Below are positions 1 through 42,527 of a stretch of DNA of 42,527 nucleotides, in pieces. Origin of the DNA: a virus. The stretch lies in IMG/VR virus record IMGVR_UViG_3300009537_000047, positions 1 to 42,527 of that record, one strand, 5' to 3'. The notes under the pieces were generated by a model, which saw nothing but the letters and a program-made list of their open reading frames with translations, had not been told where the DNA came from and did no database searches. The position numbers were made by a program, and so were the translations under genes. The number at the start of each line of letters is the position of its first letter. Positions within the stretch are counted from its first letter, which is position 1.

Positions 1-40
1 TGGGCAATTGCGCAAAGTGGGCAATTGCGCAAAGTGGGCA
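1..40. repeat. Tandem 17-bp palindrome-bearing repeat
   Basis: The unit TGGGCAATTGCGCAAAG occurs at 1-17 and 18-34, and a third copy starts at 35 (TGGGCA) before diverging into TGGGCGCTGGGG. Each unit holds two overlapping palindromes, GCAATTGC and TTGCGCAA. Direct repeats of a palindromic unit in a divergent intergenic region look like iterons or a multi-site operator. Which of these it is cannot be told from sequence alone. Confidence 0.75.
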
Positions 41-99
41 TGGGCGCTGGGGTGACGCATTGGGAGAAGGATGAACGTGAATGTGTAATGTTGTTTTGT
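1..99. repeat. Left copy of the 99-bp exact terminal direct repeat
   Basis: Bases 1-99 are identical to 42429-42527. A perfect repeat of this length at both contig ends is what an assembler leaves when a circular or circularly permuted molecule closes on itself. A genuine short terminal repeat is the alternative. Counting it once gives a genome of 42,428 bp. The repeat is non-coding and lies in the divergent control region between the two arms. Confidence 0.95.
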
Positions 100-204
100 A
101 TGGGGAAATTATTTGGGAGTGGTTTATGATCAGGCCCGGACACCCCCCTGGGGGGAGGTGGTGGGGTATTGGGCGTCGTGTCAAGCGTCGCCGCGCAACG
201 TGGA

Positions 205-228
205 CAAGCTGTAATGTTCTACAGCTTG
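205..228. promoter_or_regulatory. Perfect 9+9 bp inverted repeat, candidate operator
   Basis: CAAGCTGTA (205-213) and TACAGCTTG (220-228) are exact reverse complements separated by six bases. The right arm overlaps the first three bases of the -35 box at 226-231. A dimeric regulator bound here would compete with RNA polymerase. No poly-T follows, so it is not a terminator. The regulator is unknown. The ribbon-helix-helix-like protein at 6136-6387 is one phage candidate. Confidence 0.65.
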
Positions 229-254
229 ACGCGAGCGGCCACGTGCGGTAGAGT
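226..254 (+). promoter_or_regulatory. Early sigma70-like promoter P1
   Basis: The -35 box TTGACG (226-231) and -10 box TAGAGT (249-254) are separated by exactly 17 bases and lie about 57 bases upstream of the gene at 311. The 3' half of the spacer, GGCCACGTGCGG, closely resembles the same place in the promoters at 3768 and 42411. The -35 box is partly covered by the inverted repeat at 205-228. Confidence 0.7.
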
Positions 255-310
255 GGCACTGGGCCGTCGCGCCCGTTCGTTCATTTACAATTCGATTCGA
301 GGTAACAGCC

Positions 311-541
311 ATGATTAATGGTCTTTTGAACTATGCGCTACCTGCGCGTCCGATCGGTCCAGCTCGCATGGGTCGCCGCGCGGAGTCCGCCGCCGCCGCG
401 TTTGATCAGGGTGATTTTCGCGCCGCTCGCCGCGCTATTGGTCGGATGCCACTGGATGATTTCCTGTTCGCGTGCAAGATTCGCGGGATCAAACGGGATC
501 GCGGCGAAACGATTTGGTGGACTGCGTTGACCACGCTGTAG
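311..541 (+). CDS. Small early protein, unknown function (76 aa)
   Basis: First gene of the early arm, and alone in its unit between the promoter at 226-254 and the terminator at 571-595. The start is fixed by GAGGTAACA at 299-307. The product is small, basic and rich in Ala and Arg, with no membrane segment and no recognised domain. The C-terminal half has several aromatic residues (DDFLFACK and TIWW). A first-transcribed, strongly ended single-gene unit suggests an early host-takeover or regulatory role. That is inference from position only. Confidence 0.75.
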   Translation: MINGLLNYALPARPIGPARMGRRAESAAAAFDQGDFRAARRAIGRMPLDDFLFACKIRGIKRDRGETIWWTALTTL

Positions 542-570
542 CGCATCGCCACCCATCGCCACCAATTCAC

Positions 571-595
571 GAGGAGCTTCGGCTCCTCTTTTTTT
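571..595 (+). terminator. Rho-independent terminator after the first gene
   Basis: GAGGAGC (571-577), loop TTCG, GCTCCTC (582-588), then a run of seven T (589-595). The stable UUCG tetraloop and T-tract make this a textbook terminator that closes the unit starting at 226. Confidence 0.93.
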
Positions 596-658
596 GCGCT
601 CCTCGCGTCGCGCGTGCTGGTCATATGCCTACGGGCAGCGACCGACTACGTGCGATGC

Positions 659-684
659 ACAACATTACACATTTGTAACGAAAC
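659..684 (+). promoter_or_regulatory. Two repeated motifs upstream of promoter P2
   Basis: The 15 bases at 659-673 (ending in ATTACACATT) are the exact reverse complement of 80-94 in the terminal repeat. TAACGAAAC follows at 676-684, four bases upstream of the -35 box. The same 9-mer sits three bases upstream of the -35 box at 5856 and again at 1450-1458. Both are candidate binding sites for a regulator of early promoters. Confidence 0.5.
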
Positions 685-688
685 GCCC

Positions 689-717
689 TTGACATTGTGG
701 CGCGAACGAGCGATCAT
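689..717 (+). promoter_or_regulatory. Early sigma70-like promoter P2
   Basis: TTGACA (689-694) is a perfect -35 box. GATCAT (712-717), 17 bases further on, matches four of six -10 positions. It is the only reasonable promoter for the gene at 789. TAACGAAAC lies immediately upstream and an inverted repeat at 724-741 lies over the expected start of transcription. Confidence 0.6.
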
Positions 718-723
718 TGACGC

Positions 724-741
724 ATGGTCAATCCCGACCAT
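724..741. promoter_or_regulatory. Inverted repeat at the P2 start site, candidate operator
   Basis: ATGGTC (724-729) and GACCAT (736-741) are perfect inverted arms around six bases, placed at about +1 to +18 relative to the promoter at 689-717. The arm sequence differs from the inverted repeat at 205-228, although both have a six-base gap. Confidence 0.45.
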
Positions 742-742
742 A

Positions 743-760
743 CCGCGCCGTTAGGTGCGG
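743..760 (+). promoter_or_regulatory. Leader hairpin of the 789 unit
   Basis: CCGCGCC (743-749), loop GTTA, GGTGCGG (754-760) forms a seven-pair RNA stem with one G-U pair. ACGCTCTTTTAC follows, so the hairpin could stabilise the 5' end or act as a weak attenuator. A comparable leader hairpin precedes the paralogue at 3856. Confidence 0.45.
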
Positions 761-788
761 ACGCTCTTTTACAATTCGAGGTGATATG

Positions 789-1286
789 ATGGCTAGACAA
801 CAGGTCTGGTATGCGTGGGATGGCTCTACGTGTACAAAGCGGTTCGCTGATGGAACGACGTTGACGTTCGACATTAATACGCTGTCGGATGATATTCGCC
901 GCCGGGTTTTTGAATACGGATTTGAACAGAAAACGTCTGACTCTCATTCGAGCGCAAAGGGTGATGTCGCCGCGATGATCGCCGGAACCGAAGCGATTTG
1001 GGAGGTGTTTGATCGCGGAGAGTGGAACCTTCGTGGCGCCGCCGACCGTATCGCGCTCGCCGCGATTGATTGGGACAAGCTCGCGGAGGTCATTCGTGAC
1101 ATCGGCGACCCGGCGCAAGCTGATGCGCGCGTTGCACGTGTTGATGCGCTTCGTCCGTCGTTGACGGATTCCGACAAGGCGCGAGCGAAAAAACGTGCCA
1201 CGGTGCGGAAGGTTCTCGCAATTCCTGATGTTGCGGAGGCGATGGGAATTGCGCAGGTGGACGTGGACGATTTGCTTGGAATCTGA
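789..1286 (+). CDS. Early protein, paralogue of the 3856 gene (165 aa), unknown function
   Basis: The start at 789 is chosen because GAGGTG (778-783) is five bases upstream; the frame stays open further 5' but has no such site. The product starts MAR and ends VDVDDLLGI. It matches the 166-residue product of 3856-4356 in length, in its N-terminal beta-like stretch with a T.T.F...F..G pattern, in an acidic middle, and in a basic KA.AKK segment before a final VDD(L/V)L(G/A)I. It is alone between its own promoter (689) and terminator (1331-1358), so it is probably expressed early and strongly. No enzymatic motif is visible and I do not recognise a named family. The C-terminal peptide is one of several like it in this genome. 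Confidence 0.8.
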   Translation: MARQQVWYAWDGSTCTKRFADGTTLTFDINTLSDDIRRRVFEYGFEQKTSDSHSSAKGDVAAMIAGTEAIWEVFDRGEWNLRGAADRIALAAIDWDKLAEVIRDIGDPAQADARVARVDALRPSLTDSDKARAKKRATVRKVLAIPDVAEAMGIAQVDVDDLLGI

Positions 1287-1330
1287 CACGCGATGGCTGC
1301 ATGGCGCATGGACGCGCTACCTTCCCTAGC

Positions 1331-1358
1331 GGGGCGCACAACGCGCCCCCATTTTTTT
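1331..1358 (+). terminator. Rho-independent terminator after the 789 gene
   Basis: GGGGCGC (1331-1337), loop of five, GCGCCCC (1343-1349), then CA and seven T (1352-1358). Confidence 0.92.
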
Positions 1359-1453
1359 GTGCTCGGCGCGTTTGGTCATATGGCTACGAGCGGAACCCCA
1401 CCACGTCGCGCCCCGCACCCTCCACCCCACCACGCAACACGTGATGCTTTAAC

Positions 1454-1517
1454 GAAACGACCCCGAAACGGCCTCGGTAGAGTCTCAAATGAAACACATC
1501 CGAAACACACCCGAAAC
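1454..1517. repeat. GAAAC iteron-like repeats with 11-bp phasing
   Basis: GAAAC begins at 1454 and 1465, then at 1491, 1502 and 1513. Within each group the spacing is exactly 11 bases, close to one helical turn, and most copies are preceded by CC. The opposite-strand form GTTTC occurs at 1671 and 1682, again 11 apart. Helically phased repeats suggest cooperative protein binding. Confidence 0.6.
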
Positions 1518-1689
1518 ACGCTGCCAACGACCCGACCACCCATTTTCAGCGGGGGGGGTTGTTTGGCTTATTAGCTCTTAATTTTTTTTTATATCTCTAA
1601 TATATAACTACAGAACACCCCCCCCCCACTTTACACACTCCACCCCACGTCCCGAGCGTATTCCGAGTATGTTTCGGATGTGTTTCATT
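1488..1689. repeat. Long inverted repeat flanking an AT-rich core
   Basis: Bases 1488-1507 and 1670-1689 are perfect 20-bp inverted copies. With a few mismatches the match extends to 1522 and 1655, giving arms of about 35 bp. The 130-bp interior includes an AT-rich stretch near 1568-1607. The arms carry the phased GAAAC/GTTTC boxes. The layout resembles an origin with an unwinding element, but no function is proven. Confidence 0.6.
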
Positions 1690-1736
1690 CGAGGCGCCAC
1701 GCGCCCCCCATCCCGCGCCACGCGTCCCGCGCCCCG

Positions 1737-1777
1737 AGCGATAAATACCACTTGCACAGCGATAAATACCACTTGCA
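1737..1777 (+). repeat. Two tandem 21-bp repeats (ATAAATACCACTTGCA core)
   Basis: The 21-bp unit starting at 1737 recurs at 1758 with 20 of 21 bases seen before divergence. The core ATAAATACCACTTGCA resembles ATAAATAGTGGTTGACA at the promoter at 3768. The second copy supplies the -35 box of the promoter at 1773. Duplication of the upstream element may provide two binding sites for an activator or repressor. Confidence 0.7.
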
Positions 1778-1801
1778 TTCTCCCGCGCGATGTGTTATGT
1801 T
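1773..1801 (+). promoter_or_regulatory. Sigma70-like promoter for the 1864-3738 gene group
   Basis: TTGCAT (1773-1778), 17-base spacer, TATGTT (1796-1801). The -35 box lies inside the second copy of the 21-bp tandem repeat. The closest downstream reading frame is the leader peptide at 1864, about 55 bases past the expected start of transcription. No terminator is seen before 3738, so the whole small-gene group may be transcribed from here. Confidence 0.6.
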
Positions 1802-1863
1802 CACCATGCGACCCACACCCCGCGTCACGCGTCGCACCCACCTACACCGAGGTAACATACTCC

Positions 1864-1905
1864 ATGCCAACACCCCCCACACTCAACCGAGGTAGCATAA
1901 TATGA
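1864..1905 (+). CDS. Putative 13-residue leader peptide coupled to the next gene
   Basis: ATG at 1864 follows GAGGTAACA (1849-1857), the same ribosome-binding site used by the early genes. The frame encodes MPTPPTLNRGSII and stops with TGA at 1903-1905, which overlaps the ATG of the next gene at 1902. Both starts have their own GAGGTA site. The overlap is the ATGA type used for translational coupling. A proline-rich mini-cistron could tune expression downstream. It may have no function as a peptide. Confidence 0.5.
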   Translation: MPTPPTLNRGSII

Positions 1906-2123
1906 CCACCCACACCGTTACGCTCACGCTCGCGCGTGAAACCAAAGGAGCCCTGCTCTACAAGGAAGCCGCGATGGAGCGCGGAGACCCTCACTACGCA
2001 ATTGGGACACTCTACCTTCGCAAGGCGTGGCTGCGCGGGACGCGAGACACGTGGCCCCAGCGCATCACAGTTGCGCTCACCGACAGCACGAGCGTAGACG
2101 ACGTGCTGGGAGGGTCGGCGTGA
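1902..2123 (+). CDS. Conserved small phage protein, unknown function (73 aa)
   Basis: The start is set by GAGGTAGCA (1889-1897). The sequence follows a pattern I associate with small conserved phage and plasmid proteins: a T.TL..ETKGALLYKE start, then G.LYLRK and a final P..I.V strand. It looks like a small beta-rich fold with no catalytic signature. It ends with STSVDDVLGGSA, one of the acidic-hydrophobic tails shared with other early proteins here. The stop overlaps the GTG start of the next gene. Function is unknown. Confidence 0.75.
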   Translation: MTTHTVTLTLARETKGALLYKEAAMERGDPHYAIGTLYLRKAWLRGTRDTWPQRITVALTDSTSVDDVLGGSA

Positions 2124-2323
2124 GCCGCTTCGACGCCGCCGAAAATCTCGCACGGTATCAGGAGCATGGATGCTCCTCCCGCACGGAGTATCTCCAACGG
2201 GTCTCGGAGGACTACGGTGTCGCGCTTGATGCGGTGGAGGCGGTCGCGCAGCTCCTCGGCCCCAATGAGGATTTCGATGGGCTGATCAGCATGGTGCAGG
2301 ATATGGACGAGGGGCTGCTATGA
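2120..2323 (+). CDS. Conserved small protein, unknown function (67 aa, GTG start)
   Basis: The GTG at 2120 overlaps the preceding stop (GTGA) and is preceded by GGGAGGG at 2108-2114. No ATG gives this product without a long non-homologous extension. The protein (SRFDAAENLARYQEHG, SSRTEYL, EDYGV, LLGPNEDFDGL) resembles a short alpha-helical protein that recurs beside genes like the one at 1902 in phages and plasmids. I know no characterised function. Acidic overall, no membrane segment. Its stop overlaps the next ATG. Confidence 0.75.
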   Translation: MSRFDAAENLARYQEHGCSSRTEYLQRVSEDYGVALDAVEAVAQLLGPNEDFDGLISMVQDMDEGLL

Positions 2324-2394
2324 ACGAATACAGGTTCGTCATGTTCCACGTTGGCACGCAGCCCAGCGACGCCGCCGACGACGTGCTCGCATAG
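2320..2394 (+). CDS. Micro-ORF of 24 residues, possibly translated
   Basis: ATG at 2320 overlaps the previous TGA in an ATGA arrangement. The frame runs 24 codons to TAG at 2392-2394, ending DAADDVLA. That ending resembles the DDVL tails of the proteins at 1902 and 3856, which is the main reason to take it seriously. It may be a remnant of a longer gene or a coupling cistron. The strong hairpin at 2408 follows directly. Confidence 0.35.
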   Translation: MNEYRFVMFHVGTQPSDAADDVLA

Positions 2395-2407
2395 CGGCTG
2401 GACCCGC

Positions 2408-2446
2408 AGAATGTGTATTCGAGCTCATCTCTTGAGTACACATTCT
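2408..2446 (+). promoter_or_regulatory. 16-pair RNA hairpin in the early operon, possible processing site
   Basis: Arms 2408-2423 and 2431-2446 pair over 16 positions, including two G-U wobbles, around a seven-base loop (CTCATCT). The wobble pairs suggest that the RNA structure is what matters. No T-run follows, so it is not an intrinsic terminator. A long stem inside a polycistronic early message is typical of RNase III sites in phages. Each arm also holds the AATGTGTA/TACACATT core seen in other intergenic regions here. Confidence 0.6.
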
Positions 2447-2488
2447 GAGCAATCCCGCTCACACCAAACACCCAACGAGGTAACACTT

Positions 2489-2851
2489 ATGAGTACAACA
2501 CTGGACTTCCTTGAAGCTCTGTACAAGCAGCGCATTAAGAGTATCGCAAAACGGGAATTTGAGGGGCGAAATGCCCCGCTCTACATGGTAGGGGTAGTCT
2601 TTGACGGGAATGAAATTACGTACAGTGTGTGCGATAGCTTCGAGGACTTGCATGAGTGGACGAGCCCAGATCATGTAGCGCAGATGCAACTAAATGAAAC
2701 GCTCACAAAGGGGTTTGCAAGTCTCCACAACACATGTGGTAAGCGTTTTGTAGAGGAGCTCCCAACATGGCTGGTCATGTCAACCCGAGTGCCGCAGATG
2801 AACTGTACGCTCTTCGCGGCGAAATATGACGAGTCTCATACCACACACTGA
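2489..2851 (+). CDS. Early protein, unknown function (120 aa)
   Basis: Start chosen at the ATG eight bases after CGAGG (2476-2480), part of the recurrent GAGGTAACA site. The protein begins MSTTLDFLEALYKQRIKS, then has a predicted beta section around YMVGVVFDGNEITYSV and a C-terminal half with three cysteines (CDSF, TCGK, MNCT) that are not arranged as an obvious zinc site. No transmembrane segment. The stop overlaps the ribosome-binding site of the next gene. Not recognised. Confidence 0.7.
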   Translation: MSTTLDFLEALYKQRIKSIAKREFEGRNAPLYMVGVVFDGNEITYSVCDSFEDLHEWTSPDHVAQMQLNETLTKGFASLHNTCGKRFVEELPTWLVMSTRVPQMNCTLFAAKYDESHTTH

Positions 2852-2861
2852 GGTAACGAAC

Positions 2862-3215
2862 ATGAACAAGCACACCAAAAACACCCTGACTTTCAAGCAG
2901 CGGCTGGTCGTTCTCGATTGGCTCCGCGCCAACGCAGACAAATGCTTCAAAGGCAAGACCTTTAAGCAAGTGGCGGAGATGGCTACGAATACCCTGGAGC
3001 TCGGGTGCATCGCTCCAAACACCATCAGCGCCATCGCGCAGGACGGTGGGGTGGAGTGGGAGAAGCCCTATACGCAGTCAGGCGACGGCGTGACAAACAC
3101 AAAGCTCAAGGCACTTTCCGCACAGATCGAGGACGTTGAAATCGCCCTGAGCCTCGCCGATCAGCGCCTCCGTAAAATCGAGGCGGCGTTGAAAATCCCA
3201 ACGCCTCCAGTGTAA
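2862..3215 (+). CDS. Early protein with helical N-domain and C-terminal coiled coil (117 aa)
   Basis: The start follows TGAGGTAACG (2849-2858). The N-terminal 70 residues are basic and helical (TFKQRLVVLDWLRANAD, KGKTFKQVAEMAT, then CIAPNTISAIAQDGGV). The order helix, short turn, helix could be a helix-turn-helix, but no clean consensus is seen. Residues about 80-112 form a heptad-like coiled coil (LSAQIEDVEIALSLADQRLRK), suggesting a dimer. A small DNA-binding or regulatory protein is plausible but unproven. Confidence 0.7.
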   Translation: MNKHTKNTLTFKQRLVVLDWLRANADKCFKGKTFKQVAEMATNTLELGCIAPNTISAIAQDGGVEWEKPYTQSGDGVTNTKLKALSAQIEDVEIALSLADQRLRKIEAALKIPTPPV

Positions 3216-3222
3216 CGCAATC

Positions 3223-3738
3223 GTGGCTCGCAAACCAAAGCCAAAGCAAACGCTCGACCAGCTCCTCGGTCTAGCACCAGCACCCAGCGCCCCTCCGGGG
3301 GCGTCGGGAAGCGCGTCGGCCACCCCCCGCGCTCTGCGTGTCCTAGATCGCCAACGGAGACAAGGGAGTAACATCGGGGCGCTCCTCCGCGCGATCGAGC
3401 TCAACACGGACTGGGAGGAGGAGTTGCGCCTCCGGAAGCGGCTGGAGGACTCCGCAGAGCCAGTCCGCCTTGTCATCCCCGTCACAGTTGCGACGTGTGG
3501 GAACTGTACCGCGACGCACGAAGCACCGCAGGGGCCTCCCCTCGTCGAGTTCCGCGCGAAGAGGACTCCATTCCACTACCACTACGCCACGTCGAGCGCA
3601 GCAATCGTACCCCCCGCACTCCCCGTCGCTGTCATCCGTAACCAGATCCACGTGCCCTTCTGTCAGGCTTGCGTCGAGCAGATCAATGATCCATTCAGCA
3701 TTGAGCCGGGGCAGCGGGACTGGGTTGCAAACGTCTAG
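3223..3738 (+). CDS. Zinc-ribbon-like early protein with N-terminal LDQLLGL motif (171 aa, GTG start)
   Basis: GTG at 3223 gives MARKPKPKQTLDQLLGLAPA. No ATG lies near the start of the conserved-looking sequence. The first 30 residues are a basic then Pro/Ala-rich tail carrying LDQLLGL, nearly the same peptide as the start of the DNA polymerase (LDNLLGL) and the end of the 6391 product. Residues about 88-150 contain CGNC and CQAC about 55 residues apart, a likely split zinc ribbon. The middle section (LRVLDRQRRQ, then TDWEEELRLRKRLED) is charged and helical. It is the last gene before promoter 3768. Possible role: binding DNA or a replication protein. Confidence 0.7.
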   Translation: MARKPKPKQTLDQLLGLAPAPSAPPGASGSASATPRALRVLDRQRRQGSNIGALLRAIELNTDWEEELRLRKRLEDSAEPVRLVIPVTVATCGNCTATHEAPQGPPLVEFRAKRTPFHYHYATSSAAIVPPALPVAVIRNQIHVPFCQACVEQINDPFSIEPGQRDWVANV

Positions 3739-3767
3739 CGCTCACGCCTCACCCTCATAAATAGTGG

Positions 3768-3796
3768 TTGACACGCGCCACGCCACGCGGTAAAAT
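3768..3796 (+). promoter_or_regulatory. Strong sigma70-like promoter P3
   Basis: TTGACA (3768-3773), 17-base spacer, TAAAAT (3791-3796): a perfect -35 and five of six -10 positions. ATAAATA lies just upstream, as in the tandem repeats at 1737. The spacer end CGCCACGCGG and the TGGCA after the -10 box resemble P1 (226-254), and GCCACGCGG also precedes the TATAAT of the late promoter. Confidence 0.85.
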
Positions 3797-3805
3797 GGCA
3801 ATCGT

Positions 3806-3824
3806 GGGGGGCAATCACGCCCCC
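3806..3824 (+). promoter_or_regulatory. Leader hairpin of the 3856 unit
   Basis: GGGGGC (3807-3812), loop AATCAC, GCCCCC (3819-3824), located at the very 5' end of the expected transcript. A 5'-terminal GC stem often protects mRNA. The downstream CTTTC is too short for efficient termination. Confidence 0.5.
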
Positions 3825-3855
3825 TGCGTCCTTTCAATTTCTCAGGAGTACAAAC

Positions 3856-4356
3856 ATGGCTCGTAACGCCTCTTATTCCACCTCGTTCAACGACGAGACC
3901 CTCACCTTCACGAAGGAGTTCATCGGCGGTCGCTCGGTCGTCGTATCTTTCGACGACTTGCCCCAGAAATCTCAGAACCATGTCATAGCATACGGGCTGC
4001 GTCAGCTTCACAACGACTGTCACAGCGGTGAGAAGGATATCGAGGAGATCTTCCGCCTCACCTCACTGAAGGCCTCCGACCTCATGGAGGGTGTCATCCG
4101 CCAGCGCGCTGGTGCCGGCGTCGGCGTGGACATTGGGCTGCTCGCCCAAGCCCTGGCCGCCGTCAGCGAGAAGATCGAGACCGTCGAGCAGGCGGAAGAG
4201 ATTCTCGCCGCCATGCTGCCCGACACCGAGGTGGACGACGACGATACCATCAAGGCGAAGAAGGCGAAGATCCGTCAGATCGCCAACGTCGGAGCAGTAA
4301 AGGCGAAGCTGGATGAGCTTCGTGGCAAGACCGTGGACGATGTGCTGGCAATCTAA
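3856..4356 (+). CDS. Early protein, paralogue of the 789 gene (166 aa), unknown function
   Basis: The start is preceded by CAGGAG at 3842-3847. The product begins MARNASYSTSF, has T.TF..EFIGGRSVVVSFDDLP, an H..C.SGEKD segment, and ends KAKKAKIRQIANVGAVKAKLDE...TVDDVLAI. The layout parallels the 789 product throughout, including MAR at the start and VDD(L/V)L(G/A)I at the end. It is a single-gene unit with a strong promoter and a 12-pair terminator, so high early expression is likely. Acidic residues dominate around 115-135 (VDDDDTIKAKK). Function unknown; an abundant early nucleic-acid-associated or host-interacting protein would fit. Confidence 0.85.
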   Translation: MARNASYSTSFNDETLTFTKEFIGGRSVVVSFDDLPQKSQNHVIAYGLRQLHNDCHSGEKDIEEIFRLTSLKASDLMEGVIRQRAGAGVGVDIGLLAQALAAVSEKIETVEQAEEILAAMLPDTEVDDDDTIKAKKAKIRQIANVGAVKAKLDELRGKTVDDVLAI

Positions 4357-4430
4357 CGCGCAGGACGCTCGTTAGAGCACAACCTTGAGGGGGATTCCAG
4401 CCAACCATAGCTGACCCACCATTCCCCCGC

Positions 4431-4466
4431 GTGGAGGGAGGACTCGCCTCCTCCCTCCACCTTTTT
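4431..4466 (+). terminator. Strong rho-independent terminator after the 3856 gene
   Basis: GTGGAGGGAGGA (4431-4442), loop CTCGCC, TCCTCCCTCCAC (4449-4460) form a perfect 12-pair stem, followed by CTTTTTG. It isolates the 3856 unit from the next gene. Confidence 0.92.
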
Positions 4467-4489
4467 GTCTTTGCTTGTGAGGTAACACA

Positions 4490-4702
4490 ATGCTATTCAC
4501 AGACCAATTTCGCACTCTCCAACGAGCGAAATCCTGCGCCGACGACGCGCTGGAGCAGCTTGAGGACGGGTGGGATGATCCAACCATCCTTGAGTTCGCT
4601 CTCGACCCAGACGAGGCGCGAGAGATCCTCGAGGCCTTCCGCTTCCTGTGGAACGTTGCGGAGAGCCGTGGGGTTTTCCGCAATGTGAGGCCGCGGCCAT
4701 GA
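4490..4702 (+). CDS. Small acidic early protein, unknown function (70 aa)
   Basis: The start is given by TGAGGTAACA (4478-4487), ending three bases before the ATG. The product is helical and acidic (CADDALEQLEDGWDDP, then ALDPDEAREILEAF). No domain recognised. Its TGA overlaps the ATG of the next gene. No promoter is evident between the terminator at 4466 and this gene, so expression may depend on read-through. Confidence 0.65.
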   Translation: MLFTDQFRTLQRAKSCADDALEQLEDGWDDPTILEFALDPDEAREILEAFRFLWNVAESRGVFRNVRPRP

Positions 4703-5148
4703 GCAACGCGATCGACTCCATCATCACGCTAAGCAACAACGAGCGTGCGTTCTTGCTCGGCCTTGAGAAGCTCACACGAGAGACTGGCGTGGTGATCGGT
4801 GGCTGCGGGTGTTGCAGTTCCCCTTTCTTGGAAGAGGTGGATACCACAAGCGAGGCTGCCGGCTATGGGTTCGGGTTCAATGCTGAGATTAAATGGATTG
4901 CACCAGACGATGAGTATGCTTGGGAATACTACTCCACTACCATCATCAAACAACCAGTTCAACATGAGGAGGCATGGAACACGCGGCCTGATGAATACAA
5001 GGGTAAGTACCACGAACTAATCATGGCCGTCTCCCGCAAGCACCCCAACGAAACTCGCCACGAAACAGCCTTGCGCTACATTCAACAAGCAGAAAGACAA
5101 GACAACGCCCCTCAAGAGGGCAAATCCACAACCGGAGAAAGACGATGA
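4699..5148 (+). CDS. CGCC-motif protein with a Lar-like AWNTRP tail (149 aa)
   Basis: The ATG overlaps the preceding stop (ATGA), and GTGAGG lies nine bases upstream. Residues about 35-50 hold GGCGCCSSPFLEEV, a cysteine-rich signature I have seen in small phage proteins of unknown function. Further on, EEAWNTRP matches the C-terminal signature of Lar-type restriction-alleviation zinc ribbons, but the zinc cysteines of a Lar domain are not placed ahead of it. The DNA coding for this stretch (4969-4988) is identical over 20 bases to the gene at 5439. The product therefore looks like a mosaic. The C-terminal third is hydrophilic and helical. Confidence 0.65.
   Translation: MSNAIDSIITLSNNERAFLLGLEKLTRETGVVIGGCGCCSSPFLEEVDTTSEAAGYGFGFNAEIKWIAPDDEYAWEYYSTTIIKQPVQHEEAWNTRPDEYKGKYHELIMAVSRKHPNETRHETALRYIQQAERQDNAPQEGKSTTGERR
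4969..4988. repeat. 20-bp exact direct repeat, second copy at 5667-5686
   Basis: The 20 bases encoding the EAWNTRP stretch are identical at 4969-4988 and 5667-5686, and the flanks differ on both sides. An exact match of this length in two otherwise different genes points to recent duplication or recombination within this cluster. Confidence 0.9.
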
Positions 5149-5252
5149 CTGAGACTAAACTGGCCCCCTGTCCGAATCCGTGGTGTGGCAGTACAAACCT
5201 CGAACTTCTAAGGCGCAGAGCGCCGGAGGGGAATGATGGAACTAACCGCTGA
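5145..5252 (+). CDS. Truncated Lar-like zinc-knuckle fragment (35 aa)
   Basis: ATG at 5145 overlaps the preceding stop. The product begins MTETKLAPCPNPWCGS, which matches the first half of a Lar-type zinc ribbon and closely resembles LEPCPNPWCHS in the gene at 5439. The reading frame then leaves the family and stops after 35 residues, without the second CxxC or the AWNTR ending. It may be a degenerate copy that now serves for translational coupling. The next gene starts inside it at 5236. Confidence 0.45.
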   Translation: MTETKLAPCPNPWCGSTNLELLRRRAPEGNDGTNR

Positions 5253-5442
5253 AAACAAAGCAGTCATTGATAAGAAACCTTACGAGGAACTCCTGCGGAG
5301 GTGGAGATATGCGCCCTTAGGAGACCCGTTGTTTCAGGGAGAAACAGGAGATTATTGGCAGCAAAGAATGACTGAGCTACGCGCCGAACCCGGTGGACAG
5401 GAACGCCACGTGGCCGCAAGCAAAAGTATAGGGTGGGGATGA
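5236..5442 (+). CDS. Conserved small phage protein, unknown function (68 aa)
   Basis: Start placed at the second of two adjacent ATGs, six bases after GGAGG (5225-5229). The sequence (ELTAENKAVIDKK.YEELLRRWR, APLGDPLFQGETGDYW, then GGQERHVAASKSIGWG) closely follows a short protein common in many tailed phages and prophages that has no established function. The family resemblance supports that this is a real, intact gene. It lies between the Lar-like fragment and the full Lar-like gene and overlaps both by a few bases. Confidence 0.8.
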   Translation: MELTAENKAVIDKKPYEELLRRWRYAPLGDPLFQGETGDYWQQRMTELRAEPGGQERHVAASKSIGWG

Positions 5443-5846
5443 TGGAACAGATTGAAGGCCCGCCAGCGCCGAAGCTGGAACCATGCCCGAATCCGTGGTG
5501 CCATTCGCATGAGCGCGGGATCGGCGGTGTCCGTATTCGGAACTGTCTGCGATACGCAGATGATGTACTTGGCAAGATTGCTTACTCTGATGACAGTTTA
5601 TATGTGGGTAGATGCGCATCATGCGGCCTAGAAGGTCCGAAACACAGCACTCCCGAAGCCGCCGTCGAGGCATGGAACACGCGGCCATCACCGTGGCAGC
5701 CGATTGAGACTGTCCCATACGATACTATGGTTTTGATGCGGCTTAAGGGTGGGAATGTGTTTCAGGACTATTGCCTCGACGAAGGGTGGGCCTCGTTAGC
5801 CGCGCGTGGCTATACCCACTGGATGCCGATTCCGCCACCCCCTTAA
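5439..5846 (+). CDS. Lar-like zinc ribbon plus DUF551-like domain (about 135 aa)
   Basis: Two adjacent ATGs (5439, 5442) overlap the preceding stop; either may be used. Residues about 10-85 have the Lar-family layout: PCPNPWC, an aromatic/acidic middle, CASCGLEGP and A.EAWNTRPS. The four cysteines likely bind zinc. Residues about 86-135 match a DUF551-like module, W-QPIETVPYD, then a glycine-rich stretch and YTHWMPIPPPP at the end. Lar proteins of some prophages relieve host type I restriction; that role is family knowledge and only possible here. Shared pieces with 4699 and 5145 suggest local shuffling. Confidence 0.75.
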   Translation: MMEQIEGPPAPKLEPCPNPWCHSHERGIGGVRIRNCLRYADDVLGKIAYSDDSLYVGRCASCGLEGPKHSTPEAAVEAWNTRPSPWQPIETVPYDTMVLMRLKGGNVFQDYCLDEGWASLAARGYTHWMPIPPPP

Positions 5847-5884
5847 CGAAACAACTTGACATCTCGTACACAGGAATGTATAAT
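5844..5884 (+). promoter_or_regulatory. Consensus sigma70 promoter with upstream TAACGAAAC box
   Basis: TTGACA (5856-5861), exactly 17 bases, TATAAT (5879-5884): full consensus. TAACGAAAC at 5844-5852 repeats the box upstream of promoter P2. Transcription should start near 5891. A promoter this strong may need repression; the DNA-binding-like protein encoded at 6136 is close downstream. Confidence 0.9.
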
Positions 5885-5933
5885 GCATGGTTCATGTCAA
5901 TTCCACAATCCGTATTCCACAGGAGCTCCCCCA

Positions 5934-6155
5934 TTGAAACGAAAGCCCCTCCCCCAAGTGGGTGATTACATAACTGTATGTTTTGACATATACTCTGAGT
6001 CGTGTATATGGGCAACAGCTAAAATCGAGCAGCGACGGTGGTGGGGGATCTCCTACCGCATCGCAGTGCTCGTCAACGATGAACATATTGAGCTTACAAT
6101 GGGTGAGCTCAAACGATACAAGTGGAGGCACAATGATGAACGAAAGAGACGCTGA
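5934..6155 (+). CDS. Small early protein with probable TTG start (73 aa)
   Basis: An in-frame ATG at 5883 overlaps the -10 box and cannot be on the main transcript. The first start downstream of the promoter with a ribosome site is TTG at 5934, eight bases after AGGAG (5921-5925). This gives a basic protein, KRKPLPQVGDYITV..., with a beta-rich centre (WGISYRIAVLVND) and a KR-rich end. The size and strand pattern are compatible with a small beta-barrel, but no named family is recognised. Its end overlaps the next gene by 20 bases. Confidence 0.6.
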   Translation: MKRKPLPQVGDYITVCFDIYSESCIWATAKIEQRRWWGISYRIAVLVNDEHIELTMGELKRYKWRHNDERKRR

Positions 6156-6387
6156 GGAGTCCCTCGTACGGGTCAACATTGTCCTGCCGAAGGCGCTGGA
6201 CGACCGCTTCCGCGCGCGCTTCAACGACCCACTCTTCAATCGTACAGCGTATGGGGCGCGATCCCGCATCCTTCAGCGCTTGCTTGAGGAGTATCTCAAC
6301 GCCCTCGACGCCGGGACGCGCAAGCTCGATCCACGAATCCTCGGCCTTGCCGGGGAGTTCTCCATTATCGATCCAACGGAGCTGTAA
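6136..6387 (+). CDS. Probable ribbon-helix-helix-type DNA-binding protein (83 aa)
   Basis: Of two adjacent ATGs, 6136 is seven bases from GGAGG (6124-6128) and is preferred. The sequence LVRVNIVLPKALDDRFRARF has the short strand followed by an amphipathic helix of the ribbon-helix-helix (CopG/Arc) fold. After a loop (NRTAYGARS), RILQRLLEEYLNAL forms the second helix. Such proteins dimerise and bind palindromic operators. It is the second gene after the consensus promoter at 5856, so autoregulation is plausible. The inverted repeats at 205-228 and 724-741 are possible targets, by inference. Confidence 0.6.
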   Translation: MNERDAEESLVRVNIVLPKALDDRFRARFNDPLFNRTAYGARSRILQRLLEEYLNALDAGTRKLDPRILGLAGEFSIIDPTEL

Positions 6388-6390
6388 CAC

Positions 6391-6642
6391 ATGACAGACA
6401 CAGTGCAGAAAATCCTCGCCCATGATGAGGTTGAGCGCCTCGCCCACCGCATCAACGAGGCGCGGCGACTCCGTCTCGAGGGCGCCCCTACCCCTGAGAT
6501 CGCCGCCATCGAGCCTACGGCAGAGGAGATGGCAGCGGTGATCCAGTCCCTCCGAGTAGCTCGTGTTGCGAAACCTGCATCCAAGTCTCGCAGCACCAAA
6601 CCAAAGACCGTCTCCGACCTGAACAGCTTACTTGGATTGTAA
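6391..6642 (+). CDS. Small protein ending in LNSLLGL (83 aa), unknown function
   Basis: The start follows GGAG nine bases upstream, with TGTAACAC between. It is helical with an acidic/alanine-rich body (HDEVERLAHRINEARRLRLEG, PTAEEMAAVIQSL), then a basic linker (KPASKSRSTKPK) and the ending TVSDLNSLLGL. The last residues are nearly the same as the N-terminal peptide of the polymerase and of the 3223 product. The basic linker plus hydrophobic tail suggest a flexible docking tail. No named family. Confidence 0.7.
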   Translation: MTDTVQKILAHDEVERLAHRINEARRLRLEGAPTPEIAAIEPTAEEMAAVIQSLRVARVAKPASKSRSTKPKTVSDLNSLLGL

Positions 6643-6643
6643 C

Positions 6644-6946
6644 ATGGCCCACCCAACCTTACCAGAAGCGTATCCACTAGAGTTCTTTGAACTCGGTCGC
6701 GCCGCCACAGCTCACGAGGTCGTGCTCAACTTTCCAACACGAGACGAGGCGTTTCAATTTCAGATGAGATGGGGAGCGTTTAAAAAGGCTCTCCGCGCTT
6801 ACCCAAAAATCGACCCAGACCTCGCCGCCGTGATCCCTTCCATCGCTGCATCGAAGAAGCGTAACGATACTGTCGTCATCATGCGGCAAATCAACTACAA
6901 TGTGGATGTGATTCGAGCAGCCCTTTCCACTCAGCCAACGAGGTAA
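6644..6946 (+). CDS. Conserved-looking small protein (100 aa), unknown function
   Basis: The ATG at 6644 follows the previous stop within TTGTAACATGG; no clear Shine-Dalgarno is present, so coupling is likely. The product has the segment VVLNFPTRDEAFQFQMRWGAFKKALRAYP, a strand followed by a helix rich in aromatic and basic residues that resembles short phage replication-region proteins. The rest (AASKKRNDTVVIMRQ) is basic, and nucleic-acid binding is possible. It directly precedes the nuclease gene. Confidence 0.7.
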   Translation: MAHPTLPEAYPLEFFELGRAATAHEVVLNFPTRDEAFQFQMRWGAFKKALRAYPKIDPDLAAVIPSIAASKKRNDTVVIMRQINYNVDVIRAALSTQPTR

Positions 6947-6951
6947 CACCA

Positions 6952-7974
6952 ATGGCAATGACAGCAACTCCGCGGTTCCCTCCCGCGTTAGACAACACGA
7001 TAGTTGAGCGGTGGCGTAAGTGTCGCCGGCTTTGCTGGTACGAACATGTGCTCGGATGCAGCTCACCCGTTCGCAACGAGCACCTTCACTTTGGAGGATG
7101 CTACGCGGCCGGAGTCGAGACTGCGCGTCGGGCGTTCTATAGTGAGGGGAAATCCCTCGACGCCTCTATCGTGGCAGGCTCCCAGCGCATCTTAGCAGAG
7201 TGGGGGGACTACACTCCCCCGGACAACACCGTCAAGACCCGCGCGAACTGCATCGACGCCTTCGATCGCTATGCGAAGGAGGTGTATCCGTTCGGTATCG
7301 ACGATCTGATACCGTATCGCGTGGCGCCCGACGCGCCCCCGATGATCGAGTTCTCTTTCGCGTTGGAGCTTCCCTTCCACCACCCTGACACCGGCGAGCC
7401 TCTCCACTACGCTGGCCGCGCGGACATGGTAGGGACGTATCGCAGTCAGTGCGACAACCGTCCGTGGGAAGGGAAGACGTTGTGGGCCGTGGACGAGAAG
7501 TCCACTAAGGACATGGGACCGCTGTGGGCGAACCAATGGCGTCTGAGTGGCCAGTTCATCGGCTACGTAAAAGCGTTAAGGGAGTTGGAGAACATCACTG
7601 TCGAGGGCGTTTGCGTCCGCGGTGTATGTCTGTACAAAACACAAGCCCCCAAGTTCCAAGAGTCCTTCGTCCCTATCCCTGAGTGGCGCGTGAACGACTG
7701 GTGGAACAACCTCCTCGGCACCGTCGAAGAGATGATTATGTTCTACCGATACTGCACAGGGCAGGACGTTCTTCCAGGGCGAGATTGGGGCCACGCGTGC
7801 TCGTCGTATGGGGGGTGTTCCTTCCTCGACGTGTGTGAGATCGAGCATCCCATCCCATTCCTCGAAACCGAATATTTCGAGCGACGATGGAACCCCCTGA
7901 CCAGAACGGAGGAGCGCTCCGATGAACTACCTATGGACTATAGCGGGGCTGCGGTTCCTTTCAAGGGAGTATGA
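6952..7974 (+). CDS. PD-(D/E)XK nuclease, Cas4/RecB-like, with putative Fe-S cysteines (340 aa)
   Basis: The start is fixed by CGAGGTAACACC (6939-6950). Catalytic elements are visible: GRAD at about 155-158, VDEKST with D181, E182 and K183, and QxxxY (Q201-Y205), the RecB/Cas4 type motif set. Cysteines at 24 and 28, then 283, 289 and 295, fit the one-plus-three spacing of the 4Fe-4S cluster in Cas4/AddB nucleases. Phage proteins of this kind act as DNA exonucleases in recombination or host DNA breakdown. The neighbours, a Sak4-like ATPase and an SSB-like protein, support recombination-dependent replication. Confidence 0.85.
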   Translation: MAMTATPRFPPALDNTIVERWRKCRRLCWYEHVLGCSSPVRNEHLHFGGCYAAGVETARRAFYSEGKSLDASIVAGSQRILAEWGDYTPPDNTVKTRANCIDAFDRYAKEVYPFGIDDLIPYRVAPDAPPMIEFSFALELPFHHPDTGEPLHYAGRADMVGTYRSQCDNRPWEGKTLWAVDEKSTKDMGPLWANQWRLSGQFIGYVKALRELENITVEGVCVRGVCLYKTQAPKFQESFVPIPEWRVNDWWNNLLGTVEEMIMFYRYCTGQDVLPGRDWGHACSSYGGCSFLDVCEIEHPIPFLETEYFERRWNPLTRTEERSDELPMDYSGAAVPFKGV

Positions 7975-8398
7975 CGACCCTCATGCGTTTCAGTGGACCT
8001 ACAACTTCTGTTGCCAGGAGTGCGGTACGATCTGGTGTACCGCAGCACCTGTTGGCGCGAAGCACATCATCCACTCATGGACGAGAAAGCTGTGCCCACA
8101 ACACCGCGATCTCACGGCAGGGGAGCTTCTCACCCCATTCCTCGGCCTCCCTCTCGCCGCATACCCCTACCCCATTCTCGAATTCACATATTACAGGAGA
8201 CTATCCTATGAACGAACAGGCGACAGCCGCCTCCACACAAACGGCATCAACGCCGTGTGTCTCCCCAATTCCGGGGCCGAAAGTCATGCTCCTCGGAGAG
8301 CCGGGCAGTGGGAAGACTTTTTCCTGCCGTACCTATCTGGAGGCGGGGATCACTCCGTTCTTCCTCTTCACCGATCCGGGGATGGAAGTGGTGAGTGA
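7922..8398 (+). CDS. Zinc-ribbon-like protein with an unusual 190-bp overlap into the ATPase gene
   Basis: ATG at 7922 follows GGAGG (7908-7912) with good spacing and lies inside the end of the nuclease gene. The first 95 residues look genuine: FCCQECGTIWC, then K-LCPQH, a likely zinc site. From about residue 96 the frame runs into the start of the ATPase gene and loses any protein-like pattern, stopping at 8396-8398. Either the gene truly overlaps by 190 bases, or an original stop near 8200 was lost by mutation or a sequencing error. A C-terminal extension of no importance is most likely. Confidence 0.6.
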   Translation: MNYLWTIAGLRFLSREYDDPHAFQWTYNFCCQECGTIWCTAAPVGAKHIIHSWTRKLCPQHRDLTAGELLTPFLGLPLAAYPYPILEFTYYRRLSYERTGDSRLHTNGINAVCLPNSGAESHAPRRAGQWEDFFLPYLSGGGDHSVLPLHRSGDGSGE

Positions 8399-9071
8399 CT
8401 GTGACGAGATACATTGGAAGTACATCGCCCCCACGTCACCGAGCTGGGCGACCTTCATCGACAGCGCGCGGAAGATCAATACCCTCTCCCACGATGCACT
8501 GAGCAAGCTTCCAGACATCAACAAGCAGCAATACAACCAATTCGTTGTGATGCTAGAGACTCTTGCGAACTTCACCTGTGATCACTGCGGCGAGGCGTTC
8601 GGAGCGGTGGATCACTGGAATACAGACCGTGCCCTCGTGATGGATGGGATGAGTGGCATGAGCCAAGTTGCGATGGACCTCGTCGCCGGGAGCAAACCAG
8701 TGAAGTCCCAAGCGAACTGGGGTGTGGCGATGGATAACCTCAACCGCCTCATCATCAAACTCGCCACAGGCCTCAAATGCCATATGACGCTCATTGGACA
8801 CCTTGAGCGAGAGCATAATGAAGTCACCGGCGCGGTGGAGCTGATGGTCAGCACCCTCGGTCGGAAGCTCGCCCCGACGCTCGGGCGTCATTTCTCCGAC
8901 ATCATCCACTGTCGTCGTGCTGGAGACAAGTGGGTGTGGAGCACCGATACCGTCAACGTAGCGACGAAGACGAGGAACATAGCGTTGGGTGGAGACCTTC
9001 CCCCATCCTTCACCTCTCTCATCACTAAGTGGCAGAACGCCGGAGGTAAGATATGTCCGACGACAGTGTAG
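8208..9071 (+). CDS. Sak4-like RecA-fold ATPase, putative recombinase (287 aa)
   Basis: The start is set by CAGGAG (8194-8199), although the frame is open further 5'. Walker A is GEPGSGKT (about 30-37), preceded by PKVMLLG. LVMDGMSGMSQ around 145 is the Walker B-like strand. DHCG (residues about 125-128) is part of a possible inserted zinc site. TLIGHLERE and the following EL..STLGRKLAP fit the sensor strand and the end of the RecA core. Such phage ATPases (Sak4 type) promote single-strand annealing and usually sit next to their own SSB, as here (9532). It also follows an exonuclease gene. Confidence 0.8.
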   Translation: MNEQATAASTQTASTPCVSPIPGPKVMLLGEPGSGKTFSCRTYLEAGITPFFLFTDPGMEVVSDCDEIHWKYIAPTSPSWATFIDSARKINTLSHDALSKLPDINKQQYNQFVVMLETLANFTCDHCGEAFGAVDHWNTDRALVMDGMSGMSQVAMDLVAGSKPVKSQANWGVAMDNLNRLIIKLATGLKCHMTLIGHLEREHNEVTGAVELMVSTLGRKLAPTLGRHFSDIIHCRRAGDKWVWSTDTVNVATKTRNIALGGDLPPSFTSLITKWQNAGGKICPTTV

Positions 9072-9280
9072 TTGCGACCGCCGAAGCTGAATTGAGTGCC
9101 CTATTCTCAGAGGTGAGGAGAGCGGTGTCTGCTCTTAACACTGCTACCCACGCCGCCGTTGAGACCTCCAGGGGTATAATTGGCGACGAGGGGGTGGAAG
9201 ACATCAAACGACTCATCAATAGGGCTACGATACTGTGGCTCACCAAACTCGAGTCAGCAAGAAAGGAGATGACTAAATGA
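9053..9280 (+). CDS. Small helical protein, unknown function (75 aa)
   Basis: The start is six bases after GGAGG (9042-9046) and overlaps the end of the ATPase gene by 19 bases. It is almost entirely helical (EAELSALFSEVRRAVSALN, IKRLINRATILWLTKLES) and probably oligomerises. No motif recognised. Tight overlap on both sides indicates translational coupling with the ATPase and the next zinc protein. Confidence 0.7.
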   Translation: MSDDSVVATAEAELSALFSEVRRAVSALNTATHAAVETSRGIIGDEGVEDIKRLINRATILWLTKLESARKEMTK

Positions 9281-9492
9281 AAGACACTACCTATCGGTGT
9301 GATACCTGCGGGCGCGGCGTGGATATAGACGACATCTACGGGTATTTCTGTGGAAACGTGGGGCTAGAGTTTCGACCGGCCGCACGCACAGCGGCACACA
9401 TCTGCAGGCGGTGCATAAACGACATCGCCTCGTTTGCCAAACAGCCTGATCCACGCCCCCCCATTCCTCTTCCGCCCAGCGACAAGGCGTGA
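9277..9492 (+). CDS. Small zinc-ribbon protein (71 aa)
   Basis: ATGA overlap with the previous stop. CDTCG near the start and CRRC about 35 residues later give a four-cysteine zinc ribbon, with another cysteine (YFCGN) between. The C-terminus is proline-rich (DPRPPIPLPP). It is one of several zinc-knuckle proteins in this arm. Function unknown; DNA or protein binding is likely. Confidence 0.7.
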   Translation: MKDTTYRCDTCGRGVDIDDIYGYFCGNVGLEFRPAARTAAHICRRCINDIASFAKQPDPRPPIPLPPSDKA

Positions 9493-9531
9493 TTGTCGCA
9501 CCCTTAACCAACCAACCATGAGTACCAAACC

Positions 9532-10014
9532 ATGAATGACTCCACGTTCAACCCTGAGACCTTCCTCTCCCAGCAGTTCGACACGGCGCTCGAGACGGAA
9601 TACAAACCCGTCCCGGTAGGTGTGTATCAAGCCGTGCTCGTCAATGACGAAAAGCACGAGATGCAGGCACGCCGCGTCGAGTCGGAGAAGGCCCGCGACG
9701 GTTACTTCACTGCGTTTGAGATCTGGGCGCAGATCGACGCCCCCGGCAACGACCAGGCCGACGGCAAGCACGTTCGCTTCGACACCTTCCTCGACATCTC
9801 GCCTAGCGGCGGCCTCGAGAGTGGTGAGAACAGGAACGTGAAGCTGGGCCAGCTCCGCAACGCTGTCGGGCAGAACCAGCCCGGCGTCGCGTGGGGCTTT
9901 GGGATGCTGGTGGGACAGGTCCTCCAGATCAAGGTGAGTCACCAGGAGGCGAAGGACGGCCGCACGTTTGCGCGGATTGACGCCGTTGCTCCCATAGGCG
10001 CCGCCCTCGCCTAA
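9532..10014 (+). CDS. Single-stranded DNA-binding-like protein (160 aa)
   Basis: The start at 9532 has no clear Shine-Dalgarno; a five-codon frame at 9518 overlaps it. The protein begins NDSTFNPETFLSQQFDTALETEY and continues V..GVYQAVL, EIWAQID, HVRFDTFLDI, a GE.R.VKLGQLRNA helix, and a closing VSHQEAKDGRTFARID strand. This is the strand order of an OB-fold like the phage DUF669/SSB proteins that accompany Sak4 recombinases. Position two genes after the ATPase and before the helicase supports that. The typical acidic SSB tail is absent; it ends GAALA. It could instead be another replication accessory protein. Confidence 0.6.
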   Translation: MNDSTFNPETFLSQQFDTALETEYKPVPVGVYQAVLVNDEKHEMQARRVESEKARDGYFTAFEIWAQIDAPGNDQADGKHVRFDTFLDISPSGGLESGENRNVKLGQLRNAVGQNQPGVAWGFGMLVGQVLQIKVSHQEAKDGRTFARIDAVAPIGAALA

Positions 10015-10052
10015 CACCTTCGTTGAGCGGTAGCACACGTTACCTCCCCCAC

Positions 10053-10087
10053 GCCGGCTGGGGTCTACCGTAGCCGGCACCCTTTTC
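10053..10087 (+). terminator. Possible terminator between the SSB-like and ParB-methyltransferase genes
   Basis: GCCGGCT (10053-10059) and AGCCGGC (10072-10078) pair around a 12-base loop, followed by ACCCTTTTC. The long loop and short T-run make it weak. It may attenuate rather than stop transcription. The intergenic gap 10015-10110 holds nothing else I can support. Confidence 0.45.
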
Positions 10088-10110
10088 ACATCAGCTTTGC
10101 GCATACTCAA

Positions 10111-11433
10111 ATGAAACTTCTTCCCCTTTCTGAACTCGTCATTGACGAGGAGCGCGTTCGTCGCTTCTTCGATAAAGCGAGGTTGGATGAACTTGCAACC
10201 TCCATCACTAACAACGGTCTCCTCCACCCCATCGTCGTGCGCCATAATGAGAAGCTCGAAACGGTGCTGATAGCGGGGGAGCGGCGCTTCAACGCCATGA
10301 GGCTTTTGCATAACCGAGGCACCCCGTTTCGCGTGGTGAACTCTAACGGGTACACTCCAGTCCCTCCTCAACACATCCCTGTCAACTATGTCTCCGACCT
10401 CGATGCCTCTGCGATCCTCGAAGCTGAGATCGAAGAGAACGTCTGTCGGGTGGACGTGTCGTGGCAAGAGCGCATCGAGGCAGAGGCGAAGTTGCACACT
10501 CTTCGCGTCAAGCAGAACCCCACCCATACGTTAAAGGACACAGCGAGGGAGATTTACGGCGACGACGTGCCCTCGGGTGCCGCGAGTGAGCTCAAACGAG
10601 ATCTGTTGATCCACGAACTCCGCGACAACCCGGTGTTCAAGGGAGCCAAGACCCTCGACGACGCGAGGAAGCGCCTCGCTCACCACCGAAAGGAGCTCTT
10701 CCTCGCGAGCGTCGGAGACATCCTCGCGCAGACGGTGGACCCCAGCGAGCACGTCGTGTTCGAGAATAAGGAGGGGTGCGCCGCCATGACGACGTTGGGG
10801 CTCAGCGGAACGGAGGTGGATGTGTTCTGCTTCGATCCACCGTATGGTATCGCCGCTGACACCTTCCGCAACTTCAACAGCCTCGCAAAGCACACCTACA
10901 GCGACGAGGAACAAGAAGCGAAGAGGCTGACAGAACGCTTCCTCTCCGCCATAGAGGTGTGTCGCGCAAAGGAGGCGCACATCTACATCTTCTGTGACAT
11001 CAACGCGTTCTATGGCTGGCTTGCTCCACTAGTCGAGAGCTTCGACTGGAAGGTATGGCCGCGACCGCTCATCTGGGCGAAGCGCCAACACGCCGGAGCC
11101 CCCGACTACGACGCCGGCCCTGCGCGGCAGTACGAGGCAATCCTCTTTGCGACGAAGGGCGGGAGGAAGGTTGCGCGAGTGGGTGGCGATGTGCTCACCC
11201 ATGCAGCTGTACGAGACAAACTTCACTCCGCGCAAAAACCCTCGTCGTTGCTGACGGACATGCTGTCACGCGTCTGTAGTGTGGGGGACATCATCTGTGA
11301 TCCCTGCGCGGGAAGTGGCTCAATCGTCCTCGCGGCGAAAGAGTTGGGCCTTCAATGCTTCGCGTATGAGATCGACGAAGAGACATACAAAAAAGCCCTT
11401 GTAAACATCAACGTTGGAGATTCATTAACATGA
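10111..11433 (+). CDS. ParB-like domain fused to beta-class DNA methyltransferase (440 aa)
   Basis: Residues 1-115 match the ParB/Srx-type N-domain (LPLSEL..D, LDELATSI..NGLLHPIVVR, GERRFNAMRLL). Residues about 200-440 are a DNA methyltransferase: DPPYG at about 242-246 (motif IV), then DPCAGSGS at about 397-404 (motif I), the order of the beta class. DPPY favours N6-adenine. A conserved KPSSLLTDML precedes motif I. A linker of helices with EIEENVCRVDVSW joins the two. Such ParB-methyltransferase fusions occur on phages and mobile elements. Protection from restriction or marking of phage DNA is the likely role; target sequence unknown. The stop overlaps the helicase start. Confidence 0.85.
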   Translation: MKLLPLSELVIDEERVRRFFDKARLDELATSITNNGLLHPIVVRHNEKLETVLIAGERRFNAMRLLHNRGTPFRVVNSNGYTPVPPQHIPVNYVSDLDASAILEAEIEENVCRVDVSWQERIEAEAKLHTLRVKQNPTHTLKDTAREIYGDDVPSGAASELKRDLLIHELRDNPVFKGAKTLDDARKRLAHHRKELFLASVGDILAQTVDPSEHVVFENKEGCAAMTTLGLSGTEVDVFCFDPPYGIAADTFRNFNSLAKHTYSDEEQEAKRLTERFLSAIEVCRAKEAHIYIFCDINAFYGWLAPLVESFDWKVWPRPLIWAKRQHAGAPDYDAGPARQYEAILFATKGGRKVARVGGDVLTHAAVRDKLHSAQKPSSLLTDMLSRVCSVGDIICDPCAGSGSIVLAAKELGLQCFAYEIDEETYKKALVNINVGDSLT

Positions 11434-12623
11434 TTGAACTGACCCCCTTGCAGCAGCAAGGAATCGACTTCATCAACGACGACCCCTCCCCAATCAAGCG
11501 TATTGCTGGGGTGGCGGGGAGCGGAAAGACGTTCGTCCTTGCGCAGGTGGCGACGGAGGAGAACGATATTGTCACCACTCCGACGAACAAGGCGGCGCAG
11601 GTGCTGCGGGATCGCGGCATCGCTGCCAGGACGGTGTACTCCTTCATGTACGAGACACGTGTGGGTGTGGAGCGAGACAAGGATGGCAAACCGATCGAGG
11701 ATGCGTTCGGACGGCGGAAGGAGAAACTCGAGTTCAAGCATCGGCTCGACTTCGAGGACACCGATCCGGAGGACTACGCCGACATTCGCCTCTTCATCGA
11801 CGAGAGTTCGATGGTAGGTGGGAAGCTGTTCGCTGATGTGAAACGCTTCGTGAACGAGTGTGGTACTCATGTAGTGATGTTTGGAGACCCCTTTCAACTC
11901 CCTCCAGTCAAGGACGAGGATGTGTTTAAGGCGGCTGCTCCCAACGTATTCTTCGATGAGGTACATCGCACCGCCGCTGACAACCCCGTGCTCGCGTTCG
12001 CGTCACATATCCGCACTCACTCTAACATCTACGGATGGGAGGGGTTGCGTAATGAATCTCCATTTCCCATCGTACGTAAGACAGCCGCCAACGCAGGGAG
12101 CCTCATCTTCCGTCCGGAGACGCAAGTGGTTTGCTGGAAGAACGTCACGCGTAGGAGGATTAATGAGGGGTTTCGTAAGATGCTGGGACGAGAGGGACTC
12201 TATCCCGTCGAAGGAGATAAGATCATCTTCACCTCACGAGATCGCAAGGGTAAAGTGTTTAACGGGCTGTTTGCGGTGGTGGAGGGTGTGGACGTCGGCC
12301 CAACGGAACTGCGTCTCGATGTAGAGACGGAGAATGGAGTTCGCGTTAGCAACATCGAGGTTTCCAAGCACCCCTTCCTCGACTATACGGACTGGGGGCC
12401 AACGAAGCGTAGGGCGGAGGCGGGGATGTTCAAGTCCCACCAGACCACCTGTGACTTCGCCTACGCTATTACAGCCCATAAGTCACAGGGGAGTGAGTGG
12501 CCTGATGTCACAGTCATCGATGAGATCTCACACATCTCTGCGATAGGCCTCGATGAGCGGCGTCGATGGGTCTACACCGCGATCACCCGGACGCGAGAGA
12601 ACCTTTCAATTGTAAGAGGGTAG
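11430..12623 (+). CDS. Superfamily 1B DNA helicase, Dda/RecD-like (397 aa)
   Basis: Starts LTPLQQQGIDFI (Q-motif like), then Walker A GVAGSGKT (27-34), motif Ia TTPTNKAAQ, Walker B LFIDESSM (about 126-133), motif III FGDPFQLPPV, motif IV with the DEVHR segment, motif V AYAITAHKSQGSEW and motif VI VYTAITRTRENL. All helicase motifs are intact. Dda-type 5'-3' helicases help phage origin opening and fork movement. It lies between the methyltransferase (4-base overlap) and the polymerase (4-base gap), in a replication cluster. Confidence 0.92.
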   Translation: MIELTPLQQQGIDFINDDPSPIKRIAGVAGSGKTFVLAQVATEENDIVTTPTNKAAQVLRDRGIAARTVYSFMYETRVGVERDKDGKPIEDAFGRRKEKLEFKHRLDFEDTDPEDYADIRLFIDESSMVGGKLFADVKRFVNECGTHVVMFGDPFQLPPVKDEDVFKAAAPNVFFDEVHRTAADNPVLAFASHIRTHSNIYGWEGLRNESPFPIVRKTAANAGSLIFRPETQVVCWKNVTRRRINEGFRKMLGREGLYPVEGDKIIFTSRDRKGKVFNGLFAVVEGVDVGPTELRLDVETENGVRVSNIEVSKHPFLDYTDWGPTKRRAEAGMFKSHQTTCDFAYAITAHKSQGSEWPDVTVIDEISHISAIGLDERRRWVYTAITRTRENLSIVRG

Positions 12624-12627
12624 AACA

Positions 12628-15054
12628 ATGCCAGCCCTTGACAATCTCCTCGGCCTTACGACCGAGGTCCCCCTCGGCGCTGCCCTTGGCCCTCAGCCCG
12701 CCCGCGTCCTCATCGTGGGCGAGGCGTGGGGGCAGAACGAGGAACGCGAGGGGAAGCCGTTTGTTGGCGCCTCTGGGCAGGAACTCACAAACATGCTCCA
12801 TGAGGCGAACATCCTCCGCTCCGACTGCCGCATAACCAACGTGGTTAATGCGCGACCGGAGCGTAACGATATCGAAAACTGGTTCCACTCATCTAAAACA
12901 AAGGCGAAGGCGGCGGGGGAGGACACGCCTCTCTTTAGGCGCTACCCCCACGCTATCGTTCGCCGTGGCATCGAGGCCCTCAAACATGAGATCGAAACAA
13001 CCCACCCTTCCCTCATTATCGCATTTGGCAACACTGCTCTTTGGGCCCTCACAGGAGAGGTCGGAATCACCAAGTGGCGAGGGTCGTACCTCCACGCAAC
13101 AGGTCCGGTCGACGCTCCCTCCGTCCCAGTCCTCCCCACCTACCACCCCGCCGCCGTCCTTCGTCAGTGGTCTTGGCGATACATCGCAGTCCACGATATC
13201 AGATACGCCGCGAGTATCCTCGGTGGGACGGTGGTTGTACCTGAGTGGGACTTCACCTTATCCCCGAGCTTCTCAACCGCCACCCTATATCTCAACAACG
13301 TTTTGCGCAGCCTGGAAAAAGGCCCAACGCGAGTGGCTGCAGACGTGGAGACCCGGCGGGGGCAGATTTCGTGTATTGGCCTTGGGCTGTCTGACCGACG
13401 GGCAATCTGTATCCCATTTCATTCAAATAAAACCACCGATGGAAACTACTGGACTAACCCCGCACACGAAACTGCCCTCGTCCTACAGCTTAGAAGAATT
13501 CTAACCCACTCCAGCGCTGAGGTGATTTTCCAAAACGGCCTCTACGACATTCAGTACATCCTCGACAATTGGAAGTTCCTCCCCCACATCACCCATGATA
13601 CGATGGTGCTCCAGCACGCTTGTTGGCCGGGGTTGCCAAAGGGACTTGATTTCCTTGCATCGATGTACTGCTCGTATCGTCGGTACTGGAAAGATGATGG
13701 CAAGGAGTGGAGTGACAAGTATGAGAGCGAGGAGGATAATTGGCGATACAACTGTCTTGATTGTGTGCGGACATGGGAGATCGTTGACCCCCTTCTCTCC
13801 ACGCTGAAGTACCTCAACGTTGAGCACGTCTACGCGCAGCTTTGCTCTGAGTTCGAACCTGTCCTCTTCATGATGATTAATGGCGTGAGTATTGATGCTG
13901 CGCGCCGAGGGCAGATGACCCTTGACCTGATAGAGATGAACAATGTTCTACAATCTTGGTTTGACACCGCTGTTGAATCTGGTTTCAACCCGCGCTCAGC
14001 TCACCCCAACGGAGACATGCAACGACTCTTCTACCATGAACTCCGCATTAAACCAGTCACTCACCGCAAGACAGGCCGCGCAACACTTGCCAAGGGAGCT
14101 CTCGACACAGTCCTCGATCGCCAACCCCTTTTACATCCCCTCATCCTGCGAATTAAGGCATATCGCACAGCAGGGACATTCAAGGCAAACTTCATCGACG
14201 CCCCCCTCGATCCAGATGGGCGAATTCGCTGCTCATATAACCCCTGCGGAACAGAGACAGATCGATTCTCTAGCAGCGCAAACGCGTTTGGACGAGGGAC
14301 GAATCTCGAAAACATCCCCCGCCCACCAGAAACCGGCGAACGCGCACCGACACCGATCGTCACGCTGCCAAACGTTCGTAGTATTTTCATTCCTGACCCT
14401 GGTTATATCATTGCTGATTTTGATCTCGACCGCGCAGACGCACACATTGTCGCGTGGGAATCTGGCGATGAGTCCCTCAAGCGCATGTTCTTGGCAGGAG
14501 TGGATATCCACGAGGAGAACGCTAAGGTTATCGGGACAGGCCGTCAACTCGCTAAGTCATTCGTGCATGGAACTAACTACGGCGGTGGGGAGAAAACCGT
14601 AGCGGGGCACTGTGGTATCTCCGTCGCCCAAGCGCGCAACGGTCAACGTCTCTGGTTCAACGCGCACCCGCGTATTAAGGAGTGGCACGAGCGCGTCGAA
14701 CGCCAACTCATGCAGAACCGTACAATCACAACTGTGTTTGGGAGAAAGCGTATGTATTTTGATCGCATCAGTGCGGAAATTCGCAACCAAGCCCTCGCGT
14801 ATATAGGACAATCCCCTGTCGCGTGGGTAATCAATCGGGGCCTCCGCCGCGTGTACGATGAGCTCCCTTGGTGCCAACTCCTCCTCCAAAACCACGACTC
14901 CATTGTGGTTCAGTTCCCCAACGATAACGTAGCAGAACGCATCAACGACATTACCCAACGCCTCCGCGTCTCTATCCCTTACCCCGACCCCCTCATCATC
15001 CCGGTTGGTTGTAAGTACTCTACGCGGAGTTGGGGGGAGTTACGTCCCGCGTAA
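12628..15054 (+). CDS. Family A DNA polymerase with N-terminal uracil-DNA-glycosylase-like domain (808 aa)
   Basis: Three modules are visible. Residues 24-200 resemble a family 4/5 uracil-DNA glycosylase: VLIVGEAWGQNEEREGKPFVGASG, TNVVNARPERND, and YHPAAVLRQ. Residues about 230-390 are a 3'-5' exonuclease: DVE, NGLYD, and YNCLDC. Residues about 420-808 are a Pol I-type polymerase. Motif A is DLDRADAH with catalytic D599. Motif B is R639-x3-K643-x3-H647-G..Y651, so histidine sits where E. coli Pol I has F762. Motif C is H756-D757-S758. There is no 5' nuclease domain. The first residues carry LDNLLGL, shared with small early proteins. UDG-polymerase fusions are known in some phages. Confidence 0.9.
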   Translation: MPALDNLLGLTTEVPLGAALGPQPARVLIVGEAWGQNEEREGKPFVGASGQELTNMLHEANILRSDCRITNVVNARPERNDIENWFHSSKTKAKAAGEDTPLFRRYPHAIVRRGIEALKHEIETTHPSLIIAFGNTALWALTGEVGITKWRGSYLHATGPVDAPSVPVLPTYHPAAVLRQWSWRYIAVHDIRYAASILGGTVVVPEWDFTLSPSFSTATLYLNNVLRSLEKGPTRVAADVETRRGQISCIGLGLSDRRAICIPFHSNKTTDGNYWTNPAHETALVLQLRRILTHSSAEVIFQNGLYDIQYILDNWKFLPHITHDTMVLQHACWPGLPKGLDFLASMYCSYRRYWKDDGKEWSDKYESEEDNWRYNCLDCVRTWEIVDPLLSTLKYLNVEHVYAQLCSEFEPVLFMMINGVSIDAARRGQMTLDLIEMNNVLQSWFDTAVESGFNPRSAHPNGDMQRLFYHELRIKPVTHRKTGRATLAKGALDTVLDRQPLLHPLILRIKAYRTAGTFKANFIDAPLDPDGRIRCSYNPCGTETDRFSSSANAFGRGTNLENIPRPPETGERAPTPIVTLPNVRSIFIPDPGYIIADFDLDRADAHIVAWESGDESLKRMFLAGVDIHEENAKVIGTGRQLAKSFVHGTNYGGGEKTVAGHCGISVAQARNGQRLWFNAHPRIKEWHERVERQLMQNRTITTVFGRKRMYFDRISAEIRNQALAYIGQSPVAWVINRGLRRVYDELPWCQLLLQNHDSIVVQFPNDNVAERINDITQRLRVSIPYPDPLIIPVGCKYSTRSWGELRPA

Positions 15055-15078
15055 ATACACAATCCGTTGATAACCGGG

Positions 15079-15088
15079 ATTACACATT
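15079..15088 (+). promoter_or_regulatory. ATTACACATT intergenic motif before the DUF3987-like gene
   Basis: This 10-mer abuts the GTG start at 15089. It also occurs at 664-673, at 28510-28519, and as its reverse complement at 80-89; all four are in intergenic DNA. By chance a given 10-mer is expected about 0.08 times in a genome of this size on both strands. Confidence 0.4.
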
Positions 15089-16303
15089 GTGAAACGATTC
15101 TTCTCGAATTGGGTAGAAGCATACGCCCAGTACACAGCGAGTCTTGAAGCCCCAGAACTCTTCCATAAATGGACAGCGATATCGGTGCTGGGGGGCGCGC
15201 TCGGACGAAAGACGTGGTTTGAACAGCATTACTACCGCTGGTCTCCAAACTTCTACATTATTATGGTGGCACAACCAGCCATCTGCAACAAGTCCACCAC
15301 AGCGCGCGTCGGGCACAACCTTCTCCGACAGGTTGGTACTGCGCGCTATGGCCCTAACTCCCTCACATGGCAGGCGTTGATCTCGTGGCTCTCGACCAAT
15401 GTGGAAGAGGTTCAACTCCCTGATGGCACGTTCCTCGGTATGACGCAGATGAACATCGTGGCGTCGGAGCTGGGCTCCCTCGTCAACCCAAGCGATTACG
15501 AAATGATCGATGTCTTAACGGACCTGTGGGATGGAGATCACACTGTTTGGGAGAAGATGACAAAGACATCAGGGCAAGAGACCGTCCCAAACCCCTGGAT
15601 TAACATCATTGCTGGAACGACACCAGGGTGGTTATCGGGGCGCATCCCCAGACACATGATTGATGGAGGATTGTTCTCTCGCATAATCTTCGTCTACGCT
15701 GACAAGAAGCGCTCTCGCGTAGCGTATCAGGATATGGGAGAACGGTCAGAGGAAGCGATTGAGTTTGAACGGAAACTCGTACATGACTTGGAGCAAATCA
15801 GCCTATTACGGGGAATGTATCAACTCTCTAGTCGCGCCTATGACTACGGGGTGAAGTGGTACAACGAGCATCAAGATCGCGTCGAGGCGAGAGACCCCCT
15901 ATATCAAGCGCTCGGGACGTATGTTAGCCGAAAGCAAACCCACCTCCATAAGATTGCGATGGCGCTGGCTGCGGCAAAACGAGACACGCTCGTGTTGGAG
16001 GAGAGTGATCTCAAGGAAGCGAACGACTTGTTGCTCCTCGCCGAGCAAGACATGTTCCGGGTCTATATGTTGGCGTCAGAAGACCCAATCATCGCCGCGG
16101 CTAACTTGTTAATGGAGACCCTCATCCCATACAAGCGCCTCCCACAGGACACTCTCTTCCGCTTGGTCTTCTCTCGCATGACATTCGAGACATACAAGAA
16201 AGCCCTCGTAGATATTACGATGGCACGACGAGCGAAGATAGTACAAGAGGGTAACGCCATGTACGTTGTAGCGGAAGAGGAGAGACTCCCCCATGCCATG
16301 TAG
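15089..16303 (+). CDS. DUF3987-like replication protein with degenerate P-loop (404 aa, GTG start)
   Basis: The GTG at 15089 is the most 5' usable start. The protein opens FFSNWVEAYAQYTASLEAPELFHKW and continues ISVLGGALGRKTWF and a strand PNFYIIMV, exactly the lead-in to the ATPase of DUF3987/primase-helicase-type phage proteins. The expected GxxxxGKS is replaced by QPAICNKST (residues about 62-70), with lysine and serine kept but both glycines lost. Later segments, MTQMNIVASELGSL, DLWDGDHTVWEKMTKTSG and INIIAGTTPGWL, also match that family. A C-terminal domain (about 300-404) is helical. Likely a replicative helicase or loader. It follows the polymerase by 34 bases. Confidence 0.75.
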   Translation: MKRFFSNWVEAYAQYTASLEAPELFHKWTAISVLGGALGRKTWFEQHYYRWSPNFYIIMVAQPAICNKSTTARVGHNLLRQVGTARYGPNSLTWQALISWLSTNVEEVQLPDGTFLGMTQMNIVASELGSLVNPSDYEMIDVLTDLWDGDHTVWEKMTKTSGQETVPNPWINIIAGTTPGWLSGRIPRHMIDGGLFSRIIFVYADKKRSRVAYQDMGERSEEAIEFERKLVHDLEQISLLRGMYQLSSRAYDYGVKWYNEHQDRVEARDPLYQALGTYVSRKQTHLHKIAMALAAAKRDTLVLEESDLKEANDLLLLAEQDMFRVYMLASEDPIIAAANLLMETLIPYKRLPQDTLFRLVFSRMTFETYKKALVDITMARRAKIVQEGNAMYVVAEEERLPHAM

Positions 16304-16517
16304 CATCCTTCGTATGCTCGCGGTGAGCTACTGCTGCGAGTGGCGCTTCGTCACAGAGAACTTTTGGGGGGAAGCTGGAGCCTCTCTCGCAAAGCAGTAC
16401 GGAATATCAACCTCCACTGTGTACCGCTACAAGCAGCTTGCGCGGAACGACCGTCTCACTCGTTGTGCGGAATGCCGTAAAGTGGCTTTTTGTCCTCAAG
16501 AAGGACTGACTCCCTGA
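16293..16517 (+). CDS. Small helix-turn-helix protein with C-terminal zinc knuckle (74 aa)
   Basis: The ATG at 16293 overlaps the preceding gene by 11 bases and follows GAGGAG. The segment EAGASLAKQYGISTSTVYRYKQLA is a good helix-turn-helix of the kind used in small transcription or terminase-type proteins. CAECRKVAFC gives a compact cysteine cluster. It is the last plus-strand gene and its 3' end overlaps the end of the convergent 1,956-codon gene by 62 bases. It could regulate the late arm; that is inference. Confidence 0.7.
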   Translation: MPCSILRMLAVSYCCEWRFVTENFWGEAGASLAKQYGISTSTVYRYKQLARNDRLTRCAECRKVAFCPQEGLTP

Positions 16518-19500
16518 AGGTTCGACCCGCACGAGCAGCTTTAAGCGCGTTGGAGCGGAGGTGATTCTCCAAACTGGATACGATGGTTCTCATATCTCGT
16601 ATTGCCATCCCTGGCGGTGCCTCTTTATTGAACGCCTGAATCGCAAGCATAGCCTCATTGATGAGCACTCGGTCATTCCGTCGAACCCCAAGGGCGAGTT
16701 CTCGTAAGAGCTGCTGCTGCCTCCCGGCGTAGTACATGTCGGTCAGATGCACCGCGCGCCGGAAGTCCCGCTCCTCTCGCTCATCCGCAAAGGTGAGCCC
16801 AAGCGCCTTCGCCGCAACGCGCCATGGGAGTTGGTTCTCGTCGTAGCTGAAAATGAGCGCGTCGTAGGGGTCGGTGTATCCTCCATCCACCGCTGCGCGT
16901 CGGGCTTGTGACAGATACCGCATGAATGGGGGGTAGATCATCTCCAACCGTCGCATGTAGTCAGCACTTGGATTCGACGCTGCATCGGCCGCTGCCCAGA
17001 GAAGGGAGAACGCTGCGCCGGTTGCATCACGACCTGACTCCTTGAGCCCTTCTGCAATCCCCTTCGGTGACATGTCTCGAACGGCGTGGAGGAGACCCTC
17101 AGGGAACACTGGAATATTGCCCATCGAAACGCGAGAGCCAAACCCCGGTATCCCGAGTATCCCGTGCATCCAGAGATGCGGGTCGGCGTCGATGGCAACC
17201 AGCCACCGTCGGAATTCCTCTCGAGAGTTAAACCGCACGTTTGGATTACTCCTCGTCATAATCATGTCGATCACGTCGAAGATCTCTTCCGCACCGGGCA
17301 AACCGCTCACCCCCGCAGACGCAAAGAGCACCGCGAGCGCTCTCATGTTCCCCGTATCCTTTCCGAGAAAGTACATCATTTGCTGGAAATACGACACGAA
17401 GAGAAAGATGGGGCTTGCTGGTCCTCGCATGAATGCAGGGCGGTTGAAGCGTGCGTACTCAAACTGCGTCCGCCTCACCATGTCCCGCGCGAACTCGAGT
17501 GCATCCTTGTAGTTATCCCCCCGCTTCCGCGCAAGGTTGAACGCCGCAAGCCCGGTGACGTGGCGATTGAATATCTCTGCTTGTGTAAACGCCCACGGAG
17601 CAATCACCCCCGCCTGATGCATCGCCTTGCCGAGTTTGTTTCCCGGCGACAACCGCTGGATGAAGTTCCCCCGAGCGAACCCACTTATCTCCGTAACGAT
17701 TGACTCGTTGAGCCACAGGCCATCCTGCCCCGCTCGGATGAACTTTCGTTGCTCCCGCGAGAGATGTGCGTTGTCATCCTTCATTCCACCGCGAAGCTGA
17801 GCTGCCGCCCTCGTGATCTCTTTGAGCGCCGCCGTGTCGCCAAAACGAGCTGCGAGGGCGGGGTACGTCGCAAGGGGTATTTGGGACAGATTCATCGCCC
17901 CTGCAACAGGCACGAGTGCAAAGTAGTAATGGAACATCCCACTCTTGAGAGCATCCATTTCATACGGCTTACTGAACACGTACTTGTAGTGTCGTTTCAT
18001 GTACGTCTCGAGCCTGTCGTAATGCTTCGTCTTGTCGAGCCCCTCTTCATACACCAACTTGTTCTTTTGCTTCGCGACATCAGCGATCGCGTCGTTCAGC
18101 CTTCCACTGTACTTCGCTGCTGCGAGGTGATTCGCAGCGTAGTACGCATACTCAGAGAACGCCCGCACAACGTCCTCAGAATACCCCGGTATATGCTTCC
18201 TCTTGAGCATGTGGCCAGCGAATTTAGTCCCTGCGGTATGGTTCACGATGAACTTGTCGAGGGCGTCTGCGCGCTCTGTTTGATCAGCCACCCGCATGAT
18301 GTCACGGAGTGCCTCCAGCATCGGCCGTGGCATACCTATGTAAGCACGATCATCACGGAGAACCTCCTTCACTCGAATAACATAGTCCTTGTCGTCGAGG
18401 AACTCCAACTTTGCCGCCGCCATAGCTTTATTCGCCTGGAACTCAAACGCGTAGTTGAAACTCCCAAGTATCTCGTTTGACCTCTTATCGTGGATGATCA
18501 GGTTCCACTTCCCAAACCGAGTCTCAGGGAAGAAGTGAACACTCGCCATCTTGTTGAACTTCTCGTGTATCTCCGCGCGACGTTGGCGTAGTAGCTCTGG
18601 GTCTTTCTCCGTCCGGGCCAGGTTGTCATGGGCGATTTGCCGCAGATTATTCAACACATGTAAGTGGTATAGGTCCATACTCTTCCGCACAGCTTCTCCG
18701 CGCACGGAAAGTTTGAACTTGCTGAAATCCGGCGCGCCGGGGCCGCTGCGTGGGAGCCCATTCGCTTCAAATATCGCGCGAGTGAGGTTGCTGAACTCCT
18801 CTTTGCTGAGAAGCTGTGCGTCCCGTGCGATCTTGTCCGCCGAGAGGTGGAGCTTCACACGGAACTGCGTATACTCGTTCGCCGTCACATCGACGTAGGT
18901 TTTGAACGCCGGCACCATGTCTGCGACGTGATCCGCGTTCTGCATCAACGTGTTGAACCACATGTGCGAGCGCCGGAAGCGGAGGTTCGCCGCTCGGATG
19001 TCCTTTGGATCGAACGCGTCTTTGCCGGTTGCTTTCCCCCCCTCTCCATGGTTCCACCCGCCCCCGCTCCCTACACCAGGTGCCCCTTTGCGCACCTTGT
19101 TGAGCATGTCCATCCGCCGGAGAATATCATCCGTTGGCTTCGTCGTGGTGAACTGCTGCCGCATACGAGCAGGCATTACGTCTGGTGACACCCCACCGAG
19201 TTCATACTGCGCGTCAACGTCACGCTCGAACACAGGAATCTTGAGCCACTGGTTCACAGTCCCATCACGATTCGTAATGTCAACCTCTTCAACCTTCCTC
19301 CCACGGAAGAACTCTCGTGCGAATGCTCCAGCTTTGTCCATCTGTTGCTCTTGCCCAAGCCCCTTCACACGGTCGAAAAGCTCGCCCGTGTCAGCGTTGC
19401 GAGGGAAGTACGCCCAACCGATGAGGGCGTTCGGTCCTTCCCCCGCTATGGACGGCGCCCCTGAGACCTTGATACGCTCTGCCGCCAGCTTCACGGTCTC

Positions 19501-22326
19501 CTGTACAACCCGCTGCCAGTACACCGTAGGGTCATGGGCGCCGAGGCGTTCGTAGTGACGCGCAACGATCTCCTCGTTGAGGGCGTGATACTCGATCCAG
19601 AGGTCAGCAGCAGTCCTGGCTGCATCCTTCGCCCTTGCTATTGCTTGCGGCAATGCGGGATCGTCAGGGGCGGTTTGTACACTTATCCTAGCCGTTTCTT
19701 CTCGCCACTTTTTTACAGTCTCTATCTCCCTTCTCACAACCTCCGCTAGTCGCTCCAACTCCGCAATAGAGAGCCGATCCCCTTCACGTGCCTGAGAGCG
19801 AACGGGAATATCTTGGTTTTCAAGTTTAATAAAAGCCTCTATTGGAGTATGTTCAATTCTACCCTGTCTTGCGAGCAGTCTAGCACGTTCTGCTTTTCTC
19901 AGCCTTTTCTTCAACCCTTCAAACTTCGTCGCGCCGTGCTCCTTTTGGAACCCCGTCACGTAGAAGTGCTGTTTGGAGTTCGACAGCGCCCAACGAATGA
20001 AGAAGAGGGGGTTGGAGATTCGACGAGCAGTCGCCACTCCCTCCCACCCTAGCATTGGATCACGATCCCTCGCGGAGGCTTCCATAAAATGCTCGTTCAC
20101 CTTCGGGAACATTTTTAGCACACGCTCAAGTATTGGAGCTCGAAATACCGAAGTACCAAAGTTTCGAACCTCTCCTCGCATTTGTGGGAGAGGGGAGGGA
20201 TTGTCAGACGCAAGATGAGGGAACGACATATCACCAAACCTTACGTTGCCCCCCTGATCAGGGGCTGGAGACCTCCACAGGTCCAGTCTCGATGTGGAGT
20301 ACTGCTGCGTATCCACTCGCTCAAGCGGCGAAGTCTCTCGAATAAACGTCCTCACAAAGTCGTCGTAGTAGACCTTATCGTTTCCTGGCAGCCGCGCGAT
20401 ATTGTAAATCCGCTTGAGTGCATTCGCGTGGCCCTTCACCGCGTTAGCTTTCTGGAGCGCCGCCACTAGATCTCCCTCGGTGATGAGCCCGCGCTCCCCC
20501 TCTGGCTTCGCCGCCACGATGTCCCCAAGCCCCTTCACCACTTGACTCGTGGTGTGGGAGGTCTTGAGAGATTCCCTCGCAGTGACGATCTGGGGTTCTG
20601 TCATCCCCCGCTGCACAACGAAATTCGCATCCCCCTCGCCCGGCGCAGGGAGGGAGAGTATACGCGGGAGCGCTTTTGCCTCATTATGCAATACGATCTC
20701 TAGCCCCCGCATAATTCCTATCTCACGTGAGTCGAGCGTATCCCCTTCCCGGTGCTTCTTGAGAATCCTGATGATCTCTCCAGCCCCGCTGGTGGTTGGT
20801 TCAAGCGACAGCACCTTCTTCATCGCGGCCTTGCCATACTCCGTGCGGAGATACCGCCGTGCGTCTACCATCGTTCGAGGGCCGAAGGTTTCCACAAGCC
20901 TCGGGTCGTACGTGAGGCGGTTTGCGAGAGCCTCTATAGGGACGTTGATGAGGCCTGCTCCCTTTGTCACCAGCTTAAGTCCCAGCAACGTCGCGAAGAT
21001 GTGCGCAACGGACTCTTTCGTCATCGGCTCGTCTTTGAGGATTGCGTGGCCGCCGGCGAGAGCGGCTCCCTCCATCGCAAACTTAATCGGGCCGTCGAAC
21101 CAGCCCAGCTTGGGGATTACTCGTGGGAGGCCGGTGAGCGCACCAACCAAAGCGTCAACGCCGGCGTCCTCCAGCTCCCCCGTCATCACTGCGTAGCCCC
21201 CAAACGCGCCGGCCATCTCGCCCGCACTCCGCAGCCCGCGTCCAAGGTGGTCGAAGCGGGTGATCTCTGGCGCGTGTTTGAGGGGCTTGCGGAGAAATGT
21301 GTACAGCGTGTCTACAACCCCCGGTGCGTATTTCTCTGCAAGGGGGAATACTTTCGCTGCGGCAGCAGTGATACCAATCTTCGCGAGCGCGCCGCCGGGG
21401 AAGAACGCGATCTGATCCACTGTGGCAAGGTTGAGTACATCGCTCGCAACGACGACGCCGAAGCGCGCAGCTTCTGTGCGCTGGGCGACCTCTTGCTCGG
21501 TTTTTGGAATCCCTCGTTCAATATATTCCTCCATGTCTTGCGGGAGTGCCACAATCGTACCGCTACGCGCCGCGCGAGTCGCTTCTGCAACCTTCTTTAT
21601 GGTCAACGCTCCTTTATGATACGTCAGCTTGAACAGCTTCTCCCATTCCCCCTCATCCCCAAACCCGTACTGCTTTGCGGCCTCCAGCCCCACTTGACGC
21701 AGCACCTCCTCCACAACCATACGTCTCTTCACATCAGCCTTCAGCGGACTGTACAGCTCCCGCGCGGCCCATTGCTGCTTATACCCCCCACGCGAATACA
21801 TCTTCGCCTCATCCGCGGTGTCGAACTCCGCATACTCGTTGTTCTCGAGCGCGTATGTGAGCGCGGCATCTGGCTCTAGCTTCTTAAGAGACCCATCTTC
21901 CCCAAGTACAAGCGTAGGATATGCGATGAACTTTCCATCCACCTCCGCGTCTGCCATGAGATGCGTAGATTTCGTCCCATCCGCGTTTGAGATGGTAGGG
22001 TACTCGCTCGGTCGCGTGATGCGATCCACAAACTGTGGTGGTGTGGCGGTGGGATAGCGAGGATACAGCACATCAGTTTTGAGATCAAGCGGTCCCTCAT
22101 TCAGCATCGCCTCGAGATCGAGCTTCGGCGCTGTGGGGGCATCGGGAGCCTCCGCCAACATCGCGTCGATGTCTATGTTGGGGGCTGTGCGCGCGGGCGA
22201 CGGTGGTGGAGACGTTACGCTATGCGGCGGTACACTGCGCGTCGCTGTGCTCGTCGGCGGCGGTACATTCGGTGTCGGAGGCGCCTCATTTATCATCGCC
22301 TCGATGTCAATATTTGGGGTTGCCAT
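16456..22326 (-). CDS. Giant internal virion / DNA ejection protein (1,956 aa)
   Basis: At 1,956 residues it is by far the largest product and lies at the end of the structural operon, as T7 gp16-type ejection proteins do. The N-terminus carries three copies of a short peptide: IDIEAMINEAP (about 6-16), IDIDAMLAEAP (51-61) and LDLEAMLNEGP (69-79), in a proline-rich linker. Residues about 95-190 (SNADGTKSTHLM, VDGKFIAYPT, YSRGGYKQQW) form a module I associate with podoviral core proteins. The remainder is long helical and alanine-rich with hydrophobic stretches near 290-460 and 1630-1720, suitable for membrane insertion during ejection. No lytic transglycosylase motif was recognised. A rare case of direct convergent overlap at its 3' end. 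Confidence 0.85.
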   Translation of the reverse strand: MATPNIDIEAMINEAPPTPNVPPPTSTATRSVPPHSVTSPPPSPARTAPNIDIDAMLAEAPDAPTAPKLDLEAMLNEGPLDLKTDVLYPRYPTATPPQFVDRITRPSEYPTISNADGTKSTHLMADAEVDGKFIAYPTLVLGEDGSLKKLEPDAALTYALENNEYAEFDTADEAKMYSRGGYKQQWAARELYSPLKADVKRRMVVEEVLRQVGLEAAKQYGFGDEGEWEKLFKLTYHKGALTIKKVAEATRAARSGTIVALPQDMEEYIERGIPKTEQEVAQRTEAARFGVVVASDVLNLATVDQIAFFPGGALAKIGITAAAAKVFPLAEKYAPGVVDTLYTFLRKPLKHAPEITRFDHLGRGLRSAGEMAGAFGGYAVMTGELEDAGVDALVGALTGLPRVIPKLGWFDGPIKFAMEGAALAGGHAILKDEPMTKESVAHIFATLLGLKLVTKGAGLINVPIEALANRLTYDPRLVETFGPRTMVDARRYLRTEYGKAAMKKVLSLEPTTSGAGEIIRILKKHREGDTLDSREIGIMRGLEIVLHNEAKALPRILSLPAPGEGDANFVVQRGMTEPQIVTARESLKTSHTTSQVVKGLGDIVAAKPEGERGLITEGDLVAALQKANAVKGHANALKRIYNIARLPGNDKVYYDDFVRTFIRETSPLERVDTQQYSTSRLDLWRSPAPDQGGNVRFGDMSFPHLASDNPSPLPQMRGEVRNFGTSVFRAPILERVLKMFPKVNEHFMEASARDRDPMLGWEGVATARRISNPLFFIRWALSNSKQHFYVTGFQKEHGATKFEGLKKRLRKAERARLLARQGRIEHTPIEAFIKLENQDIPVRSQAREGDRLSIAELERLAEVVRREIETVKKWREETARISVQTAPDDPALPQAIARAKDAARTAADLWIEYHALNEEIVARHYERLGAHDPTVYWQRVVQETVKLAAERIKVSGAPSIAGEGPNALIGWAYFPRNADTGELFDRVKGLGQEQQMDKAGAFAREFFRGRKVEEVDITNRDGTVNQWLKIPVFERDVDAQYELGGVSPDVMPARMRQQFTTTKPTDDILRRMDMLNKVRKGAPGVGSGGGWNHGEGGKATGKDAFDPKDIRAANLRFRRSHMWFNTLMQNADHVADMVPAFKTYVDVTANEYTQFRVKLHLSADKIARDAQLLSKEEFSNLTRAIFEANGLPRSGPGAPDFSKFKLSVRGEAVRKSMDLYHLHVLNNLRQIAHDNLARTEKDPELLRQRRAEIHEKFNKMASVHFFPETRFGKWNLIIHDKRSNEILGSFNYAFEFQANKAMAAAKLEFLDDKDYVIRVKEVLRDDRAYIGMPRPMLEALRDIMRVADQTERADALDKFIVNHTAGTKFAGHMLKRKHIPGYSEDVVRAFSEYAYYAANHLAAAKYSGRLNDAIADVAKQKNKLVYEEGLDKTKHYDRLETYMKRHYKYVFSKPYEMDALKSGMFHYYFALVPVAGAMNLSQIPLATYPALAARFGDTAALKEITRAAAQLRGGMKDDNAHLSREQRKFIRAGQDGLWLNESIVTEISGFARGNFIQRLSPGNKLGKAMHQAGVIAPWAFTQAEIFNRHVTGLAAFNLARKRGDNYKDALEFARDMVRRTQFEYARFNRPAFMRGPASPIFLFVSYFQQMMYFLGKDTGNMRALAVLFASAGVSGLPGAEEIFDVIDMIMTRSNPNVRFNSREEFRRWLVAIDADPHLWMHGILGIPGFGSRVSMGNIPVFPEGLLHAVRDMSPKGIAEGLKESGRDATGAAFSLLWAAADAASNPSADYMRRLEMIYPPFMRYLSQARRAAVDGGYTDPYDALIFSYDENQLPWRVAAKALGLTFADEREERDFRRAVHLTDMYYAGRQQQLLRELALGVRRNDRVLINEAMLAIQAFNKEAPPGMAIRDMRTIVSSLENHLRSNALKAARAGRTFRESVLLEDKKPLYGIPHNE

Positions 22327-22327
22327 G

Positions 22328-23602
22328 TTACTGTTTCTGGTGGTGCGTTATATCCAGTCGTGGCATGTCAGGGCCGATGAGGTACACACGACCATTCTCA
22401 GCAATGATCGCGTAGCCCTTCTTCCTCTCCGCCGCCAGCTTGCGCTTCTCCCTCGTCCACGCGTTCTTGGCCGCGTCGGAGTCGGGGGCAACAGGTTCCG
22501 CTGGGACAGACCTCGCTGCAGCACCGGAGATACTTTCGTAGATTCGGTCGGCTGCGCTCGGCTCACCGTTCTCTCCCGGCTCAAACAGCTTGCCAAGTAG
22601 AAGCGGTATTTGTGAGGCGAGAATGCCACTCTCCGTTGCGGTTTTTACCATCGCCTCGCGGAAGCCCGCCATGAAAATCTCCGGATCAGTCACCATTCGG
22701 TTCTGCGCGCGGGACCTGAGTCGCTCTTTCTCCGTTCCAGTGAGCTTGTTCCACGCCTCCAGTCCCCCTGCTTCCTCAATCGCCGCTTGCGCAAGGACAG
22801 TGTCGGGGGAGATTTGTTGCTCGAGCGCGCTGGCGTTCTTGAGAAGGAGTTCGAGCCTTTGTATCTCGTTTTTGACCGGAATCCTCACTGCATCGTTCTG
22901 CGCCACCGCCAGTTGTGCTCTCAGCTTCTCGAGTTCGAGTTGTTGTTTGCTCAGATCAAACAGCCGACCTTCCCCTGACATTTCGTAGTCGAGTTTCTCC
23001 GTTTGCTTTTTGGTGTGAGCGATGTCGGTCTGCTGCTTCTCACGCTCCAGTGCTCGGTCCTCTGCCGCGGTGAGCGTCGCCGCGTCTCCGCTCTCCAGCG
23101 TTTGAAACGTCTCCGTCCCGGCCACCAGTCCTTCAATAATGCGAAGAAGGGGACTCTCTCCCGTCCTCGGGTCGATCGGCTGTGCGACCGCTGCCGCAGC
23201 TTTGAGCAACGCAAGCTGCGCGTTGGGGTTGGTTTTGAGCTGTTTGAGTAGCTCGAGAAAAGTCGCCTTACGACGCTGCTGCTCGACTGCGTTGGGTGGG
23301 GCTCCTGTTTTCATACCCCCCACAGTAGTTCCAGTGTTAGCTGCGACCTCTCCTATGTCGCGTTTGAGCAAATCCATGATTGCGGCAGTATCCATCCCAC
23401 CACCCGCAGGGTTGGTAGTGATGCCCTGTTGTCCAACCCCCCCACCACCGAGATAGGGGGAGGTCCCACCTGGACTTACTATCGGCGCTCCAGGGCCTGG
23501 AATGGCCACAGGGGACGTGGTAGCGGGCGGCGGTAGTGGGGTGGTACGTACCGCCGCTGGAACGCGGTTTGGGTTAAACCCTTGGATGTCAAAACCTGGC
23601 AT
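22328..23602 (-). CDS. Internal virion protein with Pro/Gly-rich start and coiled coil (424 aa)
   Basis: The first 110 residues are low-complexity, rich in Pro, Gly, Thr and Ala. Residues about 150-290 are strongly helical and charged (EDRALEREKQQTDIAHTKKQTEK, LSKQQLELEKLRAQLAVAQ), a long coiled coil. The C-terminal third is again helical and ends DITHHQKQ. One base separates it from the giant ejection protein downstream. In short-tailed phages the genes next to the largest core protein usually encode the other ejected proteins. The exact counterpart (gp14 or gp15 type) cannot be set from sequence. Confidence 0.7.
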   Translation of the reverse strand: MPGFDIQGFNPNRVPAAVRTTPLPPPATTSPVAIPGPGAPIVSPGGTSPYLGGGGVGQQGITTNPAGGGMDTAAIMDLLKRDIGEVAANTGTTVGGMKTGAPPNAVEQQRRKATFLELLKQLKTNPNAQLALLKAAAAVAQPIDPRTGESPLLRIIEGLVAGTETFQTLESGDAATLTAAEDRALEREKQQTDIAHTKKQTEKLDYEMSGEGRLFDLSKQQLELEKLRAQLAVAQNDAVRIPVKNEIQRLELLLKNASALEQQISPDTVLAQAAIEEAGGLEAWNKLTGTEKERLRSRAQNRMVTDPEIFMAGFREAMVKTATESGILASQIPLLLGKLFEPGENGEPSAADRIYESISGAAARSVPAEPVAPDSDAAKNAWTREKRKLAAERKKGYAIIAENGRVYLIGPDMPRLDITHHQKQ

Positions 23603-23608
23603 GATCGT

Positions 23609-24472
23609 TTACCCGTAAGGAGTGGGGACCGGAGGTGTTTGGTACTGCATCCCCGGCCCCATGTTAGCTTGCGGAGCGTTCTGTGGGTTCCACATATCTC
23701 CCAGCATTTGGAAGTAATACGGAGATGTTTGGCTGGGGAGGACTTCAGGAAGTTGCCCCTGTGGTGGTGCCCCGTTCCCCCCAAATATGGACTGGAATAG
23801 ATCACCAGGATCAAACATCAACGCGAGGCGGTCTGCGTGGAAGTCGAGGAGATCAGGATTATCCAGCGACGCGATGAAGTCGTTCCCTCGTCTCACGATA
23901 TCGTTTGCCTGGTCGACGAGATCCTGATGGGAGAGGGGTGTGACGGGGTTGCCGCTACCCCCGCCAGCATTGGGGATGCTGATATTGGGGCCGCGGCTCC
24001 CACTACCCCCTCCGCCGCCACCCCCGCCACCCCCGCTACCCCCCGATGGTTTCTCGGGCTCTTTCGGCGCGTTCCATAAAGTGGACGGGATGAACCCACC
24101 ACTGCTATCCCGCACACGCCCAAACTGATCGACCACTAGCCCACCACCGCCACCTGGAGCGGTGAATGTGTACGTTTTGCCACCGTGCGTAAAATAGCCT
24201 GCTTCCCCCGGCCTCACCGGGCCTTGCCCACCTAGATTACCGGTGCCGCTGTTAAGAACGTTTTCATACGTTTGCCCCGGAACAGATCGCCCGATGTTTA
24301 CACCAGGTGGTTTAGCTGAACCCCCACCCCCTCTACTGTTCGCCGTTGTCCCTCCGATCGCGGCCATGTTTTTCTGATACTGTGAATACGCTGCATCAAT
24401 GGTTGCTTGAGGTTTCCCCTGAAACTGTGGCCGAGCCCTCAGCCACGAACTCTTGCTTGCTGTTACTGGCAT
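23609..24472 (-). CDS. Glycine-rich structural protein, putative internal virion protein (287 aa)
   Basis: The N-terminal 40 residues have WLRARPQFQGKPQATIDAAYSQYQKN. A long linker follows with several poly-glycine runs, including a 9-residue Gly run near 137-145. The C-terminal half has NPVTPLSHQDLVDQANDIVRRG, a helix-rich stretch, and then Met/Pro/Gln-rich sequence. The composition suggests a flexible, assembly-dependent protein. It lies between two probable ejection-protein genes, with short gaps of 6 and 15 bases. No family recognised. Confidence 0.65.
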   Translation of the reverse strand: MPVTASKSSWLRARPQFQGKPQATIDAAYSQYQKNMAAIGGTTANSRGGGGSAKPPGVNIGRSVPGQTYENVLNSGTGNLGGQGPVRPGEAGYFTHGGKTYTFTAPGGGGGLVVDQFGRVRDSSGGFIPSTLWNAPKEPEKPSGGSGGGGGGGGGGSGSRGPNISIPNAGGGSGNPVTPLSHQDLVDQANDIVRRGNDFIASLDNPDLLDFHADRLALMFDPGDLFQSIFGGNGAPPQGQLPEVLPSQTSPYYFQMLGDMWNPQNAPQANMGPGMQYQTPPVPTPYG

Positions 24473-24487
24473 GGTCTGATACCCTTG

Positions 24488-25561
24488 TTAGTTGAAAATG
24501 AGGCCGGCGATGGCACCAATTGATCCACCTAGCCACGGCGTTGCAGGAGTCAACGCAGCACCCGCGGCCGCCCCTGCAACTGCTCCTTGAAACGGACTGA
24601 CAGAGGCACCAGCAGGTCCCAACGAAGTCGTTGTCCCTGTCGTTGTCCCTGTCGTCGTGCTCGTCCCGCTTGAGGTCGCTGTCGTGCTGATCGGCGGCGT
24701 GGAGTTGATGATACTTCCCAACCCCAAAACGGAGTTAATCGGAATCTGGTTGTTGAAGTTGTACGCTTGCACAAGCCTGTCCACCATTCCTTGAATGTGC
24801 TGCTGCACGGTAGCACCAGCGGAGTCCAACGCTCCAGCATTCGCGTAAGCTTGATTCATCGCAGTGCCGCGGAGCTGTTGTGCGGTGGCCTCTGGCGTCG
24901 AGAGTCCCGCGTAGGTGGATGGTGCAAGGGCAAGCCCCTTCGTCATTGCGTCGAGTCCCTGCCCATACGCGCCAGAGTAGAGTTGCTGGTTAGCGTCGGC
25001 AACAGCCTGTGCTGCTCCAGTCATCGCGAGCCCTTCACTGATACCCTGCCGCGACGAGCCATATTGCCCAGTAGCTACCGCGCCACTACCGATCTCTGGC
25101 AACGTCTGTGTTCGGAGGATGCGATTGATGTTCCGCGTCATTGCGTCTCCCGTCCCCGCCAGCCACGGATTCGTTCGTGGGTCGAGGATTTGAGGGTTGG
25201 ACAGGAACTGCAACGCTTGCAGATTCGCCCCCTGCGCACCCAGCACCTCCGGTGACATCGCCTTCCGATACGACATGTCGGCCAGCGGGATACTCGAGTA
25301 CGCGGTGGGGTCCGTCGCCAACGCTGTCGCAATGACATTGGCTCCCGCACGCTGGTTGTTGAAGGGAGCGGTCAGCTCCCCTGGATACCATGAGTACGGC
25401 CTCGCAAACACATTCGCGGCAGCGTTGATGAGCCCCTGCCGCGCATTAGCGGTAAAGGGATCAACTCTATTGGTCTGCGTCCCGCTCTGGTTAGTAGTCT
25501 GGTTAGTAGTCTGGTTAGACTCTGTAGTAGTCTGTTGCGTCGATCCGCCACCACCGCCCAT
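24488..25561 (-). CDS. Putative internal virion / DNA transfer protein (357 aa)
   Basis: It starts MGGGGGS followed by a Gln/Asn/Thr-rich segment with NQTTNQ repeats. It then shows the Ala/Gly-rich helical pattern typical of podoviral ejection proteins (ARQGLINAAANVFARPYSWYPG, TGQYGSSRQGISEGLAMTGAAQAV). A Ser/Thr tail with a short GTTTGTTT repeat precedes a C-terminal hydrophobic glycine-alanine segment (VAGAAAGAALTPAT, GGSIGAIAGLIFN) that could be membrane-active. GSSRQGI near the middle recurs in similar proteins that I recall from marine podoviruses. One base separates it from the preceding gene. Confidence 0.7.
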   Translation of the reverse strand: MGGGGGSTQQTTTESNQTTNQTTNQSGTQTNRVDPFTANARQGLINAAANVFARPYSWYPGELTAPFNNQRAGANVIATALATDPTAYSSIPLADMSYRKAMSPEVLGAQGANLQALQFLSNPQILDPRTNPWLAGTGDAMTRNINRILRTQTLPEIGSGAVATGQYGSSRQGISEGLAMTGAAQAVADANQQLYSGAYGQGLDAMTKGLALAPSTYAGLSTPEATAQQLRGTAMNQAYANAGALDSAGATVQQHIQGMVDRLVQAYNFNNQIPINSVLGLGSIINSTPPISTTATSSGTSTTTGTTTGTTTSLGPAGASVSPFQGAVAGAAAGAALTPATPWLGGSIGAIAGLIFN

Positions 25562-25562
25562 A

Positions 25563-26018
25563 TCAGCACCTCGCCATTGGCTTGGAAAATACTCGATAAC
25601 ACTCTTTTACACCGTAGGGGGCGAGGACTTTTCCCCACCCAGCGCGACCGTCAAACTCCATACGATCGCAGCGGTGAATTAACGCGAAACTGTCAATCTG
25701 TTCCATAGAATGTCCAATCCACTGCAACATATTGTCTCCAGCTAGCATCTCCACACGACAGACCTTTGTCAATGGGCGCTGATGTAGCGCTGTGATAAAC
25801 ATCCCTACAAGATTGTTGTCGAGGCGCTCTAACACCCCCCATAGCTGATAGAGATCCTCATCAACCATAGAGAAAACCCTTTCCACCGGGCAATCCATAA
25901 AGCGGTAGTGTAGGGCATCTCGAATCATCCGTGTCAGCACGAACGCATTCGCTACGACCTCATCGCGCGTGAGCATTCTTACCTTAAAGTTTATTCCACG
26001 CTGATCCATAGTACGCAT
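25563..26018 (-). CDS. GNAT-like internal virion protein A-type (151 aa)
   Basis: The frame is open to 26195, but the ATG at 26018 has GAGGGA upstream (26026-26031) and begins the conserved-looking sequence. ATG at 26009 is a close alternative. The ending DGRAGWGKVLAPYGV-KECYRVF, preceded by a run of alternating strands and helices, is like the phage protein usually called internal virion protein A or GNAT-like. Classic acetyl-CoA binding (Q/RxxGxG/A) is not evident, so it probably has a structural role. It overlaps the upstream gene by 35 bases. Confidence 0.65.
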   Translation of the reverse strand: MRTMDQRGINFKVRMLTRDEVVANAFVLTRMIRDALHYRFMDCPVERVFSMVDEDLYQLWGVLERLDNNLVGMFITALHQRPLTKVCRVEMLAGDNMLQWIGHSMEQIDSFALIHRCDRMEFDGRAGWGKVLAPYGVKECYRVFSKPMARC

Positions 26019-26247
26019 ATATTCCCTCACCAGAGCCAGGGTTCCAGTTAGTCCCATCCGCATACCGCAGCATTCCGTCGTGCGTCTTCGTCGGTGCCAC
26101 ATGAGTCTTAGGTAACGCACCACCGAGTCGCAGCGCTTCCATGTACGCTGCAACTTTGAAGAACTCATTCTGCACATATAGCCCCATTGGACCACTGTTC
26201 GCGGGGATAGGGCCTGGGTTATAGGATTCTGGTATGACGCTGTTCAT
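25984..26247 (-). CDS. Small structural protein (87 aa), unknown
   Basis: It begins MNSVIPESYNPGPIPANSG, continues EFFKVAAYMEALRLGG and ends with a segment (DGMLRYADGTNWNPGSGEGIYAYYGSAWNKL) resembling the G..YY..G.W repeat found at the end of short phage virion proteins. The TGATG overlap with the nozzle gene suggests coupled synthesis. Similar small proteins sit between nozzle and internal protein genes in other podoviruses. No specific function. Confidence 0.65.
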   Translation of the reverse strand: MNSVIPESYNPGPIPANSGPMGLYVQNEFFKVAAYMEALRLGGALPKTHVAPTKTHDGMLRYADGTNWNPGSGEGIYAYYGSAWNKL

Positions 26248-27839
26248 CAGTACATCGCCAGTGGCTCGATGTCAAAGTCATAGCCGTCTAACGTCCACTC
26301 CGCTGTCCCATTCGACTCAAAGCGAACCCCAAAGAGTCTTGCTGACAGCGCAAGGTCGATTTTGTAGTCTGTTCCGGATGTAAAAGAGTATGGTCCATGC
26401 CAGACAATACTCGCGTTGATGTGCTCCTGTGTCGCGACATGCACAGTCACCACAGCCCCTGTGTTCGAGGTGATACGAGGGCGCAACGCTCGTATAAACT
26501 TCCAAGACTCCGTGTTGGTAGTGTAAGAGAAATCCGTCTTTATCCGCTCGAACGCCAGCCCAACGCGCTCCAGCTTCGAGGTAAACGCCACACCGTCAAA
26601 ACGCTGTGTCCTGTTAGCGAAATACAGCTTAGTATCATCCGTTCCTGCTAGCATTATGTCCCTAATAGTGGGGTTGTGATATGCTGCGTTCCACGGCTCA
26701 ACCAGGTCGTCCCAAATGTTATCTGGAGTACCATTCCACGCCTCGCTCGACGATGTGGCTATGACACCCGGCTGCGCAGAGGCTACGCCGGGGAGCTCTC
26801 GCGTAGTGAACGTCCCATCTTTGTGGTTCCAAACGAGAGCGAGAGTTGCAAAGCTCGCCCCCGCCTCCGGGAAGCAAATCCATACCTCTGAGCTGCGATA
26901 GTTGTTGACGAGGAACGTTCGCTCAAAGTTATCCGCGTCAATCGTCTCGTACAACCACCGCCGTACACTCTTATCACCAATTGGGGTGATTGTCTGTCCA
27001 TCATGCACAATAAGGTCGTTGTTTCCAAGAACACAGTGGAGTCCCTGCTTAAACTCCGCTACACAACGCTTCGTGAAGATGCCGGTAGAGTGCTGAATGG
27101 GGTCGAAACGAAACACCTGAGGAAAGCCTACAAACTGCATCAGATACATCGACGCCTCCTTGTAGATGATGTTGTGGTTCCCAAGCGAGAGACAGTCCAC
27201 GAGTCTATCTGCGGTTTGGCCTATATCGACCTCGCCCGTGAGCCGTGTTGCATCTGCCTCATCCCATGAGTCTGGTACAGTGCCGGGGTCCGCCGCATGG
27301 CTCCACTTCACCATGTAGGGGTAGCGGGTGCCACTCTTCGTCACGTCCAGCGCAACGAGGAAATTCCTGAAGGGGCGAATGATGCGAGCAGTCGTGCTTG
27401 CCGGCCACGCTGTCAGTGCAGTCAACTTTGTTCCAGTCCCTGGTGGACTCCACATCTGCGGGGTGTCCACCGCATTGTTAAGTACAAGCACACCGTGGAG
27501 GACGCCGCCACTCCAGCCAAGGTCAGCAGTGGCGCTGTAGTCGCCTCCGGTTGTCCGTGTGAGGTCCGTGCTGACCTCCGCAACGGTCACCGCAACCTTG
27601 GCCAAACCGCAGTACACCCAGTAATCATTATTGGTGTCTTGGAGGAAGAACAACTCATACGGAGCGACATTGAGCGCACCGCCAACCTGATAATGCCCTG
27701 TAATACGCTTCGCTACATTGTCCTCAAACCGCATGTTCTCAACAAGGGTCCACGCATTCGGGGGGAGGAGGTGAGGCTTATTGTCTCGCAGCGATGCAAA
27801 CCCCAGACTGCCGGCCATATTGACGGGGACGAATGCCAT
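26247..27839 (-). CDS. Tail nozzle / tail stabilisation protein (530 aa)
   Basis: The length and beta-rich pattern throughout match podoviral nozzle proteins (T7 gp12 or P22 gp10 type). Typical blocks are visible: DNKPHLLPPNAWTLVENMRFED near the start; P.MWSPPGTGTKL and VKWSHAADPGTVPDSWDE in the middle; and the VHDGQTITPIGDK propeller-like stretch. The last 90 residues (FIRALRPRITSNTGAVVTV, GYDFDIEPLAMY) form beta strands. It forms the tip of the short tail. Context: directly follows the adaptor gene, with a one-base overlap. Confidence 0.85.
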   Translation of the reverse strand: MAFVPVNMAGSLGFASLRDNKPHLLPPNAWTLVENMRFEDNVAKRITGHYQVGGALNVAPYELFFLQDTNNDYWVYCGLAKVAVTVAEVSTDLTRTTGGDYSATADLGWSGGVLHGVLVLNNAVDTPQMWSPPGTGTKLTALTAWPASTTARIIRPFRNFLVALDVTKSGTRYPYMVKWSHAADPGTVPDSWDEADATRLTGEVDIGQTADRLVDCLSLGNHNIIYKEASMYLMQFVGFPQVFRFDPIQHSTGIFTKRCVAEFKQGLHCVLGNNDLIVHDGQTITPIGDKSVRRWLYETIDADNFERTFLVNNYRSSEVWICFPEAGASFATLALVWNHKDGTFTTRELPGVASAQPGVIATSSSEAWNGTPDNIWDDLVEPWNAAYHNPTIRDIMLAGTDDTKLYFANRTQRFDGVAFTSKLERVGLAFERIKTDFSYTTNTESWKFIRALRPRITSNTGAVVTVHVATQEHINASIVWHGPYSFTSGTDYKIDLALSARLFGVRFESNGTAEWTLDGYDFDIEPLAMY

Positions 27840-28492
27840 TAGAGTATACCAGCCTGATAGCGACGGTTCGCGTGATCGCGAGCGTTTAGTTCTGTCAAGT
27901 ACGCGCGTTCTAGCGCCCCATGCTCAAGAGCGTACGCCTGTAGTTGTTTCGGCCCCATCTGCAATGCGACCGCAAGGCGCCGAGTTGCAAGCGCGATGAG
28001 TAGGTCTGGGGCGTGTTGGAGCCAGGTGTTTGTGGCAGATGAGCTTATGGAAGATATGGCCGACTGCTTCAAGTAACACCGCATCTTTATGCGATACACA
28101 GCGTCTGGTACCGGACGAAGAATAAAGTACGCGTTGGAGAGTGCGTAGTTGGTTGGTACCCCAGTTGTCTCAAGCACGTCCCCCATAGCTGCGGTGAGAG
28201 GTCCAAGAGACCGTTTTATCAGTGGGGTGTAGGGCCGGTCCGCGGAAGCGCTGTAGTACCACAGCGACGTCGGCTCATACTCCCGCATGAAACTCGTTGG
28301 TACGGGAAGGCGCTCCTCTCCTGCGGTAGTGTCGGTGTACATCTCCTCACTAACCATCCACCACGGGAGCGTGTGCCAGCGCTCGTAATGCTCCTGCGCG
28401 CGCACGAGCTCCCGTTCCGCATTGTCGCTCTGATCTGTACGGTTACCGAGAATCCGTTGAACGTCCGCAAGAGCTTGTGCTTTAGTAGTCAT
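27839..28492 (-). CDS. Head-tail adaptor / tail tubular protein A-like (217 aa)
   Basis: It starts with a helical bundle (AQALADVQRILGNRTDQSDNAERELVRAQEHYERW), then PWWMVSE, PVPTSFMREYEP and a domain with Y.LSNAYFILRPVPD, the layout of gp11-type adaptors that join the portal to the nozzle. The second half is again helical (DLLIALATRRLAVALQMGPKQL). The length of 217 is normal for the family. The gene follows a 52-base gap, the largest in the late operon, which may contain a regulatory site. Confidence 0.8.
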   Translation of the reverse strand: MTTKAQALADVQRILGNRTDQSDNAERELVRAQEHYERWHTLPWWMVSEEMYTDTTAGEERLPVPTSFMREYEPTSLWYYSASADRPYTPLIKRSLGPLTAAMGDVLETTGVPTNYALSNAYFILRPVPDAVYRIKMRCYLKQSAISSISSSATNTWLQHAPDLLIALATRRLAVALQMGPKQLQAYALEHGALERAYLTELNARDHANRRYQAGIL

Positions 28493-28544
28493 AGCGCTGC
28501 ACCAAAGGAATTACACATTTACGGGATGCCACATATTACACACT
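28493..28544 (-). promoter_or_regulatory. Only notable gap in the late operon, with TGTGTAAT boxes
   Basis: On the minus strand this gap reads two TGTGTAAT boxes; one is part of AATGTGTAAT (28510-28519 on the plus strand as ATTACACATT). The same 10-mer occurs in three other intergenic spots. No convincing -35/-10 pair is found, so it may be an operator or processing signal ahead of the tail genes. Confidence 0.4.
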
Positions 28545-29303
28545 TTACAACGTATCGCTGAACCCAATGTTTGAGTTATCGTCCACCGGCTGGTTGTTAG
28601 TTGGCGTTAACGAGGAATTATTCCCAATCGCCGGGCGATTCTGCGCGTTGTTCTCAAAGTTCTCTTGCGTCCCAACGTTCCCAGCACCAGAGGTCATTTG
28701 CACACGACTTCCTTTTCCAGCAAAGAGTACGTTGATGTCGCCGGTATTGCTGCTTGCGGTAGAGGAGCCGCTGCCGTCCTCACCTGCGCCCCCCTTTGAC
28801 CCAGCTCGACCAATCCCATAATGACCAATAACCATACTAGGACGGTTGCTGTCACCAGCGCCCTCCACAGCGGTATATGCGGCGACAGTGAAGTTTGCCC
28901 AATTGAGCCACATCTGCGAACGATGTCGTTCATTCGCCGCATCCTGTGCGATCTTCTCCTGCGCGACACTGCTCCAGTCCGAGTCCTGCATGGTGGCAAT
29001 AACAACAAGGAAGTTTCTGGTGCTGTTTGCTTCCAGGCATTCTTCCTGCGCTTCGGCAGAGAGCATCGCGGAGCAATTTTGTTCTGCACTGATTTTGAAA
29101 TTTTCCGTACGAGTCTTGTCAGCATCCCGCGCAATTTCCAGCGCCGTTTGTTGACCCAATGCACGAGCCTGGATGCGTGACATCTTGACCGTACTGCCAT
29201 CGTCATTCACCCAGTTGACCGCGCACCCAGCAAGAAGAACTATCAGCGCGATCATGACTATAGTTACGAGCCACGCCCGTAATGCCTGTGTACTCGTCAT
29301 CAT
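28545..29303 (-). CDS. Lipoprotein of the lysis region, putative spanin component (252 aa)
   Basis: Residues 8-28 are a hydrophobic signal (AWLVTIVMIALIVLLAGC) ending in a lipobox LLAGC, so the mature protein probably begins at the cysteine and is anchored to a membrane. The following region is helical and charged (SRIQARALGQQTALEIARDADK). Another hydrophobic stretch lies near 132-145. The C-terminus is Gly/Ser/Asn-rich and disordered. It ends the lysis cassette, after the holin. Unlike typical outer-membrane spanins it is long, so an accessory or virion role is also possible. Confidence 0.6.
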   Translation of the reverse strand: MMTSTQALRAWLVTIVMIALIVLLAGCAVNWVNDDGSTVKMSRIQARALGQQTALEIARDADKTRTENFKISAEQNCSAMLSAEAQEECLEANSTRNFLVVIATMQDSDWSSVAQEKIAQDAANERHRSQMWLNWANFTVAAYTAVEGAGDSNRPSMVIGHYGIGRAGSKGGAGEDGSGSSTASSNTGDINVLFAGKGSRVQMTSGAGNVGTQENFENNAQNRPAIGNNSSLTPTNNQPVDDNSNIGFSDTL

Positions 29304-29590
29304 CCGATCCTCGTTGTTGCTTTGACACGACCTACCACGCCAGCACCGGCTGAGATTCCCGCGCCAGCAAGAATCATATCAATCACTTGTTGGTCGACTC
29401 CATACTTGGCCGCAACCAGCGCCGCCAACGGGAGGACGAGTCCTCCGAGACTCCCCATGGCCCCGGTAGACTTCCAGAATGGTTTGGTCTTTTGGAGTTC
29501 CACGATAGCAATAGCATTTTCTGCTGCCAATGTTGCAGCTTGTCGAGACTCATATCTGATTTCACTGATCTGTTCTTCAAGTGTAGCCAT
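29300..29590 (-). CDS. Holin-like membrane protein (96 aa)
   Basis: The N-terminus (EEQISEIRYESRQAATLAAENAIAIVELQ) is a charged helix. Residues about 46-64 (LGGLVLPLAALVAAKYGV) and 70-85 (IDMILAGAGISAGAGVVG) are two hydrophobic, glycine/alanine-rich membrane segments with a short connection. The C-terminus is basic (GRVKATTRIG). Small size, two membrane segments and a position next to the endolysin gene fit a holin. The three-base gap to the endolysin and four-base overlap with the lipoprotein show a single cassette. Confidence 0.75.
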   Translation of the reverse strand: MATLEEQISEIRYESRQAATLAAENAIAIVELQKTKPFWKSTGAMGSLGGLVLPLAALVAAKYGVDQQVIDMILAGAGISAGAGVVGRVKATTRIG

Positions 29591-29593
29591 GAT

Positions 29594-29905
29594 TCACGCT
29601 CCTGGCTTATAAGGCCACTCATAATGATTGCCGTCGTTAAAGCGACCACCCCAAATCCCTCCCACAGATTCCCACCATTTACCAAGGGGTTCGTGGTCAT
29701 CTGTTTCTTCAAGGTATCGCCCATCCTTAAACAGGTTGAGGTCAATCGCGAGACGCATTCGGTGCCGACTCGATTTACTCCCATATGGAGCACGAGGATC
29801 GCGATAGGCGTCCCCGAGAGTGACCTGAAAGCCAAACTCCAACGCCTTTGTAATAAGCGCAGGAATCTTTGCCGCAAACGCAGACTGTTGATCACGTAGA
29901 CTCAT
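29594..29905 (-). CDS. Endolysin, M15-type peptidase (103 aa)
   Basis: A compact peptidase of the M15/VanY family. The zinc ligands are visible: H48 (in SSRHRM), D55 (in LAIDLN) and H94 (in NHYEW). E96 in HYEW is the likely catalytic base, and YRDPRAPYG is the substrate-proximal loop. R-H-x6-D and the final HYEW are the family hallmarks. The length of about 100 is at the short end of phage M15 endolysins (such as T5-type L-alanoyl-D-glutamate peptidase). It has no signal peptide, so a holin is needed for release. It cleaves peptide cross-bridges of peptidoglycan. Confidence 0.9.
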   Translation of the reverse strand: MSLRDQQSAFAAKIPALITKALEFGFQVTLGDAYRDPRAPYGSKSSRHRMRLAIDLNLFKDGRYLEETDDHEPLGKWWESVGGIWGGRFNDGNHYEWPYKPGA

Positions 29906-30228
29906 TTAATTTTCCCCATTTCTTTAAGCTCTCTGAGCTGATCTTTCATTAATGCCTCTACTCGCTCTTGATACCTTTTCTGGGTTTTTGAGTTTATATC
30001 CAACGCGTGTATTCGTAGATCGTGCTCATGCAGCATGTTGTAGATTTCATCCAACTTCTCAAGAATATCCTCCAGTTTAATAAGCACAGGCCGGAAGAAG
30101 AACAGAGTTGTTCCTCGATACCACCCAATCAGAACTGCCATCACGACAACGACGACACCGATAATCCAGCTACCCATCACTCTAAGTGCAGCAAGAGCGT
30201 CGGGCGACGGCGGTTGTGATTCAGACAC
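29902..30228 (-). CDS. Single-pass membrane protein with coiled coil, putative pinholin or inner spanin (108 aa)
   Basis: Residues about 17-37 (VMGSWIIGVVVVVMAVLIGWY) are one strong membrane segment. The remainder is a long amphipathic helix with heptads (LIKLEDILEKLDEIYNMLHEHDLRIHALD) and a basic end. A short N-terminal tail and a long C-terminal coiled coil suit an inner-membrane spanin or an antiholin-type partner. ATGA overlap with the endolysin start supports the lysis role. Confidence 0.65.
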   Translation of the reverse strand: MSESQPPSPDALAALRVMGSWIIGVVVVVMAVLIGWYRGTTLFFFRPVLIKLEDILEKLDEIYNMLHEHDLRIHALDINSKTQKRYQERVEALMKDQLRELKEMGKIK

Positions 30229-30257
30229 TTCACCTACCCCTTGATGTCACACGAATT

Positions 30258-30548
30258 TTATATACCTAAACTAGCGAGGAACTCAGCTTTAGTAGAAAAC
30301 CCTGGGTAGTCCCTGTCCCCAAGCATAAAAGCGTTGTCCAATTCTTCACGATCGAGTGTTCCCGCAACCAGCTTGTTGTACACGGTTTGCATCTGCGTTT
30401 TTGCCGTCGCACTCAACCCCACTGCATCCATAACCGCGATAGCGCCAGCAGCATTGACTTGTCCTTTGTGGAAAGCAGAGAGCAAAGCCATAATCTGATG
30501 CGCCCCAATCTTACCACTTTTCCACTCTTCATATAAACCATCTGCCAT
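30258..30548 (-). CDS. Small helical protein in the tail-fibre/lysis junction (96 aa)
   Basis: Helical throughout (LYEEWKSGKIGAHQIMALLSAFHKGQVNAAGAI, LSATAKTQMQTVYNKLVAG) and ending with KAEFLASLGI. The repeated L.. hydrophobic pattern suggests oligomerisation. No membrane segment. Located between the beta-rich structural protein and the lysis cassette. It may be a small virion protein or a chaperone of the fibre. Not recognised. Confidence 0.6.
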   Translation of the reverse strand: MADGLYEEWKSGKIGAHQIMALLSAFHKGQVNAAGAIAVMDAVGLSATAKTQMQTVYNKLVAGTLDREELDNAFMLGDRDYPGFSTKAEFLASLGI

Positions 30549-30552
30549 GTTC

Positions 30553-31728
30553 TTACCCTAACATTAAAGTTAAAAGTATGGAGCCGTTGTCCGACCCAAA
30601 CGTCACACCGTCCGCATCAAAGGTAGACACAGAACTACCCGTTCCGTTATCCGTGGAGATAGCGGTGCTTGAGTAGTTTGAATCAGTGTCAGTCGTTGAC
30701 ACGTTATCAATGTCTATGTACTCACGGCTTGCTTGCTCTATAGACCCACTCGCGTCGCTTGCCATCCCGATACAACGATATGATGAGGTAGCATCAGTAG
30801 CCCTTGTACCAACGGCTACTCTCGACCCGAGAACAAGCAGCGCTCTAGGCGTAAACCCCGCACCTGTGAAAGATAGGCTTGTTGTCAGGTCTTGTGCCTT
30901 CACATAACTTGAAACGCCACCTAACAGCAAAAGCGACAACACACCACTTTCCCCGGCGTTTCGGGTTGTAATCGTGCAGCCGTCGCTGTTCCACGATGTA
31001 ATCTCATACCCATGACCAGCACCATCATCTTTGGTCGGATCAGCTGAAACGTACAACTGACTGTGAAGGAGTTCGCTTTGCGTCGTCCCTTTGCCGTCGT
31101 TGTAGCGAGCGTTATGACTTCCTTGATTCAAAGCAGAATCACAAACTCCTATATTTAGGTTAGCGTGGACCGCCGACGTATCATTAAAACCCAACCCTAA
31201 CCCGCTCAGTACAATTGCCGCTGATGGTTGGAACGATAATCCAGTGATGGACACAGTCCCATTAGCAGTAGCGCTCGTTGTAATCTGAGCTACTGCCGCG
31301 TCTATTTCAGCGAACAACAAAGCCGTGACAATTTCACTACCGGCACTGACCAAAGTGAGGTCAAGCTTATTAACACCAAAAGAGGAGAACGCAGCATCAA
31401 ACACATCCAAGTCGCTGTCAGAGTTAACGTCTAACACTCGATTAGTCCGCCCAATGTGGAACGTATCAGAAGTACCAATAGCATCCTCACTATTATTGCC
31501 TACTGAGCGATGTGTGGTTCCGTCTGTAAAACCGATAGACCAGTCTGCCTCAACCGACGATCCAGTTGTCGTCTGGTGATTGGCAAGAAGTATAGCCGCA
31601 ACTGGAGTAGCACCACCAACATCGGTGTCGGTAAGCGAGACAGTCGATCCGGTCCCTATGCTACCATTAAAAAACCCAAACGGGCTACCGGAAACCGCAA
31701 ACCTGGATGGACGCAAGAGGAAGCCCAT
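30553..31728 (-). CDS. Beta-rich virion protein with three internal repeats, putative fibre component (391 aa)
   Basis: The protein is nearly all beta-strand, Ser/Thr/Gly/Asp-rich. It contains three units of about 110-130 residues beginning near 28, 155 and 280. Each has a strand with P.A..L(L/V)L near the start, a central IG.. segment, an FD/ D-G-V- or DGCT-like step, and a hydrophobic end (VTALLFA, LSLLLLG, LLTLMLG). Such tandem beta domains fit a tail-fibre or a decoration protein that attaches to glycans. No catalytic residue is evident. The DNA of this segment is visibly less GC-rich than the flanking head genes, suggesting separate origin. Confidence 0.7.
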   Translation of the reverse strand: MGFLLRPSRFAVSGSPFGFFNGSIGTGSTVSLTDTDVGGATPVAAILLANHQTTTGSSVEADWSIGFTDGTTHRSVGNNSEDAIGTSDTFHIGRTNRVLDVNSDSDLDVFDAAFSSFGVNKLDLTLVSAGSEIVTALLFAEIDAAVAQITTSATANGTVSITGLSFQPSAAIVLSGLGLGFNDTSAVHANLNIGVCDSALNQGSHNARYNDGKGTTQSELLHSQLYVSADPTKDDGAGHGYEITSWNSDGCTITTRNAGESGVLSLLLLGGVSSYVKAQDLTTSLSFTGAGFTPRALLVLGSRVAVGTRATDATSSYRCIGMASDASGSIEQASREYIDIDNVSTTDTDSNYSSTAISTDNGTGSSVSTFDADGVTFGSDNGSILLTLMLG

Positions 31729-32393
31729 TACTGATGCCCAATAAGGTAAATCTTCCCGCCGGCTTCAGTAGCTGCTCCAGACACCGCATCTACATCGACG
31801 GTTATCTCAGCGTCATCGGCCAACGCAGAATCGCTTATCACTGCTGCCGTCGCCGCCGTGGTGGAGGTTTTTTCGGTGGCGTCGATGGTTAGCTTCGTAG
31901 ACAAGATCGTGGTTCCTCCCTCATTAATGTCAAGTGTCGTGGTGCCTGACGTTCCACCAGCGACTGACAGGCTTGCACGAACTCCAGTGAGTGTGAATGC
32001 GTAGGGCATTCTGAACGTGACAACGCCAGTCGCAACTGTGATTGCAGTGGTTTCGTCTCCGATCGCTACCGCGAGCACCTCTGTGTGATAGTGGTCCTCG
32101 TCGGTGAGTTTCTTCCACACCGCTGCAGCAGCAGCGTTACTGGAGCATCGAAACACTTCACCATCAGTCGTGTTAATGTAGAGAGAGCCGATGAGGTATC
32201 CATCACCGCTATCCTCGTTGACGGTAGGGTCGCTCGCGCCCCACCCACACACGGGTCCAGTAACCCCCTTAAACGTGTTCTGGAGAGTCGTCTTGATCCC
32301 GCGAATGTGGTCATCACCCTCGCTCTTGACATCAGTTGCAACAGGGTTAGACGTGTTGAGGTCGTCAATATATTCAAATGTTTCAAGTGCCAT
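31728..32393 (-). CDS. Tail-fibre-like protein with phage-typical N-terminal anchor (221 aa)
   Basis: It opens ETFEYIDDLNTSNPVATDVKSEGDDHIRGIKTTLQNTF. The motif (S)EGDDHIRGIKTTLQNTF near 23-40 is the hallmark of many phage tail fibres at their virion-proximal end. Next is GWGASDPTVNEDSGDGYLIGSLYINT, a T-rich beta part with A.GDETTAI, and the ending GGKIYLIGHQ, again common in marine podovirus fibres. There is no depolymerase domain at this length. The start is preceded by GTAAC with the ATG directly after, one base past the previous stop. Confidence 0.8.
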   Translation of the reverse strand: MALETFEYIDDLNTSNPVATDVKSEGDDHIRGIKTTLQNTFKGVTGPVCGWGASDPTVNEDSGDGYLIGSLYINTTDGEVFRCSSNAAAAAVWKKLTDEDHYHTEVLAVAIGDETTAITVATGVVTFRMPYAFTLTGVRASLSVAGGTSGTTTLDINEGGTTILSTKLTIDATEKTSTTAATAAVISDSALADDAEITVDVDAVSGAATEAGGKIYLIGHQ

Positions 32394-32394
32394 G

Positions 32395-32889
32395 TTACAC
32401 GCTCGCCGCTGTCAGGGTCACGGTGATGTTCAAAATGTCGCCGGAGATCAACGCCCGCGAGGCGCCAAAATCCACCGCCCCGTAAAGTATTCCACTTGTA
32501 CCACCTTTGGTACTGTCGGTGGAAAGAAGGCCCCCCGCTACGGTGATGCTGCCGCTAATGTTGAATACAGCCTTGGATGCGGAGTTGTCAACGCTCTGAC
32601 TCGCAACAGTTCCAAGCGTAAGGGTTTGCCGTACCGCCTCACTGTAAGATGTGAGTTCCGCCCAGCCCGCATGTGACGTCATTGTGTCACCGGCAGCAGC
32701 GGACCCCACCCCTTTCAGCCCAACGTAATGGGCGGCGGTGTAGGTGGACCCCTTGAAGTATTTATCGAGAACATCGTCCAGCCCCACGTTCACAACTATG
32801 TTAGGAATCTCCTCTCTCCATTTGAGATTCCTGAGCGAATCGTAAGCCTCAAACAGCCATATCGACCGCATCCCAATTAATGCTTTCAT
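32395..32889 (-). CDS. Structural protein, fibre-associated or neck-type (164 aa)
   Basis: A helix-poor protein with an opening MKALIGMRSIWLFEAYDSLRNLKWREEIPNIVVNVGLDD, then YVGLKG, a T-rich turn, GWAELTSYSEAVRQTLTLG and a set of strands ending LNITVTLTAASV. This layout, YxxAxR.T...., occurs in small beta proteins next to fibre genes in podoviruses. Its ATG overlaps the stop of the upstream gene. Confidence 0.65.
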   Translation of the reverse strand: MKALIGMRSIWLFEAYDSLRNLKWREEIPNIVVNVGLDDVLDKYFKGSTYTAAHYVGLKGVGSAAAGDTMTSHAGWAELTSYSEAVRQTLTLGTVASQSVDNSASKAVFNISGSITVAGGLLSTDSTKGGTSGILYGAVDFGASRALISGDILNITVTLTAASV

Positions 32890-33299
32890 AACGGATCACC
32901 TTCTGTCCACGTCGCAGTGGAGGAAACGGATGTTGTCCAGGTTGTGGTTGTCACACCACTCTCACCCCACGTCACGCCTATTCCAGTGACACCATCCCAC
33001 GGAGGCTTCATCGCAAGGTCGAGTGAGAGTGCGAGTTGCATGACGTTCTCAACATTGAGTGTATGACTTACGCTGACATCAGCCGATAGCCCAAAGGCCA
33101 ACGCTCCATCAACGGATATGTTAGCGACGGGTGCAGGAAATCCCGCTCCCAGCGCAAACGAGAGACTTGTGTTGTAAGAGCCTCCACCAACATTCGACAC
33201 TCCCGCGCCGAGACCAAACGCAAGCGCCTCAAAAGCGTCATTCCATTGTGAGGTATCATCGGCCCATGCCTGCGAATCGCTTGCCCAATCATCAGCCAT
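32886..33299 (-). CDS. Beta-rich repetitive structural protein (137 aa)
   Basis: The N-terminus is Asp/Trp-rich (ADDWASDSQAWADDTSQWNDAF). The middle has three near-repeats of the type LAFGLGAGVS / LSFALGAGFP / LAFGLSADVS, each about 30 residues apart. The end is Thr/Trp-rich (GVTWGESGVTTTTWTT). These features suggest a small beta-solenoid or decoration protein. Its start overlaps the end of the glycosyltransferase gene by eight bases. Confidence 0.65.
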   Translation of the reverse strand: MADDWASDSQAWADDTSQWNDAFEALAFGLGAGVSNVGGGSYNTSLSFALGAGFPAPVANISVDGALAFGLSADVSVSHTLNVENVMQLALSLDLAMKPPWDGVTGIGVTWGESGVTTTTWTTSVSSTATWTEGDPL

Positions 33300-33987
33300 T
33301 TACTACCGCCGCCCGAACGCGCTCTACCTCCTCAGGCATGAGGATGTGCTCATGCTGGAACATCAGCTGTCCAACGTGTCCAATTTGTTGGGAGAGTTTG
33401 TGGTCCACAAATATGGGAACATTACGCTTAGAGATGTTATCGCAGAACGCCCAATCCTCCCCAACGTACTCCTCCCTCCCCTCATCCCATCGAATACCAA
33501 ACCAAGGCTGCGGCATGGCGTTGAAGATAGAGAGTTTGATCAACATCACCCCAGTGCCCACGCGCCAGACGCGCTGAAGCCCTGCCCGCCCCGTAGAGTA
33601 TACTGGATCGCCACCTACGACCTCTTCGCTAAGCGTCCGCGCGGTAGGGGTAGAGGGAATTTTCTTCGTGGGACAGTTTGCCGCAACAACAAGTTGGTTG
33701 TGCGAGATAAGTTGGTGGAGCGTATCTCGCGGAAACACCATGTCAGAGTCGATGAAAAGCAGATAATCTGCTTTAAGCTTCCTCGCAGTCAACACAACAT
33801 TCTCACGTAGCTGTGGTAAAATGCTCCCCTTCACATTAACGACCTGCACCTGCTGTGTGCGCACGTCGAATCCAAGCTGCACCTGCGCGGCGTAGCTCAT
33901 CATTACAGCGAGGGACATGCCAAAGTCAGCGGACCAATCCGCTCCCGACGGCACTCCCACAACCACATGGAGATCGCGCTTCTTCAT
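33292..33987 (-). CDS. GT-A-type glycosyltransferase (231 aa)
   Basis: The Rossmann-like start (LHVVVGVPSG) and the hydrophobic strand YLLFIDSDMVFPRDTL, with D80-S-D82 as the DxD metal-binding motif, identify a GT-A fold of the GT2-like group. Downstream, VGTGVMLIK, then EYVGEDWAFCDNISKRNVPIFVDHKLSQQIGHVG give the conserved ED acceptor and H regions. It is the second of two glycosyltransferase-like genes behind the capsid gene. The likely target is a virion or host-surface glycan. It shares a one-base overlap with the 33987-34283 gene. Confidence 0.85.
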   Translation of the reverse strand: MKKRDLHVVVGVPSGADWSADFGMSLAVMMSYAAQVQLGFDVRTQQVQVVNVKGSILPQLRENVVLTARKLKADYLLFIDSDMVFPRDTLHQLISHNQLVVAANCPTKKIPSTPTARTLSEEVVGGDPVYSTGRAGLQRVWRVGTGVMLIKLSIFNAMPQPWFGIRWDEGREEYVGEDWAFCDNISKRNVPIFVDHKLSQQIGHVGQLMFQHEHILMPEEVERVRAAVVNG

Positions 33988-34283
33988 CAGTCCTCCGCCA
34001 GTTTGGAGAAATCCTGGTCGCCATCGTTGATGATGATGTCAGGGTCTTCAATGCGAATGCTGGAACGCTCGTACTCCGGCGTGGAGCTCTTCTTGTTCTT
34101 TCGCTCTACCATCTCCGTTCCCACCACCTTACCGGAGACTGTAATCTCCACCATCGCGTCGATCTCTATCCCTTTCAGCTGATCCACTGGAACGTCAAGA
34201 CGTATCGACGCTGGGCGGGTCTTTCTGGGTCTGGAGGGTGCAACACTATCCCCGTAGTCAGGTTCTTTAGGCAGCTTGCTCAT
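33987..34283 (-). CDS. Small charged protein between two glycosyltransferase genes (98 aa)
   Basis: It starts with a basic, proline-rich stretch (LPKEPDYGDSVAPSRPRKTRP), then a compact beta segment (IRLDVPVDQLKGIEIDAMVEITVSGKVVG) and an acidic tail (IRIEDPDIIINDGDQDFSKLAED). The overlaps on both sides tie it to the glycosyltransferases. It could be a decoration or adaptor protein. Not recognised. Confidence 0.65.
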   Translation of the reverse strand: MSKLPKEPDYGDSVAPSRPRKTRPASIRLDVPVDQLKGIEIDAMVEITVSGKVVGTEMVERKNKKSSTPEYERSSIRIEDPDIIINDGDQDFSKLAED

Positions 34284-34959
34284 TCAAAATAGCCTCATGG
34301 ATTAGCTTAACGTCATCGCGAAGTCCTGTGCCCCCATTCCATTCTAGAAAAACATCACTGTCTTTCGGCAAGGCATCTCGCGCAAATTGATAAATCTCAT
34401 CATGCTCCCCCTTTTCCACTAGCGGGTGCATGTGTTCAAACTCTACGTCAGGGCAATACTGCAACAACCCCCTCACGTTCATCCCCAACACGTACCACAC
34501 CAGATCTACGCCGCTGTGAACGATCCCTGGGAGCGCCCAATACCCCACGGTCCGGACCAGCTTCCCCCCACAAACGAAATGAGTCGGAAGCCCCTCATTT
34601 TGTACCCCATCAGCTGGCCATGAGACACACCAGTCTCCTGCAGCCCCTGCTAGCCGTTCCCACCATTTCGTCCTGAACACCACATCGTCCCCGAGAAACC
34701 CATAGCATTGCGCGGTGGGGAACCCCTTAACCAGCCACCTCATCGCATCCGTCGCGGTGAAGCGGAAGTTCTCCACACACAGCGTCCATGTTGGGGGCAG
34801 TTCGATCGCGAGGTAGCTGTCGATGAACGGGTCAGCGTAATACACCAACACGCTAACTGACGCCCCCTCCTCCCCCACGTCGCTATAGCTTTCCACCAGC
34901 CGCGCAAGGTTGTGGGGCCGCTGAAGTGTTGGCAAAATCCACTGAGGGTCGTCGCTCAT
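34267..34959 (-). CDS. Glycosyltransferase-like protein (230 aa)
   Basis: Start set at the ATG that overlaps the sulfotransferase stop (ATGA); an ATG four codons upstream is possible. The N-terminus WILPTLQRPHNLARLVESY is the strand-loop-helix start of GT2-like enzymes. CYGFLGDDVVF carries a GDD in the place of the DxD motif. Next come FVCGGKLVRTVGYWALPGIVHSGVDLVWY and a C-terminal EFEHMHP, resembling the acceptor and catalytic region. Its location between the sulfotransferase-like gene and a second glycosyltransferase supports a joint carbohydrate pathway. Substrate unknown. Confidence 0.75.
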   Translation of the reverse strand: MSDDPQWILPTLQRPHNLARLVESYSDVGEEGASVSVLVYYADPFIDSYLAIELPPTWTLCVENFRFTATDAMRWLVKGFPTAQCYGFLGDDVVFRTKWWERLAGAAGDWCVSWPADGVQNEGLPTHFVCGGKLVRTVGYWALPGIVHSGVDLVWYVLGMNVRGLLQYCPDVEFEHMHPLVEKGEHDEIYQFARDALPKDSDVFLEWNGGTGLRDDVKLIHEAILNEQAA

Positions 34960-35450
34960 ATCTCGTACCATTTTAATTCTTTACGCTCCTGCGGGCCTTT
35001 CCATAGCGGGTGGCCGCAGAGCGCTTCATACGGAAACTCCATGTAATGGTGTAGTGTCCTTTTAATACTATCCCAAAATCTATATTTAATGACGGAGACT
35101 GGCAACGATGCTGCCCCTCCAAACTTCATCCGTTCCATAGACTCACACTGCAGGTCGATCCGCTTCTCCGACGCGAGGATATCCTCCACCGCCCGCAGCG
35201 GCACAACCACAAGGTCGCTCGAGGCAGCAAGTTCCGCAATCATGTGAAGCAGCCCTGGACATTGTATAACCTGCCATGCGTGTTGATTGCGGCACCCTCG
35301 CAATTGCTCAAGATTATCCACTCCGAACCTGCGCTCATCCACACATTCTCGCCCAATGTCAGCTGCGATGGCATTCGCAAGTATACGAGTGCCGGAGCGC
35401 TGTGGCCCCGACACCCATATATCATCGTACTTGGAGAGTACTTCAAACAT
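34956..35450 (-). CDS. Sulfotransferase-like P-loop protein (164 aa)
   Basis: SGPQRSGTRILANAI (about 14-28) matches the PAPS-binding 5'-phosphosulfate loop (PxRSGT), and LVVVPLRAVEDILASEKR (about 80-97) resembles the 3'-phosphate motif (R..x-D..xxS). The length of 164 is shorter than typical sulfotransferases (about 250), so the acceptor domain may be reduced. If active it would move sulfate from PAPS onto a glycan or a protein. It lies directly after the major capsid gene, before two glycosyltransferases. A P-loop kinase is the alternative, but GxxxxGK(S/T) is not present. Confidence 0.7.
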   Translation of the reverse strand: MFEVLSKYDDIWVSGPQRSGTRILANAIAADIGRECVDERRFGVDNLEQLRGCRNQHAWQVIQCPGLLHMIAELAASSDLVVVPLRAVEDILASEKRIDLQCESMERMKFGGAASLPVSVIKYRFWDSIKRTLHHYMEFPYEALCGHPLWKGPQERKELKWYEI

Positions 35451-35455
35451 CTCTA

Positions 35456-36679
35456 TTACGGGTTGGTGAAGTTCCCCAGGTACCCCAAGGTCAGACCGCC
35501 GTAGCGAACCTCGAGGCCGGACTCAGTGAGCCATTGGCCCTTTCGTCGATCCTCGTCATTCGCTTGGATGTTATCCTTGAACGCGGTCTTGCGCAGCGGC
35601 CGGTCAATCATCGCTGTTGGATCAATGATGAAGGCCGAGTTCGCATAGGTGCCGTGGCGGTTCATTAGCGGGTGGGTGCGTATGAACAGCCGCCCCTGCG
35701 GAAGAACATACTCCCGTAGATTCATGCCATACAGTCGTACCACCTCCCCGAACTCGATGTTGCCAGCGGATTTCACCACCTGGTTCCAGGCGTTCGCAGC
35801 CCCATTGCCCATGAACACGATACGCTCATCGCCCGCCGCAGTGTCGAAGTCGAACACCTTGTAGATGGCGTTGAGGATCGTGTTCACGGTCGGCGTAGTC
35901 GTGAAGATAGTCACGTTCTGGGTAGAGATGAAACTCCGCAGCCCACCCATGAAACGCAACGGCTTGCCGTTCGCACCTGTGGACTCGTTCTTCGCCCCCC
36001 ACATGTATGCCATCTCCAGACTTGCCGCATGGTCGAACATCTTTCGCTTCTTGTCGTTCGCCAGCGGATCACCGGTGCGGAACTTGGTCTTCAGCGTGGT
36101 GTTCGTAATGTCATACACCGTCTTGAAGATTTGGCAGTAGTTGAAGTACTTGGTCGGGTTGCGGCTCGCAGCCTCCGGCGCCCCTGTACCTTCCGCGAAC
36201 GCATTACCGATCTTGGTGAAATACACATCATCGGCAACGGTAGCAGCAGTGGTACCAGCCTGCCCACGTTTCACCACGAAAGAGGTGGAAGAGGTCACAC
36301 TAGACACCATTACAATCTCATTCGCGTAGGTGGTGGTTTGTGCGGATTCGACCTGGAGCAGATCACCGGCCACGAGGTTGTCCGCCGTGCCCCAGACGAG
36401 ATGCGGCGACGTAGCGCTTGGGTTGGCGCTGTCCACGGTAATCGTGGTGGAGGTGGTGGCGACGAGGCCGTTGAGCTGTAGACGGATGATGTCGTTGGGC
36501 TCGTCCCACCAGGCGAATTCCGGGTCGGTTGTGCCCTCGCTGCGCATCTTCGCCATCAGCGCGGTCAACGGCGCGGAGCCGTTAGGGTTTCGGAACAGAA
36601 TGGTCTCGCGAAAGTCTTTCGGGCGCTCATCGGTTCCGAAATCTCCAGTTCCGCGGAGGCCAGCAACAATGGTAGTCAT
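35456..36679 (-). CDS. Major capsid protein, SU10-like (407 aa)
   Basis: The start of MCPs of the SU10/DUF5309 type is visible: LRGTGDFGTDERPKDFRETILFRNPNGSAPLTALMAKM and then the FAWWDEPND segment. A beta-rich inserted domain spans about 65-155. The core has FNYCQIFKTVYDITNT, a helix with MFDHAASLEMAYMWGAKNE, then an FMGGL.SF segment and the C-terminal VRYGGLTLGYLGNFTNP. The length of 407 is normal. It follows the scaffold and precedes the carbohydrate genes. HK97-fold capsids of this group form T=7-like or prolate shells. Confidence 0.88.
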   Translation of the reverse strand: MTTIVAGLRGTGDFGTDERPKDFRETILFRNPNGSAPLTALMAKMRSEGTTDPEFAWWDEPNDIIRLQLNGLVATTSTTITVDSANPSATSPHLVWGTADNLVAGDLLQVESAQTTTYANEIVMVSSVTSSTSFVVKRGQAGTTAATVADDVYFTKIGNAFAEGTGAPEAASRNPTKYFNYCQIFKTVYDITNTTLKTKFRTGDPLANDKKRKMFDHAASLEMAYMWGAKNESTGANGKPLRFMGGLRSFISTQNVTIFTTTPTVNTILNAIYKVFDFDTAAGDERIVFMGNGAANAWNQVVKSAGNIEFGEVVRLYGMNLREYVLPQGRLFIRTHPLMNRHGTYANSAFIIDPTAMIDRPLRKTAFKDNIQANDEDRRKGQWLTESGLEVRYGGLTLGYLGNFTNP

Positions 36680-36691
36680 ATCAATTCACCG

Positions 36692-37594
36692 TTAGTAGAG
36701 TACGGCAGATTGTCCCCCCGCCTGCTCGAATTCCTCATCGAGGAGCTCAAACTGGTTAGTGGACTGCCGAGTATTAGGGGCTGCAACGGACGGTCGTCCG
36801 GGCTTGTGCGGCTGCCCCCCTCGCGGTGGAGTTGTGACGGTCGGCGGAACGCCAGCGGCGGTGCCAGGCGAGGGCGCTTGACCCCCTCCCTGCAAACCAA
36901 AGGCCATGATCGCAGCGGCAGCAACCTCACGGTTGGCTTTCTCCATAGAGTAGTCCTTTGGAAGGCTTCCCACATAGGTCTGTCGCATACGAATCACAGT
37001 CTGCTCAGCTTCCGGGTTCTCGTTCACATACTCCAGCAGCTCAGGGAACGGCTCATAGAAGGCCGAGCGCGCTTGATCCGCTTCAGTAGTTTGCGTCTGT
37101 ACATGCTGCATCATGTTGGGCAGTGTCTGTGACAGCTGCTGCATGAGGCTGTACTCCACCGCGGCATGTACGCGGGCAGCCAGGTTTGATAGGACCGCCT
37201 GTGGCTCAGAGTCGAAGCGGGAGATGTCGTCGTCGGAAAGAGTATAATACTCTTGGAGTCCGGTGACACGCGCATCGTATTGCTGCTGCTGTTGGGCTTG
37301 CAGCTCCTCTGGCGTTGGGCCTTCCTCGGAGGGGGGCGTTGGGGGCGCGGGCTCCACTGGCGGCGTCGCATCGTCCGCGGCCGAGGGGGTTCCCTCGGCG
37401 GGGGGCGTTGCAGTGGCCGGCTCAGCAGGAGCGGTCCCCTCTTCCTCTATGTCTCCGTCATCCTGGACCATATGACTCAGATCGTCATCATCGGTGACGT
37501 CTTGAGTATCTTCGACTGCTGCGTTGGCGCTCAATGCAGCGTCGTCATCATCCACATCTTCAGCGGGTGCGTTGTCATCAACTTGGTCGTTCAT
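36692..37594 (-). CDS. Capsid scaffolding protein (300 aa)
   Basis: The first 85 residues are very acidic (DDNAPAEDVDDDDAA, TDDDDLSHMVQDDGD), then a Pro/Ala/Glu-rich linker. A helical middle (SDDDISRFDSEPQAVLSNLAARVHAAVEYSLMQQL) and a basic Pro-rich tail (PPRGGQPHKPGRPSVAAPNTRQ) follow. Acidic N-terminus, helical core, and basic C-terminus just before the capsid gene are typical of scaffolds that bind the inner capsid surface. No protease motif is seen. It overlaps the previous small gene by 17 bases. Confidence 0.8.
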   Translation of the reverse strand: MNDQVDDNAPAEDVDDDDAALSANAAVEDTQDVTDDDDLSHMVQDDGDIEEEGTAPAEPATATPPAEGTPSAADDATPPVEPAPPTPPSEEGPTPEELQAQQQQQYDARVTGLQEYYTLSDDDISRFDSEPQAVLSNLAARVHAAVEYSLMQQLSQTLPNMMQHVQTQTTEADQARSAFYEPFPELLEYVNENPEAEQTVIRMRQTYVGSLPKDYSMEKANREVAAAAIMAFGLQGGGQAPSPGTAAGVPPTVTTPPRGGQPHKPGRPSVAAPNTRQSTNQFELLDEEFEQAGGQSAVLY

Positions 37595-37862
37595 CGTTCG
37601 GCTCCTGAGCTTTCGCTTTAAGTTTCATCTCCGCAAAGCGGATCTGGGTTACAGGGAAGTCAAGAAAGAGCGCCAGCCCTTTCAACACTCCCGCGTTAAA
37701 GTTTGCTCCCCGCACGTCCGAGTCGGAAAGCATCGGTTTACGCAAGTCCTCGTTGAACGTTGACTGCGCTTCTTCTACCGCCTTAACCAGACGGTCCCAC
37801 CCCGGACACCTGACCAAGGCCTGGAAGTCCTCCTTGAGTTCCGTCAGCGACGTTTCTGGCAT
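37578..37862 (-). CDS. Small head-assembly protein (94 aa), unknown
   Basis: Start placed at the ATG at 37862, nine bases after GGAG; the frame is open further upstream inside the portal gene. It begins MPETSLTELKEDFQALVRCPGWDRLVKAVEEAQ, helical and charged, with FNEDLRKPML and a C-terminal KLKAKAQEPNDERPS. Proteins of this size between portal and scaffold occur in podoviruses with SU10-type capsids. It overlaps the portal by 80 bases and the scaffold by 17. Confidence 0.65.
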   Translation of the reverse strand: MPETSLTELKEDFQALVRCPGWDRLVKAVEEAQSTFNEDLRKPMLSDSDVRGANFNAGVLKGLALFLDFPVTQIRFAEMKLKAKAQEPNDERPS

Positions 37863-39756
37863 TTGCTGTTGCTCCACCCATTGGTACAATATTACCCGCC
37901 TGCACGCCATCAGCGAACTGCTGGTCTGGAACGGCCTGTAGGCGAAACTGATCTACCTCTACCGCACCAGCGAGTCGGGCGGTGTAAGAGAATATCTGCG
38001 CGAAATCGAGGGTTTGCTGGAGCTGCGGCACCCGCGCCGCATCAACGAAGATTTGCCGCCAGAGCGACGCAAGCGCAAAGCGGTCGATCGGCGCACTCCC
38101 ATCAATCGGAACGAAATCGTAGAATCCAGCGATGGAGTCCCCACTAACATTAACAGTGGATTTCCCGCCAGTCACATTCGCAAGGTCACCGATGATACGG
38201 AACTCCATCTCCTCCTCGTAGTATTGCTGAGTAAGCTGCAGCGCAACCTGTGCAAGCGGGAGCATGCCTTGCGCAGAGCAGTACTCGCTTTTGCTCTTCA
38301 GCCGACTCACGCCGAACGACGTACCACTCCGCACCTCCGTCGCGGTTTTGCGTCCACCGGTGGAGATCTGCCCAAGGATCGAATCGTTGATACCATCAAT
38401 CCGCTGGATCAGCTCAATCACACTCCCCACACCTTGAACGTGCTGCTGTGTCACATCATGAATCCCAAGTTGATGCACAACATCCTTCGGGTTGCGGTCA
38501 TACGCTGCAGGCTTAAGGCGGATGTACCCCCCCGGTAGCGGGTCCTCAATATCATCCATCTCTACCAACATTGGGTTGATAACGTACTGATCTACGAGTG
38601 CCCGCCGCACGTTATAGAAATGTGAGTTGAACATCCACGTCAGTACGTTCTCCAGCGGCTTGATTACTTCCCCAGGCGCTCGATTAATGAAGGAGTGGCC
38701 ATCAGCCTCTGGCTCCATCGCGAAGTACCCGAAGGTGTCGTGGAAGGCGCCTTGCTCTCGAGCCTCAATCACCACATCGTTGATAACTGTGAACACCCAC
38801 TTCCTTGGATACTTCGACGCACCGAGGCCCCAGTCGTTTGGGATCAGCTCGATTTTCATCTCCACGCCATCCAGCATCCCTACCTTTGTCATAGAGGGGG
38901 TGAGGAGTGCGTCGCTCTCATCCGCCACGTTGACGAGATTTGAAGAGGTGTCATCTGTGATGCTACTACCACTCCCGCTTTTCATGAACCTCTTGACGTG
39001 CTTCACGTTCATGTAGCGGCCCTCACGCTCTCCCCGCACGAGATCGTTCCAACTAATCCTCAGCTTCCGTCCAAAGAACTCCCCATCATTAAGCTTCGCT
39101 ACTGGAACGCGGGGGTCAGGGTAGGCGTTCTGCGGACGCACATTGAAGAAACGGTTACCGCTGTACTTCAACATCCGGACTTCAACCTCTTCCTGCCGCG
39201 AGCGAATACCACTCACCGCGAGAGGCCCTACGTTCAGTGGGCGATCTACGATATCTGTAAAATACGCATAATCCTCATCCCAAAACGTTCCGAGGAACCC
39301 CACACCATACTTCACCGCATCGAGTAGCCAGATATACAATGGCACAACATTACGCCCTACCTGTATCTGGTAGTTCATCAGCGCTTCCACCGCCATCTTC
39401 TGCATCTGCGTCTCCCCGTGCCGCCCCATGTACTGCATGACAGGGGACCGTGCAAGCATCACCGACGTAAAGTAGGTGTGCATCGTCATGGTTTCAGCGT
39501 AGGTGTACGGAACCTGGATCGTGGTGTAGTTCGGCTTGCCAGATTGGTCGCGCTGCACCCGAAGTTTTGCATCAAGCTCCATCTCCGGCAGCCCCATACC
39601 GAGAAAGTCGTCATCGAGTTTGTCGAAGTACTTCCGTTTCTCCTTCATTTTTTCTTCTGACAGCCGTACACGATCCTTCACCGCCTGTACTATACGGTCG
39701 TGGAGGGGCTTACTCTCTCGATTGGCGTAGTCGATACGCTTGAGCGCAGTTGGCAT
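37783..39756 (-). CDS. Portal protein (657 aa)
   Basis: A long protein with the portal pattern: a helical, charged start (RIVQAVKDRVRLSEEKMKEKRKYFDKLDDDFL); the strand-helix region VPYTYAETMTMHTYFTSVMLARSPVMQYMGR; DAVKYGVGFLGTFWDED; the Y.NRFFNVRPQNAYPDPRVP block; and a C-terminal helix with QQTLDFAQIFSYTARL. The last 30 residues are Gly-rich. It forms the twelve-subunit gate for DNA packaging. Its start overlaps the end of TerL by one base. Confidence 0.88.
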   Translation of the reverse strand: MPTALKRIDYANRESKPLHDRIVQAVKDRVRLSEEKMKEKRKYFDKLDDDFLGMGLPEMELDAKLRVQRDQSGKPNYTTIQVPYTYAETMTMHTYFTSVMLARSPVMQYMGRHGETQMQKMAVEALMNYQIQVGRNVVPLYIWLLDAVKYGVGFLGTFWDEDYAYFTDIVDRPLNVGPLAVSGIRSRQEEVEVRMLKYSGNRFFNVRPQNAYPDPRVPVAKLNDGEFFGRKLRISWNDLVRGEREGRYMNVKHVKRFMKSGSGSSITDDTSSNLVNVADESDALLTPSMTKVGMLDGVEMKIELIPNDWGLGASKYPRKWVFTVINDVVIEAREQGAFHDTFGYFAMEPEADGHSFINRAPGEVIKPLENVLTWMFNSHFYNVRRALVDQYVINPMLVEMDDIEDPLPGGYIRLKPAAYDRNPKDVVHQLGIHDVTQQHVQGVGSVIELIQRIDGINDSILGQISTGGRKTATEVRSGTSFGVSRLKSKSEYCSAQGMLPLAQVALQLTQQYYEEEMEFRIIGDLANVTGGKSTVNVSGDSIAGFYDFVPIDGSAPIDRFALASLWRQIFVDAARVPQLQQTLDFAQIFSYTARLAGAVEVDQFRLQAVPDQQFADGVQAGNIVPMGGATANARNVADGTQGGLPGLGQVSGVGPSG

Positions 39757-41219
39757 TACGGCGCCCCTCGTGTCATGTGTCGTGATCCCCGCCCAGATGG
39801 GATAAACTGCTGCGCCCCGTTCATCGCAAGGAGCGCTGGGGAAGTGAAGTATGGCTTTGCAATCGTTATAGCCATCGCTACCGCGTCAAGTAAGTCTGGA
39901 CGATCTGGATCAGGCATGTCGATAAAAGAGTTGATGAATTCGTGATGTTCCGCGCGTACATGCAGATTCCCCTTCGCCGCCACGGTCCCGATGTCATCTC
40001 GAATGCGATCAAACTTCGAGCGACGGTCTTGGATCATCTCGATCGGGGGGAATATCTGTCGATCATACATAGCACGTTTAAGCTCTCCCACGAGAACGCG
40101 TTGATAACCAATGCTCTCAATCCCGACAAGGAGGGGGCGATGGACAATATAGAGTTGCAGCAACGCCGCCACGGTTGGAGCAAGGAGTTGTCCACGCTCA
40201 AGGGAATACTCATCGATGTACACATCCGCCCCACACACAGCTATGACTACCACAGCTTGCTCAGAGGCATCATCACGATCACTTGAGGCCGGGTCCACCG
40301 AAATGAACTTCGTACAGATTGGGGGGAGCTCCTCATAAAAGTTCAACCACTCTGCCTTAAACGATCTCGTCTCCGTCGGGATAACCCTACACTCCATTTC
40401 CCGCATCCACACAGAGAGTTTATTCTTCGCAATGTAGCCCGCCTTCTCTCTAAGCAGATATGGCGTTGGGTGCATCTGTGGCCAGACGGATTCTCCCTTC
40501 CCATCAAAACAGCCAACGGAGAACGAACGCCATTGGGGGTCTTGGCAGACCGTCTCAATTGTGTCGTTACGATGCAGCGGTGTCTGGAGTATCGCCATTT
40601 TGGCGCTGGGGTTCACCGCTGGCGACACAAGGGAGCGCTGAAGCGCACCAAAGACGAGACTCTGGTGCTTCTCGCGTTGCTCTTCGGTGTTGGTAGACTC
40701 CTCGTCGTCGATGTCATCCCCCGCTATGAAGTCTGGCCGATCATCGTCCTCGTTGAAGCCGCGGAGTTGTCCGCTGATACCGAGGGCCAGGACGCGGATG
40801 TGGCGCCCGGTGAGCTTGTGGTAGATGGAAATCTCCTTCTCCGACTTTTGTTCGAGTACTAACCCGAACGTGTCCGTCCAGAACTTGTTGTACATCATGT
40901 GGCGTCGGAGCCACCGCACAGAGCGAACAGAGTGTTTCTCTGCCTTAGAGACGAAAATGATAAAGTGGGAGAGTCCATACGCGATTCTCTTCGAGACGCA
41001 GAGGCGAATCAAGGAGGTCTTGGCCCCTTCCCGATATACCTTGACCCCAAGGTAGCGTGACTCTGGGTCCTCCAGCCCCTCCCATATCGCGTTGTGGAAC
41101 GGTGGGGACTCCATCTTGCACGTGCGAGGGAAGAACACGCGGGAGTATAGTAGAGAGTCCAGCGCGCACGCGTGGACGAGTCCCTTGAGATCAAGCTGTT
41201 GCGGGGCGTTACTGGTCAT
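39756..41219 (-). CDS. Terminase large subunit (487 aa)
   Basis: The ATPase has a Walker A-type VYREGAKTSL (61-70) and a Walker B PDFIAGDDIDDEES (about 162-175). The nuclease half has SVDPASSDRDD (about 305-315), GIESIGYQ and the late RPDLLDAVAMA aspartate cluster. These are the RNase H-like acidic residues. The Walker A deviates from GxxGxGKS but keeps the lysine, as in many phage terminases. The length of 487 is usual. It cuts and pumps DNA into proheads together with the TerS candidate upstream. Its start overlaps the nuclease gene by four bases. Confidence 0.92.
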   Translation of the reverse strand: MTSNAPQQLDLKGLVHACALDSLLYSRVFFPRTCKMESPPFHNAIWEGLEDPESRYLGVKVYREGAKTSLIRLCVSKRIAYGLSHFIIFVSKAEKHSVRSVRWLRRHMMYNKFWTDTFGLVLEQKSEKEISIYHKLTGRHIRVLALGISGQLRGFNEDDDRPDFIAGDDIDDEESTNTEEQREKHQSLVFGALQRSLVSPAVNPSAKMAILQTPLHRNDTIETVCQDPQWRSFSVGCFDGKGESVWPQMHPTPYLLREKAGYIAKNKLSVWMREMECRVIPTETRSFKAEWLNFYEELPPICTKFISVDPASSDRDDASEQAVVVIAVCGADVYIDEYSLERGQLLAPTVAALLQLYIVHRPLLVGIESIGYQRVLVGELKRAMYDRQIFPPIEMIQDRRSKFDRIRDDIGTVAAKGNLHVRAEHHEFINSFIDMPDPDRPDLLDAVAMAITIAKPYFTSPALLAMNGAQQFIPSGRGSRHMTRGAP

Positions 41220-41707
41220 GCGCCACGTCCCTTAAAGATGTGAACACCGAATTCCTCACTCTGTACGACGTCTGGCGCCCAACAAAGCCGCGGTGTGCGG
41301 TCTGTGTGAGTGTGAGGGTCGAACCATTCAGTAACCTCACAACACAGAATCGTCCACTGGGGGAACATCGTCGCGAGCACAGGGCGGTATAGCTTAAAGA
41401 GCTGACGACACGCAGCGTTAGTGTGTCGGAGTTTGCACTCAAGGATGAGGAGGCGTCGTTGCTCTGGCCAGAACACAAGCCCATCCGTTTGGCAGAAGTA
41501 ACGCTCCCCCCTATCCCAATAGAGTATCCATGAGTGGGGAACGAACCTCCACCCGTATCTCTCATCGAAGTGCGCAAGGGCCTTACGCTCATAGGTGAGG
41601 CCCCGCTTCTCCGTCGCAGTGTAGCGCTGGCGTTTCTTGCGGATGCTTGGTGGAGGCCCATCTACAAAACTCCCCCGCTCAACCTGAACAGCTTGCCGCG
41701 AGTACAT
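41216..41707 (-). CDS. PD-(D/E)XK nuclease between the terminase genes (163 aa)
   Basis: Start taken at 41707, with GAGGGG upstream on this strand. The motif set is visible: GL...ALAHFDERYGW at the start; TDGLVFWPEQRRLLILECK with the catalytic D, E and K; and then a helix with Q...LYRPVL, the QxxxxY signature. The ending LCWAPDVVQSEEFGVHIFKGRGA is polar. It resembles nucleases next to terminase genes in some podoviruses. It may trim or mature DNA ends during packaging; alternatively it may degrade host DNA. It overlaps TerS by 29 bases. Confidence 0.7.
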   Translation of the reverse strand: MYSRQAVQVERGSFVDGPPPSIRKKRQRYTATEKRGLTYERKALAHFDERYGWRFVPHSWILYWDRGERYFCQTDGLVFWPEQRRLLILECKLRHTNAACRQLFKLYRPVLATMFPQWTILCCEVTEWFDPHTHTDRTPRLCWAPDVVQSEEFGVHIFKGRGA

Positions 41708-42206
41708 GGGCGACGCCCCCCTCAAACGTAGCAGGCGCATCCGAGCGGTGTTCAAGGTAGCGGGCTGTACGCCTCCCTCCCTGCGTGAGGATGCTTTGTG
41801 CATCCTCCAGATCACGCGGTGTGAGGTGGAGGTGGAGATTTGGCGGCACACCCTTTCCACCCCCCAGCGTGGGGTGCAGAATTCCATTCATCTTCCCCAC
41901 TACATCTGCAATTACCGCCGTCTTGTCCGCCCCGGCACCCATGCGTTCCGCGAGTCGGTCCAGCCCCATCGACATCACCGCCGCGGCCTTCTCCTGCGCG
42001 GAGCACAGCACTGGGCTGTCTACCTCAATGCGAGCCTTCGCCAAGTTAGCCTGGAAGAGGTCGGAGTTAATGACGGTACTCACCCACGCCTCCGACCGCC
42101 CCAACGCCATGGCGAGCTCTCGCTGTGACCGCTCAGGGAAGAGGAGGATCATCATGAGGAGCTGGTGGTGCCAACGCCTCATCTTTGCGGGGTGTTTTGC
42201 GGGCAT
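41679..42206 (-). CDS. Terminase small subunit-like protein (175 aa)
   Basis: The ATG overlaps the previous stop at 42206. A helix-turn-helix with SQRELAMALGRSEAWVSTVINSDLFQANLAK (about 27-57) is like the DNA-recognition domain of small terminases. The middle is helical and oligomerisation-like (SAQEKAAAVMSMGLDRLAERMGAG). The C-terminus is Gly/His-rich (GGGKGVPPNLHLHLTPRDLED) and probably flexible. Position as first large gene of the late arm before the nuclease and TerL supports the call. Confidence 0.7.
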   Translation of the reverse strand: MPAKHPAKMRRWHHQLLMMILLFPERSQRELAMALGRSEAWVSTVINSDLFQANLAKARIEVDSPVLCSAQEKAAAVMSMGLDRLAERMGAGADKTAVIADVVGKMNGILHPTLGGGKGVPPNLHLHLTPRDLEDAQSILTQGGRRTARYLEHRSDAPATFEGGVAHVLAASCSG

Positions 42207-42349
42207 CAGGTTTTCTTCAGTATGTATTTTTTGTGCCCAAGCCACCACTTCATTTCAGGAGTCGAGGGACGCTCGAAACGCGGCGTGGTGTTCTTGGGCG
42301 CTTCCCTCTTCTGCGTGGTGCCCTCTTTTAGCTTAAACGTAGTCGGCAT
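42206..42349 (-). CDS. Small basic protein opening the late operon (47 aa)
   Basis: The ATG at 42349 is about 26 bases from the expected start of late transcription. The frame reads MPTTFKLKEGTTQKREAPKN and ends MKWWLGHKKYILKKT before TGA at 42208-42206. It is strongly basic, and the stop overlaps the TerS start in an ATGA arrangement. It has no strong Shine-Dalgarno (GAGATA only). It is short, but the promoter, spacing and coupling support it. Function unknown. Confidence 0.65.
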   Translation of the reverse strand: MPTTFKLKEGTTQKREAPKNTTPRFERPSTPEMKWWLGHKKYILKKT

Positions 42350-42381
42350 GGGGGTATCTCAATAGAGCCGTTCGTCATCCT

Positions 42382-42411
42382 ATTATACCGCGTGGCACGC
42401 CCCCACAACAA
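42382..42411 (-). promoter_or_regulatory. Late promoter on the minus strand
   Basis: On the minus strand TTGTTG (42411-42406) is followed after 18 bases by a perfect TATAAT (42387-42382). The spacer ends GTGCCACGCGG, the same sequence type found in the spacers of promoters P1 (226-254) and P3 (3768-3796). It faces the small protein at 42349 and should drive the whole minus-strand arm, as no other promoter is evident there. The weak -35 box suggests that activation may be needed. Confidence 0.75.
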
Positions 42412-42428
42412 TGAGTAATTCCCCGTCC

Positions 42429-42527
42429 TGGGCAATTGCGCAAAGTGGGCAATTGCGCAAAGTGGGCATGGGCGCTGGGGTGACGCATTGGGAGAAGGAT
42501 GAACGTGAATGTGTAATGTTGTTTTGT
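42429..42527. repeat. Right copy of the 99-bp terminal direct repeat
   Basis: Identical to bases 1-99, including the tandem palindromic repeat and the AATGTGTAAT motif. It should be counted once in a circular map. Confidence 0.95.

Follow-up and report, generated by a model that had tools for sequence, protein, structure and literature searches.

The locus considered here raises the question of what kind of enzyme is formed by a phage DNA polymerase that carries a uracil-DNA glycosylase (UDG)-like domain at its N-terminus and a histidine at the position of Phe762 in E. coli Pol I. The DNA analysed, referred to as the window, is a 42.5-kb viral contig (an IMG/VR record of 42,527 nucleotides). 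The account developed below is that of a replicative UDG-polymerase from a clade with H762 and D710, in which these two residues would be co-adapted, the UDG module would have a role of its own, and split relatives would assemble from two subunits. Taken as a whole, this account is probably correct.

The Polymerase Gene and Its Neighbors

The polymerase is encoded by one ORF with three recognizable domains, on the same strand as the adjoining genes:

10111..11433, plus strand: fusion of ParB-N and an N6/N4 DNA methylase (Pfam)
11430..12623, plus strand: Dda-like SF1 helicase (phrog_325, 1.6e-70)
12628..15054, plus strand: UDG-exonuclease-polymerase (family A), 808 aa, single ORF with an ATG start, fused form
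12688..13173, plus strand: UDG domain, aa 21-182, family-4-like, without FeS cysteines (PF03167, 7e-25)
13291..13806, plus strand: 3'-5' exonuclease domain DNA_pol_A_exo1, aa 222-393 (PF01612, 2e-8)
13960..14973, plus strand: family A polymerase domain DNA_pol_A, aa 445-782 (PF00476, 8e-34)
14311..14367, plus strand: flexible linker loop, aa 562-580, pLDDT 63-68, the break site in split relatives
15089..16303, plus strand: primase-like protein (phrog_14296, 2.1e-76)

All three Pfam matches of the polymerase exceed the curated cut-offs, and the ORF as a whole matches the DNA polymerase family phrog_17 in PHROGs (E 2.8e-80). The AF2 model of the full-length protein has a pLDDT of 91.4 and a pTM of 0.89, and its polymerase fold aligns with Klenow fragment (1kfs) with Z 36.1 over 555 residues (VIA-align). 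A methylase or ParB-like gene and a primase recur as neighbors of the polymerase in relatives, where the counterparts of the primase-like protein are annotated as DUF3987 or primase. Terminase, portal and major head protein genes of the window are on the strand opposite to the polymerase. The ORF is likely to be the replicative DNA polymerase of a tailed phage of ~42 kb.

Two other genes of the window deserve mention. A 1956-aa protein without a Pfam match is encoded at 16456-22326 (minus strand), adjoining the virion genes, and may be a large protein for ejection or of the virion interior. A Lar-like restriction alleviation protein (phrog_599, 1.7e-8) is encoded at 5433-5846 (plus strand) by the same phage that carries the ParB-N/DNA methylase fusion.

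Assignment of Active-Site Residues

E. coli numbering was fixed by an alignment that includes the Pol I of Salmonella (L215), a real enterobacterial enzyme. The three polymerase motifs are located as follows:

14422..14445, plus strand: motif A, D599-L-D-R-A-D604-A-H606, corresponding to D705...E710..R712
14542..14580, plus strand: motif B (O helix), R639-K643-H647-Y651, with the H647 codon CAT at 14566-14568
14893..14901, plus strand: motif C, H756-D757-S758, corresponding to H881, D882 and E883

Motif B of the window, RQLAKSFVHGTNYG, aligns without gaps both with Taq, RRAAKTINFGVLYG (phmmer), and with Salmonella Pol I, RRSAKAINFGLIYG. In the latter alignment, with which Taq agrees, R639 corresponds to R754, K643 to K758, H647 to F762 and Y651 to Y766, and the motif lies on a single helix (639-650) in the AF2 model. 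The sequence-only reading, which had put H647 at the 762 site with the R639-K643-H647-Y651 spacing intact, is borne out by both ungapped alignments. F645 had to be considered as the 762 equivalent, and is ruled out by the same alignments, where it falls two positions earlier.

The altered motif A of that reading, with an aspartate (D604) at the E710 position, is likewise recovered against Salmonella Pol I: D599 aligns with D705, L600 with Y706, A603 with I709, D604 with E710 and H606 with R712. The exonuclease residues D239, E241, D307, Y374 and D378, equivalent to D355, E357, D424, Y497 and D501 of Pol I, are all present. With its PF00476 match, D705 and D882, K758, Y766 and the five exonuclease residues, the ORF is by its sequence a family A polymerase with proofreading. 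It departs from more familiar enzymes at two sites. The canonical steric gate, Glu710 (a usual trait rather than a requirement for membership), is Asp604, and the Phe, Tyr or Leu that defines the viral PolA classes at 762 is His647.

The H762/D710 Clade

Relatives were collected from IMG/VR, GenBank phages and genome bins (MAG contigs). H762 is found in 155 of 155 distinct relatives, the window included, and cannot be a matter of chance since it is invariant in this set and position 762 was absent from every search pattern; a sequencing error or an oddity of one genome is ruled out by the same relatives. D710 occurs in 153 of the 155 (window included), a count that is slightly biased because one viral scan used a motif A pattern favoring D710. 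Two IMG/VR scans whose patterns included neither motif A nor motif B gave the same H762/D710 result. D705, Y766 and D882 are invariant in the 155 relatives, as are the exonuclease residues wherever the column is filled.

A tree was built from the alignment columns of the exonuclease and the polymerase, and in it a supported branch (SH-like 96) separates the H762 set from the rest; the trees are FastTree trees with some long branches. The sampled polymerases outside this set, distant phage enzymes and Salmonella Pol I, have F, Y or L at 762. In two deeper lineages, one around Desulfofustis phage (L036, L224, L225) and the other around Caulobacter phage Kuura (L035, L227), H762 is paired with E710, so that His probably came before Asp. 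Few members of the clade are named phages: Microcystis phage Mel-JY34, Vibrio phage VS-ABTNL-3 and Caulobacter phage Kuura. Judged from alignment and tree, the window polymerase belongs to a large, distinct and almost wholly uncultured phage clade characterized by H762, nearly always D710, L706 and A709.

The scan of genome bins returned seven loci, most of them on MAG contigs of 24-51 kb; one, L132, is a distant F762 enzyme. A cellular origin was considered and rejected, the seven loci being without an evident chromosomal copy, and those on MAG contigs are read as probable binned phages. One relative (L011) has an in-frame insert of about 297 residues after H762-G (match 6001-9240), which starts with CLTAGHEVLTPDGW and ends with FVTGN before Thr. 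This looks like an intein inside the O helix, placed directly after H762-G.

The UDG Domain

Residues of the predicted uracil pocket and catalytic site, with Tth UDGa numbers in brackets, map to three segments:

12721..12762, plus strand: UDG motif 1, (G)EAWGQNEEREGKPF, with E32 (E41), A33 (G42), E38 (E47) and F45 (F54)
12838..12867, plus strand: uracil-binding N71 (N80) and water-positioning N80 (N89)
13144..13146, plus strand: catalytic H173 (H155), assigned by homology from the alignment to Tth UDGa

Modelled alone (AF2), the domain has a pLDDT of 93.3. Its closest folds are the UDGa enzymes of Tth (1ui1; Z 22.9, rmsd 1.8 over 162 residues, VIA-align) and T. maritima (TM0511, 1vk2; Z 21.6). 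The N-terminal UDG-like domain proposed earlier is upheld by this model and its fit to Tth UDGa, together with the PF03167 match.

Family 4 UDGs are characterized by a 4Fe-4S cluster held by four cysteines. These four cysteines are not present in the window protein, which has one Cys (C67) in aa 1-200, and for this reason the domain is described as family-4-like and is not placed in family 4. Position 34 in motif 1 is Trp instead of the family 4 Pro. There is also no UdgX KRRIH-like sequence in aa 1-200. In UdgX chains the KRRIH-type loop, which carries the cross-linking His109, is an insert after motif 3, as seen in an alignment to a His109 mutant.

The family 4 pocket is made up of E41, G42, E47, F54 and N80, with N89 and H155 catalytic (PMC5387724). 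Ala also occurs at 42 within the family, and the H155S change lowers the rate by over three orders of magnitude (PMC5387724). In the window all seven positions are conserved or filled by such an alternative (E32, A33, E38, F45, N71, N80 and H173). Across 148 members of the clade, pocket conservation is bimodal, with seven of seven in 61 and three or fewer in 60. Supported branches of the tree force at least 10 changes of pocket state, and pocket losses, as read from that tree, recurred in the clade. The PF03167 match is nevertheless retained in all 49 aligned members, so the UDG fold outlasts loss of its chemistry.

The sequence-only reading had seen in the fusion a form of uracil surveillance coupled to synthesis. 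For the window protein, with its complete pocket, this is plausible; as a general reason for the fusion it lacks support, since surveillance cannot explain retention of the domain in the 60 of 148 members with degenerate pockets. The window module probably excises, or at least recognizes, template uracil near the polymerase, and in relatives with degenerate pockets it would probably be a DNA-binding or architectural element.

It is possible, though somewhat doubtful, that the domain is an idle architectural module throughout the clade, serving processivity or DNA binding, with the intact pocket of the window as a remnant. Poxvirus D4 plays such a part in its polymerase holoenzyme. Recurrent pocket losses with the fold kept (three or fewer residues in 60 of 148) would fit, as would the missing FeS cysteines and the Trp in place of the motif 1 proline. 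However, the 61 of 148 members with all seven residues keep H155, N80 and E47, whose role in uracil binding or excision has been demonstrated (PMC5387724), and the two states of the pocket, intact and degenerate, show clustering and a bimodal distribution, as though each were being maintained. With the UDG module intact in some members and degenerate in others, uracil sensing at the fork can be tested on natural variants.

The Sugar Site and Position 762

In characterized family A enzymes, residue 762 packs against the sugar and governs both speed and the selection of ddNTPs, and E710 is the steric gate and stabilizes the ternary complex (PMC9324360, PMC13228545). For T7 polymerase, Y526F has been shown to cause a 50% loss of activity and Y526L a 97% loss (PMC13228545). 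H762 and D710 may act as a co-adapted pair. The larger, polar ring of His would fill and hold the sugar-side pocket, and the shorter Asp would still reach Y766 and the 2' position; dNTP selection could thereby be kept with an altered sugar contact.

Alternatively, H762/D710 could be a neutral lineage marker in an enzyme that acts like an ordinary F762/E710 polymerase. Each residue was fixed by apparently one origin (H762 is one change on the tree), which makes the strict conservation of the pair a weak independent test of function. Neutrality is nonetheless unlikely: position 762 strongly controls activity in T7 (PMC13228545), conservation in 155 of 155 relatives at roughly 30-50% overall identity implies constraint, and D710 comes after H762 in the branching order. 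A histidine at 762 together with a changed steric gate provides a direct test of dNTP versus rNTP and ddNTP discrimination in family A polymerases, and H762/D710 enzymes may be useful for sequencing or synthesis.

Position 762 also serves as a metagenome readout of phage lifestyle. Nasko 2018 described only Phe, Tyr and Leu groups (PMC6302109), and Keown 2022 kept PolA sequences only if they had F, L or Y at 762 (PMC9069017), so that the H762 clade cannot appear in the latter survey. A word search of PMC6302109, PMC9069017 and PMC13228545 gave no mention of a His762 variant. The earlier remark that His lies outside the classes defined by F, Y and L is correct, though the gap is partly a product of the Keown 2022 filter (PMC9069017). 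The clade shares with the published classes the same position and the same idea of a clade-specific residue; those report F, Y and L only (PMC6302109, PMC9069017), and His adds a fourth state, present throughout the clade and removed by the filter of a published survey. As the fixed state of a whole clade, His762 says nothing special about the lifestyle of the window phage, which cannot be read from it under the F/Y/L scheme.

Split Polymerases

The window protein is of the fused form, its ORF continuous and without a break in the palm loop. Among 161 distinct loci typed, 138 are fused and 23 split, in a sample biased by the queries and with a few distant outgroups or proteins broken elsewhere counted among the fused. 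The split point is common to the 23 distinct relatives and falls in the palm loop equivalent to window residues 562-580. The N half ends directly after a NLQNIPKGDE-like sequence, and the C half begins just before LPN(I/V)RKMF, in almost all cases with a start codon just upstream. The halves abut or overlap in L010, L017, L087, L158 and L175. Genes found between the halves are:

dUTPase: L021, L027
ThyX: L018
ribonucleotide reductase: L128
MazG-like pyrophosphatase: L019, L023, L143
HNH endonuclease: L012, L016
HTH regulators: L009, L013, L016, L029
Phd antitoxin (weak match): L131

These intervening genes are complete and mutually unrelated. The dUTPase of L021 and L027, whose activity reduces the uracil content of DNA, thus sits inside the gene of a polymerase that itself bears a UDG domain.

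The distribution of split and fused forms on the tree needs 8-9 state changes, and supported branches account for at least 6 of these; on this evidence the split arose several times independently at one loop. Catalytic residues stay intact in both halves. Since the loop at 562-580 tolerates breakage of the gene, the two halves would probably come together as a polymerase of two subunits. Group I introns are judged unlikely, because the halves are separated by whole unrelated genes, the C halves open with start codons and the genes of some pairs abut or overlap. A split intein has no room, as the N halves stop within a few residues of the conserved motif.

It is highly improbable that the split loci are merely damaged genes without function or errors of assembly. 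Mobile elements such as HNH genes do often interrupt phage genes, and some metagenome contigs carry frameshifts (e.g., L025 and L050), but the same breakpoint recurs in 23 distinct members, almost all C halves have start codons, the genes between are complete and unrelated, the catalytic residues are intact, and the split is present in a cultured phage, Vibrio phage VS-ABTNL-3, as well as in related contigs. For the stronger statement, that the sugar site was rebuilt with His762 and Asp710 and that the polymerase repeatedly became a true two-subunit enzyme, with nucleotide-pool genes (dUTPase, ThyX, MazG-like, RNR) as well as other cargo between its halves, the chances appear about even. A replicative polymerase broken repeatedly at one palm loop is a natural two-part polymerase design.

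Breaks at other places also occur. In two related genomes, L035 (Caulobacter phage Kuura) and L227, the split separates the exonuclease part (about aa 366) from the polymerase part. Another UDG-PolA in two ORFs, L045 (MW202554), is split at about aa 383/441 and is Y762/E710. The reading frame is broken at about aa 362 in L050 and at 90-105 in L025; these breaks are likely frameshifts or contig errors and not the recurrent split.

Comparison with Known Systems

The fusion of UDG and PolA is already known from SPO1-type phages and the phiLo polymerase (PDB 9qhs), although no dedicated paper on such fusions was found in the open literature searched. Neither the H762/D710 clade nor the repeated changes in the UDG pocket, nor a split recurring at a single loop, was found described in the literature searched, which takes in few subscription papers.

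With E. coli Pol I Klenow, Taq and T7, the window polymerase shares the exonuclease and polymerase fold, D705, K758, Y766, R668, H881 and D882, together with every exonuclease residue. It differs from them in having H762 rather than F, Y or L, D710 rather than E, L706, A709 and S883. It also has an extended palm loop (562-580), and a UDG domain occupies the place of the 5' nuclease of Pol I.

The family 4 UDGs Tth UDGa and T. maritima TM0511 have in common with the window domain the fold (Z 22.9, rmsd 1.8) and the seven pocket and catalytic residues. In contrast to these enzymes, the window domain lacks the 4Fe-4S cysteines, is fused to a polymerase and has W for P in motif 1.

The OM43 phages MEP401 and MEP402 (Zobellviridae) encode a family A polymerase in two ORFs that flank a small gene, the break being close to motif A (PMC10580990). 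That break is further downstream than the one described here, the N half ending with LFLSRYGE and the C half starting with MILNADAKALE. The OM43 polymerase is of the F762/E710 type, and a UDG domain was not reported for it (PMC10580990).

The polymerases of SPO1-type Bacillus phages and of phiLo, like that of the window, join a UDG-superfamily domain to an exonuclease and a family A polymerase within a single chain; the order, with UDG N-terminal to exonuclease and polymerase, is the same in the window and in SPO1L1. The SPO1L1 polymerase, unlike that of the window, has F762/E710 and a different UDG pocket. The phiLo chain (9qhs) is longer, with 1122 residues, and its UDG part matches the window UDG model with Z 15.3, below the values for the free family 4 enzymes.

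Follow-up and report, generated by a model that had tools for sequence, protein, structure and literature searches.

A glycosyltransferase gene pair and a putative sulfotransferase gene behind the major capsid gene of a phage genome: a candidate virion glycosylation module with an added sulfation step

Phage virion glycosylation has so far been described for a few mycobacteriophages. According to two articles (PMC12363180 and PMC12619734, citing Freeman et al. 2023), mycobacteriophage glycosyltransferases act on capsid and tail-tube proteins, and phage-encoded glycosyltransferases of Che8 (gp110), Corndog (gp38) and Myrna are proposed to modify capsid or other virion proteins. PAPS-type sulfotransferases of the Sulfotransfer_3 type are encoded by OM43 phages and Synechococcus phage S-SRM01, and the authors regard the function of sulfotransferases in phages as unclear (PMC10580990). 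The locus described here resembles the former in its phage-encoded glycosyltransferases, likewise proposed for virion proteins, and the latter in its putative PAPS-type sulfotransferase. It lies in the metagenomic IMG/VR virus record IMGVR_UViG_3300009537_000047, whose 42,527 bp, the whole stretch that was analysed, are called the window below. The explanation favoured here, with modest confidence, is a late virion glycosylation module consisting of two glycosyltransferases, GTa and GTb, with a sulfation step added by a third protein, ST; the virion glycosylation half of this explanation is well supported. The likelihoods given for this and the competing readings are judgements, and the readings overlap.

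The structural genes of the window are on the minus strand, where a scaffold gene is followed by the major capsid protein (MCP) gene and four further genes:

MCP, 35456..36679, minus strand: major capsid protein of the SU10_MCP type, first of the block (Pfam PF17236, E=1.4e-37; phrog_1328, major head protein)
ST, 34956..35450, minus strand: putative divergent sulfotransferase, 164 aa (family alignment, sub-threshold Sulfotransfer_3 similarity, P-loop fold model)
GTb, 34267..34971, minus strand: predicted GT-A glycosyltransferase, 234 aa, or 230 aa from the ATG at 34959 (phrog_14945, AlphaFold2, Foldseek)
P98, 33987..34283, minus strand: small MCP-neighbour protein, 98 aa, with an acidic C-terminus (profile matches in 22 loci, alignment, MCP-centred survey)
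GTa, 33292..33987, minus strand: predicted GT-A glycosyltransferase, 231 aa (sub-threshold Anp1 similarity, phrog_1574, invariant columns, 109-sequence profile)

The MCP gene stops with TAA at 35456 and ST starts at 35450, 5 nt on; every junction after the ST start consists of overlapping stop and start codons. The end of ST is overlapped by the start of GTb, for which a second ATG at 34959 makes an ATGA stop/start overlap; the end of GTb and the start of P98 overlap by 17 nt, P98 and GTa have one base in common (TGATG at 33989-33985), and GTa overlaps the next downstream gene by 8 nt. The original prediction of a capsid-adjacent block of overlapping genes was thus right in both coordinates and order. 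Elsewhere in the window, on the plus strand, are a family A DNA polymerase with an N-terminal uracil-DNA glycosylase domain (12628-15054) and a ParB-N domain fused to an N6/N4 DNA methylase (10111-11433).

By its predicted fold, GTb is a GT-A glycosyltransferase. Its AlphaFold2 model has a pLDDT of 92.5, and Foldseek returned 343 PDB matches at E<=0.001 (E down to 2e-8), the best 50 of which are all glycosyltransferases, headed by the fucosyltransferase WrtF and including GalNAc-T, TarP and AvpGT. The protein matches the glycosyltransferase family phrog_14945 (E=3.4e-25), and two motifs are conserved, the DxD-like metal motif FLGDD and an ExH near the C-terminus. A seed scan with GTb alone found nothing, and its relatives were obtained from an alignment of phage homologues. 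GTa is likewise a GT-A glycosyltransferase, judged by its motifs and a weak Anp1/GT2 similarity. It carries DSD (D80, D82), GEDWxFC, D195 and H204, and the invariant columns of the family alignment are D80, D82, E177, D178, D195 and H204. GTa matches phrog_1574 (E=1e-19), while its Pfam matches, Anp1 (E=3e-4) and Glycos_transf_2 (E=0.02), are both below cut-off. A comparison of the GTb profile with the GTa profile, the latter built over 109 sequences, detected no homology (hhalign probability 1.8%), so that the two represent separate families. The partner glycosyltransferase in Streptomyces phages was considered as a GTa homologue and rejected on comparison.

The linkage of GTa to the capsid gene recurs well beyond the window. 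Of the fetched loci, 49 (36 distinct) contain both MCP and GTa. As this set was partly chosen by GTa, the survey was repeated from MCP. Sixty-three loci had 3 kb or more of sequence downstream of MCP, and in 34 of them GTa was found there, mostly at a distance of 1.2 kb or less. In many relatives GTa is directly behind MCP with nothing in between; in about half of the MCP relatives it is absent nearby, and the module is therefore optional. The pair GTa and GTb also recurs. One relative has the gene order MCP–GTa–GTb–P98 (locus L277), and among the GTb relatives that have sequence upstream of the gene, the closest (L161-L163) show GTa directly before GTb. Further, in L179, L182, L189 and L209 an unrelated HK97-type MCP (phrog_10) is followed by GTa and then GTb, and in L035 and its kin a GTa domain and a GTb-like domain form one ORF, which in L035 comes right after MCP. 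The original expectation that the genes act on or in the virion is strengthened by this linkage, above all by the MCP–GTa–GTb order beside unrelated capsids. Two other arrangements were observed in the survey. In L179 an NDP-sugar epimerase gene (6176-7165) comes right after MCP–GTa–GTb of this HK97-type phage, and tandem pairs of GTa paralogues occur in L062, L063, L066, L069, L072, L073, L076, L077, L080, L082 and L083, phages with no SU10-type MCP in the fetched stretch.

The rest of the proposed cassette fared unevenly. Of the predicted co-occurrence of all four genes, the GTa/GTb part is borne out by the loci just listed, but ST stands beside none of these pairs. ST was found in no close relative, either in the MCP-seeded survey or in a separate search run without a positive control, and among the loci surveyed it adjoins MCP in the window only. 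As ST is found in no close relative, its tie to the GTa/GTb pair consists of one genome plus looser ST–glycosyltransferase associations. The 98-aa protein is present where it was predicted but is not specific to the cassette, as many relatives conserve it beside MCP. Its profile matches in 22 loci, and it occurs beside MCP with or without ST, GTb or GTa; P98 thus belongs to the capsid region, outside the sugar module, and is probably a structural protein. The cargo between MCP and GTa varies among relatives and is mostly unclassifiable, with one GDSL-lipase-like match. In the window ST and GTb occupy the gap between MCP and P98–GTa, which fits the pattern of an optional insert in this slot.

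Phage glycosyltransferases are also capable of hypermodifying DNA (Pyle 2024, cited in PMC12619734), and the weak match of GTb to the DNA-methyltransferase family phrog_2675 (E=6.5e-6) could be taken to mean that GTa and GTb glycosylate modified bases of the phage DNA and so evade restriction. However, the genes lie in the late structural operon, away from the replication genes, both follow MCP in unrelated phages, and no base-hypermodification gene was found among ten early-region proteins scanned. We also know of no place for a sulfotransferase in a DNA base glycosylation pathway, and modification of DNA is considered highly improbable.

ST is very probably a PAPS-dependent sulfotransferase, although a very divergent one. 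Alone, the protein found no match in Pfam, PHROGs, NCBIfam or PDB, in phage/plasmid tblastn or in a seed scan of viral contigs. Its family was opened only by a P-loop pattern scan of viral contigs with the seed VSGPQRSGT, which returned 20 stretches, including 14 loci with true ST homologues (E 3e-31 to 1e-10); an alignment-based scan extended the family to 28 viral and three cellular loci. The loop SGPQRSGT (residues 14-21) corresponds to a PAPS-type 5'-phosphosulfate loop and lacks the Walker A lysine. It is invariant across the family, but it is also the search seed. R86 and S94, in contrast, lie outside the seed and are invariant in all 21 distinct family sequences. An Arg-x7-Ser spacing after a beta strand is the 3'-phosphate motif of sulfotransferases, and R86-x7-S94 has this form; a C-terminal RKELKW completes the motifs noted in ST. 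Sulfotransfer_3 is matched by seven of 11 family members, with a best E of 7.7e-5 that is under the Pfam cut-off (the top score, 23.5 bits in L113, falls short of the required 27), and Sulfotransfer_1 by one; the Sulfotransfer matches inspected are all sub-threshold, and ST of the window itself has no Sulfotransfer_1/2/3 match above cut-off.

Structure prediction of the 164-aa protein gave a P-loop fold (AlphaFold2, pLDDT 86) without singling out sulfotransferases. Foldseek placed shikimate kinase and other P-loop kinases first (best E=2e-3, TM ~0.5), and sulfotransferases (SULT7A1, Teg12 and viral enzymes) came up in both fold searches with E values of ~0.01-0.1, never below 0.001. The order of these matches is what speaks for ST being a small P-loop nucleotide or sugar kinase-like enzyme instead. 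This alternative is nevertheless improbable in view of the loop without a Walker A lysine, the R86-x7-S94 pair that played no part in finding the family, the sub-threshold Sulfotransfer_3 and Sulfotransfer_1 similarities and the recurrence of sulfotransferases in both fold searches. Further, a second, Pfam-recognised sulfotransferase (Sulfotransfer_2, above cut-off) adjoins the ST homologue in L127. The GTb fold, the GTa motifs and the ST motifs together agree with the original assignment of two glycosyltransferases and a sulfotransferase-like P-loop protein.

The genomic company of the ST family indicates what the putative sulfotransferase may act on. On six viral contigs (L126, L127, L129, L130, L135 and L137) ST homologues lie at most two genes from glycosyltransferases: GT2 in L129, L130 and L137, and a TOD1/MUCI70-type protein and GT4 in L126. 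L127, L130 and L135 share a radical-SAM/B12–GT2 protein, and the first two of these also have a rhamnosyltransferase-like domain. Some homologues lack such company and have replication-type or unclassified neighbours (L140, L149) or an adenosine deaminase (L134). In two bacterial loci, from Bacteroidota-type genomes, the ST domain forms the N-terminus of proteins that also contain WbsX, GT4 and GT2 domains:

L154 (Flavilitoribacter nigricans), 5950-11067: ST-WbsX-GT4-GT2 fusion, 1,706 aa
L156 (Bacteroidetes MAG), 5953-12489: ST-WbsX-GT4-GT2 fusion, >2,100 aa

Both the neighbourhoods and the fusions indicate glycans as the substrate. They also raise the question of whose glycan is modified, as the domains fused in the bacterial proteins are of O-antigen/EPS type, the L156 fusion is, by sequence reading, just downstream of an apparent ABC exporter pair, and GT2 genes neighbour ST in phages. 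Late in infection the enzymes could thus act on the host surface glycan (LPS, O-antigen or capsule), so that a sulfated and glycosylated receptor blocks superinfection or the re-adsorption of progeny to debris. Against this, GTa is tied to the capsid gene in many phages, including some with unrelated capsids. Moreover, no transmembrane segments are predicted in ST, GTb or GTa, and no flippase, polymerase or Gtr-type membrane-anchored gene was found among the window genes examined, which cover part of the window. Modification of the host surface is therefore regarded as unlikely, albeit less so than a kinase-like ST.

Three distant phages combine an SU10-type capsid with ST and glycosyltransferase genes (L127, L129 and L135). 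In L129 and L135 the ST/glycosyltransferase cassette comes shortly before the terminase gene, at the head of the late operon and co-directional with portal and MCP, and in L300 a GTb gene occupies this place. Between cassette and terminase are genes for proteins of 809-833 aa with an apparent N-terminal signal peptide (L129 8598-11072; L135 9329-11755), and L127 encodes a similar-sized protein in the same position after ST (9751-12249). The L129 protein has a tail-fibre-like C-terminus. An acceptor other than the capsid, namely a tail fibre or another downstream adhesin, would be in keeping with this arrangement, and in the window the genes downstream of GTa (32886-33299 to 30553-31728) resemble those for tail or surface proteins, with the ORF at 31728-32393 matching the tail protein family phrog_6465. 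As GTa comes immediately after MCP in many relatives and stands beside it in phages with differing tail modules, this acceptor has a small chance of being the right one, similar to that of the host surface glycan; it is compatible with the virion glycosylation module favoured here.

A possible attachment site on the capsid protein was explored. The MCP of the window ends in GYLGNFTNP (35456-35510), which contains a conserved Asn. Nearly all GTa-bearing MCPs end in ...[YW]x[GSA]N[FVM]..., and the Asn is present in only about half of the GTa-less relatives. The association of GTa with the C-terminal Asn has a Fisher p of ~1e-4 overall, but it is confounded by phylogeny (p of 0.48 and 0.11 within the two MCP clades), and the motif parser misread at least one sequence (L002). 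Owing to the non-significance within clades and the parser misreads, the association is exploratory only. A tentative proposal, somewhat less probable than the module as such, is that the capsid receives a sulfated glycan made by the phage, with this conserved Asn near the MCP C-terminus as a possible site.

Since glycosyltransferases follow the capsid gene in many other phages, the phage of the window probably puts sugar on its own particle, and it may, unusually, add sulfate to that sugar. In the favoured scheme, in which the virion as acceptor, the sulfation of the glycan and the benefit are inferred, the late operon would produce the capsid protein and the glycan enzymes at once. Using host nucleotide-sugars, GTa and GTb would attach one or two sugars to a virion protein; the most likely acceptor is the capsid protein or a different head protein of this operon. 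ST would then move sulfate from host PAPS to that sugar. The result would be a negatively charged glycan coat on the particle, which may benefit its stability, shielding or attachment to surfaces.

If true, this would be a tailed-phage particle with a phage-encoded sulfated sugar coat, and sulfated, charged particles would alter sticking to surfaces, hosts and immune molecules. The survey also suggests that SU10-type podovirus-like phages commonly have a glycosyltransferase gene beside the capsid gene, and the MCP–GTa–GTb module recurs in phages with an unrelated capsid. Phage sulfotransferases would further gain a testable role, namely sulfating the glycan made by neighbouring phage glycosyltransferases.

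Among known genomes, Microcystis phage Mel-JY34 (PP438425) has homologues of scaffold, MCP, GTa and P98 in a row, as in the window, but it lacks ST and GTb, and its GTa is ahead of P98. Compared to the mycobacteriophage systems, the window has a capsid of a different lineage and an added putative sulfotransferase. The phage Sulfotransfer_3 enzymes (PMC10580990) differ in that the ST family of the window is more divergent, below the Pfam cut-off and often beside glycosyltransferases, and in that ST of the window sits directly behind MCP. Finally, the bacterial multidomain glycosyltransferases of L154 and L156 share the ST domain at their N-terminus. Whereas those proteins are very large fusions of cellular glycan synthesis, the phage ST is a stand-alone protein of 164 aa.
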